Virus record (IMG/VR): IMGVR_UViG_3300017756_003602
Span: 1 to 55,648 of that record
Length of the DNA stretch: 55,648 nt
Strand: one strand, 5' to 3'
Origin: a virus
The position numbers and the translations under genes are program-made. Shown here piece after piece: positions 1-55,648 of this stretch. Each line of letters begins with the position of its first letter. Position 1 is the stretch's first letter. Under the pieces are notes generated by a model. That model had not been told where the DNA came from. It did no database searches and saw only the letters and a program-made list of their open reading frames with translations.

Positions 1-1209
1 TTAGTTTATGATGGTGCGTGTCATTTGCGTGTCTTTTTGGTTCGTTTTCTCATATTCCTCGATAAATCTACCGTAATGCCTAAATAGCATTTCAGGTGAT
101 GCGTGGCCCATCCAATTTGCTAATTGCCACAGGTTTACACCTTGGCTTATATACCTGGTAGCAAACGTGTGTCTCATTTGGTAAGGGTAACGATAGCGAA
201 CGCCAGCAGATTTTAAGATCCGTGACCATTTGTGCTTTCTGAATGAGTCGGGATTGATCCGATTCATTTCCCCATTAGGGAGTTGAACCGGCATCCCAAT
301 TTTTTGAGGGAATACAAAATCGCCAGCAACAAAAGATAAAGCCTTTTGATCATTCAATGCTTGCATGGCTTCATCATTTAATGGGATCGCCCGTTTACCT
401 GCATTAGTCTTGGTTCCTTTCATTTGGTGGTGAACGATTGCCACTTTCACAACTACCATTTTATTAATGAAGTCTATATCTTCCCAGCGCAGTGCAGACC
501 ATTCGCTAGGTCGCATGCCTGTATTGAACACAAACCTAATTACGTTAACTTCCCAACCTTTCGCCTTTTTGATAATGGCGTTAACTTCCTCAGGAGTGAA
601 TGGGTCGATATCGTTATGATCACCATCAAGGTTCACTTTGTTATCTTTTTCAACATAGTTTGAAAGCTTGATAGTATCGATAGGGTTTATGTCTACTAGG
701 CCATCCGTCAGAGCTTCAGCTAGTGCGCTTCTTAAATAGCTAAACTTGTTGCGCAATGTCTTTGGCGAATTACCCGACTTTCTAACAAAGTCTTTGAGTA
801 AAGCGGGGGTGAGTTCGCTTACTGGTATATCGTGAAGAGTAGACAATGATTTTTTCAGTTTGCGATAACCTTCAAGGGTAGACGGTGAAAGGCCGCGTAA
901 TTTGGCCGCGTCCTGATATTCATCTAAGTAATCAAGTACGGTTTTCGTTCTGTCTACCTTCCTGCCGAAAATACGAAGCTTGGCAGAATTAGGAAAGTAG
1001 TCAGCATACTGAAAAGTTTTTCGCTCAATGGCGTTTTGAATTTCGCCTAGTAGGTTATCTGCGTATTTAATATTTCTTGTTGTGGGTTCAATCCGCAACA
1101 CCTCACGGCAGCGAACACCTTTATAGGTGAACGCTACCTGTAATGATTCGCTGGCACGGTTCTGCTTTATGCTTACGCCGCGCGGCAGCTTCCTCCGTTT
1201 CTCGCCCAT
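1..1209 (-). CDS. int: Tyrosine-recombinase phage integrase
   Basis: Site-specific recombinase that would integrate and, with the neighbouring excisionase, excise the prophage. The 402 residues fit the family. Residues 1-80 resemble the arm-site-binding domain of phage integrases, about 90-185 the SAM-like core-binding domain, and 200-385 the catalytic domain. Visible catalytic residues: R233 (TGMRPSEW), a Lys in the hairpin around 267-272 (KTNAGKR), R346 in QMRHTFAT (Tyr343 stands where His is usual), H369 in WMGHAS and nucleophile Y379 in RHYGRF. The start overlaps the end of the excisionase-like gene by 37 bases, so the two are translationally linked and last in the leftward arm. The stop is the first base triplet of the window. 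The fold call is firm; the attachment site is not visible. Confidence 0.96.
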   Translation of the reverse strand: MGEKRRKLPRGVSIKQNRASESLQVAFTYKGVRCREVLRIEPTTRNIKYADNLLGEIQNAIERKTFQYADYFPNSAKLRIFGRKVDRTKTVLDYLDEYQDAAKLRGLSPSTLEGYRKLKKSLSTLHDIPVSELTPALLKDFVRKSGNSPKTLRNKFSYLRSALAEALTDGLVDINPIDTIKLSNYVEKDNKVNLDGDHNDIDPFTPEEVNAIIKKAKGWEVNVIRFVFNTGMRPSEWSALRWEDIDFINKMVVVKVAIVHHQMKGTKTNAGKRAIPLNDEAMQALNDQKALSFVAGDFVFPQKIGMPVQLPNGEMNRINPDSFRKHKWSRILKSAGVRYRYPYQMRHTFATRYISQGVNLWQLANWMGHASPEMLFRHYGRFIEEYEKTNQKDTQMTRTIIN

Positions 1210-1367
1210 TCTTCCACCGCCTTAATATCGATCCATCGCTCGCGAACTTTGCTTATTTTATAATAGTGTACACCTTCAACCCAAATGCCGCGCTCTATTC
1301 TTGCTTCAACTGCAGCCTTGGTTTCATGGCTCATTGCACAATAAGCTTTTAAAGGAACTACGTTCAT
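1173..1367 (-). CDS. xis: Excisionase-like small DNA-binding protein
   Basis: A 64-residue protein just upstream of, and overlapping, the integrase. The central part (RGIWVEGVHYYKISKVRERWIDIKAVEEW) reads as the winged-helix pattern of small phage excisionases, where a WxEGxHY segment is followed by a strand and an ID/DI-x-x-x-EEW helix. Such proteins bend attachment-site DNA and set the direction of integrase. Position next to int is the usual one. It starts 4 bases inside the end of the GIY-YIG gene. Family assignment rests on pattern and context; xis function is inference. Confidence 0.75.
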   Translation of the reverse strand: MNVVPLKAYCAMSHETKAAVEARIERGIWVEGVHYYKISKVRERWIDIKAVEEWARNGGSCRAA

Positions 1368-1975
1368 AGCTTAACCCCTTCAGAATTATCCAGCATATCT
1401 AACAATCTGCCCTCACTTAGCGGAGCCCTCATAGGGGAATTTTCATCAAACTCATCGCTGTAATTCATCTTAGGCCGGATTAAATGTATGTATAGGCTTT
1501 CAAGCGCATCAAGCTTACCCTCGTCACATTTTATGTAGCAGTATGAGTCAAACTTGCCAAGATTATCCCTTACGTGAGAGCCTAGCCTACTGAGCAACTT
1601 CCTGCTCTGTCCAACGTAAACAACTTCGTCATCCTTTATTAGAAAATAAACACCAGAAGATAAACCGACAGAAGTCGCTTTCTCTACTATCTTGCGTTCA
1701 CCCATCAACTCTCCACCTAAACACGCGTGCGCTGAGGTCATAACTCTATTGCAAAAACGCTCCCTTTCCTTAATGTACCTATTGACATGAATGCTGCTGT
1801 ATCGTTTTACGTTGCCCTTAATTAGCTCTATCGGCTTAGGGAAATCAGGGTCAAAATCTGGGTGCCTAGGGTTTGTAATCCTTTCGAAATCAGCTTCCTC
1901 CATGCCCAAATGCTTCATCAATGCCTCCTTCGTCAAGAGCCTGCAATCTGGGATTTTTTTTAATTTTTTATTCAC
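1364..1975 (-). CDS. HTH plus GIY-YIG nuclease-domain protein
   Basis: 203 residues, GTG start overlapping the previous stop (GTGA). Residues 10-70 look like an AlpA/MerR-type helix-turn-helix (LLTKEALMKHLGM, then a PKPIELIKG turn and RYSSIHVNRYI helix). Residues 108-171 are a GIY-YIG domain: GVY at 108-110, YVG at 120-122, Arg 125/130 and a catalytic-type Glu near 159, ending with the usual P-K-M-N. GIY-YIG domains cut DNA in homing enzymes, repair and phage defence functions. Joined to a DNA-binding HTH and placed between early genes and xis/int, it may be a sequence-directed nuclease or a regulator; no target can be read from the sequence. Confidence 0.8.
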   Translation of the reverse strand: MNKKLKKIPDCRLLTKEALMKHLGMEEADFERITNPRHPDFDPDFPKPIELIKGNVKRYSSIHVNRYIKERERFCNRVMTSAHACLGGELMGERKIVEKATSVGLSSGVYFLIKDDEVVYVGQSRKLLSRLGSHVRDNLGKFDSYCYIKCDEGKLDALESLYIHLIRPKMNYSDEFDENSPMRAPLSEGRLLDMLDNSEGVKL

Positions 1976-2235
1976 GCCACTTCCCCCTTCAATACACTTT
2001 CAAGATATACGATGCGCTCAATGTCATTCCGAGAGCGGATGAACTCTGGAAACTCGATGCAGTTACCTGGCATTTCTCGCCAATATGGGTTTGGGTCTGT
2101 GCCGTTGTCATCCATCCACACTGAGTAAACGCCAGCAACTTCATACCTAAGCCATGTTGGAGGAGTGTCAATCATAGAAGTTGAAACATGCGTCCAGCCT
2201 TCAGGCCCACTCTCTAATAATTCTTGGTTAGTCAT
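1972..2235 (-). CDS. Small acidic phage protein, function unknown
   Basis: 87 residues, not recognised. Tryptophan-rich first half (GWTHVS, PTWLRY, VYSVWMDD, NPYWREM) and an amphipathic helix at the end (RNDIERIVYLESVLKGEVA). No signal peptide or membrane segment. It overlaps both neighbours by a few bases in the leftward operon, which supports it as a real, coupled gene. The short region resembles accessory proteins of phage early arms in general, nothing more specific. Confidence 0.7.
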   Translation of the reverse strand: MTNQELLESGPEGWTHVSTSMIDTPPTWLRYEVAGVYSVWMDDNGTDPNPYWREMPGNCIEFPEFIRSRNDIERIVYLESVLKGEVA

Positions 2236-2794
2236 TGGCTGGCCCTTCTATTACTTCATATTGCTCTTTAATCGCAGAAACTGAAACTGATAGCTCTACA
2301 TCTTCACTGTCCAACATATCCCACGCTTGCGCCTTGGTTAGTGTCGGCTTGATTGGTTTTATTTCTTCAGCCCCAACAGGGATATAACGTCCGTTGCCTA
2401 AAAGAATAACTATATCCCCATCTGAGTCAGGTTCATCTATTAATACTTTACACTTATCACCATAGAAGTCGTGCGTCCACTTCTCGCCCTCTTGCTCTAC
2501 TTCCACAAAGTCACCCTGAGCGTCTTTTGCTATCTTCTCTAGGTTTTCACGAGTAGCTTTGAAGCGCGGTTTCTCCACCGCATCAGCAACGGTTTTTGTT
2601 TGCTCTAGTTGCGGCGTTTTTGTGATTGACTCGGCAAACGTAGGGCGCTTAGCCACAAGCTCCCAGCCCATAGAAATACCCCGGTGACCATCTAAAAAGA
2701 TATTTCTGTCGTTATCGACAAACGCTAATTGCTGACCTCTTTGAGCTACACCTATTGCACCCTCTGGCGCTAATTTCCAATTAATTTTATTCAC
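2228..2794 (-). CDS. Phage early-arm protein, function unknown
   Basis: 188 residues, GTG start in a GTGA junction with the upstream gene. Residues 1-50 hold a short beta-rich motif (GAIGVAQRGQQLAFVDNDR). A low-complexity linker (about 50-85) leads to a second beta-rich part (about 88-150: DFVEVEQEGEKWTHDFYG, then a strand-turn-strand with GRYIPVGAEEIKP) that could be a small SH3-like barrel. The C-terminal 30 residues are acidic and helical. I cannot assign a family. Operon position suggests a non-essential accessory role. Confidence 0.75.
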   Translation of the reverse strand: MNKINWKLAPEGAIGVAQRGQQLAFVDNDRNIFLDGHRGISMGWELVAKRPTFAESITKTPQLEQTKTVADAVEKPRFKATRENLEKIAKDAQGDFVEVEQEGEKWTHDFYGDKCKVLIDEPDSDGDIVILLGNGRYIPVGAEEIKPIKPTLTKAQAWDMLDSEDVELSVSVSAIKEQYEVIEGPAND

Positions 2795-3291
2795 GCCGCT
2801 TCCTCCATTTTGTTATTTTCCCACGTAGACAAGTAATCAAACGCACCTAGCTTGGTGTAAACCTTATCTAGTGTTTCAATTTCTAAATCTACCTTTTCAC
2901 CGATAGCGGGAACGGCTACCCATGCCAGGGTGATAACGTGTAGGTTATTTTGTTTTGCTAAAAACGCTTTGTGGTGCGTGTTTAGAAATTCGTTAAGTCT
3001 TGGGTCAGACTGGCGATAAGCTGACTCACAATGAACCGTTTCGCTAACGATGTACTCTTTGCCTTGTTGGTCACGGCATACTACTGAACACTCGAAATAC
3101 CATTTCCACGGTAGGCCAGCGATAAGTTCAGCGACTTGTTGAGAAACCTTAACTTCATTACACGATTTGTAATTCATTACCGCGCAATACTTTGCTTCAC
3201 CTAATACCATGGCAATGCAAAGGTTTTTAAGCGCAGTTCTAGCAATCATTTGCTTGCGCTTGATTGGGGTGTTTGCTTTGCGCTTACTCAC
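2791..3291 (-). CDS. Phage early-arm protein, function unknown
   Basis: 166 residues, GTG start in a GTGA junction (previous product ends GESQ). The first 20 residues are very basic (SKRKANTPIKRKQ), then a mixed alpha/beta body with several Cys (29, 37, 44, 69, 74, 88 region) but no clear zinc-binding spacing. No membrane segment. It ends in EEAA, a tail imposed by the ribosome site of the next gene. Not recognised. Confidence 0.72.
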   Translation of the reverse strand: MSKRKANTPIKRKQMIARTALKNLCIAMVLGEAKYCAVMNYKSCNEVKVSQQVAELIAGLPWKWYFECSVVCRDQQGKEYIVSETVHCESAYRQSDPRLNEFLNTHHKAFLAKQNNLHVITLAWVAVPAIGEKVDLEIETLDKVYTKLGAFDYLSTWENNKMEEAA

Positions 3292-3533
3292 TGGCTTTCT
3301 CCTTGCTCAAAAACAGAATCAGGGAATGGTGTTAGCGATGTGAGGTTTATGTTAAACATTTCATCTTTGTCATATTCCAACTTTTCAACTAGTTGGTCTA
3401 CAAACGGTTTAGCTTTACCGTGAAGATGAAACCAGCCAAACCCCCAAGCAAACTTATACTGGCCAGTAGGTGCGCCAAGATTAAAGTTTACGTTATAGAA
3501 GCATTGCACTCGCGTTTGCTCGTCAAACTTCAT
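3288..3533 (-). CDS. Small phage protein, function unknown
   Basis: 81 residues from the ATG at 3533. This start is preferred over a longer reading because AAGGAG lies 7 bases ahead and the ATG overlaps the upstream stop as TGATG. The body is aromatic and beta-rich (QYKFAWGFGWFHLHGK), followed by a helix with an acidic run (LVEKLEYDKDEM). No recognised domain. The start region is one of two copies of a 25-base repeat at gene junctions. Confidence 0.65.
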   Translation of the reverse strand: MKFDEQTRVQCFYNVNFNLGAPTGQYKFAWGFGWFHLHGKAKPFVDQLVEKLEYDKDEMFNINLTSLTPFPDSVFEQGESQ

Positions 3534-3751
3534 CACTCTTGCTCCTTGCGTAGTTTCCACGAATAACAGTTTGAGTAACTAAACTCTGCTCTCTCTACAA
3601 CGCCCGCCACTTCCATTTGCTTTAAAAGCCTTAGCGCTTGTGGAGTTTTAATGTCAAGAAGCCTAGCTACTTGGTAAGTGCGGCACTGTTCAAATTCTTG
3701 AAGATATTTAACAGCCTTATAATACCAGTCACTCCCTATTAGATGGCCCAT
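3533..3751 (-). CDS. Winged-helix-like small DNA-binding protein
   Basis: 72 residues from the ATG at 3751, chosen for the AAGGAG site and TGATG overlap with the gene upstream. The sequence reads as a winged helix: helix 1 (YYKAVKYLQEFEQC), HTH (RTYQVARLLDIKTPQALRLL), and wing (GVVERAEFSYSNCYSWKL). Such small wHTH proteins act as phage regulators or replication accessories. DNA binding is inference from pattern; the target is unknown. The C-terminus LRKEQE is encoded by the repeated junction sequence. Confidence 0.65.
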   Translation of the reverse strand: MGHLIGSDWYYKAVKYLQEFEQCRTYQVARLLDIKTPQALRLLKQMEVAGVVERAEFSYSNCYSWKLRKEQE

Positions 3752-3981
3752 CACTCTTGCTCCTTGCGTAGTTGTTCTAAAGTTCCGACACAAAGAAAGT
3801 CCAGAATGTCCATTATCCTACTAACCGCAAGAAAGCAGAACATACAACCTCCGCAAAAAAACAGCCCCGCGTAAAATATCCAAAACTGATTATCTTGTGT
3901 AAAGCAAACGTACAGCGAAATGGCTATTGCAACCGAAGAGAGCACAAAGTAAAAAAACACATAAAGTTTATCAGCAATCAC
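3751..3981 (-). CDS. Two-helix inner-membrane protein, function unknown
   Basis: 76 residues, GTG start in a GTGA junction. Two hydrophobic segments are clear: about 7-27 (VFFYFVLSSVAIAISLYVCF) and about 34-54 (FWIFYAGLFFCGGCMFCFLA), then a short soluble tail ending LRKEQE. Five Cys lie in or near the membrane. Small membrane proteins of phage left arms sometimes alter host envelope or exclude other phages; no evidence of that here. Confidence 0.65.
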   Translation of the reverse strand: MIADKLYVFFYFVLSSVAIAISLYVCFTQDNQFWIFYAGLFFCGGCMFCFLAVSRIMDILDFLCVGTLEQLRKEQE

Positions 3982-4397
3982 GACTCACCCCCTTTGCGTA
4001 GTTGCTCTTGCTCCACAAACATGGCGCCTAAGCTAGTTAACCTTTTATTTGCGCCCTTTTTATCATTAACAAGAAACCCGCCATCTACGGCAATATTGTA
4101 GGCAGTATGCCCTGACCAATACCCCATGGTTTGATCACGCAGGGTTTTAAATAGTTGGTCACGCATTTCCGATACTGGCGCATCTGATAAATCGCCAGAC
4201 CATCTAGCTTTATATAAAGGTTCGATGATGCTATCTATTACACGCTCATTAGCCTTTGCTAGTTGCTTATTTAAACAAGTAATCTGCTCTAGTAGCCCAG
4301 GTATATCTTCAACGTAGTAGAGCTTTTTGCCATCAGCCCAGGCTTCTTTCAATTCGCAGGTATCTTTCATGGCTGGGTCAAAGTTTTTATCACTCAC
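3978..4397 (-). CDS. Phage early-arm protein, function unknown
   Basis: 139 residues, GTG start in a GTGA junction with the HTH gene. Residues 30-50 form a heptad-like helix (IPGLLEQITCLNKQLAKANERV), followed by a mixed domain with conserved-looking aromatic patches (LYKARWSG, MGYWSGHTAYNIAVDGG). Ends EQLRKGGES; its tail resembles those of the next two genes (LRKEQE), suggesting shared junction DNA. Not recognised. Confidence 0.68.
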   Translation of the reverse strand: MSDKNFDPAMKDTCELKEAWADGKKLYYVEDIPGLLEQITCLNKQLAKANERVIDSIIEPLYKARWSGDLSDAPVSEMRDQLFKTLRDQTMGYWSGHTAYNIAVDGGFLVNDKKGANKRLTSLGAMFVEQEQLRKGGES

Positions 4398-4582
4398 GCC
4401 ACTCTCCCCATTTGTGCTTGACCTTGAATAGTGTCGATTAATGCCGATGCACGGTTTTTCGAAAGCCCTGTTTTCTGGCGCACCGTTTCAATACTTTCAC
4501 CCGCCTCTAGTAGATTCTGAACACGTGCTACCACAGTGGCATGAATGCGTATTGGCTTGTTGTTTATTATGATTGTGGTCAT
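4394..4582 (-). CDS. Small helix-turn-helix protein
   Basis: 62 residues. After a short strand (TIIINNKPIRI) come two helices with an HTH pattern (VARVQNLLEAGESIETVRQKTGLSKNRASALIDTIQ), similar in style to Hin/resolvase-type or small phage regulator HTHs. Start ATG follows the AAAGGAAAA site just left of the UUCG hairpin. Probably a small DNA-binding regulator; no target known. Confidence 0.65.
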   Translation of the reverse strand: MTTIIINNKPIRIHATVVARVQNLLEAGESIETVRQKTGLSKNRASALIDTIQGQAQMGRVA

Positions 4583-4594
4583 GGGTTTTCCTTT

Positions 4595-4610
4595 AGCCCC
4601 CGAAGGGGCT
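4595..4610 (-). other. UUCG-tetraloop hairpin between rdgC and the HTH gene
   Basis: In the leftward transcript AGCCCC, TTCG, GGGGCT forms a 6-bp stem closed by a C(UUCG)G tetraloop, directly after the rdgC stop and just before the ribosome site of the next gene. No U tract follows in this direction, so it is more likely an RNA-stability or partial-polarity element than a full terminator. A similar hairpin sits at 9126-9139. Confidence 0.55.
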
Positions 4611-4620
4611 TTTAAAGTGA

Positions 4621-5775
4621 TTAAGCGGCTTTAGGTGAAACAAGCACTTCACGTGCACCGTTATGACCTGGCTTACTTACAATGCCTTCAGCCTCCATCT
4701 GCTCAATTAAACGAGCGGCACGGTTGAAGCCAATTTTAAATTTGCGTTGCACTGCTGAAACTGATGCGCGTCTTGTCTCGCGCACGAACTTAACCGCTTC
4801 ATCGTAGAAAACGTCTTTACCTTCACTGTTTACGAAAGGGTTTGGTTGGTCTTCTTCAGCTTCATCAGAGGCAGGCTGGCTACTACTTTCTTCGGTTAAC
4901 TGAAATGCAGCATCAATCAACTTTATAAAGCCGAGCAGGGTGCTTACATACAGATAAACATCAGCATCGAAACGCGCTTCTGCTTGGTCTTTCGGAATAT
5001 CGTCATTTTCTTCAAGAACGCGATCAGCTAACTTGATGCGCTTGATTGAACCGTCTTCACATAGGATGGCGGTGAAAGCCTCGTCATACTCAAACGCTAC
5101 TTTCTGAACCAGCTTGCCAGCGTCCAAATGGTTTATTACTTCATCAGTGTCAAGCGCTTGGTTTTTCACGCGCACTAGACCGCCCGTATCATCAGTAGCT
5201 TTTAACTCTGCTTCTTCTAACAGGTTGATGGTGTCAGGCGTGGTGTCGGTAACCCAGTGAGTCAGTTCAGATTGAATGCTGCGGCGAGCAAATGGAACAA
5301 CGGGAAGTGAACCAATAGCTTTGCGAACCATAGCAAGCCAAGCTTCAGCTTGTGAGTCTGAGCTAGCGTGAATAATTACCAGATTGCTTTCAGGAATGAT
5401 TGTGCCGTAAGTGCTTTTGCGGTTGGTGAAAGCTTGTGGCAGCAATTTGGTGATAATCTCTTGCTTTATATCAGCCTTTGCTTTTTTACCAACCGGCGCA
5501 CCTGTTTCCATTTCGATGCGCTCAACTACTTCTTCAAGCTCTTGATTGACTACGCTGCCTGGTAAAAGCTTTTCTTCTTTCTGAATACGGATAGTGAACA
5601 TGCCTTGTGCAACATGCGCGAATAAACCACCGATACAGCGAGCAAAGCCCATCGTAGCCAAGTCGTGTGCACCGCAATGGCGAAATTCATGCTCACCTAA
5701 TAACTCCTCAAATGCTTCGCTGCTAAATGCCAAAGGTTGAGTAATTGTGTAAATCTTTGCGTTTTTGAAAATCAT
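4621..5775 (-). CDS. rdgC: RdgC recombination protein with C-terminal FtsK gamma domain
   Basis: RdgC is a ring-shaped DNA-binding protein that covers duplex DNA and restrains RecA-type recombination. Residues 1-300 follow the family closely: [68 protein letters not shown], and LLEEAELK then the [22 protein letters not shown] region. Typical RdgC is about 300 residues; this one is 384. After an acidic linker (295-320) residues 321-384 match the FtsK gamma winged helix ([50 protein letters not shown]), which in FtsK reads KOPS DNA and activates XerD. The gene sits among exo and bet. RdgC identity is very sure, the gamma domain nearly so; the purpose of the fusion is unknown. Confidence 0.93.
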
Positions 5776-5816
5776 AAAATTCTTTACCTTTTAGTAAGAA
5801 AAGTTACAGAGGTGGC

Positions 5817-6182
5817 CTAAGCCGCCTCTAACTCATAATTAACTGGGAACGGCGTGCGCGAGGTTATGTCTTTTATAAACTTGCGCACCGTTAGCATTTT
5901 TATTTCACCTGGGTTAGCCGTATCTCCCTCAGGGTCAATGGTGCTTCTCTTGAAAATCACGCGATCCATGTAGCGACCTGGCATTTCAGCGATAGAGAGA
6001 ATTTCATAAATCACTTTTCCTTCACCATGTGCCGTAAAGAAACGCTCACTAACGCTATGTCCGTCAGTTTCATCATGAACTTCACAGCCGCCAATCCAAT
6101 AGAGAGTTCCCATAAAGTGCTCAGCGCGAAACGGAAAAACCATTTCATACTTATCACCGGCTTTAAGGTCGGCGGCGTTCAT
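5817..6182 (-). CDS. Phage early-arm protein, function unknown
   Basis: 121 residues from the ATG at 6182 (TGATG overlap with the exonuclease stop); a GTG one codon earlier is possible. Compact alpha/beta sequence without membrane segments (KAGDKYEMVFPFRAEHFMG, YMDRVIFKRS). Residues 1-40 look like a small beta-barrel start. Lies between the exonuclease and rdgC, so it may take part in recombination, by position only. Not recognised. Confidence 0.7.
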   Translation of the reverse strand: MNAADLKAGDKYEMVFPFRAEHFMGTLYWIGGCEVHDETDGHSVSERFFTAHGEGKVIYEILSIAEMPGRYMDRVIFKRSTIDPEGDTANPGEIKMLTVRKFIKDITSRTPFPVNYELEAA

Positions 6183-7879
6183 CACGCCACCTTCTTCAAG
6201 TTGTTAGCCTTAACCGATTCAACGAACTCGCGTAAGTCGCTGGCGTAAGGCTTGTTGGCTTCTTCAACTAGCTTGGCTAGCTGATCCATAGCGTTAAGCT
6301 CCATTACTGAGTATTGACGCGTTGGTGCTTGTTCTTGTCGAACCACGCTAGGCGCTGGCTTCGCTTGCGGTTCTGGTTGAACTTCTTCTTTTGGCTCATG
6401 GGTGGGGGTTTCCTGTGCTAACTGGTTTGTTGCTGCCACGTATTGCTTGTTGCTTTCTGACTCAGCATCAAAACGGGCTTTCTCTTCCGCATCACGCTTG
6501 GCTTGCTCTTCTGCTCGAGCCTTCGCTTCAGCTTCACGTTGCAGTTTCGCTTGCTCTTCTTGGCGAATGCGTTCACGTTCTGCATCTTCTTTGGCTTTTT
6601 GTTCAGCACGGTAAGTTGCAATGCGAGCCGTTACCAACGTCTTGAAGTCCTCAGTTGCTTTGAAAGCAATTTGGGCCCAGTCGTTAAAGAGGAAATCGAA
6701 ACCGCGGTTATCAGCAATAACAAGCATGTTGGCTTGTGCTACTTCAACAAACTCAGCGATTTGAATTTTTGCTTTCGCCACTTCGGTATCAGCTGCGTCT
6801 TGAAGTGACTCAATAGTGCGCTTGCCTTTCATGGCCGTGAACGGGTCAAAGTTGCAGTAAGGCAGTGGTGCGTTAATCTTTTGCTCTGCCGCTTGCTCTA
6901 CTTTGCCAATTTCGGTGTTGGCCTTATCAAGAATTTCTTTGCGCAATTCTTCTTTGCGCGCTTTGATTTGCTTACCTTCAGCTAGTCGTGCCTGACGAAT
7001 CTGTTCAGAAATAAAGCGCATATCCTTCACAAAGGTATCGATTGAATCAATCTCACCCATAACGCGGTCACATGCGTCCTTAATGTCTTTCTCTGCTTTG
7101 GTGAAAACCTTTTGACGCGCTTCGGCATCGGCAAAGTCTTGGTCTGATTCAAGTGGCTTTTCAGATAGCGCTACAAGGTCAGTGGCAGCTTGCTTGTACG
7201 CTTCTAGGTTTGACTCTAGTGCTAGACCATTCATTTTGTAGTTGATGGCTGGCAGTTCGCGCACTGGGCCAGCTTCAACTTTTTCTACTTTTTCAGTAGG
7301 AACGTATGCTTCAAGGTCGGCTTTAAATTGCTTCCATCCGTTGATGACTTGCGTACGGCGCTCTGGTTGCGACTCGTACCACACCTGTTCGCGCTTTTCT
7401 TCGGTGCCATCAGTAATGGTGAATAAAATCTTTTCTGCACCACTTACAAGCATCTGATGTTCAAGTTGCGGCCAATGCGTATCTGGTACGATGCCGTTTT
7501 TAACCATTTCAGCAAACTCAGCATTCCACATTTTGCATTCCCAGCCGCGATCGCCCATCATGGTTAATCCATCCATTGAAGCTAGAAGCTTTAAACCTTC
7601 TACTTCGTTTGTGATAGTGGCAGGGTAGAGCTCCTCTTGAATAAAAGCTTCAGCAATTACACGCGCCAACTCTTCAACTTCATGCCCTTTATCGAATAGA
7701 CGCTGTTGCTGGTCGGCCACTTCTGGCGTTACGCCTGTCGCTTTCTGTTCAAGTAGCTCACTACGCTTGGTGTATTTGCTTAAACCAAGCATTGCCGCCG
7801 CTTCGCTCGCAGTGAAGTGCTGCTTACGCACTTCTAGCCATTTTTTTGAACCCTGCACTAAGTCAGTTAAAAAATTCAT
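6182..7879 (-). CDS. exo: YqaJ/lambda-type alkaline exonuclease with long helical C-terminus
   Basis: 5'-3' double-strand exonuclease working with the annealing protein encoded upstream. Residues 1-210 are a YqaJ/lambda Exo domain: GLSKYTKRSELLEQK near 32-46, GHEVEE at 65-70, D103 in SMDGL and E114-x-K116 in GWECKMW, the PD-(D/E)XK catalytic set. It then differs from lambda Exo (226 residues): 220-420 resemble the helical DUF1351-type region often seen next to phage recombinases, and 425-500 is a charged coiled coil rich in Ala, Glu, Lys and Arg. The last 65 residues include a conserved-looking helix. The start overlaps the bet stop (ATGA). Exonuclease call is strong; the tail may load partners. 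Confidence 0.92.
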   Translation of the reverse strand: MNFLTDLVQGSKKWLEVRKQHFTASEAAAMLGLSKYTKRSELLEQKATGVTPEVADQQQRLFDKGHEVEELARVIAEAFIQEELYPATITNEVEGLKLLASMDGLTMMGDRGWECKMWNAEFAEMVKNGIVPDTHWPQLEHQMLVSGAEKILFTITDGTEEKREQVWYESQPERRTQVINGWKQFKADLEAYVPTEKVEKVEAGPVRELPAINYKMNGLALESNLEAYKQAATDLVALSEKPLESDQDFADAEARQKVFTKAEKDIKDACDRVMGEIDSIDTFVKDMRFISEQIRQARLAEGKQIKARKEELRKEILDKANTEIGKVEQAAEQKINAPLPYCNFDPFTAMKGKRTIESLQDAADTEVAKAKIQIAEFVEVAQANMLVIADNRGFDFLFNDWAQIAFKATEDFKTLVTARIATYRAEQKAKEDAERERIRQEEQAKLQREAEAKARAEEQAKRDAEEKARFDAESESNKQYVAATNQLAQETPTHEPKEEVQPEPQAKPAPSVVRQEQAPTRQYSVMELNAMDQLAKLVEEANKPYASDLREFVESVKANNLKKVA

Positions 7880-8610
7880 GCCGCTTCTCCTTCAGGTAGA
7901 TTTTCGATTTTTTTGCGAATATCTTCGGGCAAGGTGTACTTACTGGTAATGTTCCCAATAATGCGATCAGTAGTCATTTTCCCGGCTTCGATTCCTGCAA
8001 TCCACGCTGAATTATTTGCGTCAAACTGCTCTTGCGTGTAAACGGGTAGGGCTTTTGATTCTGGCGCTGGGTTTATTTCACGCTCGCCGCTCGTTGCGTC
8101 TTTAATGCGCTCAGCTTCATCAGGGTCAACAATGCCGCTGATACCAAACGCATAACGACCAGCTTGGATAGTTGCTTTGTGGCGCAACATGCGGTTAGGC
8201 CATTGCTTCCATGTATCGGTGCCACGCTTACATTCGCTCATGTACTCAGTGACAGTGATAGGGCGCTTTGCGTCTTTGCGGTAAATAGAGCATTTGATAG
8301 CAACCAACTGGCCGTTATCTAAAATATCTTCATGCTCCATGCCATCAAACTGTTCATGGTTGGTGATAATCTTTAACCAGCCATCGATTGAAACGATGGG
8401 CTGAATGCCGCCGCCTTTTGCTGGGAAGGCATATATCTCCTTCACAAGCGGATTAAGCTTGTACTCATTGGCTACGGCCATGAATGAAACGAACTGCTCA
8501 TTACTGACCTGCTTACCGCTTGGCATTACCGTGTTGAATACAATGCTCGTTAACTCTTGCTCTGAAACTGCCAGGCGATTTGCCACCTGTGCTAATGCTG
8601 TGCTACCCAT
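7876..8610 (-). CDS. bet: Red-beta-type single-strand annealing protein
   Basis: Anneals complementary single strands made by the exonuclease; together they form the phage Red system. 244 residues against 261 for lambda Bet. Matching blocks: ANEYKLNPLVKEIYAFPAKG, PIVSIDGWLKII, QFDGMEHED, CSIYRKDAKRPITVTEYM, and WPNRMLRHKATIQAGRYAFG with GIVDPDEAERI. The C-terminal third (from about 180) is variable, as usual, and would hold the SSB-contacting tail. ATG start preceded by AAGGAGC; the stop overlaps the start of exo. Confidence 0.95.
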   Translation of the reverse strand: MGSTALAQVANRLAVSEQELTSIVFNTVMPSGKQVSNEQFVSFMAVANEYKLNPLVKEIYAFPAKGGGIQPIVSIDGWLKIITNHEQFDGMEHEDILDNGQLVAIKCSIYRKDAKRPITVTEYMSECKRGTDTWKQWPNRMLRHKATIQAGRYAFGISGIVDPDEAERIKDATSGEREINPAPESKALPVYTQEQFDANNSAWIAGIEAGKMTTDRIIGNITSKYTLPEDIRKKIENLPEGEAA

Positions 8611-8764
8611 GGTTATTTGCTCCTTTAAGATTCTTTACCAGTCCAACTATTTCAACTTTCCAACCGTTAGGGCGGTTAACGACCATTGCGTGAAGCCCTA
8701 GCATTTTCCACATGCGCTTTTCAGCTAGCGCCTTGTGATACTCTTTGTGAGTCACGAAAATCAC
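8603..8764 (-). CDS. Small basic protein upstream of bet
   Basis: 53 residues with a GTG start in a GTGA overlap with the previous gene and a GGAGG site 7 bases upstream; its stop lies just inside the bet start. The product is basic and helical at first (THKEYHKALAEKRMWKMLG) then beta (AMVVNRPNGWKVEIVG). Coupling to both neighbours and a good ribosome site support it as real. No family recognised. Confidence 0.65.
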   Translation of the reverse strand: MIFVTHKEYHKALAEKRMWKMLGLHAMVVNRPNGWKVEIVGLVKNLKGANNHG

Positions 8765-9063
8765 GCTGCGTCCTCCATAGGGTTGCCATCCTTGGCAGAC
8801 GATGGAACTGTTTCAGTTGCTGGAAAAGGGTTGATTACATCAATAGGCACATCGACGTTGTTAGCCATTTCAAAAAACGCGTCTACGGCATCAGAATCGA
8901 TGTTTAGCGTTGTGCCAGGTACACCTTCACGACATAGCGTTACATCGGTGTCACGTGAATTGGTGATAGTTTCTAGGCGAGTAAAATACTCACTGCCATT
9001 TACGCCACTATCACGCCATTGAAGGCAAAATAAGCCTTTAGTGTTTGTGGTTCGGATTTCCAT
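8761..9063 (-). CDS. Phage early-arm protein, function unknown
   Basis: 100 residues. Beta-rich N-terminal half (IRTTNTKGLFCLQWRD, SEYFTRLETI) and an acidic C-terminal half (SDAVDAFFEMANNVDVP) ending EDAA. Lies directly upstream of the small basic gene and bet with GTGA coupling. Could be a recombination accessory by position; not recognised. Confidence 0.7.
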   Translation of the reverse strand: MEIRTTNTKGLFCLQWRDSGVNGSEYFTRLETITNSRDTDVTLCREGVPGTTLNIDSDAVDAFFEMANNVDVPIDVINPFPATETVPSSAKDGNPMEDAA

Positions 9064-9125
9064 CGTTTATCATCCTCGTTGCTATGGCTGCTCTGTCCGT
9101 CCAAAACTTCGCAGCCGTGGTGTGT

Positions 9126-9139
9126 GCCCCTTCGGGGGC
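9126..9139. other. GC-rich hairpin between early genes
   Basis: GCCCC, TTCG, GGGGC between two leftward genes. On the leftward transcript the loop reads CGAA and no U run follows, so it is not a full terminator. The surrounding 9064-9144 gap has no ORF of note. Confidence 0.45.
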
Positions 9140-9144
9140 GCTGT

Positions 9145-9531
9145 TTAAATCTTCTTGCCGTAAACGCTGGATGTAGCAATTAGATCGCTCTTCCATCCCC
9201 AGTTATCCATCACAAGCTTGTCGAACTGAGACTCGCTTAGCTCAATAACTTCATCCGTTGTCATCTCAATCATGCGAATTGCTTTCTTATAGTCCTCGCT
9301 GTGATCTTTTGGCATTGGGAAAGAAAGGTGCTCTTTAGGCTGAAAATCAACATCCCACTCCATTTCTTCCAACTGCTTTTTAAAAGACTTTGCTATTGTT
9401 TCTCTTCGCAACTTAAGAGCGTCTGAAACATCAATTTTGTGCTTATCAAGATTTGCTATGACATTTGAAAGAAGTTCCTCTTTCGTCAATTTCACGCTGT
9501 TCATTAGATTTCCTGCATTCATTTCAAACAT
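9145..9531 (-). CDS. Phage early-arm protein, function unknown
   Basis: 128 residues, ATG preceded by AAGGAGA. The protein is highly charged and mostly helical (LTKEELLSNVIANLDKHK, ETIAKSFKKQLEEMEWD), with a C-terminal alpha/beta part (MIEMTTDEVIELSESQFDKL, DNWGWKSDLIATSS). No membrane segment or known motif. It is separated from its downstream neighbour by an 81-base gap holding a hairpin. Confidence 0.7.
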   Translation of the reverse strand: MFEMNAGNLMNSVKLTKEELLSNVIANLDKHKIDVSDALKLRRETIAKSFKKQLEEMEWDVDFQPKEHLSFPMPKDHSEDYKKAIRMIEMTTDEVIELSESQFDKLVMDNWGWKSDLIATSSVYGKKI

Positions 9532-9549
9532 TGCATTTCTCCTTTAAAT

Positions 9550-9654
9550 TTACTTGTTAAAATCAATACTCTTTATTGCTTCTACCGTTGAGATAACAGC
9601 GATAAAGAAGAGTGACACTAGTGCTATCGCAATAAGTGTGAATACCGTGTTCAT
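9550..9654 (-). CDS. 34-residue single-span membrane peptide
   Basis: MNTVFTLIAIALVSLFFIAV starts a single hydrophobic helix, followed by a short tail SIDFNK. It overlaps the stop of the upstream tiny gene as ATGA, which supports translation. Function unknown; too short for family calls. Confidence 0.5.
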   Translation of the reverse strand: MNTVFTLIAIALVSLFFIAVISTVEAIKSIDFNK

Positions 9655-9758
9655 TCGTCGTCACGCTCGCCTTGACCAGCGCGAATGAAAGCACCAACCA
9701 GAAAAGCAAAAACGCCCATCAAAATAAACAATCCAATTGCTAATAAAAACGTGTTCAT
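9651..9758 (-). CDS. 35-residue single-span membrane peptide
   Basis: MNTFLLAIGLFILMGVFAFL begins one hydrophobic helix, then a charged tail (RAGQGERDDE). The start lies in an ATGA overlap with the LuxR-type gene upstream and follows its GGAAGCAGC site. Paired with the next tiny membrane peptide; both start MNT, so they may be diverged copies. Function unknown. Confidence 0.52.
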   Translation of the reverse strand: MNTFLLAIGLFILMGVFAFLVGAFIRAGQGERDDE

Positions 9759-10183
9759 GCTGCTTCCTTCATTTCGGTGTTCTGACCGCTTGTGTAGTGC
9801 TTGATGACTATTTCAAGCATTGAGTTGGTGCCTAGTTTTTTGCTGATAACTCTCAGGTGAAAGCGAACGGTGTGTTCCGACAAAAAAATATTTGCTGCAA
9901 TCTGCTTGCGACTTATGCCAGTGACAAGTTGGTCGTAAACGCGGCGCTCAGCTTTAGATAACAACTCAACACCTGGCATACCGCTCTCATTGGTATAACC
10001 CAGTCCAATGTAATGCTTTGCCACGACTTCACGTGCCGAATGAGCGTCAAGCTTTTTGTAAATTTGAGCGCTGCACTCCTTAACACTGCGCACTGAAAGT
10101 CCGATTATCTTGGCGGCAGTGCGCTGGCTAAATCCTTTTATCATCAGGTCATAAACCTGTTGTTGGCGTGGTGTAAGATTCAT
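9755..10183 (-). CDS. Protein made of two LuxR/GerE-type HTH domains
   Basis: 142 residues that consist almost only of two GerE-type DNA-binding domains: residues 1-60 (LTPRQQQVYDLMIKGFSQRT, then IGLSVRSVKECSAQIYKKL) and 75-130 (LSKAERRVYDQLVTGISRKQ, then LSEHTVRFHLRVISKKLG). Both end with a similar E-x-V-x-K-H-Y segment. No ligand-binding or receiver domain is present, so it is a stand-alone, perhaps pseudo-dimeric, DNA binder. It is early in the PL operon next to a third copy of the same domain. Likely a transcription regulator of phage or host genes (inference). Confidence 0.8.
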   Translation of the reverse strand: MNLTPRQQQVYDLMIKGFSQRTAAKIIGLSVRSVKECSAQIYKKLDAHSAREVVAKHYIGLGYTNESGMPGVELLSKAERRVYDQLVTGISRKQIAANIFLSEHTVRFHLRVISKKLGTNSMLEIVIKHYTSGQNTEMKEAA

Positions 10184-10641
10184 GCTGCTTTCCTCACTTC
10201 CATAAACTTGTCACGACCCATGTAGTGAAGGGCAATGATTTCACGCGTTGAATTAACGCCTTTCTTTCTGCTTATTGCAGTGGTGTGAAACTTGATGGTT
10301 TGTAGCGACAAGCAAAGTTTGTCAGCAATTTGCTGCTGGCCCATACCAACAACAATCAAGTCGTGAACGCGTTGTTCAGATGGCGAAAGATCGCCATCGT
10401 AAACATTCACTTCACAAGCAGAAGTCAACTTTGGCAGATAGGTGTATCTATCAAAGCGGTGGCTGTGCGTCTGTGGGTGAAAGTCTTTCTCGCTAATTAC
10501 TTGCTGAACTGAGTCACCAATAGCATCGCGAATTACATCAATGGATTGTTCAGTAATGATGCACATACGGTCATCAAACTCTTTGCCGTTAATTGACACG
10601 GTAGTGCCTGGCTTTAGGAAAATATTGAATTTGGTATTCAT
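10180..10641 (-). CDS. LuxR/GerE-type HTH protein with short novel N-terminus
   Basis: 153 residues. The C-terminal part (about 83-140) is a GerE-type HTH: LSPSEQRVHDLIVVGMGQQQ then LSLQTIKFHTTAISRKKG and STREIIALHYMG, very like the two domains of the next gene. The first 80 residues are a small alpha/beta region with no recognised family. It is the second gene after PL, coupled to both neighbours by ATGA overlaps. Probably a paralogue of the next gene and a regulator of early transcription; targets unknown. Confidence 0.78.
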   Translation of the reverse strand: MNTKFNIFLKPGTTVSINGKEFDDRMCIITEQSIDVIRDAIGDSVQQVISEKDFHPQTHSHRFDRYTYLPKLTSACEVNVYDGDLSPSEQRVHDLIVVGMGQQQIADKLCLSLQTIKFHTTAISRKKGVNSTREIIALHYMGRDKFMEVRKAA

Positions 10642-10919
10642 GCGGCTTTACCTTCTACGTTGTAGAGAAAGTCATCAATGTGGTAACCGTTAGGCGCACG
10701 ATTGAAGGCTTCAAGCGCACTGCGCAAAGCGCGTTCAACTTCTTTAGGGAGGGTTACTGGAATATCAGATTGTTCATCCAAGCACACAGTAACTGGCTGA
10801 ATAATGTTTCCCGACACAACAGACCACGTGTACGCTTTACCGCGCATTACGCTCTCTGTGAGCCGAGAAACAATTAGGTCTTTTTGAAACTTAAATAAAT
10901 CTACGTATGTTGAGGTCAT
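10638..10919 (-). CDS. First gene of the leftward operon, function unknown
   Basis: 93 residues from ATG 10919, preceded by AGAGGAT; a longer reading would need a TTG inside the promoter leader. Helical start (YVDLFKFQKDLIVSRLTESV), a central beta part (YTWSVVSGNIIQPVTVCLD) and a C-terminal helix (LPKEVERALRSALEAF). Being first after PL, in the place of lambda N, it could be an early regulator, but it is acidic and lacks the arginine-rich motif of N. Not recognised. Confidence 0.7.
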   Translation of the reverse strand: MTSTYVDLFKFQKDLIVSRLTESVMRGKAYTWSVVSGNIIQPVTVCLDEQSDIPVTLPKEVERALRSALEAFNRAPNGYHIDDFLYNVEGKAA

Positions 10920-10953
10920 GTTTTTTATCCTCTGGCTAATTACCGCATGATTC

Positions 10954-10974
10954 AAATGTAAGATAACTTAAATT
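10954..10974. promoter_or_regulatory. oL1 operator within PL
   Basis: First copy of a perfect 21-base direct repeat (other copy 10988-11008). Its core TAAGATAACTTA (10959-10970) is an imperfect palindrome that recurs, in reverse complement, at 12501-12512 near the repressor gene. Expected binding site of the CI and Cro proteins. Confidence 0.82.
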
Positions 10975-10983
10975 TTTTGTCAA
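10955..10983 (-). promoter_or_regulatory. PL, leftward early promoter
   Basis: On the minus strand TTGACA (10983-10978), a 17-base spacer and TACATT (10960-10955) form a near-consensus sigma70 promoter pointing to the leftward operon, with its start expected near 10948. One operator copy lies inside the spacer and a second just upstream of the -35, so repressor binding would block polymerase. Confidence 0.85.
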
Positions 10984-10987
10984 TAAA

Positions 10988-11008
10988 AAATGTAAGATAA
11001 CTTAAATT
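10988..11008. promoter_or_regulatory. oL2 operator upstream of PL
   Basis: Second copy of the 21-base repeat with core TAAGATAACTTA at 10993-11004, 34 bases (about three helix turns) from oL1, a spacing that would allow cooperative repressor binding on one face. It also lies ahead of the rightward gene starting at 11054. Confidence 0.8.
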
Positions 11009-11053
11009 AATTTGTGAAATGATTAAGTAATGTAAAAACAGGGAGGGTTTTCT

Positions 11054-11455
11054 TTGGATTTCTTTGAAGCTGTCGGCGCACTACTATTAGTTGCCTTTAT
11101 GGGATATTTTCTGAATGTTTTTTACGTTCAGGGTAATAATATTTTACTGCTTATGCTGAATTCTTTCTGGTGGTGGCTTTCTTTCGTTGTGCTTCTATCT
11201 TTCTTTTTCTGGAAAGCCTGCTATTCATTTGATATGAATGTTGGTTACCCATTTTGGGCAAGCGCTTTTGTAGCGTATAAGCAAAGGGCGCAATGGAATG
11301 ACAAATCAGAAAAGCAAATTGCTAATGATGTTTACATGCAAATGTTCAATGTTGGCAGAGGCGTACTAAAAGTAACTTCTGGTAGGGTTGCTTTCATTGC
11401 TACATCTTTGTTTTCATGGGTGTATCTTTACAGTGAGATCACAAGTTACATTTGA
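11054..11455 (+). CDS. Membrane protein, possible lysogenic or exclusion moron
   Basis: 133 residues, TTG start behind GGGAGGG. Hydrophobic segments at about 4-24 (EAVGALLLVAFMGYFLNVFY), 28-56 (ILLLMLNSFWWWLSFVVLLS and following) and weakly near 108-128, with a basic, polar middle loop (KQRAQWNDKSEKQIANDVY). It is transcribed rightward, against both PL and the repressor operon, from DNA holding the oL operators, and ends before a terminator hairpin. Its separate orientation fits a moron. Function unknown. Confidence 0.68.
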   Translation: MDFFEAVGALLLVAFMGYFLNVFYVQGNNILLLMLNSFWWWLSFVVLLSFFFWKACYSFDMNVGYPFWASAFVAYKQRAQWNDKSEKQIANDVYMQMFNVGRGVLKVTSGRVAFIATSLFSWVYLYSEITSYI

Positions 11456-11465
11456 GGATTAACTC

Positions 11466-11488
11466 AAAGCGCATTGTGAGTGCGCTTT
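11466..11488. terminator. Terminator between convergent genes
   Basis: AAAGCGCA (11466-11473) pairs perfectly with TGCGCTTT (11481-11488); in the plus direction GTCATTTTT follows. It separates the rightward membrane gene from the leftward cI-linked gene and could serve both. Confidence 0.7.
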
Positions 11489-11501
11489 GTCATTTTTATT
11501 C

Positions 11502-11768
11502 TTATATAAATTTTACTTTTGATGAAAAACTAAACGCGAGGTACAGAGCTCCAAAAACTAGCGAGCATAGGAAAACTTGTGTAATCAAAACGGGAATATC
11601 TATATGCCCTAACATATCATCGAAGTTTAGTGGTGGAGTGAGAATGAATGCATAGCCAAGATTTAACTTAATTTCACCTCTATAGAAATATGTAAATGGT
11701 GGAAATAGTGCCATAAATGACAATGTTGCCGCGTAATAAAATAATACTGATGATTTTGTAATTTCCAT
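11502..11768 (-). CDS. Membrane protein co-transcribed with cI (rex-like position)
   Basis: 88 residues with two hydrophobic segments (about 8-28, SVLFYYAATLSFMALFPPFT; about 60-82, VLITQVFLCSLVFGALYLAF). It starts 3 bases after the repressor stop, so it must share the lysogenic transcript. In lambda this slot holds rexAB, which exclude other phages. No sequence match to Rex is visible; superinfection exclusion is an inference from position and membrane nature only. Confidence 0.68.
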   Translation of the reverse strand: MEITKSSVLFYYAATLSFMALFPPFTYFYRGEIKLNLGYAFILTPPLNFDDMLGHIDIPVLITQVFLCSLVFGALYLAFSFSSKVKFI

Positions 11769-11771
11769 TCA

Positions 11772-12482
11772 TTAATCCCAGATGCTCGTGTGCCAAAAAA
11801 CCTTTCCGATCACCTTGATTTGCTCTAGTTCTCGACCAAAGTACTTTTCGTCTGGATGCTCGTCACTATTAATGCTATTAATCCGCAAGCCATTACCAGG
11901 TATTCGGTAAAGCCTCTTAACTCTAAGTAAACCATCATGATTTATTGCATAAACTTTTCCATCAACAACTTTTGTATCAAATGTGTTTACGCCAACAACA
12001 TCACCGTCAAACAGTCGCGGCTCCATGCTGTTGCCGGAAACCTTAACGCATGCTGCTGCTTCCGTTTCAACTCCACAGCGTCGAAGTGTTGATTTGGAAA
12101 ATCTAAGTTTAGGCCCTCGCCTTTCTATATTGTATTCGCCACCAATCCCTGCTGCTAATTCTACTTCCATGAAAAAAGGCACCTCTACTTCATCTTCGTC
12201 AAGCGGTGTCGCGCTGTCCCAAGCGTCGATATGCCCATAATATTCCGCATTCTCGTTCACTTGATTCTTTTTACTTTGGTGATGCACACGCGGTAGCAGT
12301 TCGCTATGCACTCCAAGTATGTTAACTATCTCAAAAATATTGTCGCTACTAGGCTTATACTCGTCTTTCTCCCATGCCCTTACAGTCACATGAGATACGC
12401 CAAGCTTTTTGCCAAATTCGCCAGCTGATCTAAAGCCAGCTGCTTTTCGCGCCCGTTCTAAGCAACTTCCAAATGTATCCAT
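11772..12482 (-). CDS. cI: CI-type repressor, HTH plus self-cleaving S24 peptidase domain
   Basis: 236 residues. Residues 5-62 are an XRE/lambda-type HTH (LERARKAAGFRSAGEFGKKL, then GVSHVTVRAWEKDEYKPS). Residues 105-236 are the LexA/CI S24 domain: Ala111-Gly112 is the likely self-cleavage bond (VELAAGIGGEY), S152 in GNSMEP the nucleophile and K189 in LLRVKRLY the general base. It should bind the TAAG-type operators as a dimer, hold PL and PR off, and be cleaved on RecA activation. Start ATG 12482 is preceded by GGTGG; the operator 12501-12512 lies just upstream, fitting autoregulation. Confidence 0.95.
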   Translation of the reverse strand: MDTFGSCLERARKAAGFRSAGEFGKKLGVSHVTVRAWEKDEYKPSSDNIFEIVNILGVHSELLPRVHHQSKKNQVNENAEYYGHIDAWDSATPLDEDEVEVPFFMEVELAAGIGGEYNIERRGPKLRFSKSTLRRCGVETEAAACVKVSGNSMEPRLFDGDVVGVNTFDTKVVDGKVYAINHDGLLRVKRLYRIPGNGLRINSINSDEHPDEKYFGRELEQIKVIGKVFWHTSIWD

Positions 12483-12500
12483 AAACCACCAATTTAATTT

Positions 12501-12512
12501 TAAGTTATCTTA
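12501..12512. promoter_or_regulatory. oR operator copy nearest cI
   Basis: TAAGTTATCTTA, the exact reverse complement of the oL core. It lies 19 bases from the cI start codon and would overlap the repressor promoter, fitting autoregulation. Confidence 0.78.
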
Positions 12513-12519
12513 AAACAGC

Positions 12520-12548
12520 TTGACGTAAGATATGTTAAGGTTTAAATT
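12520..12548 (+). promoter_or_regulatory. PR, rightward early promoter
   Basis: TTGACG (12520-12525), 17 bases, TAAATT (12543-12548): a strong sigma70 match reading into cro, with the start expected near 12555. Operator 12526-12537 fills the spacer and 12549-12560 covers the start site, so repressor occupancy should shut it off. Confidence 0.85.
12526..12537. promoter_or_regulatory. oR operator copy within the PR spacer
   Basis: TAAGATATGTTA, one to two changes from the consensus TAAGNTANCTTA. It starts right after the PR -35 hexamer. Confidence 0.7.
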
Positions 12549-12560
12549 TAAGAAATCTTA
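12549..12560. promoter_or_regulatory. oR operator copy at the PR start site
   Basis: TAAGAAATCTTA, a symmetric variant of the consensus, immediately after the PR -10 hexamer. Confidence 0.72.
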
Positions 12561-12567
12561 CATATTT

Positions 12568-12578
12568 TAAGGTTCTTA
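12568..12578. promoter_or_regulatory. Possible fourth oR copy before cro
   Basis: TAAGGTTCTTA keeps both TAAG/CTTA arms but is one base shorter in the centre than the others. It ends 2 bases before the cro GTG codon, so it may be a weaker site or chance. Confidence 0.45.
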
Positions 12579-12580
12579 AC

Positions 12581-12766
12581 GTGAAAAAGAGTGATGCGAT
12601 TGAGCACTTCGGTAGCGCTTCAAAACTCGCTAGCGCAATCAATATAGCGCCCGCAGCAGTATCCCAATGGGGCGAGACTATACCGCTCCTTCGCGCTTAC
12701 CAGCTTGAAAAAATTACGGGCGGCAAGCTCAAAGTTGAAGAAGTCGAACTTAGTAAAGCCAGTTAA
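12581..12766 (+). CDS. cro: Cro repressor, P22-Cro type
   Basis: 61 residues, GTG start with AAGG upstream. The layout matches P22 Cro: DAIEHFGSASKLASAINIAP then AAVSQWGETIPLLRAYQLEK and ITGGKLKV, a five-helix HTH where AAVSQW is the recognition helix. It is the first gene from PR and faces cI across the operators. It should bind the same TAAG operators and favour lytic growth by limiting cI expression. Confidence 0.9.
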   Translation: MKKSDAIEHFGSASKLASAINIAPAAVSQWGETIPLLRAYQLEKITGGKLKVEEVELSKAS

Positions 12767-12782
12767 TACGGAGATAAAGGCT

Positions 12783-12971
12783 ATGTACGCAGACCCAAGA
12801 AAAATCAAAAAGAACGAAGTCAAAGTCCGTTTAGATGACGACGTTAATGACTTGCTTGAAGCGCTGGTAAAAAACACTGGCGGACAAAAAGCGGTAATTG
12901 TTCGTGACATTTTCATGCGTGGCCTAAAAGAGTCTGTTTCGTTTGGAAGCAAAGAGCGTACAGCAGCTTAA
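12783..12971 (+). CDS. Ribbon-helix-helix-like small regulator
   Basis: 62 residues from ATG 12783 (GGAGATAAAGGCT ahead); a longer reading begins inside cro without a ribosome site. NEVKVRLDDDVNDLLEALVK is a typical Arc/CopG strand-helix start, followed by a second helix (AVIVRDIFMRGLKESV). It sits where lambda has cII, so it may be an early regulator of lysogeny or of downstream genes. DNA binding is likely; role inferred. Confidence 0.72.
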   Translation: MYADPRKIKKNEVKVRLDDDVNDLLEALVKNTGGQKAVIVRDIFMRGLKESVSFGSKERTAA

Positions 12972-13027
12972 AACATTAACGAAGAACCCAAGGAGGGTTC
13001 ATCTAAGACTTTTTAAGGCCCTCAATA

Positions 13028-13225
13028 ATGACTGAAGAAAAAATAGAGCTCAGTAACGAAGAATTAGAACTACTACAAAAACATGCAGACGAGCTTGGCG
13101 TGAGTCTTGAGGAAGCAGCTCAACGAGCAATGCTTGAAGGTCTTGGATCTGTATTAACCGACATTTGCCCATCATCAATGGCTATGAAGAAGATTTTGAG
13201 GGACTCAAAAGCCCCTAATAAGTAG
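13028..13225 (+). CDS. Small acidic helical protein, function unknown
   Basis: 65 residues. ELSNEELELLQKHADELGVS then LEEAAQRAMLEGLGSVL reads as two helices in an RHH-like order but without a clear basic strand, so DNA binding is doubtful. The ATG has a poor ribosome site (TTTTTAAGGCCCTCAATA). It is followed by the first copy of a 17-base direct repeat. Confidence 0.6.
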   Translation: MTEEKIELSNEELELLQKHADELGVSLEEAAQRAMLEGLGSVLTDICPSSMAMKKILRDSKAPNK

Positions 13226-13237
13226 AGGAAAATTAAG

Positions 13238-13254
13238 CATGAGCAAAGTAGTTC
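13238..13254 (+). repeat. 17-base direct repeat, left copy
   Basis: CATGAGCAAAGTAGTTC, identical at 13829-13845. Each copy includes a start codon (ATGAGCAAAGTA) behind a GGA-containing site. The left copy abuts the stop codon of the opposite-strand membrane gene, so the pair frames a 574-base segment that looks inserted. Confidence 0.8.
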
Positions 13255-13609
13255 AAGCTTGCCGATTTTTTAAAAGCGCAATGTCTTGCAATCGTTTGGC
13301 TTTCAATTCTATTCGCCTCTTCGCTTGCTTGGCTTCGAAATGCGAGTCCATCAAAAAGTATGCAATAGGAACTACGGGCAATAAAAGTGACATGAAATTC
13401 AATATCTCACTATCAACTTTCTTGACTTGTAAAAGCGCTGCAAATATTGCGACAGGCATACCAAGAAGGATGGGCCATTTTTTTAAAGCAGCTGCCGCAA
13501 AGTATTCATCATTACGCACTAGCCGAAAGTGTATGCGCCTAGCTGGCCCGTTAAATCTGCTCATCATGCTGATGATAATTGCTTTCGCTTCTGATAGTTC
13601 AATTTTCAT
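13253..13609 (-). CDS. Membrane protein moron on the opposite strand of the PR operon
   Basis: 118 residues. Soluble N-terminus (about 1-43), hydrophobic spans about 45-62 (WPILLGMPVAIFAALLQ) and 70-88 (LNFMSLLLPVVPIAYFLM), then a basic helical tail (EAKQAKRRIELKAKRLQ). AGGAAG precedes the ATG. The plus-strand reading of the same DNA (13239-13688) is longer but Cys/Ser-rich and without domain logic, so this strand is preferred. Opposite orientation inside an early operon and a flanking 17-base repeat suggest an inserted lysogeny gene. Function unknown. Confidence 0.68.
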   Translation of the reverse strand: MKIELSEAKAIIISMMSRFNGPARRIHFRLVRNDEYFAAAALKKWPILLGMPVAIFAALLQVKKVDSEILNFMSLLLPVVPIAYFLMDSHFEAKQAKRRIELKAKRLQDIALLKNRQA

Positions 13610-13687
13610 GTTCGCGCTGGCTTCCTATTTAGTGCTGACAATCGCTGATTTAATTTTTGTATTTAACGCAACACGAGAGGGGTGCTA

Positions 13688-13858
13688 ATGAAGCAGTTTA
13701 CTTTAAAAGCGGGTGAGATAGTGAAGATTAATGGCATTCCAATCGCCTTGGTTGAGGACGCCATTTTCGAAACTCACGAAAGCAACATGAGCGTTATTTT
13801 TCCAACTCAAAACAAACAGGATAAAGGTCATGAGCAAAGTAGTTCCAATAAACCCTAA
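13688..13858 (+). CDS. 56-residue protein, function unknown
   Basis: ATG 13688 follows GAGAGGGGTGCTA. Sequence begins MKQFTLKAGEIVKINGIPIA and is beta-rich in the first 40 residues, then a polar tail (NKQDKGHEQSSSNKP). Its 3' end runs through the right copy of the 17-base repeat and overlaps the next tiny ORF in another frame. Likely a real early phage gene; not recognised. Confidence 0.58.
   Translation: MKQFTLKAGEIVKINGIPIALVEDAIFETHESNMSVIFPTQNKQDKGHEQSSSNKP
13829..13845 (+). repeat. 17-base direct repeat, right copy
   Basis: Identical to 13238-13254. Here the ATG opens the 25-residue ORF at 13830, which would follow 13028-13225 directly if the intervening segment were removed. Confidence 0.8.
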
Positions 13859-13907
13859 ACGCACACAACCAAAGCCAGCTTTTACACCAACGCGGAGAGC
13901 AGCGTAA
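13830..13907 (+). CDS. 25-residue basic peptide
   Basis: Begins MSKVVPINPKRTQPKPAFTP and ends RRAA; Pro- and Lys/Arg-rich. AGGATAAAGGTC precedes the ATG, and its stop overlaps the next start as TAATG. Coupled position supports translation; too short to assign. Confidence 0.42.
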   Translation: MSKVVPINPKRTQPKPAFTPTRRAA

Positions 13908-14080
13908 TGCGTTCTGAATTTGTGTGGTTTTGTAAGCGTCATTTTCGCAGCTTTGCGCATCAGTTTAAAACCGACTGGCAGTTTCGAGCGGCAACTATTG
14001 TATTAGCGGTTGAGTTAGCAGCTTTGGCCTATTACGCATCTGTCAGTTTTTGGCTGGATGCGTTTATTAGATCAATTTAG
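13907..14080 (+). CDS. 57-residue single-span membrane protein
   Basis: ATG in a TAATG overlap, GGAGAGCAGC upstream. Basic, aromatic N-terminus (FVWFCKRHFRSFAHQFKTDW) and one hydrophobic helix (about 29-50, ATIVLAVELAALAYYASVSF). Last protein gene before the 670-base gene-free segment. Function unknown. Confidence 0.55.
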   Translation: MRSEFVWFCKRHFRSFAHQFKTDWQFRAATIVLAVELAALAYYASVSFWLDAFIRSI

Positions 14081-14705
14081 CAGTAAGCGTTTGATGTTGC
14101 GCTTTAAACGTCCTGAATGTACCGCCTGAGCAATCTTCTTCCGTGTTGCGAGGACATTCAGATAAACGAAGCAGAAGTCATAAGAGTGTTGGGCTACTCG
14201 GACATGGTTAGCGACCTTAGCTAGCGGCGAAAGACAAAGGTGACACTTGGAGAGACAAGGCGTTTTGAGAATGACTGCTAGGGATGTAACGCAAGAAGCG
14301 CCCTAACGGGTAATGAGCTTGGTCAGTGTGGTATCGGTCAGTCATTCATCAAAGCGTTATTGCTGCTGGCTGTGGGCGAATGAGGGTGCCCACTATAAAC
14401 CCCACGGAATTAACCGACAAAGCCATGGGCCAGAGAACGTTCGGATAAGACGAGGCACCGGCAACGCTTTCTAGTATCGGTAACGGTAAGCAATAGGGCT
14501 TATTCATCCGAGTTGGTGCCAAGGTGACGACCATGGCCGCGCCTACTGCGAAAGTGTAGGGCGTTTTGAGAAGGCTTATTAGGTTATCAACGGTACGGCT
14601 TCACATTCACTGAGTGTGATGGGTAATCAATAAGCTTTCTCAAAGCGTTATGCGGATTGCACATTTGCGGTCGGCGCTTTCGACTGGCCCACGTTAAGGG
14701 CTAAA
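14081..14705 (+). ncRNA. Candidate large structured non-coding RNA
   Basis: About 625 bases without a credible gene but dense in helices. Two long modules share arms: CGTTTTGA (14261-14268) with TCAAAGCG (14349-14356), continued inside by AATGACTG/CAGTCATT; and CGTTTTGAGAA (14562-14572) with TTCTCAAAGCG (14637-14647), continued by GCTTATT/AATAAGC. Both arms contain the same T-G pair, which works as U-G only in the plus-strand RNA. Others: CTGAATGT/ACATTCAG (14113/14154), GTTAGC/GCTAGC (14207/14220), TAGGG/CCCTA (14279/14301), GTGGGC/GCCCAC (14372/14388), GCCATGG/CCATGGC (14422/14531), GGCACC/GGTGCC (14454/14515), and CCTAC/GTAGG with an inner C-GAAA-G loop (14542-14560). Lies in the PR transcript. 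Size and phage setting recall GOLLD and ROOL RNAs, but I cannot match a model; ends are approximate. Confidence 0.75.
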
Positions 14706-14711
14706 ACGAAA

Positions 14712-14747
14712 AAACCCCGCATGCCGTGGAAAGCAAATGCGGGGTTT
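14712..14747. terminator. Strong hairpin at the end of the RNA candidate
   Basis: AAACCCCGCAT (14712-14722) pairs with ATGCGGGGTTT (14737-14747) around a 14-base loop. In the plus direction only UUU follows, so termination may be partial. In the minus direction the stem is followed by TTTTTTCGTTTT, a good terminator, so it could stop leftward transcripts before they copy the RNA antisense. It lies 23 bases upstream of the next start codon. Confidence 0.6.
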
Positions 14748-14770
14748 AGATGATAAACATCGAGGTAATT

Positions 14771-15490
14771 ATGATGCAAATCGAAAATATTAACAACTCT
14801 AAATACACAGATTACGCGTTACTGCCATTCAAAAATGTAACTGTTTTTGATAACGCAGAGGAAATGATTCTTGATCACAATGAAAAGGTTTTAGGTGGCT
14901 GGGTTTACGCTCTTTCGAATGAAAGTTTTCCTGACCTCCTAAAAATAGGTATGACAACTATCAGTCCAGTAGAGAGGGCAAGACAATTAGGCTCTTCTGG
15001 AGTTCCAACCCCCTTTAAAGTTGAGTGGTCAGTGCAGGTAAAAGATGCACCCAAAGTGGAGAAACAGATACACGAACACTTCAGCAAGGGGCGAGTAAAT
15101 TCATCTAGAGAATTTTTCAAAATAACGCTAGACGAACTCACTGAATACGTGAGCGAGGAAGTTGATTTCTACCTGTCATCAGGAATGGATGTGTTCTTTC
15201 AGTACCACACTATTCATTTGGATGAAGCGAAAAAAGAAAAGCGAGAGAATTTAAAAATATCCAGCGATCTTTTGGAAAGAATCAATTGCGAAGCTTTTGT
15301 GAAAAATAACACAGCCTTCATAGAAAGCTGCGTAGAGCTTGTCCTTTCCAAGTTCAGGGGAACGTTAATATTCAAAGATGGTGAGGTGAAAGTATCTCCA
15401 GAGCCCGAGTACAGTGGCCACTCAGAGTTTTTAAAGCCCCATCAAAAGCCAGTCCAGATAAGAGTTAAGAACGGTGGTTTTTCACTATGA
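14771..15490 (+). CDS. GIY-YIG superfamily (T5orf172/MUG113-type) protein
   Basis: 239 residues from ATG 14771, with GAGG 6 bases ahead; an ATG at 14750 overlaps the hairpin and has no site. Residues about 35-120 form a T5orf172-type GIY-YIG domain: GWVYALSNES, LLKIGMTTISPVERARQLGS, then the V-E-K-Q-I-H-E-H-F segment and SREFFKI. The C-terminal half is helical and unassigned. The start of the O-like gene overlaps its stop (ATGA). This is the second GIY-YIG protein of the phage. Nuclease activity is plausible but unproven for this subgroup. Confidence 0.78.
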   Translation: MMQIENINNSKYTDYALLPFKNVTVFDNAEEMILDHNEKVLGGWVYALSNESFPDLLKIGMTTISPVERARQLGSSGVPTPFKVEWSVQVKDAPKVEKQIHEHFSKGRVNSSREFFKITLDELTEYVSEEVDFYLSSGMDVFFQYHTIHLDEAKKEKRENLKISSDLLERINCEAFVKNNTAFIESCVELVLSKFRGTLIFKDGEVKVSPEPEYSGHSEFLKPHQKPVQIRVKNGGFSL

Positions 15491-16242
15491 GCGTTAAATT
15501 AATGTGGTCTGCAATGACCGTAAAAGCTGGTAGCCCTACTGCTAAGCTAATCCTTCTAAAGTTGGCAGACAACGCGAACGACAAAGGCGAGTGCTGGCCT
15601 AGTTTAAAAAACATCGCTGAGCATTGTGAAGTATCACAGAAAACGGTTATCACCAATATCAAGAAGCTTGAAGATCTTGGGTATGTCAAAAAAATCAACC
15701 GATTTAATGACAAGGGTAAAACCTCAAATCTATATGTAATTACCATTACTGAAGGTGCACCAGTTGAGGGCAATTCTTCTTCAGAACCATGTGAAAAAAC
15801 TTCAACTACCCATGTGAAAAAACGTAAAGAACCTAGTGAAAAAACTTCAACTACCCCATGTGAAAAATCTTCAACTACCCCATGTGAAAAATCTTCACAT
15901 GAATCTGTCAGTATAGAACCTGTCATTACTGAATCTGTCATTGAAACTATAGAGCGCGAGAAGATGGTTTCTCTTGAAAGCCTGAATGCTTTCGTTAGCT
16001 ACAGAAAAAAAATCAAAAAGCCAATGACTACTCACGCAGTTGAGTTGCTAGTTGCAAAACTAAGCGGTCTTCGTGTTGACGGTCATTCTCCACAAGAGCT
16101 AATCAACGAAGCCATCATGAATGGCTGGCAATCGGTTCACCCTAAAAACAATGCGCAACCTAACCGCACCTTTCAAAGCCATCAAGAACGCATACGCGAA
16201 GAAAACATGCGCGTTATGTCTAACTGGGCAAACAAGGAGTAG
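15487..16242 (+). CDS. O: O-like replication initiator
   Basis: 251 residues. Residues 1-85 are an HTH_36/lambda-O-type winged helix (SPTAKLILLKLADNANDKGE, WPSLKNIAEHCEVSQKTVIT, LEDLGYVKKI). A Thr/Ser/Lys-rich linker (95-140) with repeats of the E-K-(T/S)-S-T-T-P-C type is encoded by DNA iterons, exactly as lambda ori lies within O. The C-terminal part (about 155-235) holds helices likely to contact the helicase loader. Expected to bind the iterons in its own gene and start theta replication. Recognition by architecture and context. Confidence 0.84.
   Translation: MSVKLMWSAMTVKAGSPTAKLILLKLADNANDKGECWPSLKNIAEHCEVSQKTVITNIKKLEDLGYVKKINRFNDKGKTSNLYVITITEGAPVEGNSSSEPCEKTSTTHVKKRKEPSEKTSTTPCEKSSTTPCEKSSHESVSIEPVITESVIETIEREKMVSLESLNAFVSYRKKIKKPMTTHAVELLVAKLSGLRVDGHSPQELINEAIMNGWQSVHPKNNAQPNRTFQSHQERIREENMRVMSNWANKE
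15788..15901 (+). repeat. ori: Replication-origin iterons inside the initiator gene
   Basis: Five tandem units of 22-24 bases, each starting CATGTGAAAAA or a variant: 15788, 15811, 15833 (CTAGTGAAAAAAC, degenerate), 15857 and 15881. The last unit is an inverted repeat, CATGTGAA with TTCACATG around five bases. An A/T-rich composition and location in the middle of the initiator gene copy the lambda ori plan. Expected initiator-binding sites and melting region. Confidence 0.78.
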
Positions 16243-16245
16243 CAC

Positions 16246-16830
16246 ATGCAGACTGAAGACCGTTCACGTTTCGCCAGTGCTATTCACGGCACCTTTGAAA
16301 TTTACAGCGTCAAGCAAGTATCTGAACAACTCATGGATATTTGGTGGGCAACGCTAAAACCTTATGACATTGCAGACGTATGCCGTGCGCTAACGAAGCA
16401 TATTTCTGACCCTGAACGCGGCCAGTACCAACCAAAGCCAGCTGATGTAATCAGGTTTCTTGCTTGTGGTGAAAAAGAGCAGCTCGAAAACCTTAAAACC
16501 AAAGCTGAAATGCAATGGCTGAACGTGACTAAAGCCATTACGAGTTGCGGCGCCTATCGCACGCCAACATTTAAAGACCCCCTCACCACGGCAACGATAA
16601 GCGCCCTGGGTGGATGGCCGTTTATCTGCGGGAAAACGACACAGCAACTTGATTTTCTACAAAAGCAGTTCGTTTCCACCTACGTAGATTTTGAAAAGTC
16701 ACCGCTTGAAGCATTGCCAAACCATATCGCCGGCATTGAAGACATTCAGCGCAGCAAGGCTGAGAAGGCATCAGCATTCGCAAACCTTGAAAAAGGGCTA
16801 GAATATTTTAGAGCGAGGAAGCAGGCATGA
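16246..16830 (+). CDS. Replication protein in lambda P position
   Basis: 194 residues starting 4 bases after the O-like stop. Helical throughout: YSVKQVSEQLMDIWWATLKP, DIADVCRALTKHISDPERGQ, PKPADVIRFLAC, then a C-terminal half with GGWPFICGK and a helix FLQKQFVSTYVDFE. The W-W-x-L-K-P-Y-D and Q-Y-x-P-K-P-A-D-V pattern is common in phage replication-region proteins thought to load the host DnaB helicase. I place it there by pattern and position; no loader motif is proven. Confidence 0.66.
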   Translation: MQTEDRSRFASAIHGTFEIYSVKQVSEQLMDIWWATLKPYDIADVCRALTKHISDPERGQYQPKPADVIRFLACGEKEQLENLKTKAEMQWLNVTKAITSCGAYRTPTFKDPLTTATISALGGWPFICGKTTQQLDFLQKQFVSTYVDFEKSPLEALPNHIAGIEDIQRSKAEKASAFANLEKGLEYFRARKQA

Positions 16831-17078
16831 ACCCAGTTCTAACAGACAGACAAATCAGCTACATGGACTTCATTCAAAATTTCATCGAGCAAAATGACAA
16901 CTTTCCTACGTTTGAAGTTATTGCCGAACATTTTGGCGTAAATCCTAATAGCGTTTCAGGTCACTTACTAGCCCTACGCAAAAAAGGCTACCTCGATATG
17001 TGCCCGAACATGGCGAGCTATCGCCGCACCAACATTTTTAAAAGCTTCATGGCTATTCGCGAAAGGAATGCAGCATGA
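16827..17078 (+). CDS. LexA-type winged-helix DNA-binding protein
   Basis: 83 residues, ATGA overlap with the previous gene. LTDRQISYMDFIQNFIEQND then FPTFEVIAEHFGVNPNSVSG and LLALRKKGYLDM match the LexA N-terminal DNA-binding domain (helix, HTH, wing). The peptidase domain of LexA is absent. Could bind LexA-like boxes and modulate the SOS response or phage genes; function inferred. Confidence 0.72.
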   Translation: MNPVLTDRQISYMDFIQNFIEQNDNFPTFEVIAEHFGVNPNSVSGHLLALRKKGYLDMCPNMASYRRTNIFKSFMAIRERNAA

Positions 17079-17659
17079 ACTACAAAGTTTTGTACGTTGA
17101 CCCGCCTTGGTCATTTAGCAACAAGAAAACAGGCGGCTCTATGAAATCGGGCGCAGCGCAAAAGTATGACGTAATGGACGTAGAAAGCATGAAGCAGTGG
17201 GATATTCCAGCAATATGCCAAGACGATTGCTTACTGGTCATGTGGTACGTGGGCGCCATGCCAAAAGAAGCCATTGAACTTACAGAAGCTTGGGGTTTCC
17301 GCGTTGTAAATATGAACGGCTTTGTTTGGGATAAAGAAACCAAGCATGGCAAAGACTTTTTTGGCATGGGTAGTATTACTCGCGCTTCAACTGAATCGGC
17401 ACTAGTCGCTGTACGCGGCAAAACTGGCAACATCATCAAAGACCGTTCAGTTCGTTCACGCATCCGCGCCAAAGTTGGTGAGCATTCAGAAAAGCCGCAG
17501 GCATTTAGAGAAGCCATTGAAAAGCTATGTGGTGACGTTCCTCGCCTAGAAATGTTTGCAAGAAAGCAAACGCTCGGCTGGGATGTGTTTGGCAACCAAG
17601 TTGAAAACTCTATCTCAATTCCATTTAAGCGCCAATTAGAGTTAGGAGTAGTGGCATGA
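17075..17659 (+). CDS. MT-A70-family adenine-N6 DNA methyltransferase
   Basis: 194 residues. DPPW at 9-12 is the catalytic motif of MT-A70-type amino methyltransferases. Further family features: LLVMWYVGAMPKEAIELTEA, WGFRVVNMNGFVWDK, GSITRASTESALVAVRG, HSEKPQAFREAIEKLCG and RLEMFARKQTLGWDVFGNQ. Such phage enzymes methylate adenine in short DNA sites and can protect against restriction or mark genomes. The target is not readable. Coupled to both neighbours by ATGA overlaps in the nin-like region. Confidence 0.9.
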   Translation: MNYKVLYVDPPWSFSNKKTGGSMKSGAAQKYDVMDVESMKQWDIPAICQDDCLLVMWYVGAMPKEAIELTEAWGFRVVNMNGFVWDKETKHGKDFFGMGSITRASTESALVAVRGKTGNIIKDRSVRSRIRAKVGEHSEKPQAFREAIEKLCGDVPRLEMFARKQTLGWDVFGNQVENSISIPFKRQLELGVVA

Positions 17660-17832
17660 CCCCCATTCAAAAAGAACACCGTGAAAGCAAACTAGCCAGA
17701 GAAAGCGTTCACCCCAAAGTAAAGCGTAGAGGCGATACTCTTCGTGAAATTGAAAAGAAAAAGGAATTTAGCGATTTAGCATTGAATGACCAGGACCACT
17801 TTAACCAGATTTGGAAGGAGTTAGAGGCGTGA
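17656..17832 (+). CDS. 58-residue charged protein, function unknown
   Basis: ATG in an ATGA overlap with the methyltransferase stop; ends LEA with a GTGA overlap to the next gene. Basic, helical (TPIQKEHRESKLARESVHPK, then RRGDTLREIEKKKEF). Coupling on both sides supports it. Position resembles small nin genes of lambdoid phages. Confidence 0.6.
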   Translation: MTPIQKEHRESKLARESVHPKVKRRGDTLREIEKKKEFSDLALNDQDHFNQIWKELEA

Positions 17833-18314
17833 AGCTCGCAAAGCAAACCTGTGTAGCGTCAAAGCCAAGTCAGTTCGCTTCATTCTACGAGGCCGCAAAA
17901 GATTGTTTCTCTAAAGGCATGACACTTCTACTTTCCATGCAATCAGTGGATGACGAGAGAAAAGCGGCGCAAAACGCGCTGCAATTCCACTGGTTTAGAG
18001 AAATGGAACAGCAAGGCGATTTATCGGCGCGAGAATATAGAGCTTACTGCAAGTTACATTTTGGCGTTCCCATTGCCCGGGAGGACGAAGGTTATCGAGC
18101 GCAATATGACGCAGTAATAAAACCGCTCCCGTACGTTCAGAAAATTCAAATGATGGACGAGCAAAGCAGGTTCTACATTCCAGTAACCAGCACATTCAAT
18201 ATGACTGAAATGACGCGCTATTTAAGAGAGGTGGAGCGATGGGGTTCAGGTCAAGGCTTTAACTTAACCAGCAACGAAACACTGTATCTGGCAGCTATGG
18301 GGATAAAGAAGTGA
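17829..18314 (+). CDS. ninB: NinB/lambda Orf-like recombination accessory
   Basis: 161 residues from GTG 17829 (GGAG 8 bases ahead, GTGA overlap). The order resembles lambda Orf/NinB: a helix with QNALQFHWFREMEQQG (compare the D-Q-N-R-K-L-W helix), a middle with SAREYRAYCKLHFGVP, a strand RFYIPVTSTFNMTEMTRYLREVERWG in place of the S-T-S-R-M helix, and a final helix. Orf helps RecA-type or Red recombination replace RecFOR. Similarity is modest; the nin position supports it. Confidence 0.6.
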   Translation: MKLAKQTCVASKPSQFASFYEAAKDCFSKGMTLLLSMQSVDDERKAAQNALQFHWFREMEQQGDLSAREYRAYCKLHFGVPIAREDEGYRAQYDAVIKPLPYVQKIQMMDEQSRFYIPVTSTFNMTEMTRYLREVERWGSGQGFNLTSNETLYLAAMGIKK

Positions 18315-18532
18315 TAAAAAGAAAATACTTTTTTTCGGTAAAAGTGGCACATAACAACGATTCGGGGCAGTACTCATGGTGGCATAGCGTAGTGACTCAA
18401 AAGTCATTATTTGCGGATCCAGAGAATTTGATAAGAGAAATTCGTAGCAGTGCGGTAGCGATGTTACGTAATGAAGTTCCTAGGGATTTCAAACCTGATG
18501 ATGTTGAGATTATCGCATTTAACAGGGTGTAA
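18311..18532 (+). CDS. Small protein of the nin-like region, function unknown
   Basis: 73 residues, GTG start in a GTGA overlap. Begins with a strand (RKYFFSVKVAHNNDSGQYSW), then a helix (ENLIREIRSSAVAMLRNEVP) and a final strand (DDVEIIAFNRV): a small alpha/beta fold. No family recognised. Confidence 0.66.
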   Translation: MIKRKYFFSVKVAHNNDSGQYSWWHSVVTQKSLFADPENLIREIRSSAVAMLRNEVPRDFKPDDVEIIAFNRV

Positions 18533-18537
18533 AGAAC

Positions 18538-18888
18538 ATGATTACACCAACAAGAACGGTTTGTTATGTACGCATGCTAGATGGGAGCTTGAAAGAGGTT
18601 TCAGAGGCAAGGTCGCTTGCGCATTTATGGGGGTGGGATTTCACTAACGTAAAACGTGTAGTGGTGAGAGAAGAGCCAGTGGAGCAGTATCACCCATGGG
18701 TGGTTAATGACGGCGATTTATCTGACTTGAAGATTGAGTCAGGTGAGATTAAGCGTTATCCATCAAAGTGCCTGTGCCAAAAAGATCGCATGTGCAATAC
18801 ATGCTTCCAAACATTTGTTGCTTATAACCAAGCTACAGCATGGTCTTTACCATCAGCTGAAATGTTTGGTCACCCAAAATGGCTGTAA
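18538..18888 (+). CDS. Cys-rich nin-region protein, function unknown
   Basis: 116 residues. Beta-rich first half (TRTVCYVRMLDGSLKEVSEA), then CLCQKDRMCNTCF near 78-90, a C-x-C-x5-C-x2-C cluster that could hold a zinc ion. It overlaps the NinG start by 10 bases. Possibly a nucleic-acid-binding accessory of the same functional group; not recognised. Confidence 0.66.
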   Translation: MITPTRTVCYVRMLDGSLKEVSEARSLAHLWGWDFTNVKRVVVREEPVEQYHPWVVNDGDLSDLKIESGEIKRYPSKCLCQKDRMCNTCFQTFVAYNQATAWSLPSAEMFGHPKWL

Positions 18889-19460
18889 TCGTGAAAAACC
18901 GCCGTTGCTCACACTGCAAAAAGAAAGGCCTACAAAGCGACATGCTATTACGACAGCTAAAGGCATTCTGTGACCAAAACTGTTTTGCAGAGTGGGCGGC
19001 AGCTAACGTTTCTAAACTGGCTAAAAAGGGTAAACAAATTGAATCGAAGCGACTCAAGGCAAAGAAAGAAAAACTCAAAACAAAAGGCGAACACCTACGC
19101 GAAGCACAAACGGCATTTAACAGTTTTATCCGCGAAAGGGATGCGCAAGAGCCGTGTATCAGTTGCGGTAGGTATCACACTGGCAAGTACGATGCAGGGC
19201 ACTACCGAAGTGTAGGAAGTGCACCCGAACTGAGATTTGATGAAGATAACTGCCACCGTCAGTGCGTTCCCTGCAATCAGCACCTTTCAGGAAACCTAAT
19301 TAGTTACCGAATAAACCTGGTCAAGAGAATAGGGCAGGAACGAGTAGATAAGCTAGAAGGTCCACACGAGCCTAAAAACTACACCATAGAACAAATACAA
19401 GACATTAAGGCGCATTATCGCAAGCGTGTACGCGAAATGCAGAAACAAAAAGCGGCATGA
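18879..19460 (+). CDS. ninG: NinG (Rap) recombination endonuclease-like protein
   Basis: 193 residues. Zinc-type pairs near the N-terminus (CSHCKKKG, CDQNCF), a basic helix (about 45-80), and the characteristic NinG block FNSFIRERDAQEPCISCGRY, KYDAGHYRSVGSAPELRFDE, CHRQCVPCNQHLSGN with YRINLVKRIG. Lambda Rap cuts recombination intermediates and aids focused exchange between phage and plasmid DNA. Family call is strong; activity here is assumed. Confidence 0.92.
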   Translation: MAVIVKNRRCSHCKKKGLQSDMLLRQLKAFCDQNCFAEWAAANVSKLAKKGKQIESKRLKAKKEKLKTKGEHLREAQTAFNSFIRERDAQEPCISCGRYHTGKYDAGHYRSVGSAPELRFDEDNCHRQCVPCNQHLSGNLISYRINLVKRIGQERVDKLEGPHEPKNYTIEQIQDIKAHYRKRVREMQKQKAA

Positions 19461-20005
19461 GCCGTGCGCTAAAGGTAAATACAACAATGGCACACCCAAT
19501 CAGAGAATTAAGCAGAATGACTACTCGCTCAAAAAATCCCGATGGTATGACATTTGGTGGTGTTGCACCCGATGTAAATGAAGTAGCTGGCGCACTGGCA
19601 ATGCGACACCCTGAAACACAACTAAAGCTAGATACACATGCTTACTACTTGGCTAGATTGCTCTACGCCGATGACAGTAGCGCAAGAGTGCGCGTTAAAG
19701 CTGGCTTATTGAACGTTATGCTAAAAGCTGAGCTAGAGGTAAGTAACACTTGCTTGGTGCGCATGATTAACTGCGCCATCATCGAAATACAATCACCTAT
19801 CATGCGCTTAAACCGCAAGACCGGCGAACAAGAAATTAAGCCAACAAGCAAAGTTCAGCTTTGTAAGCGGTTAGGTATCAAGGGGAACAAGCTTCCCGTT
19901 AAAATATCTGAAGCTTACAGCCAAGTGCTAGAGCAGCTTTATCTATGGAATAGCGAGGCGATAGGCCACGTTAGAGCAACCATGAGAGAGGATGAAGCGG
20001 CATGA
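19457..20005 (+). CDS. Candidate late regulator (Q position), function unknown
   Basis: 182 residues. A charged N-terminus with MTTRSKNPDGMTFGGVAPDV leads to helices (THAYYLARLLYADDSSARVR, VRMINCAIIEIQSPIMRLNR) and a basic C-terminal part with a possible HTH (SKVQLCKRLGIKGNKLPVKI, SEAYSQVLEQLYLWN). I cannot match a known Q family. Size, basic character and a place just upstream of a promoter-terminator pair make it the main candidate for the late antiterminator. Alternatives are the smaller genes at 20002 and 20377. Confidence 0.62.
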   Translation: MSRALKVNTTMAHPIRELSRMTTRSKNPDGMTFGGVAPDVNEVAGALAMRHPETQLKLDTHAYYLARLLYADDSSARVRVKAGLLNVMLKAELEVSNTCLVRMINCAIIEIQSPIMRLNRKTGEQEIKPTSKVQLCKRLGIKGNKLPVKISEAYSQVLEQLYLWNSEAIGHVRATMREDEAA

Positions 20006-20232
20006 ATAGCGAACTAGCAAGTAACGACATTCGCCAGGCTATTGATGAAGCAGTTAGGCGCTATTACGACAACAAACCACCAAAGGGGGCTACCCATAAA
20101 TTATGGACGGGCTGTTACTACAGGTGTTGCTATGGTTCATGGCAACTATGGTCACCATTCAGTAATCAGTGGGGCGCAATTGGTTTAAGTAGCGCGGTAA
20201 GCGCTGAAGAGATTGGGTTAGAAAAGCTATGA
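20002..20232 (+). CDS. Small Trp/Tyr-rich protein, function unknown
   Basis: 76 residues, ATGA overlap. A helix (NDIRQAIDEAVRRYYDNKPP) is followed by an aromatic, Cys-containing stretch (HKLWTGCYYRCCYGSWQLWS). Not recognised. Coupled to the next tiny gene. Confidence 0.62.
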   Translation: MNSELASNDIRQAIDEAVRRYYDNKPPKGATHKLWTGCYYRCCYGSWQLWSPFSNQWGAIGLSSAVSAEEIGLEKL

Positions 20233-20384
20233 AAAGAAACTACGACAAAGATTACATGCGAAGCACTAGCGAAGACTACCGAAATGGGTACAGGGATGGC
20301 ACGCAATCGGCGCTTAATATCGTTATGTGGGCTATGATAATTGCCGCAGTAGTTGGGTTTTTATTTGGAGGTGGTCATGGGTAA
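20229..20384 (+). CDS. 51-residue single-span membrane protein
   Basis: ATG in an ATGA overlap. A polar, charged N-terminus (KRNYDKDYMRSTSEDYRNGY) precedes one hydrophobic helix (about 29-48, ALNIVMWAMIIAAVVGFLFG). The G-G-G-H-G end overlaps the next start. Function unknown. Confidence 0.55.
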   Translation: MKRNYDKDYMRSTSEDYRNGYRDGTQSALNIVMWAMIIAAVVGFLFGGGHG

Positions 20385-20637
20385 AGGTATACCAGCAAGA
20401 GAGCCAGATGCGCTGCGCGATTTAATATCTCAGATGCCGCAGCAACTTTTTGAAGCTTATCGTGATGACTATGAGTTTCACGAATTAGTTCGCCATTTGG
20501 CGGAAGATAAGTTGTCTTACGCCCAGGCACTAGAAGAAATGGTGAAGTATTATTTAGGTGTTCGTAAAATTGCAAGAGACAAGGCGATAGATAAGGCAAT
20601 GAAAGAGCCTGCGCCACCTTTGTATATTGGGAGTTGA
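20377..20637 (+). CDS. Small helical protein before the late promoter
   Basis: 86 residues from ATG 20377, with GGAGG 5 bases ahead. Helices MPQQLFEAYRDDYEFHELVR, HLAEDKLSYAQALEEMVKYY and VRKIARDKAIDKAMKEP. It is the last gene before the late promoter, the site of Q in lambda, but is small and not of a known Q type. Function unknown. Confidence 0.65.
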   Translation: MGKGIPAREPDALRDLISQMPQQLFEAYRDDYEFHELVRHLAEDKLSYAQALEEMVKYYLGVRKIARDKAIDKAMKEPAPPLYIGS

Positions 20638-20655
20638 AAGCCTATAAAACAGTAG

Positions 20656-20684
20656 TTGACTCACTGACGAGCTTTGCTTAATAT
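20656..20684 (+). promoter_or_regulatory. Late promoter (pR'-like)
   Basis: TTGACT (20656-20661), 17 bases, TAATAT (20679-20684): close to the sigma70 consensus. It lies between the last early gene and the endolysin, and its start near 20691 is only about 22 bases from a terminator stem. This is the standard arrangement for Q-type antitermination. Confidence 0.85.
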
Positions 20685-20712
20685 ATCCCCATACTAGCAC
20701 TATTTCACTTGA

Positions 20713-20743
20713 AGCCCTGACCTAACCAGTCGGGGCTTTTTTT
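20713..20743 (+). terminator. Leader terminator of the late operon (tR'-like)
   Basis: AGCCCTGAC pairs with GTCGGGGCT (9 bp, one T-G) around CTAACCA, followed by seven T. It ends 13 bases before the endolysin start, so late genes need read-through, which a Q-like factor would provide. Confidence 0.87.
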
Positions 20744-20756
20744 ATGGCTGAAATTT

Positions 20757-21185
20757 ATGTTCCCCTACGGCAAAACTTCACAAGCGCGTCTTGATACGTG
20801 CCATGTTGATATTCAAACGATATTCGACGAGGTGAAGAAGTATATTAATGCGTCTATCTTTTGCGGCCACCGCGGTAAAGAAGAACAGAACAAAGCATTT
20901 GCCGATGGTCTCAGCCAATTAAAGTGGCCTCACTCCAAACACAACAAAACCCCTTCACTTGCCGTTGACGCTGGCCCTTACTTCGTAGAATTAAGTAACA
21001 CAGACTGGAAAGACGAACTCGCTTTTGCTGTATTCGCTGGTCATGTGATGTGTATTGCTCGCCAGTTATACAAAGAGGGAAAGATCACACACCTACTTCG
21101 ATGGGGTGGTGATTGGGATATGGACGGTAGAAGCCGTGACGAGCGTTTCCGCGACCTGCCACACTTTGAATTGTACAAGCCATAG
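20757..21185 (+). CDS. Endolysin, M15-family L-Ala-D-Glu (VanY-like) peptidase
   Basis: 142 residues, the usual size for T5-type endolysins. Zinc motif: S60-x-H62 and D71 (SKHNKTPSLAVDAGP), with D133-L-P-H136-F-E at the end and RWGGDWD at 115-121, as in M15 peptidases that cut the L-Ala-D-Glu bond of peptidoglycan stems. An N-terminal CGHRGKEEQNKAF block is also typical. No signal peptide, so release depends on a holin. First gene of the late operon. Confidence 0.92.
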   Translation: MFPYGKTSQARLDTCHVDIQTIFDEVKKYINASIFCGHRGKEEQNKAFADGLSQLKWPHSKHNKTPSLAVDAGPYFVELSNTDWKDELAFAVFAGHVMCIARQLYKEGKITHLLRWGGDWDMDGRSRDERFRDLPHFELYKP

Positions 21186-21193
21186 GTATCGAT

Positions 21194-21427
21194 ATGAAAC
21201 TAGATTTCAAGCCTATGGAAGAAACGCCAACGCTACAAAGCAATGAATTCCAGCCAGAGTGCTTATTATACAGTGCTTGTGATGGTTATCACTTGGTTCA
21301 TGCTTTCTTTTGCCCCGTGACTGGTGATTTCATGCATTTTGCTGATTTTACTGAGAGCAAAATTGAAGACGCAAAAAACTACAAGGCATGGGCATTGTTA
21401 ATCGGCGAACCAGAGGTGGCAAAGTGA
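21194..21427 (+). CDS. Small protein in the lysis cassette, function unknown
   Basis: 77 residues. A proline/acidic start (DFKPMEETPTLQSNEFQPEC) leads to a beta-rich body (YLVHAFFCPVTGDFMHFADF is close to the order seen) and a C-terminal helix (SKIEDAKNYKAWALLIGEP). No membrane segment or lipobox, so not an obvious spanin. GTGA overlap with the holin-like gene. Confidence 0.6.
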   Translation: MKLDFKPMEETPTLQSNEFQPECLLYSACDGYHLVHAFFCPVTGDFMHFADFTESKIEDAKNYKAWALLIGEPEVAK

Positions 21428-21939
21428 ATTGGTCAGATGTAGGAAGCTTTCTAAAGCAAAATCAAAAAGGCGTAGCCGGTTTAGTTGGTTCGCTATTAAC
21501 GGGCAATGTAGTGGGCGCGGTCAGTGCTGGGGCTTCGATGGTTGCTCAGGCAACGGGAACGACAGACCCCGACCAAGCGTTAGCGACACTGCAAAGCGAC
21601 CCTAATGCTTTGGTTAGACTTGAAGAAATCGCCGCAGCGCGTGAAGCTGAAGTAAACAGGCACCTTGAATCTGTAATGGCGCTAGAACTTCAAGATAAAC
21701 AGCGTAGCCATTCAGAGACACAGCAAACCATTCGCAATGGCGATAATGCAGAAGGTGGCGTTAAGTACGTAAGACCTTCACACGCTACACTTTCTTTATT
21801 TGCTGGTATCTATTACGGGTTGTTTACTGACTCACCCGACTTGCTGATACTAACCGCATTCCTTACTTTACCCTTTACTTACGCGGGTCTAAGGGAAATC
21901 GGAAAGCGCAACGTATTGGCGTTTCAGAGCAAAAAATAA
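21424..21939 (+). CDS. GTA-type three-span holin-like membrane protein
   Basis: 171 residues from GTG 21424 (GAGG upstream, GTGA overlap). Hydrophobic stretch about 15-40 (GVAGLVGSLLTGNVVGAVSA), a long helical region with repeated charges (RLEEIAAAREAEVNRHLESV) and two C-terminal spans (about 118-155, ATLSLFAGIYYGLFTDSPDL, LLILTAFLTLPFTYAGLREI). This order (short span, helix, R-P then paired spans) matches the 3-TM holins of gene transfer agents and phages. Likely releases the endolysin. Confidence 0.72.
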   Translation: MNWSDVGSFLKQNQKGVAGLVGSLLTGNVVGAVSAGASMVAQATGTTDPDQALATLQSDPNALVRLEEIAAAREAEVNRHLESVMALELQDKQRSHSETQQTIRNGDNAEGGVKYVRPSHATLSLFAGIYYGLFTDSPDLLILTAFLTLPFTYAGLREIGKRNVLAFQSKK

Positions 21940-22010
21940 CCCTTTGTCTAATTCCCAATGGAACAAAATTTGAATAACCATGTTGTTGAAACCACGAAAA
22001 GGACAACAGC

Positions 22011-22283
22011 ATGAACACTCACTACCAACAAGAATACAATCAAGAAATGGCCGATAAATCATCAATAGCTACCTATATTGGAGGCGGTATCTCAGCGTTT
22101 TGGGGAATACTCACTTCACAAGAGTTCGGTATCTTAATCGGCATGTTGGTAGGTATAGCCGGTCTATGTCTGAACTACTACTTCAAGAAACGTGACGACA
22201 AATACAAACTGGCAGACGAGCGAAGAAAGCAAGAGCTTCACGAAATCACGCTTAAAACAATGGCGAACAACGCAGAGGACTAA
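22011..22283 (+). CDS. HP1-type (class II) holin
   Basis: 90 residues, AAAAGGA 7 bases before the ATG. Two hydrophobic helices, about 18-36 (SSIATYIGGGISAFWGILTS) and 40-57 (FGILIGMLVGIAGLCLNYYF), then a charged tail (KKRDDKYKLADERRKQELHE), the typical plan of HP1-like holins. With the 3-TM protein upstream, the phage has two holin candidates; one may act as antiholin or pinholin. The 71-base gap upstream shows no clear site. Confidence 0.8.
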   Translation: MNTHYQQEYNQEMADKSSIATYIGGGISAFWGILTSQEFGILIGMLVGIAGLCLNYYFKKRDDKYKLADERRKQELHEITLKTMANNAED

Positions 22284-22285
22284 AC

Positions 22286-22582
22286 GTGGCATTCACCACC
22301 GTTACTTCAACGGATGGTTACGTAGTCGAATCCGAATTAACAGGCGCTACGCTCAGGGTATACAGCCCACAACGAGCAAAGCGCCTTTTTACTGTCAACG
22401 TTTCACATAACGGCCAAGGCAAAGCAAGACTCACCAACGCTTACGGTAACTACTCATTCAAAGTAAGAGTAGCTATCAAAGCCTGGCTAAAACTCAACAA
22501 CTTCACTTCCTACACCTTTGAGCGCGGAGCGCCCCACGATGGGCAGCGCTCACTAAGTGGGGTAGTTCCTTTAACTGCATAG
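22286..22582 (+). CDS. Small beta-rich protein, function unknown
   Basis: 98 residues, GTG start. Starts AFTTVTSTDGYVVESELTGA and continues as short strands with basic residues (TLRVYSPQRAKRLFTVNVSH), no membrane segment. Sits between holin and terminase genes. Not recognised; could be a structural or DNA-packaging accessory. Confidence 0.65.
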   Translation: MAFTTVTSTDGYVVESELTGATLRVYSPQRAKRLFTVNVSHNGQGKARLTNAYGNYSFKVRVAIKAWLKLNNFTSYTFERGAPHDGQRSLSGVVPLTA

Positions 22583-22593
22583 AGAAACAAACA

Positions 22594-23148
22594 ATGTCCA
22601 CTAAGAAGCTGACAAAAAAACAAGAGTTGTTTGTCAGTGAATACCTTATTGACTTAAACGCAACTCAGGCAGCTATACGGGCTGGCTACAGTAAAAAAAC
22701 TGCTTGCGAGACAGGTAACGAGAACCTCAGAAAACCTATTATTCAAGATGCCATATCAAAAGCGCAAAACAAACGGCTCGAAAAGAACGAAGTCAATGCT
22801 GATTATGTGCTTAAGCGTCTTATTGAAATTGATGAAATGGACGTTGTTGATATTTTGGATGATGGCGGTCATATCAAGCCCATTACGCAGTGGCCTAAGT
22901 CGTGGCGTAGAACAATTTCGGGCTTGGATATTCAAGAGTTAATGATGGGCGAAGTAGAAACCGTCCTACGTAAAATCAAATGGCCTGACAAAGTGAAGAA
23001 CCTAGAGTTGCTAGGTAAGCATATTGACGTACAGGCGTTCAAAGAGAAGCGCGAAGTAGAAGGCGAGTTAACCGTTAACAACCTTATTGCTGAAATCTCT
23101 GAAAGCAACGGTGAAACACGCGCTGTTTTGCCTAAACATGCAAAGTAA
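22594..23148 (+). CDS. terS: Terminase small subunit (Terminase_2 type)
   Basis: 184 residues. KLTKKQELFVSEYLIDLNAT then QAAIRAGYSKKTA is the hallmark N-terminal HTH of the Terminase_2 family, followed by ENLRKPIIQDAISKA. The rest (100-184) is helical and would oligomerise. It binds the packaging site and directs the large subunit, encoded 69 bases downstream. Confidence 0.92.
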   Translation: MSTKKLTKKQELFVSEYLIDLNATQAAIRAGYSKKTACETGNENLRKPIIQDAISKAQNKRLEKNEVNADYVLKRLIEIDEMDVVDILDDGGHIKPITQWPKSWRRTISGLDIQELMMGEVETVLRKIKWPDKVKNLELLGKHIDVQAFKEKREVEGELTVNNLIAEISESNGETRAVLPKHAK

Positions 23149-23176
23149 TTAAATAAGTATTCCGTTTTATTAAAAA

Positions 23177-23189
23177 TATACGGGGTATA
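23177..23189. repeat. Small inverted repeat between terminase genes
   Basis: TATAC, GGG, GTATA in an A/T-rich 69-base gap between terS and terL. It could be part of a packaging or transcription signal, but is short and may be chance. Confidence 0.3.
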
Positions 23190-23217
23190 TATCTTGAATT
23201 GTGGATATTGATGCAAA

Positions 23218-24732
23218 ATGACTGAGGAAGAATTAAAAGCCAACCTCAGTGATTGGCGTTGGCGCATCAATAACCTGTACTTCATTACCGACAAAAACGG
23301 TAAGAAAATTAAGTTCAAGCTCAACGAAGCGCAAATGACGTTCTTCGAGGGCATGCACTATCGAAATATCATTCTGAAAGCGAGGCAGTTAGGCTTCACT
23401 ACTTTCACAATGATATTTATGTTGGACGCGTGTTTGTTCAACAACAACACAAAGTGCGCCGTGATCACGCATAGTCGCGATGACTCAATTAGGCTCTTCC
23501 GTGAAAAGATAGAGTTTGCGTACAACGCATTGCCGCCAACGCTGCAAAGGATGATGCCAGCGACCATCGCAAGAGCGGGTGAGCTGGTATTTAAAAACGG
23601 TTCATCTATCGCGGTAGGTACTTCATTCCGTGGTGGTACGCTCACTTACTTGCACATCAGTGAGTTCGGAAAGATTTGCGCCAAGTACCCGCACAAAGCA
23701 AAAGAGATTGTGACCGGTGCTTTTGAAGCGGTAGCGAAAGATTGTGTTATTACCATCGAGTCAACCGCCGAAGGTAAACAGGGTTATTTCTACGACTACT
23801 GCCAAGAAGCATTAAACCGGCAGCGTAAAGGCATGAAGCCTGGTCAAATGGATTGGGAGTTATTCTTCTTCCCTTGGCATGAAAACCCTGATTACACACT
23901 GGACGATGATAACGTTGTCGTTCCTGATAGATTGCTTGAATACAGCTACAAGTTAGAGCAAAAGTACGCAATACGCCTAACCAATGGGCAATTGGCGTGG
24001 TACACCTCAAAAGAAAAGTCACTGGGCTCAGATATTCGCCGTGAATATCCTGCAACACCTGAAGAGGCGTTTGAGCAGTCCATTGAAGGTGCCTACTACC
24101 ATCGCCAGATAAACGAAATTTACGCAACAGGCCGATTAACCAGCGTGCCGTTTGAGCCAAGTGCTTTGGTTCACACGTTTTGGGATTTGGGCATGTCCGA
24201 CACAATGAGTATTTGGTTTATCCAACAGGTCGGGCGTGAGTATCGCATCATCAATTACTATCAAAACTCAGGTGAAGGACTCGCGTTTTACAAGCGTGTG
24301 CTGGATGAACTGAGGGAGAAGCACCATTACAGCTACGGATTTCACGTAGCGCCGCATGATATTGCGGTTAGAGAGCTTGGCACCGGTAAATCTCGACTTG
24401 AAACCGCACAATCGCTCGGTATTGATTTTATTACGGCGCCTAAATTATCCATTGCTGATGGTATTGAAGCGGTTCGCGGCGTCTTACCACTTTGCTGGTT
24501 TGATGAAGCGAAGACAGAAAAAGGCTTCTCTGGCTTGTCAGCTTATCGAAAAGACTGGGATGACAAGCACGGCGTGTGGAAGTCACAACCGGTACACGAT
24601 GAAGCCAGTCACCCTTCAGACGCATTTAGAACATTTGCCGTTGCGCTAAACGAGATTAGAGATCGCATGAACGAATCATTTCACACAGGCTTTGCAGAAG
24701 TACAAGTTCAAAGCTCAGGAGGTTGGGCATAA
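23218..24732 (+). CDS. terL: Terminase large subunit, ATPase plus nuclease
   Basis: 504 residues. The N-terminal ATPase has an unusual Walker A, K54-A-R56-Q-L-G59-F-T61-T (LKARQLGFTT), and a Walker B-like LTYLHISEFG with E149. The C-terminal RNase H-fold nuclease shows D323 in FWDLGMSD, a middle acidic region near HDIAVRE, and D468 in ASHPSDAFR. It powers DNA translocation into the prohead and cuts the concatemer. The ATG has no clear ribosome site (TTGATGCAAA), so it may rely on upstream translation. Confidence 0.93.
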   Translation: MTEEELKANLSDWRWRINNLYFITDKNGKKIKFKLNEAQMTFFEGMHYRNIILKARQLGFTTFTMIFMLDACLFNNNTKCAVITHSRDDSIRLFREKIEFAYNALPPTLQRMMPATIARAGELVFKNGSSIAVGTSFRGGTLTYLHISEFGKICAKYPHKAKEIVTGAFEAVAKDCVITIESTAEGKQGYFYDYCQEALNRQRKGMKPGQMDWELFFFPWHENPDYTLDDDNVVVPDRLLEYSYKLEQKYAIRLTNGQLAWYTSKEKSLGSDIRREYPATPEEAFEQSIEGAYYHRQINEIYATGRLTSVPFEPSALVHTFWDLGMSDTMSIWFIQQVGREYRIINYYQNSGEGLAFYKRVLDELREKHHYSYGFHVAPHDIAVRELGTGKSRLETAQSLGIDFITAPKLSIADGIEAVRGVLPLCWFDEAKTEKGFSGLSAYRKDWDDKHGVWKSQPVHDEASHPSDAFRTFAVALNEIRDRMNESFHTGFAEVQVQSSGGWA

Positions 24733-26711
24733 TGCTGGTAGTTAAAAACGCGGAACAGCTACAAAGAGAAGATGAAGCAGCGAAGAACGCTAAGATTGAA
24801 GCTGAACGCGAAGCAACACAGCCACGCATTGTAGATAACTTAGCCGCGCACGTTCACAAATGCTGGACTACAGCGAAAAGTCACAAGGTTGATATTGCTG
24901 ACAGGCTTACTAATTGCCTACGCAGACGCAAAGGCGAGTACAGCCCTCAAAAACTGTCAGATATTAGAAAGCAAGGCGGCAGTGAAATATACATGAACCT
25001 CACCGGCACAAAGATTCATGCTGCAAAAGCATGGTTAAGTGACTTGTTTGCGTCCAGTAATGACCGTCCTTTTCACATCGAAGCAACGCCAGTACCTGAA
25101 TTGCCACCAGAAATTGCACAGAGCATGATTTCTATTGCCATTCAAAACGCAATGATGACCGCAGGAAGCCAACAAGAAGTCATGGCGATGACTGAGCAAG
25201 TTCTAAAGCAGCATGAAGAGCGCATTAAATCGGAGATAAACGAAGAAGCTGAAGCGCGTATGGAAAAGATGGCCGAGTATATCGAAGATATGATGGTCGA
25301 AGGTGATTTCCGTGGCGAGTTCGATGCGTTCTTAGATGACTTGGTAACGTACCCGTTTGCAATTCTAAAGGGCCCGATTTATCGCAAGCAGAAGCGTGTT
25401 AAATGGGTGCAGGATAAACAGACCGGCAGACACGTACCAAAGATAGAAGATAAACTTGTTCGTAAATTTAGACGCGTAAGCCCGTTTGACTTCTATCCTT
25501 CGCCATCTACAACCAATATCGGTGACCACTGGCATATTGAACACGTGCGCTTCACGCCTTCAACACTCGCATCAATGCGAGGCTCTAAAGGCTACAACAG
25601 CCAGAACATTGCCATGGCATTGAACGACCATCGTTTAGGCTTACGTCAGTGGGTATTTGAAGACTCAGAGCGTGAGCGCCTAGAAGGTAAGCGCAACTTC
25701 AATCATCATCAGTATGAAAACATCGATGGCCTAGAGTTCACTGGATGGATTCAGGGTAAGCAATTGATCGAATGGGGCATTGAACAACAGATTACCGACC
25801 CTTACGCAGAATACCCAGTAACTGTAGTGGTTGTGGGTAACTACACCATCAAGGCATCGGTTAACCCTGACCCTAACGGCAAGCCTGGTTATTACAAATC
25901 GACTTTCCGCAGCATACCTAACTCTTTTTGTGGTGAAGCACTAGCCGAAATCATTGAAGACATTCAAGACGCGGCAAATGCGACCATGCGAGCGCTTATC
26001 AACAACATGGCAATTGGTGCACAACCACAAGTTTCCATCGATTTAGCGCAGATACCGCAGGGCGCGAACATAACCAGCATTTACCCAGGGAAGATTTGGC
26101 AGTTTAGCAGCAAAGGCGTAAACGGCGCAGGGCAAAGCAAGCCTGGTATCAACTTCTTTAGTCCTGAAATCAAAGCCAATGAATTGCTTAGTGTGTACGA
26201 GAAGTTTGAACGCTACGCCGATGATAAAAGTGGTATTCCTGCTTATGCGTATGGTTCAGACCAAGCAGCTGGCGCAGGCAAAACCGCCTCTGGTTTATCT
26301 ATGCTGATGAACGCAGCCAGTAAATCTATGAAAGAAGTGGTGCGATCGGTAGATATTCACGTGATTGAGCCGCTTGTTTCTAACCTCTACACAAGCGCCA
26401 TGATTGACCCTGATGTACCTGAAGACATTAAAGGCGATGCGCAAGTTAAAGCACGTGGCTCTGATGCACTGATGCACAAAGAGGCCACCGCAATGCGACA
26501 AGCTGAGTTCCTTGCTACGACTAACAACCCAACTGACATGCAAATCATTGGTCCTGAAGGTCGCAGGGTATTACTTGAAAGTGCAGCCAAAGCCGCCGAC
26601 TTACCTGCAGCGCGTTTCGTTCCTACTGAAGACGAGCTTAGACAAAAGCTAATGCAAGAAATGGCAGCCGTTCAGCAGCAGGCGGCAGCACAAGGGCAGG
26701 TGCCGCAATGA
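24732..26711 (+). CDS. Portal protein, podovirus type
   Basis: 659 residues from ATG 24732 (AGGAGG 9 bases ahead, TAATG overlap with terL); a TTG 9 bases earlier is unlikely. The N-terminal 200 residues are helical and acidic; the core (about 230-500) has PFDFYPSPSTTNIGDHWHIE, YYKSTFRSIPNSFCGEALAE and IIEDIQDAANATMRALINNM, typical of large portals of short-tailed phages, and SGIPAYAYGSDQAAGAGKTA with the A-S-G-L-S-M-L motif. The Gln-rich tail (640-659) is a barrel-like end. Forms the dodecameric DNA entry ring. Confidence 0.85.
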   Translation: MLVVKNAEQLQREDEAAKNAKIEAEREATQPRIVDNLAAHVHKCWTTAKSHKVDIADRLTNCLRRRKGEYSPQKLSDIRKQGGSEIYMNLTGTKIHAAKAWLSDLFASSNDRPFHIEATPVPELPPEIAQSMISIAIQNAMMTAGSQQEVMAMTEQVLKQHEERIKSEINEEAEARMEKMAEYIEDMMVEGDFRGEFDAFLDDLVTYPFAILKGPIYRKQKRVKWVQDKQTGRHVPKIEDKLVRKFRRVSPFDFYPSPSTTNIGDHWHIEHVRFTPSTLASMRGSKGYNSQNIAMALNDHRLGLRQWVFEDSERERLEGKRNFNHHQYENIDGLEFTGWIQGKQLIEWGIEQQITDPYAEYPVTVVVVGNYTIKASVNPDPNGKPGYYKSTFRSIPNSFCGEALAEIIEDIQDAANATMRALINNMAIGAQPQVSIDLAQIPQGANITSIYPGKIWQFSSKGVNGAGQSKPGINFFSPEIKANELLSVYEKFERYADDKSGIPAYAYGSDQAAGAGKTASGLSMLMNAASKSMKEVVRSVDIHVIEPLVSNLYTSAMIDPDVPEDIKGDAQVKARGSDALMHKEATAMRQAEFLATTNNPTDMQIIGPEGRRVLLESAAKAADLPAARFVPTEDELRQKLMQEMAAVQQQAAAQGQVPQ

Positions 26712-26950
26712 TAACCAATCTAACGGTACCGCAATTAAAGTCGCTTATTTATTTAAAGAACGTTCACACAGAGCACTACAACAACATTCAAGACATTATC
26801 ACTATGTTGGTAGAGCAGAACGTTGAAGCGCTAAAAAGCGCAGTGAACACACAAGAAATGTTTAAAAGCCAAGGCGCTATTTACACATTAGAAGAATTAT
26901 TGGAATTACTCGAAGACCCGAAGACCACACTGGCTCGGATTGAACAGTAA
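26708..26950 (+). CDS. Small helical protein downstream of portal
   Basis: 80 residues, ATGA overlap with portal. Helical throughout (LKSLIYLKNVHTEHYNNIQD, LVEQNVEALKSAVNTQEMFK, YTLEELLELLEDPKTTLARI). Followed by a terminator. May assist head assembly by position; not recognised. Confidence 0.65.
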   Translation: MITNLTVPQLKSLIYLKNVHTEHYNNIQDIITMLVEQNVEALKSAVNTQEMFKSQGAIYTLEELLELLEDPKTTLARIEQ

Positions 26951-26980
26951 TACCAACCACGCCTTAACGGGCAAATCATA

Positions 26981-27006
26981 AGGTCGCTATCCAGCGGCCT
27001 TTTTTT
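26981..27006 (+). terminator. Terminator after the portal module
   Basis: AGGTCGCT pairs with AGCGGCCT (one T-G) around ATCC, followed by six or more T. It likely trims expression before the highly expressed scaffold and coat genes. Confidence 0.78.
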
Positions 27007-27083
27007 ATACCTAAACGAAAGTGAACACCAGTGGGAATACCGCAAGGCTCCCGAAGATACTGACTCACCGAGGATAAGACACA

Positions 27084-28073
27084 ATGGCTTTACCACAGGC
27101 ACTGCAAGACGCAAATGAAAGAGCAAACGAGCTAATTCGCAAGCAAAGCGAAGGTCAATCAACTCCCGAAAATGGGAACACTGAGAAACCCATCACGCAG
27201 CCGCAAGCGCAAGAGCAGCAGAAACCACAAGAGGCCAGAACACCCGAGCCGCCGCAACAGCAGCAGCAATCGGACTCTGAGCAAACGTGGGAGCATAAAT
27301 ATCGAGTATTGCAAGGCAAGTACAACGCCGACACCAAAAAGCTTAATGAGCAGCTTCAAGAGGCTCAAAAGCGCAGCCAAGACCCAAGCTTGCAACACCG
27401 TTTACAGGCCTTAGAGTCTGAAAACTCGCAACTGAAGCAACAATTAGAGCAACAGCAACAGGCGAGCCAATCAAGCGGCGAATTAAAGCTTAATCAAAAA
27501 TTGGTTGACGAGTACGGCGAAGACTTCGCGCAAGCAGTAGCAGAGCAGTCAAGTGCGGGAACAAGTGAGCTAATCAATCGATTAACTCAGCAGATCAACA
27601 CGCTTCAATCAAAGTTAGAGCGAACTGAGCAAACCACCTCAGAAACCGCAGGCAACATGCGTATGCGTGAGTTAAATGCAGAGTTGAGTAAGCACAACAT
27701 TGATTTTGAGCAGGTCAATACTGATCCAATGTTCCATGACTGGCTATCTGCCATCGATGACGCAAGCGGCGAGCAACGCAATACGCTGATGAATAACGCG
27801 TTCCAGCGAGGCGATATCAATCGCACCGCATACTTTTTCAAAGCCTTTAAAGCCCAAGAGGGTTCCAACTTCAATAACAACCCATTATCAAGCCATGTTG
27901 ATGTAACCAGCCGCGCACCGAGTGACGCCGCAGGGGATGACAACGTATGGACCAAAGCGCAGATGGATAAGCTATATGCTGACAGACGCGCTGGCAAATT
28001 GACTGATGCAGAGTTTCAGAAGTGGGAGCAACAACTATTTTCCGCGATGCAACAAGGTACATACCTCGGCTAG
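27084..28073 (+). CDS. Scaffolding-like coiled-coil protein
   Basis: 329 residues. N-terminal Gln/Pro/Glu low complexity (about 25-65), a long heptad region (about 70-200: YRVLQGKYNADTKKLNEQLQ, LQALESENSQLKQQLEQQQQ) and a C-terminal part with WTKAQMDKLYADRRAGKLTD that would hold the coat-contacting end. Position directly before the coat gene and coiled-coil nature fit a scaffold that is removed after prohead assembly. Call is from context and composition. Confidence 0.75.
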   Translation: MALPQALQDANERANELIRKQSEGQSTPENGNTEKPITQPQAQEQQKPQEARTPEPPQQQQQSDSEQTWEHKYRVLQGKYNADTKKLNEQLQEAQKRSQDPSLQHRLQALESENSQLKQQLEQQQQASQSSGELKLNQKLVDEYGEDFAQAVAEQSSAGTSELINRLTQQINTLQSKLERTEQTTSETAGNMRMRELNAELSKHNIDFEQVNTDPMFHDWLSAIDDASGEQRNTLMNNAFQRGDINRTAYFFKAFKAQEGSNFNNNPLSSHVDVTSRAPSDAAGDDNVWTKAQMDKLYADRRAGKLTDAEFQKWEQQLFSAMQQGTYLG

Positions 28074-28095
28074 CGGTTTTTTGGAGTAATTAAAA

Positions 28096-29028
28096 ATGGG
28101 TTATCCTGTAGCAAGTGGCGCAGTCAACTATTCAAACACTGGCGCTAACAACAACTCTAGCTTTATCCCTGAAATTTGGTCTACGAAGTTACTGACCAAG
28201 TATTACGAAAACTGTGTTTACATGGAAATTGCAAACACTGACTACGAAGGTGAAATCAAATCGCATGGTGACAAGGTTCAAATCCGCACCATTCCTGATA
28301 TCACTATCAACGACTATGAGAAAGGTCAAGACCTGAACTACGAGCAGCCAGAAAGTGCGCCTGTGTCGTTAACTATCGACCAAGGCCACTATTTCGCGTT
28401 CAAAGTAAACAGCGTTGATAAGTACCAAGCAGATATCAATCTGATGGATACGTTCTCACAAGATGGCGGCATGAAAATGAAACGCCGTGTTGATGCTAAC
28501 GTATTGGGCTCTATCTACGCCGGTGCTGCGGCGGTAAATGCTGGCGCAAACGCGGGTAAAGATTCAGGCTCATTGAACTTGGGTACCGCAGCTGCGCCTA
28601 TTGACGTTACAAAAGACAATATCATTGACGTGCTTGTTGAGCGCTTTGGTGTATGTCTTGATGAAACGGACACGCCAGATGAAGACCGTTACGTGGTTCT
28701 TCCTCCTTCAATGTGTGCACGCATCAAAACGTCAGAACTGAAAGACGCGAGCTTAACCGGTGACGGTAACTCTACTCTTCGCTCGGGCAAAATCGGCATG
28801 ATTGACCGTCTTCACATTTACTCTTCACGTAACTTGAACGTTACTAGTGGCGCGTATGATGTGTTGTTTGGTCACAAGTCAGCGCTATCGTTTGCCGCAC
28901 AAATCACTGAAATGGAAAAACTAAAGAACCCGAAAGATTTCGGTGACTTGGTTCGTTCACTGTTTGTGTACGGTTTTGATGTGTTGCTACCTGAGCAACT
29001 TGGTCACAGTGTAATGCGCCTGGGTTAA
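28096..29028 (+). CDS. Major capsid protein
   Basis: 310 residues. Pattern FIPEIWSTKLLTKYYENCVY, GDKVQIRTIPDITINDYEKG, LTIDQGHYFAFKVNSVDKYQ, the spine-like MKMKRRVDANVLGSIYAGAA, and RYVVLPPSMCARIKTSELKD with GKIGMIDRLHIYSSRNL is that of HK97-fold coat proteins of P22-like and other short-tailed phages. It forms the icosahedral shell around the scaffold. AGTAATTAAAA upstream is a weak site; the gene is followed by a strong terminator. Confidence 0.9.
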   Translation: MGYPVASGAVNYSNTGANNNSSFIPEIWSTKLLTKYYENCVYMEIANTDYEGEIKSHGDKVQIRTIPDITINDYEKGQDLNYEQPESAPVSLTIDQGHYFAFKVNSVDKYQADINLMDTFSQDGGMKMKRRVDANVLGSIYAGAAAVNAGANAGKDSGSLNLGTAAAPIDVTKDNIIDVLVERFGVCLDETDTPDEDRYVVLPPSMCARIKTSELKDASLTGDGNSTLRSGKIGMIDRLHIYSSRNLNVTSGAYDVLFGHKSALSFAAQITEMEKLKNPKDFGDLVRSLFVYGFDVLLPEQLGHSVMRLG

Positions 29029-29054
29029 TTCCCGCGCATAACGTAAACCCTTTC

Positions 29055-29077
29055 GCCCCCTTAATTGGGGGCTTTTT
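29055..29077 (+). terminator. Terminator after the coat gene
   Basis: GCCCCC pairs with GGGGGC around TTAATT and is followed by five T. It would limit read-through from the highly expressed coat gene into adaptor and tail genes. Confidence 0.85.
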
Positions 29078-29096
29078 CGTTTAAGGAGCCTAGAAA

Positions 29097-29318
29097 ATGG
29101 CACAAGCAAAACCAACGACTGAAGGCGCAGTAGATTTACAAGACAACGCTACCGCTGAAGCACCTGATTATCTTCAAGCTAAATCTGGTCGTGTCTTCAA
29201 AGCAACACCTTACCTTGTGAAGCAGTGGCGCAAAGGCAAGTTCGGCATGATCAAGGCCACTAAAAAAGACTACGACGATGCTGTAAAAGCTGAAGCCGCT
29301 AAAGCCAAAGAAGCGTAA
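29097..29318 (+). CDS. Small head protein, function unknown
   Basis: 73 residues, AAGGAGCC before the ATG. Ala/Lys-rich; a central motif YLQAKSGRVFKATPYLVKQW followed by a Lys/Ala-rich helical tail. Similar short proteins sit after coat genes in many podoviruses, sometimes as head decoration or completion proteins. No confident family. Confidence 0.65.
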   Translation: MAQAKPTTEGAVDLQDNATAEAPDYLQAKSGRVFKATPYLVKQWRKGKFGMIKATKKDYDDAVKAEAAKAKEA

Positions 29319-29333
29319 GAGCGAGGTTCACCA

Positions 29334-29984
29334 ATGGCAACACGTAAAGTTATTGATGCAATTGCGCAAGTGCGAGCAACGCTTGTAGATAATACAAGTA
29401 CACGCTGGCCTAATCCTGAACTACTAAACGCCTATAACAATGCTGTATTGGCAGTGGTGAACCTTCGTCCTGATGCTAGCACTAAGAACGTTGCGTTCAC
29501 GCTGGTAGCAGGCGAGTCAAAGCAAACCTTGCCTAGTGATGGTCTTCGCTGGATGGACGTTGTTTACGATGTAAATTCAGGCCAGCCGATTAGAAGCACT
29601 AAGCGCCGCATATTGGACGATCAAATACCTAATTGGCACAACACGCCAGGTGATCGCGTAGCAAGTTGGGCATTTGATGAGCGCGACCCGAAGACAATTT
29701 ATGTTTACCCTCAACCGTCACAGGCTAAGGATATTCAGATTGTTTACTCGGTAGCACCACAAGCGGTCAATATTACTGATTTTGAGAACGACACCACCAC
29801 TATCAGTATTGATGATTGCTATTTCAATGCAATCAAAGAGTACATGCTTTATTCAGCTTACTCGAAAGATGCAGATTACGCAGCTAACGCACAACGCGCA
29901 GCCTCGCATTACAGCATTTTCGAGCGTGCACTAGGTAATAAATCTGGTGTAGATAAAGCGGCTAACCCTGAAGAGCGCATGTAA
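29334..29984 (+). CDS. Head-tail adaptor protein
   Basis: 216 residues. Helical N-terminus (KVIDAIAQVRATLVDNTSTR WPN order) with ELLNAYNNAVLAVVNLRPDA, then a beta domain (ESKQTLPSDGLRWMDVVYDV, RVASWAFDERDPKTIYVYPQ) and a C-terminal helical part (DDCYFNAIKEYMLYSAYSKD, YAANAQRAASHYSIFERALG). This is the recognised layout of podovirus adaptor (gp4/gp6-like) proteins that form a ring under the portal. Confidence 0.75.
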   Translation: MATRKVIDAIAQVRATLVDNTSTRWPNPELLNAYNNAVLAVVNLRPDASTKNVAFTLVAGESKQTLPSDGLRWMDVVYDVNSGQPIRSTKRRILDDQIPNWHNTPGDRVASWAFDERDPKTIYVYPQPSQAKDIQIVYSVAPQAVNITDFENDTTTISIDDCYFNAIKEYMLYSAYSKDADYAANAQRAASHYSIFERALGNKSGVDKAANPEERM

Positions 29985-30596
29985 ATGGTAACTTTTGATA
30001 GCTTATCCACGCTTGTAGCGCCTTACACACCCAATGTGCCAGCGTTCACAGCGGCTAATGCTATCCGCGAGGCAGCACGTGACTTTTTACGTCACGTGTT
30101 TGCCTATCAGCGCGAGATAGAGATTTGTGTAATTGAAGGCGAAGCGAAGTACAAAATAGAGCCGTATGACGCACACACCGAAGTTGTATCGATACTTGAA
30201 GTAAAGCGCTGTGATAGTGATGTGCTTACGCAGATGCAAAAAGACAATCGCGACACATACAGCGGCAAGCCTAGTCACTACATCGGCACCTTTGATCGCA
30301 CAATCAAACTCTTTCCCGTTCCTAATAAAGATGAAGAGTTAACGGTAACCATTGCGGTTCGTCCAACCTTTCAAGCGCCCATTATTGATAGAGCAGTGTT
30401 TGACGATAACGCTGAAGCTTTTCGATGGGGAGCGCTAGCTATTCTCAAAAAACACCCTGGCACTGAATGGTTTTCACCTGAAGAAGTGCCGTATTACGAA
30501 AACCTCTTCCTTGAAGCGAAAAACAAGAAAGCTGAAGAAATCAGACTTGGCAACATGCCTAACAACATGAAACTGGAAATTCCTAGCTTCCTATGA
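29985..30596 (+). CDS. Tail-adaptor / tubular-like structural protein
   Basis: 203 residues starting one base after the previous stop. Opens with a helix (AFTAANAIREAARDFLRHVF), then beta segments (EICVIEGEAKYKIEPYDAHT, RTIKLFPVPNKDEELTVTIA) and a C-terminal helix (YENLFLEAKNKKAEEIRLGN). The IREAARDF and E-G-x-x-x-Y-x-I-x-P pattern is common in proteins that join the adaptor ring to the tail. Specific role uncertain. Confidence 0.72.
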   Translation: MVTFDSLSTLVAPYTPNVPAFTAANAIREAARDFLRHVFAYQREIEICVIEGEAKYKIEPYDAHTEVVSILEVKRCDSDVLTQMQKDNRDTYSGKPSHYIGTFDRTIKLFPVPNKDEELTVTIAVRPTFQAPIIDRAVFDDNAEAFRWGALAILKKHPGTEWFSPEEVPYYENLFLEAKNKKAEEIRLGNMPNNMKLEIPSFL

Positions 30597-32545
30597 CCGG
30601 CATTTATAAAACTGGCACGATAACACTCAACAGTAATTCAAACATCGTGACAGGTAATGGCACGCTCTTTCAAAGCGTTGCCAATGCGCGTTTGGGTGAT
30701 TTGTTTTCGCTTGACGGTAAAGAGTTCTTTGAAATTTACCAAGTCGATACCGAAACGCAGCTACGCATTAGAAACTTGGTTACTGGTGCTAAGTATCAAG
30801 GCCAAAGCGTTGCCTCCGTTAGCTATGCTATAGTGCGAAACTTTGCAGCCTCAACCGATGCGCAAATAGCTTCTGATGTTGTCAGTCTTCAGCAACGATG
30901 GCACGAACGCGAAAGAGAAATGACAGAGTGGTTTGCTTCTGATGCAAATTACCACCAAATCACCGACATTCGCGGCGATAAGGTATTAGTCATTACGCCA
31001 ACCGGTCTTAATAACCTAGTTGATGGCCCTGTTAATATTGAAGACTTTGGCTTCCCAGTTGCCAAAGAAAGCCAAGCGCTAGACCTAAATGACTTTCCTG
31101 CAGGCATTTTCTATACTCGCCCATTATCAATTGCTCACCAGCCCCCTGGCTTTGGCTCTGGCATAAAGCTTGTTATCACCAATAAAAGTGAAGCGATTTT
31201 CTATCAGAAAATCATTGAGCTTAGTACGTCAAAAGTTCGCTATCGTATTGCCACTACAGCCGCCAATGCTGAGTTATGGAACACGCTAGGTAGCGAGGAT
31301 GGAGGAAGCGCACAAGTAACATGGAATGACATTCAGGGTGACATTCCAGCCACTGCTACAAGATGGCCTAGCTTCCAAGAGGTGACTGGCGATGTAGCGC
31401 AAATACTTCCAGATACTGCAAAGCGGTGGCCTTCATTCAGTGAGGTAAGTGGTGACATAAACAGCTTGCTTGCTGATTTTGCTAAACGTTGGCCGAGCTT
31501 TGAGGAAGTGACCGGCGATATTTTGGCTGTATTGCCAGAGACCGCTAAACGATGGCCTAACTTTCAAGAGGTGGCCGGATCTTTGGAAGTTGAACAGCTG
31601 CCAGAAGCCATAACACGAGATAAGAAGTCTCTATCACTTAGCCCACCTATAAAACGCGAGCCGAGTATTAGTCAAATACTGACTGACTACCCTACTTTGA
31701 AAAGCACCGAGGTAAGGCCTACAGCTTCACCAAACAACAGACGCATGATTCAGTTTGATGACGTGCGCGGCGAGGTTCATGTAGCACTGACAGATAGATG
31801 GTTCACTATTCCTACCACTATTGCCAGTCGGTCGTTCCCAATTTTTTATCGTGGTTTGATACTGCGCTTCAATAATAACAGTTCGTACACCGGCAATATC
31901 AAAATGCGTGTCTACCCGATGGGAACGGGCGGTTTAGGGTTGCCCAACAACCCCACGCTGGCTAATCACCAATGGCATGAGTACGAAACCAGCGTAACGA
32001 ACCTTTATAAAATTGGTGAGTTCAACAGCGAGTACTTCGAGGGAATCATTGAGTACATCGAACTAGATAGCGGATGGCACAAGTTCGATGTAAACCAGTC
32101 TGATGTTGGCTCATTAAACGCCAAGTTTGATACTGCATTTGGCACTTTGCGTTCACCCTTCAGAGCGTTCTATCAAAAGGCTGATGGCTATTGGTACAGC
32201 GAAGATATGTTCCCCGATACGCTTGATGAGATTGGTCCAAGCTGGGCGCAGGATGCCAGCAACCCTCGCAAATTTACTGTTACTGACGCTACGAGCGGCA
32301 GTGATGCTCTCAGGTTCTTTAGTGACTCCTACGACGATTTTCAATTTGAAGTAGTGTTAGTCGCTGAATATCTCAACAACACACTAGCTCTGACTGTTTC
32401 AAATCGTGACCCAAACCGAATGTACTACGCAGGTTCTGGAAGGTTCATTACTGACGAACGCATCTATTTTAAACGCGCTGGTTCAAAAGTGACTGGTGCT
32501 ATCACTGTTGAGTCAATAAAAATGAGAATCCCGCACTATGGATAG
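30593..32545 (+). CDS. Tail fibre / spike protein with 21-residue repeats
   Basis: 650 residues, ATGA overlap. The N-terminal domain (1-80) resembles head- or baseplate-binding domains of phage fibres (GTITLNSNSNIVTGNGTLFQ). A helical linker with LQQRWHEREREMTEWF follows. Residues 257-340 hold four 21-residue repeats of the RWPSFQEVTGDVAQILPDTA type starting at 257, 278, 299 and 320, probably a trimeric stalk. The C-terminal half is beta-rich and may be receptor-binding. Function by architecture. Confidence 0.72.
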   Translation: MTGIYKTGTITLNSNSNIVTGNGTLFQSVANARLGDLFSLDGKEFFEIYQVDTETQLRIRNLVTGAKYQGQSVASVSYAIVRNFAASTDAQIASDVVSLQQRWHEREREMTEWFASDANYHQITDIRGDKVLVITPTGLNNLVDGPVNIEDFGFPVAKESQALDLNDFPAGIFYTRPLSIAHQPPGFGSGIKLVITNKSEAIFYQKIIELSTSKVRYRIATTAANAELWNTLGSEDGGSAQVTWNDIQGDIPATATRWPSFQEVTGDVAQILPDTAKRWPSFSEVSGDINSLLADFAKRWPSFEEVTGDILAVLPETAKRWPNFQEVAGSLEVEQLPEAITRDKKSLSLSPPIKREPSISQILTDYPTLKSTEVRPTASPNNRRMIQFDDVRGEVHVALTDRWFTIPTTIASRSFPIFYRGLILRFNNNSSYTGNIKMRVYPMGTGGLGLPNNPTLANHQWHEYETSVTNLYKIGEFNSEYFEGIIEYIELDSGWHKFDVNQSDVGSLNAKFDTAFGTLRSPFRAFYQKADGYWYSEDMFPDTLDEIGPSWAQDASNPRKFTVTDATSGSDALRFFSDSYDDFQFEVVLVAEYLNNTLALTVSNRDPNRMYYAGSGRFITDERIYFKRAGSKVTGAITVESIKMRIPHYG

Positions 32546-35435
32546 GCTCTTTGATATCAATTTATCTTCAGCCAATGGCTGGACTGACGGGCAAGAGTGG
32601 GCAGAGTGCAACCCAGCGCAAGAGCTTGAGTCGATTTACAGACGTGTATTTTCTACAAGTGAAGAAGATAACCCCGACTATCGAATTGACCCCGGTGATA
32701 ATTTCTTTATTGCTTCCGCTTCTAATAATGTACGTGACTGGACGCCGAGAACATTGCCGTGGACATTTGACATTCCAAAAGGGCGAGATGGGAATCCACT
32801 ATCATTCTACTTTGGTCTTCAAGTGGGTGAGCGTGAGATTGACGAAAATTTATTTAATCACAGCCCATTCATGCAAAAAGTGTCAGGTGACTTTATCGTG
32901 CTTGGCGCTAACTACCACCGATTTTACGGTTTAAAAGTCAAAGACTCCGATCCTGTATTAAAGCTCAGTAAAGATAACCGAGGCGGCGAGGTGCATGGCG
33001 CATTGCTCATCAATACGCCGCTCATCAACACGCAGGGCTACGCTATGTTTGATTGGATATTACGCAAGCTCACGTTCATTAACACGTTTTTCAAAGCACT
33101 CGATATCCCTTTTAGCTCTAGCAAGGTGTCAACTCAAGACTTTGAAATAAGCGGAAAGGGCGATATTGGTATTGTGATTCGTGCTGGTCACTCCGAAATG
33201 GAAGTGATAGGCGGCACAATTACTAATGAAAACCATGAGTTCAGTGAAAATGAAACGTTACTGCACGGTTTAGAGTTAGAGCAAGGCGATAACGCCGTTG
33301 TGCGCTATGTGGAAACCAAAGGCTTTAGTGGCAACGGGTTCAAGTTCGGCTGTGAAGTCGATGTAAAGGGGCTTATTTCAGACCATGATGGCGCTGGTAT
33401 TGAGTTCTTGGAAGAGTCTACCGCGCGTGACTGCATGGTTAGCTGGACGCGGCAGTTGGCTGGACAGAGCTTTGCTTATTACTTCCATAAAGATGGTGAA
33501 CTGAATAACTGCGGTTGCAACCTAGATGAGACAGGCGGGTTAGGTGTAGTTGTTATTGGCCCCAATGCCACTGTAACCATTAACGGTGGAGATTATCGCG
33601 CGCACTTGCCGTTACCGTTTCTATCGGCTCTTGGAGCCTGTACCGTGAGGCTTAACAACGTAACGCTAAATGGGGTTCTATACAACGAAACAATTGAGCT
33701 TACAGAAGGCGAGTCTTGGCGTGGCGTTAAAGCTACTGTGACACCCAATGTTATACCCGTATACGCGAACAAAGCACTTTCTCTCCCGTACATGCATATT
33801 CCTGCGATGGCTGATGCGATTGCAGTGCAAGGATCAGAACGCCCGTTTGAAAATGTGATCACGCTTCCTAGTGGGGCAAGAATAGCTCCCACGCCTGATG
33901 GGTCACTGCGTTACATTCCAGCTGAAGCGTGGCTGCATTTAGACCCGGGTGAAATAGGTACTGATTATTTCAGGTATTCAACTGAAACACTTATCTACAT
34001 GCATACTTTTGAAATACTGCCTTCGCCTGAAGTTGGTGCGAAAGTTGTGCAGCCTGATGGTTTTAGCGGTTCGGGATGGTCTAAGAGTGGTGGCAATTAC
34101 TACGCGAATGGTACAAGCAATCCACTAACGGCAAACTACAACTTTGAAGCCGATGAAGTTTACCAAGTATCACTAAAGCTAGTAGATAAGCTTAGTGGCT
34201 CGGTCACCCCTAAAATCGGTAGCGAATTAGGCCAATATAGCCACAGCATTGAAGGAACAGAGGTATGGCTTATCCGTGCGCCAGCCAATGCAACACAGGT
34301 TCAAATTACGGCTAGTGGCTACAAAGGCAACGTTCAGAATATCTATGTGCGTAAGCTCCTAAGAACGGAAACACCAGCAGTGCCTACCCTTGCTGGCTCA
34401 GTTTCTGGAGCGACAGTTGACTTGCATTGGAAGCTACCGCCAGTAGATAGACTTAAATTTCGGTATACCGCAGACATCCACGTCCAAAACCAGCAACTTG
34501 ATCATGATGCGCAATCAGGCTACTACCGCAAAGACGCCTCAAAACGTTACTTGTTTGAAAACGTTTGGTCGGAAGGTAAACGTAAAGGCATAAGCCTCTA
34601 CGGTTCAGTGTCTGTTGAAGTCGATGGTTTTAAATGCACTGGTGGCTATGTAGGCCAAAGTGATACATGGCAAGTCGGCATACAGGTAGATTTATACAAC
34701 CCTTACGCCCAAATTCAGCAACTCGGCAACCTCAGCATCGACTTAGGCCTAGAAAGTAACTTTGCGAACTATCAGGCGCAATTCGGTAATTCTGACCCAA
34801 TCGTGGTGAACGGCGCTTACTCGGGCGAAGAAAGCTACTTGTATAGCGCCCATATCTACAATGCTGATTTGCGTAATGGCTCAGACGCTGTAACCGACCT
34901 TAAGAAAAACACGGAGGTTAACAACGCGTATTACCAAGGTGCCTGCAAGATGGTCAGAACACATAAGCATGGTAAAGCGTTAATGGCTAACATTGCGTTT
35001 TCTCAGTCCTACGGCACGCGCGAAGTATTCTCTGTGCAGCATAGCCCTGCAATTATTGAAATATGGAACTGCAGTATTGATGGCATACGCTGCGTCAATG
35101 TGCCTCAACTCGATAATCAGAAAAAAGATAATAGTTACTTCTATGAAGGTCGTGGAACGCTACAAGGGAAAAGAGGCGCTATCGAAGTGCTAAAAACCTA
35201 CCCGACTCTTGACGACCTTAACCGTTTTGCAATGACAGACATGGAGTTTCAATACAAAAGCTCAGGCGGTGCTAGCTGGTACGGTTTGAACTTCCCTGAT
35301 GTTGAACTTCCTGGTGTCATCGGAGCTTTTAAACGTTCATTTTCACTTTCTTCAGGCACATACCAGATCAGATGCCGTTGTTACAACGGTGCGCTTGTTG
35401 GCGCTTGGTCTAACACAATTTCAATTACAGTATAG
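32538..35435 (+). CDS. Beta-helix tailspike, possible polysaccharide-degrading
   Basis: 965 residues. After about 130 N-terminal residues (no clear head-binding match) come repeated right-handed beta-helix style turns: GDIGIVIRAGHSEMEVIGGT, GLELEQGDNAVVRYVETKGF, GNGFKFGCEVDVKGLISDHD, GAGIEFLEESTARDCMVSW, and VVIGPNATVTINGGDY. A jelly-roll-like region (about 490-610) follows, then a second helix-like stretch and a C-terminal Fn3/beta part. This is the plan of phage spikes that bind or cut capsule or O-antigen. Enzymatic residues cannot be named. Confidence 0.75.
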   Translation: MDRLFDINLSSANGWTDGQEWAECNPAQELESIYRRVFSTSEEDNPDYRIDPGDNFFIASASNNVRDWTPRTLPWTFDIPKGRDGNPLSFYFGLQVGEREIDENLFNHSPFMQKVSGDFIVLGANYHRFYGLKVKDSDPVLKLSKDNRGGEVHGALLINTPLINTQGYAMFDWILRKLTFINTFFKALDIPFSSSKVSTQDFEISGKGDIGIVIRAGHSEMEVIGGTITNENHEFSENETLLHGLELEQGDNAVVRYVETKGFSGNGFKFGCEVDVKGLISDHDGAGIEFLEESTARDCMVSWTRQLAGQSFAYYFHKDGELNNCGCNLDETGGLGVVVIGPNATVTINGGDYRAHLPLPFLSALGACTVRLNNVTLNGVLYNETIELTEGESWRGVKATVTPNVIPVYANKALSLPYMHIPAMADAIAVQGSERPFENVITLPSGARIAPTPDGSLRYIPAEAWLHLDPGEIGTDYFRYSTETLIYMHTFEILPSPEVGAKVVQPDGFSGSGWSKSGGNYYANGTSNPLTANYNFEADEVYQVSLKLVDKLSGSVTPKIGSELGQYSHSIEGTEVWLIRAPANATQVQITASGYKGNVQNIYVRKLLRTETPAVPTLAGSVSGATVDLHWKLPPVDRLKFRYTADIHVQNQQLDHDAQSGYYRKDASKRYLFENVWSEGKRKGISLYGSVSVEVDGFKCTGGYVGQSDTWQVGIQVDLYNPYAQIQQLGNLSIDLGLESNFANYQAQFGNSDPIVVNGAYSGEESYLYSAHIYNADLRNGSDAVTDLKKNTEVNNAYYQGACKMVRTHKHGKALMANIAFSQSYGTREVFSVQHSPAIIEIWNCSIDGIRCVNVPQLDNQKKDNSYFYEGRGTLQGKRGAIEVLKTYPTLDDLNRFAMTDMEFQYKSSGGASWYGLNFPDVELPGVIGAFKRSFSLSSGTYQIRCRCYNGALVGAWSNTISITV

Positions 35436-35447
35436 CGAGAACAAGCA

Positions 35448-38400
35448 ATGGCAGAGACAGTACACAGTTTCAGCGATCAGGAAAGCGGTTCACCGTTACC
35501 GCAAGGGTACTCTACCGTTGAGGGTGGCTGGCAAAATTTTGGCAACAACTCAGGGTTAACACCTACATCCACATCAGGACTTAATGTTCTTGGTGTTCCA
35601 GCGGATTTCACAGAGGGATACTTTGAAGCGACACTGAGAGCCAGAGACGCTAGTAACACAACATACGCCAGTCTGCGGTTTCGTTATCAGGATGATGACA
35701 ATAACTGGTTGTTGCAATGGCGAGCCAGCGATGGCGCAGTTAGGTTTGTTAAGCGAATCAATGGTGTAAACACTATTTTCACAGAGGTGGATACGACTGT
35801 TCAAGGTAATGGCACTGTTGCAACGCTGCGTGTTTCGATTGCAGGAGACACCCTAACACCGTCAGTCAATGGCCAAGAAATAACTGGCGCCATCGTAACT
35901 GACCCTGCCCTTAACACATTCCAAACAACTCATGTCCGAATATCAGAGCAGACCTACGCGGTCATGGCAGTTGCATACGATAACGTGGCGAGTGGTGGTG
36001 GAACAGGTGGCGAAACTGGACCTGACGATCCTTTACCTGCTTTAACGATGCACAATATCGAAGGTTTCGCTCGCCAGTACACTAAGGCCGGTAAGATATT
36101 TGATAATCACAGTGCTAACGTTACAGACCGCGAGTATTGGATACGCTTGTATGAGACAAAGGACTGGCCTAACTGGCCTCACGAGCAATATCCCGTTGTC
36201 GCTGAAAGTAGCTCTGACCACGCCAATGGCACTGGCGCTATTCTACTGCGTGTATATGAAGAAACTGGACAATATGATTTAACGCATGCCCCCAGTTGGC
36301 ACGAATGGCAGGAAATCAGCAATTTGCCTGTGTTTGACCACATCGCTACTAAAACAGGCGCTATCTACTCAGACCCGAACCAATCGGAAACCCCAAGCCG
36401 TATCACTAAAGACGGGGTTATTTACTCATTTTTCCATGGCGGCGGTGTGACTGTTGGTGGAGTAGAGGTTCAAGCTACTAAACGAATGGAAAGCGTTAAC
36501 GGCGTAGATTTCACCAACGTTGTAACAACCGATATTGTCTATGACCCGAATTTGCTAGGGGGCAATGGTCATGTTGGCTATCAAGTTGTCGGTAAAAACG
36601 TTGTAAGCGGAATTCCATATACCTACATTACTACAGGCTTGCACGGCGGTGGTAACGACCAAGCTGGTCAGTCGCAAGGGGTTTGGGGCTCTAATGATTT
36701 GGAATCATGGGAGTTGATTCAGACGCACGGAAAAATGCGCGGATATTTAGGTTTGTATTCGGGACTGTCTGACGGTGAACGATTCTACAATGTATATCAA
36801 TTTCACAGCATGAAAAAAGAAGGTGCGTATTATCGCGCGCTTTATTCACAGCGAAATCCAAGTGCCGGAGGTCAAGCTACAAACGCGATAATGGCTGAAA
36901 TCTTGGTTAATGATAAGTTAGAAGCCGTTTCAGCACCGCATTTCTTTTTAGAGCCTACGGTTGGTGGTTTTGACGAGCGGCAAGTGGGTGACGTAACAGA
37001 GCTAGAGTATGCAGGGCGCACGTTTGCTTTCTACGTGACGAGAAACGCTAACGATTTCTCAGAAATAGGTGCTGCATATGTCGAGCACGTACCTCATACA
37101 TGGGAAATTGCAAGACCACTATCAAACAAGACAACACTTCTTTCATTGCAAACGAATGGTTCAGCGCTGAGTACTGGTGTTACTTCCAATCAGACACTGG
37201 GTTTTAAAGCTGAATCTGGCAATGACATGACGGTACTTCCATTACCCGCAAACGGTGATGAAGCGCTGTTAACGTTCGATACGACAATTAACCCATACAA
37301 CCATGAATACATTGATATCTACTTTGATTTCATCGGTAAAGATAGTGCTGATGACATAAATTTGGCATTTGGTATTGCCGATGACGTAGCGAACCCAAGT
37401 CAAGAGCTAAAGGTATTCTGGCCTGCAGCGAGTACAACCAGCAACCCTACACGCGCAACCAAAATGCAGTTGCGTAGCTTAGGCGCTACTAGTGATTTAC
37501 TTGTTTTCACTGATAACTACTTCGGTCAGTCTGATAGCTGGCGTTCGTTTAACGATCAAGGTGATGAAGCACCAGCAGCAAAACACACAGTAGGACTCAG
37601 GTTAGTACCATCGGAAAAAAAAGTATACATGCTACAAGGAAGCGCAGAAAAGCGCGTCTATAGCACTGATGGGATGATTTTCAACCAAGCATTCACGCTG
37701 TTTGTTAAAGCTAATTTAGAAACTACACAGGCGCAAAATTCAAGTGTGTCGCTTGTTGGGGTTCGCGTAATTTCTTCAACTGATGAAGTAATAGCTGTAC
37801 CAGCAGCACCAATGATAAGCGCTAGTAAGTCATCAGATAGCGTTACCGTTTCATCTAGCACAGTGCCTGGTGCCACAGGCTATAAGTATTTCCTTGATAA
37901 CCAGCAAAATGAAACGGGCACATTCACTGGGTTAGAGCCAGAAACAACCTACACCGTTTATGCTCGTGCAAGTAATTCCTTAGGTGATTCCGCACCTAGT
38001 ACGATTCAGACAGTCACTACGGATGCAGCAGAAGCACCAAACCAACCCCCAACAGCAAACGCTGGATTCGACCAATCAATTGCGGCGGGTGCAACCTGTA
38101 TTTTGGATGGATCAGCTTCTAGCGACAGTGATGGCACGATTGCCTCTTACTCATGGCGAAAAGTAAGCGGTCCAACCATAGCGCTTGCCAATGCTAACCA
38201 AGCGGTAGCATCTTTTATCGCGCCGAGTGAATCAACTATTCAAACGCTCGTCTTTGAATTGACAGTGACGGACGATGATGGCGCAACCAGTGCGCCAGAT
38301 ACAGTGACCGTCACCGTTGCCGCCGTTCCTGATGTTGCCGACCCGCTTGATCCTACGCTTAGTGTAATCAGCATTAAGAGTAAGGTAGGCATTGAAGATG

Positions 38401-38747
38401 ATGTGCAGTCGTTTGGTGTGGTGTCACTTTACCAGTACACCGACAACTTTATTCTCTGCGAGGTGGTGAGCAAGTCTAATGCAGCGCTATCGCCTGATTC
38501 ATTCAGTCAAGCGGAATACCGCATTGTCGATAATAAAGGCACCAATGTCGTTAAGTTAGGCTTGGGCACGGGCATCAAAGAGGCTGACGGTAAGTTTCTC
38601 ATACATATCAACTCAGGCATTTTGAACAGTAGCCACAAAGGTTCACTTAAACATCAGTTTGTTGTTTGGAACCAAGCAGGCTACAAGCTCCCGCCTATCT
38701 TTGGTGGCACCGTTAATATCATCCCTGTACTAGAGCCAACTCTATGA
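35448..38747 (+). CDS. Large fibre protein with jelly-roll, propeller, Fn3 and PKD domains
   Basis: 1099 residues. 1-180 resemble a concanavalin-type jelly roll (GYFEATLRARDASNTTYASL, NNWLLQWRASDGAVRFVKRI). 195-560 read like a glycosidase-type beta-propeller (SDPNQSETPSRITKDGVIYS, GVWGSNDLESWELIQTHGKM, RFYNVYQFHSMKKEGAYYRA). A second jelly-roll-like part covers 570-780, Fn3 783-865 (GLEPETTYTVYARASNSLGD), PKD 865-960 (ANAGFDQSIAAGATCILDGS). The final 130 residues end the fibre. Likely binds or trims host-surface glycans. Confidence 0.75.
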   Translation: MAETVHSFSDQESGSPLPQGYSTVEGGWQNFGNNSGLTPTSTSGLNVLGVPADFTEGYFEATLRARDASNTTYASLRFRYQDDDNNWLLQWRASDGAVRFVKRINGVNTIFTEVDTTVQGNGTVATLRVSIAGDTLTPSVNGQEITGAIVTDPALNTFQTTHVRISEQTYAVMAVAYDNVASGGGTGGETGPDDPLPALTMHNIEGFARQYTKAGKIFDNHSANVTDREYWIRLYETKDWPNWPHEQYPVVAESSSDHANGTGAILLRVYEETGQYDLTHAPSWHEWQEISNLPVFDHIATKTGAIYSDPNQSETPSRITKDGVIYSFFHGGGVTVGGVEVQATKRMESVNGVDFTNVVTTDIVYDPNLLGGNGHVGYQVVGKNVVSGIPYTYITTGLHGGGNDQAGQSQGVWGSNDLESWELIQTHGKMRGYLGLYSGLSDGERFYNVYQFHSMKKEGAYYRALYSQRNPSAGGQATNAIMAEILVNDKLEAVSAPHFFLEPTVGGFDERQVGDVTELEYAGRTFAFYVTRNANDFSEIGAAYVEHVPHTWEIARPLSNKTTLLSLQTNGSALSTGVTSNQTLGFKAESGNDMTVLPLPANGDEALLTFDTTINPYNHEYIDIYFDFIGKDSADDINLAFGIADDVANPSQELKVFWPAASTTSNPTRATKMQLRSLGATSDLLVFTDNYFGQSDSWRSFNDQGDEAPAAKHTVGLRLVPSEKKVYMLQGSAEKRVYSTDGMIFNQAFTLFVKANLETTQAQNSSVSLVGVRVISSTDEVIAVPAAPMISASKSSDSVTVSSSTVPGATGYKYFLDNQQNETGTFTGLEPETTYTVYARASNSLGDSAPSTIQTVTTDAAEAPNQPPTANAGFDQSIAAGATCILDGSASSDSDGTIASYSWRKVSGPTIALANANQAVASFIAPSESTIQTLVFELTVTDDDGATSAPDTVTVTVAAVPDVADPLDPTLSVISIKSKVGIEDDVQSFGVVSLYQYTDNFILCEVVSKSNAALSPDSFSQAEYRIVDNKGTNVVKLGLGTGIKEADGKFLIHINSGILNSSHKGSLKHQFVVWNQAGYKLPPIFGGTVNIIPVLEPTL

Positions 38748-40399
38748 AATTAGCCGTATCAACGTTCAAGGGGCAGAACAACGCGTTTGCCCCTCGCTTG
38801 ATTAATACTGAGCAAGCGCAGAAAGCCAGCAATTGTATTGTGAGAAATGGAAATCTCACGCCGAGAAAAGGGAATAGCGTTGTAACGCCAGCGCCTACTA
38901 TCGCTAACAATGCAAAAACCATTTTCCTTTACAAGGGAACGCATTGGTTTAGCTGGCCTAAAGACGTTGATGTGGTTGATAGCCCTATTGCAGAGGATGA
39001 ATACGACAGGGCGTACTATACCGGCGATGGCGTACCACGCTATACAAATAGCAGCATTGCCACCGGTGCAGGCGTCCAGCCATTTGCTAACAATACGTTG
39101 GGGCTAGATAGTCCTGACGCATTTAGTGCTAGTGTGACTTATCACGACCAATCTAATGACTTAAATGGCCGTGATCCTGCTGACTTCGATACTGAGCCTG
39201 AAAGCGGTTATCTCAACTTAGAAACCGATGATGACGAAACGCGCTTTTATGTTTGCACCTACGTAACGGATTTTGGCGAAGAGAGTGCGCCTAGTAACGT
39301 ATCGCAAGAGTTAAATGTCTTCTGTGAAGATGACAGCGTAACGCTTACGTTTTCAGATACTGGCGGCTTTGGTACGCAGAAAATAAATCGCAGGCGCATT
39401 TATCGAAGTGCAACTTCAGGTGATGTAACTCAGTTTTTCTTAGTCGATGAATTGCCAGTTTCTACCGATACCTACACTGACACCAAATCTATTTATGAAT
39501 TGGGCGCGGAGCTTGAAACCGAAGAGTATGCGAAGCCTCCTGAAAATATGACAGGGCTTATCGCTACGTCTAATGGCGTGGTGATTGGCTTTGTGGGCAA
39601 TACTGTGGTGCCTAGCGAGCCGTATTTGCCTTACGCATATCCGCTTGCTTATCGTCAAACGCTACAAGATAAAGTAGTAGCAATGGCTGAAATGAGTTCG
39701 GGCGTGGTCATCGCTACCGAAGATAAGCCGGTCATTATGCAAGGAACGCTACCCGACAGCTTTACCATGACAGTTATTGATGCTGCATTGCCATGCGTGT
39801 CTAAGCGCTCAATGGTAGATATGGGCGAGGCCGCAATTTATGCCAGCCATGAAGGGCTTGTGTCTATCTCGCAAAGTGGCGCGCAACTTATCACCAAGGA
39901 CTTACTTAGTGAAGAGTATTGGAAGTCGCTCGACCCGAGCAGTGTGCAAGGGTATCGATATAATGAGTTTTATGTAGGCTTTCACAGCGGTAACGCAGGG
40001 TTTGTGTTTGATTTGCGCCGTGGCGATTTCTTTGAATTAGATTTCTACGCAGATGCAGGCTACTTCGATTCAGCAAGCGGTATTCTCTATCTAATGGTCG
40101 ATGATGCGCTTGTGAAGTTTGATGATGGATTAGCGCTAGACTACGAATGGACGTCGAAGCAGTTCAACATAAACGCCACCACGCTTTCTTGTATGAAAGT
40201 GTTTTCACCTAACTTAGCTGCAACAAATGTAACGTTGTATGTCGATGGTGAGCAGCTTACCAGCATTCCTTTACTGGGTGTCGATCCCGTTGTTCGCCTT
40301 CCTGCCTTTCGCGGCTCACGCTTTCATATAACAATTGCAGGAAGTGACGAAATTGAAGGTATCGCATTAGCAACGTCACCAGGTGAATTGAATGGCTAA
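38744..40399 (+). CDS. Tail nozzle / tubular protein-like beta-propeller
   Basis: 551 residues, ATGA overlap. Starts FKGQNNAFAPRLINTEQAQK then ASNCIVRNGNLTPRKGN, the typical opening of podovirus nozzle or gp10/tubular-B-like proteins. The body has propeller-like blades (GLIATSNGVVIGFVGNTVVP, MAEMSSGVVIATEDKPVIMQ, DMGEAAIYASHEGLVSISQS, YNEFYVGFHSGNAGFVFDLR). It would form the lower tail tube. Good match by pattern; no search possible. Confidence 0.75.
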   Translation: MKLAVSTFKGQNNAFAPRLINTEQAQKASNCIVRNGNLTPRKGNSVVTPAPTIANNAKTIFLYKGTHWFSWPKDVDVVDSPIAEDEYDRAYYTGDGVPRYTNSSIATGAGVQPFANNTLGLDSPDAFSASVTYHDQSNDLNGRDPADFDTEPESGYLNLETDDDETRFYVCTYVTDFGEESAPSNVSQELNVFCEDDSVTLTFSDTGGFGTQKINRRRIYRSATSGDVTQFFLVDELPVSTDTYTDTKSIYELGAELETEEYAKPPENMTGLIATSNGVVIGFVGNTVVPSEPYLPYAYPLAYRQTLQDKVVAMAEMSSGVVIATEDKPVIMQGTLPDSFTMTVIDAALPCVSKRSMVDMGEAAIYASHEGLVSISQSGAQLITKDLLSEEYWKSLDPSSVQGYRYNEFYVGFHSGNAGFVFDLRRGDFFELDFYADAGYFDSASGILYLMVDDALVKFDDGLALDYEWTSKQFNINATTLSCMKVFSPNLAATNVTLYVDGEQLTSIPLLGVDPVVRLPAFRGSRFHITIAGSDEIEGIALATSPGELNG

Positions 40400-42905
40400 T
40401 AACAAAAAGGCGTTTTTAGGCGTAGGCGGTAAGCCAAAATTTTCACAGCCCGATCAGCAAAGGCACATAGATTCTGTATCTAAAAATATTGCCATTCTTA
40501 CTGGGCAAACTAAAAACACTAAAGATAGAGCGGTATTGGTTCGTGATTTAATGGATTTTGGTCTATTAGATGCGCGAGGCAGATTCACCGGTAATGGCGG
40601 CACAACGATTATTGGTGGCGGGGGGAATGGTGGTGGCATTGTAAACCCTGACCCCGAAACACCGACTAAACCTGTCAATGTAAGAGCGTCAGCGGCGTTT
40701 ACCACTATCATGGTGCAATGGGATTTCCCCAACTATGCAGGCCATGAACACGCAGAGATTTGGCGTAACACCATTGATGCGTTAGGCGATATGACCGACC
40801 CGAGGGAAGAGGGTGAAGCGGTGCTTGTTGCTACCGTTGCTGGATCTATGTTTATGGATAACGTATTGCCCGAGACTGGCTATTATTATTGGGTTCGGTT
40901 TGTAAACACCAATGGTCTTGCTGGTCCTGTTCATGGTGCTAGTGGTGTATACGCTGAAACGCTGCCAGATATCGAAACCATTTTGAATGATTTTCAGGAG
41001 GAGAGCCTAGAAACACTCCAAACCTTCCAGGAGACGTTTAACGGCCAGATTGATAGGCTAGACAGTCAAATTGCGGATTTTGGCTTTGAGGCAAGCAAGA
41101 TTGCCATTAACCAACTAAACGCCGATGTGCTTACCCTGACTGATGGGCTCTTTAATCACATTGTTACCACAGAGCGTAACTATAACGACTGGCTAGCTGA
41201 TGCGAAAGCATTAGGCGATAGGGCCGATGTGACAGAGGCGAAGCTAGAGCAAGAATATTACACCATTGAAGATGCTGACTTGGCTATTGCAAATGCGATA
41301 ACAAATTTCGAGAGCATAGTCATTCGCGAAGATTTCGCCACAATTGCACAGTTGGAACAAAACTATTATACAAAAAGCGATGCAGACAGCGCGATTGCCG
41401 CAGATATTCAGGCATTCAGAGCGACTTACATTGACCCCAACTTTGTAACCGATTCGCAGCTTACGCAAAACTATTACACAAAAAGCGATGCAAATAGCGC
41501 AATATCAGCAGGTATTGAAACATTTCGGACAGGGTATCTAGCGGGAAACTACAAGACCGCCGCCGAAATCAACACCGCCCACTATACGAAAACTGATACT
41601 GATGGCGCTATAGCTAGCGCTATTTCTACGCTAGAAAGCGAAACGCTCACACCGAATTACGCCACGTTCTCTTACCTATCCACTAACGTCTACACAAAAA
41701 CACAGGCAGACGCTGCTACCGCTGCGAAGGTTGAAGAATTTAAAGCCGAAATAGTGGATTCAAGCGGCAAGATCACCAATGCGTTTACCAACAAAATGAG
41801 TGAAGTGTTGGCTGGCCCTGATGGAGCAATAGCACAAGAAGTAGCAGAATTTGGGGTAACCTATGGAGGCAATACGTACACGATAGCTGAAGGCATACGG
41901 GTAAGTGTTGATCTTAATGGTGAGTACACAAAACAGTGGGGTGTTCAGTCCGAAGTAGGAGACTTACAGCATGGCGTAGGTTTCATTGATAATGATGGTA
42001 CTACGACCTTTATGGTATCAACCGATAATTTTGCCGTATTTAACCCCGTCAATGGCGAGTGGGAAGCGATATTTGGCGTGCGCGATGGTCGTGTTGTTAT
42101 CACTGAGGCGGTCATAGGTAATGCGTTTTTAGAAACGCTAGCGGTGCAGTTTTCAGCTGTGTTTGAAAATGAAGTGCTGGTAAATGGTGAATTGACCGCA
42201 TGGAAGTTGAAGGGCGCTCAGATTACAGGTAACGCACTTTGGATGGTGAACGGCAATCATTCACTTGCAATTGAGCCCGATGACTTTCTAGCATTCTGGT
42301 ACGGCGAAGCCGTTTATTACAACGTTGAAACCGATACGGATGATCGCTCAATAGGTAACGCCAAATTTGCACTAACTAATAATGGCAGAGTAATAGCGCG
42401 TGGCCTAGAGCTATACGACAACAACAATACTCTGATCATGAGTGCCAACGGTATGAGCGGCACCTTCATTCGAAACTTAACGGTTGACACTCTCAAAATA
42501 AAAGCCGATGCGGTTACCGTTCCCACATACATTGAAGGTGAAGTTGTCTTTACTGATCACGTTTGGGCGGAGTTGTTAGATTATTCATTTGAAGAAGATT
42601 TCCCTATAAAGGCAATGTTTAATTTCTCGGTCCTTTTTTATCGGCAGGGAGATATTTCAGGCGCTGACGCAGTAAGTATTACTATGCTCGTATATGAGGA
42701 CGGACAACAAATAGATTCTATTGCGTTGCCCAATATGTATGCAGAGTCAGTAGGGGGTAAAAACTTTGGACATGGCCTTCCGCTTTTCGGTGCAGTTAGT
42801 GCGCCGAGCGGAAAAATAAGGGTAAGGGTTTCTGCGAAAGCGAGGGTTGAAAACCAAATGTATAGCTTTAAATTACAAGGCTCAATAACCAATGCAAAAA
42901 GATAA
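40392..42905 (+). CDS. Tail tip fibre with lambda J-like (DUF1983) domain
   Basis: 837 residues. 1-80: helical anchor and Gly-rich turn (GGGGNGGGI). 90-190: Fn3-like domain (VNVRASAAFTTIMVQWDFPN, NVLPETGYYYWVRFVNTNGL). 195-470: coiled coil with about 35-residue repeats carrying YYTKSDADSAIAADI-like motifs. 495-580: a DUF1983-type block as in lambda tip protein J (GIRVSVDLNGEYTKQWGVQS, TFMVSTDNFAVFNPVNG, FGVRDGRVVITEAVIGNAFL). The C-terminus (600-837) is beta-rich and likely receptor-binding. A J-type module in a short-tailed phage suggests exchange with long-tailed phages. Confidence 0.8.
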   Translation: MANNKKAFLGVGGKPKFSQPDQQRHIDSVSKNIAILTGQTKNTKDRAVLVRDLMDFGLLDARGRFTGNGGTTIIGGGGNGGGIVNPDPETPTKPVNVRASAAFTTIMVQWDFPNYAGHEHAEIWRNTIDALGDMTDPREEGEAVLVATVAGSMFMDNVLPETGYYYWVRFVNTNGLAGPVHGASGVYAETLPDIETILNDFQEESLETLQTFQETFNGQIDRLDSQIADFGFEASKIAINQLNADVLTLTDGLFNHIVTTERNYNDWLADAKALGDRADVTEAKLEQEYYTIEDADLAIANAITNFESIVIREDFATIAQLEQNYYTKSDADSAIAADIQAFRATYIDPNFVTDSQLTQNYYTKSDANSAISAGIETFRTGYLAGNYKTAAEINTAHYTKTDTDGAIASAISTLESETLTPNYATFSYLSTNVYTKTQADAATAAKVEEFKAEIVDSSGKITNAFTNKMSEVLAGPDGAIAQEVAEFGVTYGGNTYTIAEGIRVSVDLNGEYTKQWGVQSEVGDLQHGVGFIDNDGTTTFMVSTDNFAVFNPVNGEWEAIFGVRDGRVVITEAVIGNAFLETLAVQFSAVFENEVLVNGELTAWKLKGAQITGNALWMVNGNHSLAIEPDDFLAFWYGEAVYYNVETDTDDRSIGNAKFALTNNGRVIARGLELYDNNNTLIMSANGMSGTFIRNLTVDTLKIKADAVTVPTYIEGEVVFTDHVWAELLDYSFEEDFPIKAMFNFSVLFYRQGDISGADAVSITMLVYEDGQQIDSIALPNMYAESVGGKNFGHGLPLFGAVSAPSGKIRVRVSAKARVENQMYSFKLQGSITNAKR

Positions 42906-43275
42906 AAAATATTACCTTTGTGATGAAGTTACAGGCCAGATAAAATATAAAGCGTCCAAGCTCTTAAATAATAAAATCGAGGAGAATCAACGATTTGTAT
43001 TGCATTTTGATGTTGATTTAAACTCGCATTATTTCAACTCTGAATCAAACTCTATCGAGGAACGAAAAACATTTCCAGCGGGTAGTTGGGTTGGTGGCGA
43101 GTACGTTGTTAACTTGCCTGAGAAAACAATGCTCCTTTGGCAAGGTGAGCGATACACCGTCAATGATGGCACCGCAGAGCTAATGGTTGATCAGCCTGGT
43201 CAACATCAAGTCATTCTTATTCATCCTCACTATTACACAGAGACGCGTTACATTGAAAATCCAGAAGCAGATTGA
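42892..43275 (+). CDS. Small tail protein, function unknown
   Basis: 127 residues, overlapping the fibre gene by 14 bases. Beta-rich (LHFDVDLNSHYFNSESNSIE, FPAGSWVGGEYVVNLPEKTM) ending with an acidic tail. Probably a fibre accessory or chaperone by position. Not recognised. Confidence 0.66.
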   Translation: MQKDKKYYLCDEVTGQIKYKASKLLNNKIEENQRFVLHFDVDLNSHYFNSESNSIEERKTFPAGSWVGGEYVVNLPEKTMLLWQGERYTVNDGTAELMVDQPGQHQVILIHPHYYTETRYIENPEAD

Positions 43276-43441
43276 TCCATTAAAGTTAAGGCGAAAGGCG
43301 TATATGCCAGTTGGCGATCAGCTAGACGCTATCATCAAAACATTTGCGCATTTAGAAAATCAGGGTGTTGATATTGGCAAAGAAGGAAGAGAGCTTGTAG
43401 CCCACAGTGAGTGGGTTAAAGAGTCGTTTGTCAAAAAGTGA
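43253..43441 (+). CDS. Small tail-associated protein, TTG start
   Basis: 62 residues from TTG 43253. Extending upstream of the ATG at 43304 keeps the block KIQKQIDPLKLRRKAYMPVG then DQLDAIIKTF, the usual form of short phage tail proteins with R-R-x-A-Y-P-P-x-x-D-Q-L-D-A. The ribosome site is weak and it overlaps the previous gene, so coupling is likely. A shorter start at 43304 cannot be excluded. Confidence 0.55.
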   Translation: MKIQKQIDPLKLRRKAYMPVGDQLDAIIKTFAHLENQGVDIGKEGRELVAHSEWVKESFVKK

Positions 43442-43445
43442 ACAA

Positions 43446-43474
43446 TTGACAAAAACCGAGTTTTGAAGTAATTT
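43446..43474 (+). promoter_or_regulatory. Second promoter in the late region
   Basis: TTGACA (43446-43451), 17 bases, TAATTT (43469-43474): a strong sigma70 match immediately after the tail gene and about 18 bases upstream of a terminator stem (start near 43481). Promoter then terminator then gene copies the pR' arrangement. Confidence 0.72.
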
Positions 43475-43491
43475 TTCTCATACTGACACAG

Positions 43492-43516
43492 ACCTCGCCT
43501 TACGCGGGGTTTTTTC
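43492..43516 (+). terminator. Terminator before the ejection genes
   Basis: ACCTCGC pairs with GCGGGGT (one T-G) around CTTAC, followed by seven T. It ends 5 bases before the next start codon, so it attenuates transcripts from the upstream promoter and from the tail genes. Confidence 0.8.
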
Positions 43517-43520
43517 GTTT

Positions 43521-43901
43521 ATGCAGCCTGAAAACTTCTATCCCGATATCAAGGCGCTTGGCAAACGCTACGACGAACCCGAACTTCTCGCCCAGGTTAA
43601 AGAAGCTATACAGAGCGGCAGTGCCGTACCTGTCACAACCAAAGAAACACTAATCATAGTTAAGCCCATATATGACCATCAATCCCGAACAGGAATGCTT
43701 GTTTGGGTGGGTATTCATCGGGCTCAGAAAGGCGTGGGCAAATACTTCCAACTTGTTCTTGATATGGCGAGAGCAGCAAACATGACTTTTATTCGCTTTG
43801 AAACCAAGCGCAAAGGCTTTGCCAAGCTAGGCGCTCGTTTTGGTTATGAGCGAATAGGGCAGCGTAACGAATACACGATTTATCAAAAAGAGGTTTACTA
43901 A
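43521..43901 (+). CDS. GNAT-like fold virion-region protein
   Basis: 126 residues. MLVWVGIHRAQKGVGKYFQL then VLDMARAANMTFIRFETKRK and KLGARFGYERIGQRNEYTIY follow the beta4-alpha3 and C-terminal part of GNAT acetyltransferases; the acetyl-CoA loop is incomplete (HRAQKGVGK). Similar small proteins sit before ejection genes of other podoviruses. Acetyl transfer is unproven. The ATG lies just after the terminator T run with no obvious ribosome site. Confidence 0.62.
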   Translation: MQPENFYPDIKALGKRYDEPELLAQVKEAIQSGSAVPVTTKETLIIVKPIYDHQSRTGMLVWVGIHRAQKGVGKYFQLVLDMARAANMTFIRFETKRKGFAKLGARFGYERIGQRNEYTIYQKEVY

Positions 43902-43902
43902 C

Positions 43903-44484
43903 ATGGGTGGCGGTGGCGATAACAAAATTGAAGAAACACCTGAGCAACGGGCGCAAGCTGACGTAGCAATGATGCAGTGGAAGGACTATTTAAATAAATA
44001 CCGTCCTTTTGAAGATGCTTTCATGGAAGACGTTGACCGCATGAATACGGGTCAGCAATACAATCAAGTTGCTGGCTTAGCGGCCGTTCCCGTTGAAAGC
44101 CAGTTCTCTACCGCTGTTCGTGATACGTCTCGCGCAATGGTAAGCGGTGGCTTAAATCCCACTTCAAGCGCATTCAAATCCAACCTTTCTAAGCTTGATA
44201 GAGCCAAATCGACAACCAAAGCCGACAACATGAACCAAGCTCAGGTTGGTCAGCAAAACCGCTATGTAAGCGGCATTTCTAATATTGTCAGAATGGGGCA
44301 AGGCCAAGAGACTGAAGCAGTTCAAGGCTATGGTGATTTAGCGACGAACTCAGCGAGAAAGGCTGGTAATGATGCCAACATAGCGTTAAACAACCGACGA
44401 GACAACCAGCAGCTAGCCGGTGCCGTTGTGGGTGCAGGTACGCGATACGGCCTCAATTACATTGATAATAACGGTGGCGCATAA
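43903..44484 (+). CDS. Putative ejection (internal virion) protein
   Basis: 193 residues. Begins MGGGGDNKIEETPEQRAQAD, then a Tyr/Pro motif YLNKYRPFEDAFMEDVDRMN, a helical Asn/Gln/Ala-rich body and a glycine-rich end (GAVVGAGTRYGLNYIDNNGG). Composition and location before the giant polyvalent protein are typical of podovirus ejection proteins. The YRPFED motif recurs as FQPYEE in the next gene. Confidence 0.68.
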   Translation: MGGGGDNKIEETPEQRAQADVAMMQWKDYLNKYRPFEDAFMEDVDRMNTGQQYNQVAGLAAVPVESQFSTAVRDTSRAMVSGGLNPTSSAFKSNLSKLDRAKSTTKADNMNQAQVGQQNRYVSGISNIVRMGQGQETEAVQGYGDLATNSARKAGNDANIALNNRRDNQQLAGAVVGAGTRYGLNYIDNNGGA

Positions 44485-44960
44485 TGTCTTTCCTTAAAAG
44501 AGCCTATGACGATGTAATGACCGAGTTAGATTTTAGGGCTCGCGGTCAATATCAACTAGGCGGCATAGACCCTAGAGACGATGAATACGCGTCGAAAACG
44601 TATGCGCAATTAATCAGAAGCCAGTACGCCGATTATCAAGAGCGCTTCCAGCCTTACGAAGAGCGCATGATGGATCTCTCCACTTCGCGTGAACTACTTG
44701 ATCAGCAACTTTCCCGTATTGGCACAAACATCAATGCTTCATTTGCCAACCCGCAATTTAGTGCTGGGGCGCTCGCTTCTCAGCGATACGGTACACAGCA
44801 GACCGCGCAGGAGCGCAGCTTCAACACGCGTCAGTCAGATATGGATAGAGCGCTCGCAACCGCTAACGCCAAAAATAATACAAGACTGGCAAACGCAGAT
44901 ATGAAACAAAATATGGTTACCGGTGGCTCGTCAGTGCGTGGCCTTATGGTAGATAACTAA
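44484..44960 (+). CDS. Putative ejection protein, related to upstream gene
   Basis: 158 residues, overlapping the previous stop by one base. Contains QYADYQERFQPYEERMMDLS, comparable to the upstream protein, then NPQFSAGALASQRYGTQQTA and ANAKNNTRLANADMKQNM. A possible diverged duplicate of the previous gene. Role in DNA ejection inferred from neighbourhood. Confidence 0.65.
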   Translation: MSFLKRAYDDVMTELDFRARGQYQLGGIDPRDDEYASKTYAQLIRSQYADYQERFQPYEERMMDLSTSRELLDQQLSRIGTNINASFANPQFSAGALASQRYGTQQTAQERSFNTRQSDMDRALATANAKNNTRLANADMKQNMVTGGSSVRGLMVDN

Positions 44961-44972
44961 TAGGGGCTCAAT

Positions 44973-45260
44973 ATGTACGGCTTAATTAATACCGGCGCTA
45001 GCAAAAAGCAACAAGCCATGTCTGGCTTCCAAAAAAGCGCAAGCGATGAAAACAACCGCAACATTGCTAATGAAAATATCAAACAAGCTGAAAGCGCTCA
45101 GAAGAAAACAAATGCCAGTACGGGTGCAGCAACAGGCGCTACCATTGGTGCAACTATGGCTAGTAACATGGGGCTAGGTGCAGCTTCAATTGGCGCTTCA
45201 GCATTGGCTAGTGGCGGCATAGGTCTAGCCGCAGGTTTACTTTTATCGGAGTTGTTCTAA
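44973..45260 (+). CDS. Glycine-zipper-like virion protein
   Basis: 95 residues. A polar helical N-terminus (KKQQAMSGFQKSASDENNRN) followed by Gly/Ala/Thr-rich hydrophobic repeats (GAATGATIGATMASNMGLGA, ASIGASALASGGIGLAAGLL). Such glycine-zipper segments insert in membranes and fit a protein that lines the ejection channel; inference only. Overlaps the next start by one base. Confidence 0.63.
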   Translation: MYGLINTGASKKQQAMSGFQKSASDENNRNIANENIKQAESAQKKTNASTGAATGATIGATMASNMGLGAASIGASALASGGIGLAAGLLLSELF

Positions 45261-46570
45261 TGAGTATCGTTGATGGTTTTCGCCAAGGCTTCGGCATGAT
45301 GAGTCAATACTATGACCAGCAAGACGCCAAGAAATACCGACAAGAACAGCTTGGCTTACAACGCCGCCGCATGAACATGGCTGAAGAAAGTCATAATGCC
45401 AATATGGAGGCAGCAGGGCTAAATACACAGATATTGCAAAACCAAGTAAACGATTTGCCAGCGGCAAACAAATATCGTGATGAGACTCGCGGTCTTTCTC
45501 TAGACAACCAAAAAGCAGGGCTGGATGCCAAGAGAATGCAAACTCAGGTAGCAGGCCAAAACCTTTCAAACGCAAAGGCGTTAGGAGGTTATCAGGCTGA
45601 AGATAGAAAAAATCAGGTTGCAAAAGAGCGCTTTAATGCTTACGTAGCTGCAAAAGATATGGTTGGCTTTGCTACTGACCCCATCTTTAAAGACACTAAC
45701 ATTGGCCCACTTCAAAACGTGAAAGGTATTGACGCAGCAATAAAAGGAGCTGAAGCGCTGGAAAAAAGAGACTTTAAAACAGCAATTGAGCAAGCCAATA
45801 TTCTGTTTAGTTCAAAACTGAATCGCAATGCAGGAAAGATGGAAGGGCGTGATGGCGGTACGATACAAAACATTAAAATCATTGATGTGGTTGAGCAGCC
45901 AGACGGACTCTACAAAGTTCCAGTATGGGTTACAACCGATGGGCCAAGTGGCGGCTATAATTCATTTTTAAGTGAGCAGCGCGGTATTGACCCTGATGAT
46001 CCAGATAAGGTATTTACGGGGGAAGACCTGTTTGGCACAGTGGCCGCAGCAGGTTCGCTGGCTAGCATGATGAAAGCATCTGGCATTTATGATCAGATGC
46101 TGGCTAACGCTAATCGCTATTTAGCGCCACAGGGCGGCAGAGGTAACGGCATACCTGCCGAAGTGCAAAGTGTTGCTATGCTTTCTAAAATGACCGGCAT
46201 CTCGCCAGAAGAGCTTGTGAGAGCAAAGTACTTCTCTCAAAAAGATCCAAGCGGCGCGACACTGCAAAAGATGGCAATTGAATTGGCCCAAAAAGATCCT
46301 CGCTTATCTGGTTATGGGAAAAAGCCTGGACCTGAAGAAATGAGCAATATAATCGGTGAGTATCGAAACATGCTGCTGCAGTCTGATCAAAATGAAACTG
46401 GGCAAAGCGGCACACCTCAACCGAATCCAGCGCCAAACCCTAACCAATATTCCCAAGTGTTACAGCAAGCAGTTGCGGCAATTCAAAGCGGTAAAGATCG
46501 CAATGCTGTCATTCAACGCCTAGAAGAAATGGGCGTTCCTCAAGACCTAATTAAGCAAAGTAATCTGTAG
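45260..46570 (+). CDS. Putative ejection protein
   Basis: 436 residues. Helical, Gln/Asn/Arg-rich N-terminal 130 residues (YYDQQDAKKYRQEQLGLQRR), a mixed centre (about 130-290) with YKVPVWVTTDGPSGGYNSFL, and a helical C-terminus with a Pro/Asn/Gln-rich linker (PQPNPAPNPNQYSQ). The form resembles the second ejection protein of P22-like and N4-like phages. Followed 7 bases later by the polyvalent protein gene. Confidence 0.7.
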   Translation: MSIVDGFRQGFGMMSQYYDQQDAKKYRQEQLGLQRRRMNMAEESHNANMEAAGLNTQILQNQVNDLPAANKYRDETRGLSLDNQKAGLDAKRMQTQVAGQNLSNAKALGGYQAEDRKNQVAKERFNAYVAAKDMVGFATDPIFKDTNIGPLQNVKGIDAAIKGAEALEKRDFKTAIEQANILFSSKLNRNAGKMEGRDGGTIQNIKIIDVVEQPDGLYKVPVWVTTDGPSGGYNSFLSEQRGIDPDDPDKVFTGEDLFGTVAAAGSLASMMKASGIYDQMLANANRYLAPQGGRGNGIPAEVQSVAMLSKMTGISPEELVRAKYFSQKDPSGATLQKMAIELAQKDPRLSGYGKKPGPEEMSNIIGEYRNMLLQSDQNETGQSGTPQPNPAPNPNQYSQVLQQAVAAIQSGKDRNAVIQRLEEMGVPQDLIKQSNL

Positions 46571-46577
46571 GTATTAA

Positions 46578-49500
46578 ATGGCTATTGACCCGAACAACCC
46601 ATTTGCTGATCTTCCTGATAACCAGAACGACCCGTTTGCAGACTTGCCCGATGCGCAACAAAGCGAGTCGGGTATTATGCCGGCGCTTGGTGCTGGTATC
46701 GATAAAATGCAGGAACTTGGCTACCGTGCTGTAAAAGGCTTTACTGATGTTGGTGTGCCACAAGAAGAGCAAACCAATGCTTTAGGTCGCGCCATTGGTC
46801 AAGGTGGTTCGCTTTCTCGTTGGGCAGATGAAGGTATTGCGCGAAACATTGAAGAGCAAAAAGCCTATACGCCAAGTGTTGCATCCTATAAAGATATTGA
46901 TTCTATTGGGGATGCTGCAAGCTATGTAGGTGAAATGACCGCACAGTCAGTGCCAATGATGGCAACAGCGTTGAGCCCTGCAGGTCTATTTGCAATGGGT
47001 GGCGGTTTATCGAATGAAGCTTATGAAGCGCAGCCAGAAGATAACAAACAGCCGTGGCGAGCAACCGCTTCAGGCTTTGGTCAAGCAGGCTTAGAGCGCT
47101 TAGGTGTTGAAACCGCCATAGGGCGTGTGTTCGGTGGTGAAGGTAAGCAGTTCGCTAAGCGTGTTGGTCAATCCATGCTGGGTGAAGGTACTACAGAAAC
47201 TGGTCAAGAAGCGTTAGCGCAGTGGGGTTCAGGCAAATCGCTGGATGAAATTGAAAACCTTGATGAAGCGTTTGTGGGTGGCGCATTAGTGGGCGGTACT
47301 ATTCGCACCGGTACAGAAGCTGGTAAAGCGGCTTATGATAAATACCGCGGCGAAAGACCTGAGCTTAGCGACATTGAAGAAACCGACCTAACTCAAAGTG
47401 CGTCCAGTGCTGAAAGTGTAATTCCTGACCCATTTGCAGATATAGGACCAGCGCAAGACCAAGAAGTAACTGGTAACGAAATTGAAATTATACCTGGTGA
47501 AACCGCAGGTGATTCGCAACCTAATTGGAAATACGGTAAAAATGATGATACGGCATACCCGTATCGCGGCCAAATAACACCATATACTTTCACTGGTGAA
47601 TATGAGCAGTATCGTGAAACACCTAACTCCGTTCCCGTTGGTGCAGCATTAGAAGCACCTATTATTGATGGCGAGTTTGAACAGCCACGCGGCTTGCCTA
47701 ATCGCGCTGATACTATTATTGGTGAAGACGGTAGGCCAATGCAGCAGGCGCAAGAGTTTGCTGACAATGTTGGTCAAGCATCAAATAGAGCATTGCCTTT
47801 TGATGATGTTATCTACGCTGAAGATAAGCGCGACATTCAAGTTAAACGAAACGGTGAGCCGTTTGGTGGACGCCGCGCAGCAGAATTAACCAAAGAGTTT
47901 CGCCAAGCTAAAGAGCAAGGTTTGAACCCACAGGTTATTAGAGTGAATGGCGGTTATGGTTGGGTGACTGATGGCGAGCAACAAGTTACGGCGCCAGAAA
48001 ATGTAGCGCAGCAAACGCAACCTACTATCACAACCAAACCAGCACAAAAACGTGATGCACCTAAGAAATCAAATCGCACCAAAGTTTACACACCAAATGG
48101 CAGAGAGCTTGAAGTCGAATACGCTATTGTGGACGCTGATCAACTTGTTACCTCTAACACTGATGATGGTCGCGTAAACCCTGATTACCCACAAACACTA
48201 CAGCCACGTGATAGAACGCGTGCTTCCTCTGAAATTCAGATTAACAGCATTGCTAATAACTTAAACCCTGCCTTGTTGGGCGAGAGTGCTACAACTGGTG
48301 ATGGTGCGCCTATCATTAGTGATAGTGGTATTGTTGAAAGTGGTAACGGGCGAAGCCTGGCATTAAAGCGTGCGTATCAAAACGGCAAAGCGGATAAATA
48401 CCGAAGCGCACTTATCGAACAGGGCTATGATGTATCTGGCTTTGAAAAACCTGTTCTAGCGCGTATTCGCCGCACACAGATGAACGATCAAGACTTGGTT
48501 GATTACACTAAGGAAAGTAACGAGCGCAGCACACTTTCACTTAGCGCATCAGAAACGGCAAAGGCTGACGCTAAAGCAATTGGCAATATCATTGCAGACT
48601 TTAAAGGCGGCGATATATCCTCAGCAAGTAACCGTGATTTTGTTCGTAAGTTTATGCAAGGCGCAGTAAGCCAGTCTGAACAAGCAAGCATGATTGACAA
48701 GCAAGGTATGCTTTCACAGGACGGACGCCGCCGCGTAGAAGCTGCAATGATTGCTAATGCGTATGAGAATGCAGAGTTAGTAAACGACTTGTTTGAAAGT
48801 TCTGATAACGACATTAAATCTATCGGTGGTGCATTGCTTGACGCGTCAGGCGATTGGGCCAAGATGCGAGCAGCCAAGAAAGCAGGCGCAACGCAAGACG
48901 ATGTTGATATTACGACAAACGTTATTGATGCGGTTAACCTGGTGCGCCGTTCTCGCGCTGAAGGTAAGAAGCTGAGTGAAATGGTATCGCAAACTGATTT
49001 GTTTGCCGGTGACATTGACCCTACAACAAAAGTCGTTCTTGGTATATTCTATGGTGGTGAAAACTTCACCAAGCCGCGCAGCCGACAACGCGTAAAAGAA
49101 GCATTAAGCCGTTACGCTGAACTAGCCAGTAACACAAAAGGCGGCGATGATTTGTTTGGTGGTGAGTTAGAAACCGTCAAACCCGAACAACTTTTAGGTA
49201 AGGCAAATGAAGCCAATGAACAAACAGACCAGCAAGCAGAAGCCCAAACAAGCTTACTCGACCAAGACCCTCAACCTACTGGGCAAAGTGGCACAGGAGA
49301 TCGGGGAGAAGGACAACGACCCGCAGTTGGTGGAAATGGGCAAACAGGCGCAGAAAGCCAAGTAACCGTCATTGATGCAGCCGCTAACGCTGCGGCTACT
49401 TCTCCTACCAATAATCTACCCGAACCCACCGAAGCACAAAAAGAAGCTGGCAACTATAAGAAAGGTAAAGTCCGTCTTCATGGCCTAGATATTTCCATTG

Positions 49501-52500
49501 AAAACCCGAAAGGCTCTACCCGTAAAGGTAAAGACCAAGATGGTAAAGAATGGTCCTCAGAAATGAAGCACCACTATGGAGATATCAAAGGCACTACCGG
49601 TGCTGATGGTGACTCTATTGACGTGTTTATAGGCGATAATCCCGAAAGCCAGAAAGTATTTATTGTCGATCAGATAGACCCGAAAACTGGTGAATTTGAT
49701 GAAGTCAAAGTGATGATGGGTTTTGATGATGCTGAAAAAGCTAAGTCGGGCTACCTTTCAAACTATGACAAAGATTGGAAGGGCTTAGGAGAAATTACCG
49801 AAGCGTCAGTGGAAGACTTCAAGGCGTGGACTAAGCGCCCTCGCAAATCTAAGCAGCCTTATGCCCTGCCAGTTAAGCCGAAGAAAGAAGAGGCGGCGGC
49901 AAAAGACCAAGAGGACTGGGGCAAGAAGATAACCACTGCTAGAAAAAACATATCAGTTCGCTGGAATGAAAATTCTACCGATGAAGAGATCAGCAGTAAG
50001 CCGCTAAGCAAAACATGGCCTGAAAATGAATTTGATGATGTTGGCGATACTTTTGCATCAGCATTTGCTTTTGCGGCTCGTGGCGAAATACCACGTAAGC
50101 CAAATCAGTCATATAAAAAGCAACGCTGGGTAGAGAAAGTAAAAAGCTATCGCCAGTTAGTTAAAGACAATGTAGTTGATGGTTTGCTTACTGGGAAGAT
50201 AACTAAAGAAAAGCTGAAGGAATTAGGTGGTAAAAGAAACCTTCAGGATTTTTTTGCAAAAGTAGAATTGCTTAGTGAACTTGATCGCAACTACTGGGGC
50301 AAAGTAGAGCGCGTACAGTCTTACCCTGACGCCATGGAATTTAACCCTAAAACAGACAAGCTAGATATTCCTAAACCAACAACCTATGTGCGAATTAACG
50401 GCAGAAACCGCGAGTTTAATACTATTGACCCTAAAGCTTTAGCAGAGCAAATCATGCCGTTCCTTGATGAAAAGGTTGATAAGCCTCAGATGAAATTTGA
50501 GGTGCGCGGCAGGAAGGGCAGTTACTTTATCAATAAGAAGGGTGATCCAGAATACACAAGGCTTGCCACATTCGATTCAAGCAAAGAAGCTTTTGACTTC
50601 ATAAAAAACAACAATAGCAAGTTGGTAGAGTCTTGGGAGTCGCACAAGGCTAGAGTGAATGTAACTAAAGCCGACATTCGCAACAAAGTTAACAAGCCTC
50701 GTACCGGTGAAGATTACCGCAATGGGAAAAACGCTACCGCTGAAGACTTCCAAAATACGTTTGGTATTAAGCGAGGCACCTTTGGTAAGTGGGTGAAGCA
50801 AGGCAAAGAGCGTCAAGACATGCTTAATGGTACGTATGACGCACTAATGGACTTGGCTAACATAACTGGCGTACCGCCTAGAGCATTGAGCCTTGAAGGT
50901 AAGCTAGGTTTTGCTTTTGGTGCTAATGGTCGCGGTAAAGCTATGGCGCATTATGAGCCAGGCGAAGTAGTAATAAACCTCACCAAAACCAAAGGCGCAG
51001 GCTCACTTGCGCATGAATGGTTCCACGCACTAGATAACTATTTTCAAAAGAAACGCGATACATTGCCGACCACAGAAAAAGGCAACTTCATTACGCATAA
51101 CCCTGAAACCTATTACATTGGCCCTAGAGGTTATTCCGTTCCTGAGAGTCGCTTTAAAGACATGCGCGGCATTAATAAAAATGAATGGCGTAGGGTAGAA
51201 GGTGTGCGCCCCGAAGTTGCCGTATCATTTAAAAACCTTGTTGATACGCTGAATGGATTGGACTTCGCGAAACGCTCTAGCCGATTAGATAAAGGAAAGG
51301 CCGGCGGCTATTGGTCAAGCAATTTAGAAATGGCAGCGCGAGCATTTGAAAGTTATGTAAAAGCTAAGATGAACGCTAACGGTTATGACAATGATTTCTT
51401 AGCTAATGTCACAAGTGCCACAGATTTTGTGCGCGATGATAGCCGATACCCTTATATAAAGGCTGATGAAATTGCAGAAGTGGAAGCGGCTTTCGATGAT
51501 CTTTTTAATACCATTGAAAGCAAAGAAAGTGACAATGGTGATGTTGCATTATTTTCGGTTGCTGGCACTGTCACTGGTGACACCAACACGCGTACCGTCA
51601 GCCGTTCTAATGCAAATGAAATCGTCAGTCGATTCGTTAAGGGGCTTACTACTGCGGGTAAGAATTACGTTTCTGTTGTTTCTTCTTATGATGATCTTCC
51701 TACAGAAATAAAAGATGCAGCAAAAGCCCAGGGCGTAGAGTATCAAGTAAAAGGCGTATTCCATAAAGGCAAAGTCCATGTGGTTTTAGACCAGCATACC
51801 AGCGCACTTGATATGGAAACAACGCTTTTCCATGAGGCTTATGGTCACTTAGGAATTAAAAACCTATTTGGCGATGACATTACCAAAAAGCTCAACTCAC
51901 TATTTATTGCTAACGGTGGCCTAAAAGGATTACGCGAAACGGCTAAACGCCACGGCATTAACCTAGAAAAATACATCAAAGGTTTAGACAAAACCAATAT
52001 GCCGCAGGAAATGAAAAACCGCGTACTTATGGATGAACTTCTAGCGCACCTGCAGCAAAGCAATAAGCCATCTGTTAAACGTTTAGCGCGTGAGATAGTA
52101 GGCATGGTTCGCGATAAGTTGCGCAAGCTTGGTTTGCCTGGGCTTTCAAAAGTTACCGATAGTGATTTATTTTACACACTCAAAAAAGCTAGGAATGCGG
52201 CTAGAAAAGGCGATACACAAAATGGTGACCCACGATTTATGCTTGACGATAAAGGTGCAAGTGTAGACAGCGAAATGAGTTCAGAGCCTACTTCATTTCG
52301 TGTTGGGGAAGAAGGCAACCAATCTGAAAACAAGTTAATGGAAAGCGCTAAGCAAAAATTGGGACTTAAGGAAAACGAAGCAAAGTCAATTGTCAGCAAA
52401 GTAAAAGAAGCATGGGAGGACGTTAATTATACCGAAGCAAAAAATCGGGTTAAGGAGGGTTTGTTCGACTCTCTTTATGGGATTAAAAAAGCAGAAGATG

Positions 52501-54905
52501 CTCAGAACGTCTCGCTTGAAAAATCAGGTTACGTTTCAGCAAGGCTTGCACAAGGTGTTGGTGATGTTATTCACGCCACTATGTTTTACGGTTCACCTGA
52601 GTGGCGTGATGGAATTGTGCAAAAAAAGGAGGGCACAAAGGGGCTGCTAGATATCTTTAGTCAATTAGATTCAAGTGAATTAAATGATTGGCTCGCTTGG
52701 ATGGGGGGTAACCGTGCCAATGTGTTGATGAAGCAGAGTAGAGAAAATAACCTGAACAAATCTGAGATCGAGGAACTACAAAGCCTAAACATTGGTAGAG
52801 AAGAATTATTCAACAAGGTTAAAGAAGAATATAACGCTGCAAATTCGGCTGTACTTAAGCTTGCTATCGATTCAGGATTGCTTGATAGCGACGTAATGAA
52901 TAAATTTGAGTCTGAGTGGTATGTTCCTTTCTTCCGAGCAGAGGATCCAACTGATATAAATGAAGTCATCAAGGGGCCTACATCACCAAATGGTATAGCA
53001 AATGCCTCAGCACAAATTAAAACGTTGAAGGGTGGGGAGCAATCTACGAAAGATATTTTACAAAATATCCTTCAAAGACAAGCAACGCTTATCGACGCAT
53101 CGATGAAAAACAAAGCTATGCTAGAAGTAGCTGGTAATCTAGACGGCACACCTTTCATGAAAAAGGTGAAGCTGAACAAAATACAGATTGATGCCATCAC
53201 AAAGAAAAGACTTGCTAAGAAAGCTACGCCGTATGTCAGTGTAAACGAAAATGGTGAAACTCAATGGTATGAAGTTCTGGAACCTTCCCTGTTGAGGGCG
53301 CTCATGCAATTAAACGTAAAGCGCAGCGATAACCCACTTATGAAATTAAGTCGCGCAGCAAAGCGCTACTTAACGACAGGCGTTACACTTTCCCCTACAT
53401 TCATCATAAGAAACTACTTGAGGGATGGTGTTCATGGATGGATGATAAATAAAGATAAATTTGTTTTTGGCTTAGACTCCGTAAAAGGGGCGGTAAAAAC
53501 ATGGAAAAAAGATCAATCCACTATAGATCTCATGTTTGCAGGAGCATCGTTTCAGGGCGGCTATGTTCATGCTAATGACCCTGAACAAGGAGCGCAGCAA
53601 ATTAGAAGGGCTCTGAGAAAGAAAGGGTTGAGTGAAAGTGCAATTAGTAAATATATGGCTAGCATACCCAAAGGGGCTGGGCAGTTCTTCGAGAAATACC
53701 GAGACTTCTCCGACTCTATGGAAAATGCAAACCGAGTATCTACATACGACGCTTCCTTAAAAGCTAATAAATCCAAAAAGCAATCAGCGTTTGAGGCTAG
53801 AGACTTTATGGATTTTGGTTTGCAAGGAAATTTCTCTGCAATGCAATTCCTGACCGATGTAATCCCATTTTTAAACGCTAGAATGCAAGGCCTTTATAAA
53901 CTCTACAGATCTGGAAAAGCTGGAGAGGGTGAGTCATTTGCAAAAGTACTTAGTAAAGAATTGGCTATAAAAGGAATGTACGTTGCTAGCTTCTCACTTG
54001 CGTTAGCACTTTATAATATGGACGACGAGCGCTATGAAGAATTGCCCGACTGGGACAAGGATGCAAATTGGCATTTCTTCAACGGTGAAACTCATATACG
54101 AATCCCTAAACCCTTTGAATTGGGCGTGATATTTGGAACTGTACCAGAACGTTTGTTCATGCGAACCATGGGGAAACAAAACAACAAAGACTTAGAAAGG
54201 TCTATGACGCACGCAGTAACTTCTACTCTTGCTATGAACCCGTTTCCTCAAATCATAAAGCCCGGCTTTGAAGTTTGGGCTAACTACGACTTTTTCAGCG
54301 GTAGACCTATTGATAGCTTTTCCGATCAATTCAAGCGCCCTCAAGATAGATACTCAATGTATACCACTGAAAGTGCTAAGGCGATAGGTGATGCTTTGGG
54401 TGTAAGCCCTCAGCGTGTAGAGCATTTAGTGAGGGGGTACGCCGGCACTTTAGGATCTTATGTATTAACTTCTGCCGATATTATAGGTAATAGTTTTGCT
54501 ACGGCCACGGGTAAAGGTGAGTTCAAGATAAATGAATTTGATGATCTTTCGCTTATAAGAGCATTTGTTAAGACCGGTGAAGTTGGCGGCACCTATTACG
54601 GTGAGCAGTTTTACGATACTTTACAGGAAATAAACAGCCTTCATAAACAGTACGTAAACGCGAATCAGGAGCAAGATGAAGAAGCAGCGGAAGAGATACT
54701 GGAAGAAGGGTTGAGCAAGCTTCAATTTCGAAGCATGTTCAATAAAGCGCAAGCTCATCTTAATAAATTAAACCATCAAAAGAACATTATCTGGAAAGAT
54801 AAAAGCATCTCTCTTAAAGAAAGAGAAAAAATAATTGACGATATAAGTAGAGAAAAAAATGCAGTTTACAGATCAGTAATCTTGGAGTATCGGAAAGCAA
54901 ACTAA
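46578..54905 (+). CDS. Giant polyvalent virion protein (ParB-like, InPase-like, zincin and LPD38 domains)
   Basis: 2775 residues, probably injected with the DNA. N-terminus has N/D-PFADLP motifs at 8, 18 and about 284. About 500-760 is a DdrB/ParB-like domain (RASSEIQINSIANNLNPALL, SGIVESGNGRSLALKRAYQN). About 960-1095 resembles the inorganic-pyrophosphatase-like domain of polyvalent proteins (YGDIKGTTGADGDSIDVFIG). About 1420-1500 is an LPD1-like region with HEWFHALD near 1479. A second zincin-like HEAYGH has H1752, E1753 and H1756. About 2250-2640 matches LPD38 (LTTGVTLSPTFIIRNYLRDG), followed by a helical end. Domain calls are by motif; such proteins are thought to protect or prepare the entering genome. 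Confidence 0.85.
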   Translation: MAIDPNNPFADLPDNQNDPFADLPDAQQSESGIMPALGAGIDKMQELGYRAVKGFTDVGVPQEEQTNALGRAIGQGGSLSRWADEGIARNIEEQKAYTPSVASYKDIDSIGDAASYVGEMTAQSVPMMATALSPAGLFAMGGGLSNEAYEAQPEDNKQPWRATASGFGQAGLERLGVETAIGRVFGGEGKQFAKRVGQSMLGEGTTETGQEALAQWGSGKSLDEIENLDEAFVGGALVGGTIRTGTEAGKAAYDKYRGERPELSDIEETDLTQSASSAESVIPDPFADIGPAQDQEVTGNEIEIIPGETAGDSQPNWKYGKNDDTAYPYRGQITPYTFTGEYEQYRETPNSVPVGAALEAPIIDGEFEQPRGLPNRADTIIGEDGRPMQQAQEFADNVGQASNRALPFDDVIYAEDKRDIQVKRNGEPFGGRRAAELTKEFRQAKEQGLNPQVIRVNGGYGWVTDGEQQVTAPENVAQQTQPTITTKPAQKRDAPKKSNRTKVYTPNGRELEVEYAIVDADQLVTSNTDDGRVNPDYPQTLQPRDRTRASSEIQINSIANNLNPALLGESATTGDGAPIISDSGIVESGNGRSLALKRAYQNGKADKYRSALIEQGYDVSGFEKPVLARIRRTQMNDQDLVDYTKESNERSTLSLSASETAKADAKAIGNIIADFKGGDISSASNRDFVRKFMQGAVSQSEQASMIDKQGMLSQDGRRRVEAAMIANAYENAELVNDLFESSDNDIKSIGGALLDASGDWAKMRAAKKAGATQDDVDITTNVIDAVNLVRRSRAEGKKLSEMVSQTDLFAGDIDPTTKVVLGIFYGGENFTKPRSRQRVKEALSRYAELASNTKGGDDLFGGELETVKPEQLLGKANEANEQTDQQAEAQTSLLDQDPQPTGQSGTGDRGEGQRPAVGGNGQTGAESQVTVIDAAANAAATSPTNNLPEPTEAQKEAGNYKKGKVRLHGLDISIENPKGSTRKGKDQDGKEWSSEMKHHYGDIKGTTGADGDSIDVFIGDNPESQKVFIVDQIDPKTGEFDEVKVMMGFDDAEKAKSGYLSNYDKDWKGLGEITEASVEDFKAWTKRPRKSKQPYALPVKPKKEEAAAKDQEDWGKKITTARKNISVRWNENSTDEEISSKPLSKTWPENEFDDVGDTFASAFAFAARGEIPRKPNQSYKKQRWVEKVKSYRQLVKDNVVDGLLTGKITKEKLKELGGKRNLQDFFAKVELLSELDRNYWGKVERVQSYPDAMEFNPKTDKLDIPKPTTYVRINGRNREFNTIDPKALAEQIMPFLDEKVDKPQMKFEVRGRKGSYFINKKGDPEYTRLATFDSSKEAFDFIKNNNSKLVESWESHKARVNVTKADIRNKVNKPRTGEDYRNGKNATAEDFQNTFGIKRGTFGKWVKQGKERQDMLNGTYDALMDLANITGVPPRALSLEGKLGFAFGANGRGKAMAHYEPGEVVINLTKTKGAGSLAHEWFHALDNYFQKKRDTLPTTEKGNFITHNPETYYIGPRGYSVPESRFKDMRGINKNEWRRVEGVRPEVAVSFKNLVDTLNGLDFAKRSSRLDKGKAGGYWSSNLEMAARAFESYVKAKMNANGYDNDFLANVTSATDFVRDDSRYPYIKADEIAEVEAAFDDLFNTIESKESDNGDVALFSVAGTVTGDTNTRTVSRSNANEIVSRFVKGLTTAGKNYVSVVSSYDDLPTEIKDAAKAQGVEYQVKGVFHKGKVHVVLDQHTSALDMETTLFHEAYGHLGIKNLFGDDITKKLNSLFIANGGLKGLRETAKRHGINLEKYIKGLDKTNMPQEMKNRVLMDELLAHLQQSNKPSVKRLAREIVGMVRDKLRKLGLPGLSKVTDSDLFYTLKKARNAARKGDTQNGDPRFMLDDKGASVDSEMSSEPTSFRVGEEGNQSENKLMESAKQKLGLKENEAKSIVSKVKEAWEDVNYTEAKNRVKEGLFDSLYGIKKAEDAQNVSLEKSGYVSARLAQGVGDVIHATMFYGSPEWRDGIVQKKEGTKGLLDIFSQLDSSELNDWLAWMGGNRANVLMKQSRENNLNKSEIEELQSLNIGREELFNKVKEEYNAANSAVLKLAIDSGLLDSDVMNKFESEWYVPFFRAEDPTDINEVIKGPTSPNGIANASAQIKTLKGGEQSTKDILQNILQRQATLIDASMKNKAMLEVAGNLDGTPFMKKVKLNKIQIDAITKKRLAKKATPYVSVNENGETQWYEVLEPSLLRALMQLNVKRSDNPLMKLSRAAKRYLTTGVTLSPTFIIRNYLRDGVHGWMINKDKFVFGLDSVKGAVKTWKKDQSTIDLMFAGASFQGGYVHANDPEQGAQQIRRALRKKGLSESAISKYMASIPKGAGQFFEKYRDFSDSMENANRVSTYDASLKANKSKKQSAFEARDFMDFGLQGNFSAMQFLTDVIPFLNARMQGLYKLYRSGKAGEGESFAKVLSKELAIKGMYVASFSLALALYNMDDERYEELPDWDKDANWHFFNGETHIRIPKPFELGVIFGTVPERLFMRTMGKQNNKDLERSMTHAVTSTLAMNPFPQIIKPGFEVWANYDFFSGRPIDSFSDQFKRPQDRYSMYTTESAKAIGDALGVSPQRVEHLVRGYAGTLGSYVLTSADIIGNSFATATGKGEFKINEFDDLSLIRAFVKTGEVGGTYYGEQFYDTLQEINSLHKQYVNANQEQDEEAAEEILEEGLSKLQFRSMFNKAQAHLNKLNHQKNIIWKDKSISLKEREKIIDDISREKNAVYRSVILEYRKAN

Positions 54906-54906
54906 G

Positions 54907-55110
54907 TTAGTGAAACTGTGCAGCTATACCTATAATAAAAAGAAAAAAGTACGCCCACCCTAGATTTGTTGCTTCATCGTTTTTAGAATTCCTAAAAACA
55001 TGGGAAAGAGCAAAAAAACAAATCACTCCAATTGTAAGTGCTAAAGCAATACTGAACTTTGCAATTAAGGTGCAAATTAAAACGAGAACAAGTAAGCTTG
55101 TTAGTAGCAT
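54907..55110 (-). CDS. Small membrane protein, lysogeny-type moron
   Basis: 67 residues from ATG 55110 (a TTG four codons earlier is possible). Two or three hydrophobic segments: LLTSLLVLVLICTLIAKFSI, ALALTIGVICFFALSHVF and a C-terminal WAYFFLFIIGIAAQF. Points against the late operon and ends one base from its last gene. Weak ribosome site. Small membrane proteins in this position often act in the lysogen; function unknown. Confidence 0.55.
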   Translation of the reverse strand: MLLTSLLVLVLICTLIAKFSIALALTIGVICFFALSHVFRNSKNDEATNLGWAYFFLFIIGIAAQFH

Positions 55111-55156
55111 TTTACTCTTCAAAAAAGTGTCATTTGAGGTTTGGAACTGTACACCA

Positions 55157-55176
55157 TTTGCACTTTATATTGCAAA
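55157..55176. promoter_or_regulatory. Inverted repeat over a possible promoter of the lipoprotein gene
   Basis: TTTGCA (55157-55162) and TGCAAA (55171-55176) flank TATATT (55166-55171), a possible -10; a weak -35-like TTGGAA lies about 19 bases upstream. A repressor site over a promoter is one reading. The distance to the ATG at 55211 fits a short leader with AAAGGAAT as ribosome site. Confidence 0.4.
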
Positions 55177-55210
55177 GTAAACCGTACCATAAAAAGTTAA
55201 AGGAATAGCA

Positions 55211-55648
55211 ATGAAAATTGTAGTGCTAGCACTTCCACTATTACTCACAGGCTGTGTAATAAATCTTGATGGCCAAAGTAAGCAAGAGCCTACTGGCGAA
55301 TACCAATGGGTAAACGATAAAGCCTTTGCTTCACACAATAATGGTGAATTGTCATTTGAGGAAGTTGATCACCTATTTGTTGTGGCTAAAAGCGAATGTA
55401 CTATTGAGTCAAATAAAATTCCAATCCCACCCCCTTCATGCACTCAGCCACCACAGCAAGATTGCTCTAAAATGTCTGGTGCTGCACTCGGTTTCTGTCA
55501 AAGTGGTGCTATGAGCTCGAGACAAAATTGTAATTACAGTTCAGTGAATGCAGCATATCGAGCGCAAGACGAAGTATTTAAAAGTTGCATGACGTTGAAA
55601 GGGTGGAAAGAAAAGTGGTTTCCATTCGATCAAACCGCAGAAGACTAA
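55211..55648 (+). CDS. Lipoprotein, probable lysogenic-conversion moron
   Basis: 145 residues. Signal peptide MKIVVLALPLLLTGC with a lipobox (LLTGC, Cys15), so it is lipidated and exported to the envelope. The mature part is polar and has eight further Cys residues, with PPSCTQPPQQDCSKMSG, FCQSG, NCNYSS and KSCMTLKGWKEKW; the CMTLKGW end resembles small bacterial lipoproteins of unknown role. Lies beyond the late operon with its own promoter-like region. Could alter surface properties or block related phages. The stop codon is the last base triplet of the window. Confidence 0.75.
   Translation: MKIVVLALPLLLTGCVINLDGQSKQEPTGEYQWVNDKAFASHNNGELSFEEVDHLFVVAKSECTIESNKIPIPPPSCTQPPQQDCSKMSGAALGFCQSGAMSSRQNCNYSSVNAAYRAQDEVFKSCMTLKGWKEKWFPFDQTAED

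Follow-up and report, generated by a model that had tools for sequence, protein, structure and literature searches.

Positions 14086-14747 of the window (the whole 55,648-nt stretch of viral DNA analysed, IMG/VR record IMGVR_UViG_3300017756_003602) almost certainly specify, to judge from pairing and folding, a conserved structured RNA of the plus strand. Moreover, comparison of its relatives shows the predicted RNA to be a mosaic of exchangeable domains in a fixed order: a head (head A), cassettes and middle modules, a tail and a final hairpin (Table 1). The original prediction had assigned 14081-14705, in the early rightward operon, to a large structured phage RNA; both the plus-strand RNA and the operon setting are borne out, the conserved unit being slightly wider (~14086-14747, with a further small hairpin beyond it). 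It had not anticipated the mosaic of cassettes, the ORFs between modules, the widespread motif in head A (M1) or the tmRNA-tag modules of relatives. The phage is of the Alteromonas type, and the RNA sits between repressor-control and replication genes: those for a CI-like repressor and a P22-Cro-type protein lie on one side, and that for an O-like initiator lies downstream. Our preferred reading, to which we give a probability of roughly 0.4, is that this would be a modular non-coding RNA of the PR early operon, carrying swappable recognition hairpins and acting in trans on host factors.

Table 1. Positions in the window of the RNA domains and of the flanking genes
Feature	Position	Strand	Remarks
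CI-like repressor	11772-12482	minus	upstream side of the RNA
P22-Cro-type protein	12581-12763		upstream side of the RNA
Head A	14086-14259	plus	constant 5' structured domain; alignment and covariance model
Head A hairpins	14086-14103; 14113-14161 (inner 14130-14149); 14184-14199; 14207-14225; 14246-14259	plus	
M1	14214-14259	plus	within head A; ACCU (14214-14217) ... AGGU (14238-14241)-GACA-CUUG-GAGAGA-CAAG
Cassette 1	14261-14356	plus	96-nt hairpin closed by CGUUUUGA/UCAAAGCG
Middle module D	14357-14471	plus	ends with CGCUUU (14465-14470)
Middle module E	14472-14560	plus	found also in relatives
Cassette 2	14562-14647	plus	86-nt hairpin
Tail I	14648-14708	plus	hairpin GAUUGCA/UGCGGUC (14655-14672); CGCUUU (14675-14680); hairpin GCCC/GGGC (14687-14701)
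Final hairpin	14709-14747		AAACCCCGCAT/ATGCGGGGTTT; A-run before the stem; UUU only on the plus side
Small hairpin	14749-14761	plus	GAUG/CAUC; immediately followed by the Shine-Dalgarno GAGG of the downstream gene
ORF with T5orf172/MUG113 domain	14750-15490	plus	Pfam T5orf172, 8.3e-16; between the RNA and the initiator
O-like replication initiator	15487-16242		downstream of the RNA

A blastn search identified one named phage with the RNA, Alteromonas phage P24, and ~30 related IMG/VR contigs were gathered by protein search and pattern scans, as were two metagenome-assembled genomes of gammaproteobacteria, one from Thalassotalea. In complete arrays the RNA lies on one strand, with head A first, as it is in every array holding it, and the hairpin AACCCCGC..GCGGGGTTT last. 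The interior varies through cassettes, the middle modules D and E, the alternative domains B and C, and tails F, G, H, I or J, and the length of the array ranges from ~0.3 to 1.4 kb among relatives. Module D is common to P24, L004, L006, L010, L018 and L030, and module E to L004, L006, L007, L010, L012, L018 and L023, while tails F, G and H stand elsewhere in place of tail I. By inspection, the first hairpin of tail I occurs in relatives as the compensatory variants GATTGGG/CCTGGTC, GATTGAG/CTCAGTC and GGTTGCA/TGCGGCC.

The stretch has a minimum free energy of -255.6 kcal/mol, whereas dinucleotide shuffles average -212.3 (sd 7.8; z -5.5); by strand, the folding energies are -233.9 kcal/mol for plus and -169.9 kcal/mol for minus. 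It was initially described as lacking a good gene, and we agree: its longest stop-free run in the window is 55 codons, and a 113-aa ORF of P24 is not kept in relatives, where it has stops, frameshifts and mostly non-synonymous changes. A protein-coding reading was accordingly rejected; the P24 protein itself (QIV64695.1; L001 1033-1371, annotated as hypothetical) overlaps the structured RNA and very probably does not represent a gene. The original prediction had named an absence of homologues with compensatory changes, or the presence of translated ORFs, as grounds for abandoning it; in our computational checks such homologues were found, and translated ORFs were not. The RNA does not keep the ORF with the T5orf172 domain as its neighbour: other genes stand downstream of it in P24 and in other relatives.

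For head A, an alignment of 16 distinct sequences with 30 pairs has 97.3% of its cells paired and two-sided changes at 12 pairs; the covariation score is 0.303, compared with 0.139 when shuffled and at most 0.079 when slid. The corresponding covariance model (R1) recovers the domain in the loci that hold it and, when run on 399 genomes of the family to which the Thalassotalea genome belongs, it found a strongly diverged full-length copy (E 2.8e-6) in a prophage-like region; the same RNA parts are present in this distant prophage relative. A match in L041 (E 0.08), within a gene region, looks like chance and was discarded.

The two modules with shared arms had been located exactly, at 14261-14356 and 14562-14647: both are closed by CGTTTTGA/TCAAAGCG, both contain the T-G pair ascribed to them and TTAT directly follows each. 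The early observations that GTTAGC pairs with GCTAGC (14207-14225) and that 14401-14460 holds 34 G/C are likewise correct. Over all loci the cassette pattern gave 31 matches with 22 distinct arms, of which 93.4% of positions are paired, against 56.3% with the 3' arms permuted, the set including two apparent chance matches that slightly lower the paired percentage. The cassettes contain 21 G.U pairs and 2 A.C; in 22 of 22, the plus strand is more stable than the minus strand. Therefore, the structure belongs to plus-strand RNA. Cassettes are also found in different company: cassette 1 occurs after other modules in other phages, whereas cassette 2, with few changes, is the first cassette of L009 (a diverged form is first in L006) and follows head C in L022 and L026. 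Indeed, the same cassette can be first in one phage and second in another.

The strand that closes the cassettes, AAAGCG, pairs upstream with CGUUUUGA through a helix with one U.G pair that is kept in nearly all cassettes, and it has an alternative partner, a downstream CGCUUU-type sequence present in 21 of 25 contexts (shuffled mean 3.0, maximum 9). In the window, the CGCUUU of module D is complementary to the AAAGCG of cassette 1 (14351-14356) and competes with the basal helix, while in L014 the second helix is reduced to AAAGC-GUGA-GCUUU with a GNRA loop. Since AAAGCG can pair in either direction, the arrangement suggests an ordered refolding of this region during transcription.

Head A terminates at its 3' end in GGUGACACUUGGAGAGACAAG, an instance of a motif, M1, with the form GUGACA-NNN-GGAGAGAC-NNN. 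When viral contigs were scanned for GTGACA-NNN-GGAGAGAC-NNN-AC, it was found in at least 120 IMG/VR stretches. By scripted counts rather than a covariance model, the NNN triplets complement each other in 115 of the 119 M1 matches listed, with 13 stem types (~5% expected by chance), and an upstream ACNNN/NNNGU helix is present in 63 of the 104 non-redundant copies listed, with 23 pair types, against 10.5 (sd 3.2) in shuffled sequences. In other phages M1 precedes tRNAs and ordinary genes, in places as tandem copies; examples are a site before the holin gene of Morganella phage IME1369_02 and one following the capsid gene of Stenotrophomonas phage phiSHP3. M1 proved to be rare in bacterial chromosomes when genomes were scanned for the pattern (1 of 369 and 1 of 399). 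No Rfam family matches M1 at the sites of the loci scanned, and in open-access papers we found no description of the motif or of a phage structured or decoy RNA of this kind.

The original prediction had left open whether the RNA was a member of GOLLD or ROOL or represented a new class, and it is the latter that stands. There was no Rfam 15 match in the whole window at gathering level or in 13900-14900 at E values up to 10, other than weak minus-strand matches at the final hairpin (isrJ, scoring 21.7 bits where the cut-off is 37), and 13 relatives gave no match to the GOLLD or ROOL models at gathering level. Membership was therefore rejected, and the RNA with its M1 is a new modular class outside the Rfam 15 families; GOLLD and ROOL come closest to it in type, though neither in sequence nor in structure. 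These, too, are large structured phage RNAs with an unknown cellular role, and GOLLD is an RNA-only multimeric cage induced during lysis that frequently, if not universally, adjoins tRNA genes or has tRNAs in its variable region. Both form nanocages and are often found near tRNA islands (PMC12286853). Unlike them, the RNA of the window is a mosaic with exchangeable hairpins, located in the PR operon before replication genes, and some of its relatives carry ORFs between the modules.

Sequences resembling the modules that follow M1 in enteric phages are found in 132 phage records. Such modules are present in N4-like phage IME11, in Shigella phage DS8, in Klebsiella phage SopranoGao and in Acinetobacter phages, where they adjoin tRNA-Arg. 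Prophages of Klebsiella and Escherichia coli have related modules in the early left operon, immediately behind the repressor gene, and the modules of a P1-like phage-plasmid adjoin tRNAs and a Tad2 gene. The window has no tRNA, and proximity to tRNAs is confined to these distant relatives sharing modules. The link between the Alteromonas and enteric arrays, which draws on M1, on a tag module and on the presence of both in L040, is firm for the M1 motif and suggestive for the whole RNA.

The tag module is a reading frame of the tmRNA type, starting ANDD, in head B of the Alteromonas phages and in L040, DS8 and IME11. A tmRNA combines a tRNA-like domain with a tag reading frame; the RNA of the window has neither, the tag frame being confined to head B of relatives, and ARAGORN found no tmRNA in the window or in the relatives tried. 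The Rfam tmRNA_permuted model scores 33.1 bits for IME11, 27.3 for DS8 and 23.1 for L040, all below its cut-off of 47. Tag-frame sites lie in L030 (head B, ~8640-8750, minus strand), L034 (~100-140), L040 (1261-1300, minus strand), L054 (~2186-2220) and L055 (~2203-2236), and the tags ANDDIYLAAVA, ANDDLMMEAAA and ANDDVVLMAA occur in phages and a prophage without a recognizable tRNA-like domain.

As regards function, we propose that the RNA would be transcribed together with the PR early operon, with head A and its M1 serving as a common scaffold or leader. The cassettes, which keep one basal helix and change their distal arms completely, would present swappable recognition surfaces and would move between phages and between positions by recombination at short conserved borders; the alternative helices of AAAGCG would impose an order on refolding as transcription proceeds. 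Early in infection, such an RNA would bind or occupy host RNA-binding or RNA-cleaving factors in trans, resulting in counter-defence or in disturbance of the control of host translation. We consider action in trans, and not only as a leader, somewhat more likely than not; counter-defence in particular is a tentative suggestion. Trans action on host factors is suggested by the swapping of cassettes, by independence from the neighbouring gene and by the company that the RNA keeps, namely, small ORFs, tRNAs, tmRNA-like tags and, in one relative rather than in the window, the anti-defence gene Tad2. Moreover, the RNA persists although different genes follow it, and this speaks against its being the regulator of any single gene. 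A broader proposal, which we hold to be rather doubtful, is of a phage-wide RNA system in which M1 marks mosaic RNAs and the exchanged cassettes (hairpins, tmRNA-tag modules, neighbouring tRNAs and small ORFs) would form an evolvable recognition surface deployed early in infection against host RNA-based or translation-targeting defences, in the manner of gene-cassette exchange; within this proposal, M1 could itself represent a novel element of RNA catalysis or processing.

The main rival, which we think possible though on balance unlikely, is a role in cis: head A and M1 would constitute an early-operon leader that acts on RNA processing, on stability or, by put-like processive antitermination, on transcription, letting the polymerase or the transcript through the terminators and untranslated stretches ahead of the replication genes. 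Because M1 alone is often found just upstream of ordinary genes or tRNAs in other phages, a cis-acting leader or processing element fits this motif at least as well as trans action does. The RNA is, in addition, always upstream of early genes and on their strand, in several relatives an intrinsic terminator shape comes after head A within the operon, and the placement of the Klebsiella and E. coli prophage modules behind the repressor gene is also as expected of a leader. The put RNA of HK022 lies close behind PL/PR, suppresses terminators through the zinc-binding domain of RNA polymerase and is an RNA domain comparably positioned early in lambdoid-type early operons. However, it is ~70 nt long with two stem-loops (PMC9378689), as against 0.3-1.4 kb here, and the HK022 early region (26500-34500, including putR) has no M1. 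Nor would a plain leader need exchangeable cassettes and up to ~1.4 kb of RNA; the genes downstream differ among phages, and in the P24-type phages a terminator shape immediately precedes head A. The trans and cis roles may also coexist, with M1 as the common 5' element and the cassettes as the effector part.

The remaining explanations concern the nature of the structure itself. An RNA-only particle that self-assembles as GOLLD and ROOL do, with the cassettes as variable arms, would accord with the size class, the phage origin and the relatives near tRNAs, and the mutually exclusive pairing of AAAGCG with CGUUUUGA or CGCUUU could take place between molecules; we nevertheless regard it as improbable, as there is no match to either family and a closed cage fits poorly with an RNA whose length varies several-fold between phages. 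We are similarly sceptical that M1 and its upstream helix form a self-cleaving ribozyme that would trim phage RNA, tRNAs and mRNAs, although the compact conserved unpaired core (GACA, GAGAGA), the covarying helices, the spread of M1 among phages and its placement before tRNAs and ORFs, with tandem copies, could all be so explained. The HDV-like theta ribozymes, small conserved phage RNA elements near tRNAs as M1 is, have a conserved core and an arrangement other than those of M1. They are used beside tRNAs by other phages (PMC10879173). At the M1 sites scanned, Rfam gave no match to the hammerhead, twister, pistol, hatchet or HDV-like ribozymes, and no cleavage site is indicated. Finally, an array functioning as DNA, either integron-like or as a recombination hot spot with the inverted repeats acting at that level, would account for exchange at short conserved borders; it is very improbable and was already disfavoured, given that G.U pairs are conserved, one strand folds much better, and both order and orientation are fixed.

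Whichever role applies, M1 is found in many unrelated phages with textbook compensatory change and yet lies outside every Rfam 15 family; it is a defined RNA motif that can be tested in laboratory phages. The arrays provide a natural example of an RNA evolving through swaps of structured cassettes in a fixed scaffold. They are also a candidate explanation for unannotated gaps in phage genomes, such as the ~2.1 kb in N4-like Escherichia phage IME11 (L055 1369-3453), which contains shared modules and two tRNAs, and the ~1.1 kb with modules in the P1-like phage-plasmid of E. coli CH468 (L050 2548-3808). In the latter, the modules are followed by an annotated tRNA-Met of 129 nt that resembles a tRNA with an insertion, and then by Tad2 and late activator genes.

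Several minor features accompany the arrays. Some relatives have small ORFs or an intrinsic terminator shape ('term+') in their arrays: a 59-aa ORF between modules in L003, L011, L019, L028 and L032 matches PHROG 1761/5120, of unknown function, a 109-aa ORF in L022, L030 and L031 has a start resembling that of a secreted protein, and a 46-aa ORF lies between RNA modules in L027 and L033. The 59-aa ORF was considered as an anti-CBASS protein (Acb2-type), an assignment rejected in view of no significant match in Pfam, NCBIfam or PDB. The terminator shape directly before head A in the P24-type phages (GGCTACG..GTAGCCGTTTTTT) was seen in L001 and L019. In Acinetobacter phage vB_AbaSI_2 (L051 1687-1734), a hammerhead-like core (CUGAUGAG..CGAAAC..GGUC) with a sub-threshold score of 22.5 bits to Rfam HH9 lies upstream of the tRNA-Arg and a shared hairpin.

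At the 3' edge of the RNA, the final hairpin has the shape of a leftward (minus-strand) terminator, with A5-A7 ahead of the stem in 26 of 26 distinct copies. This leftward shape (14709-14796, minus strand) is conserved in all relatives, and a promoter-like match at 14796-14768 would allow a short OOP-like RNA, promoter matches here being no commoner than chance. The resemblance to lambda OOP RNA and tO lies in a leftward terminator shape between a cII-type region and an O-type gene; unlike in lambda, the main feature is on the other strand, and a leftward transcript here is a guess. The stem before the Shine-Dalgarno sequence differs by phage and stays complementary, as GAAC/GTTC, GTAG/CTAC, GAAG/CTTC or GTTAA/TTAAC.
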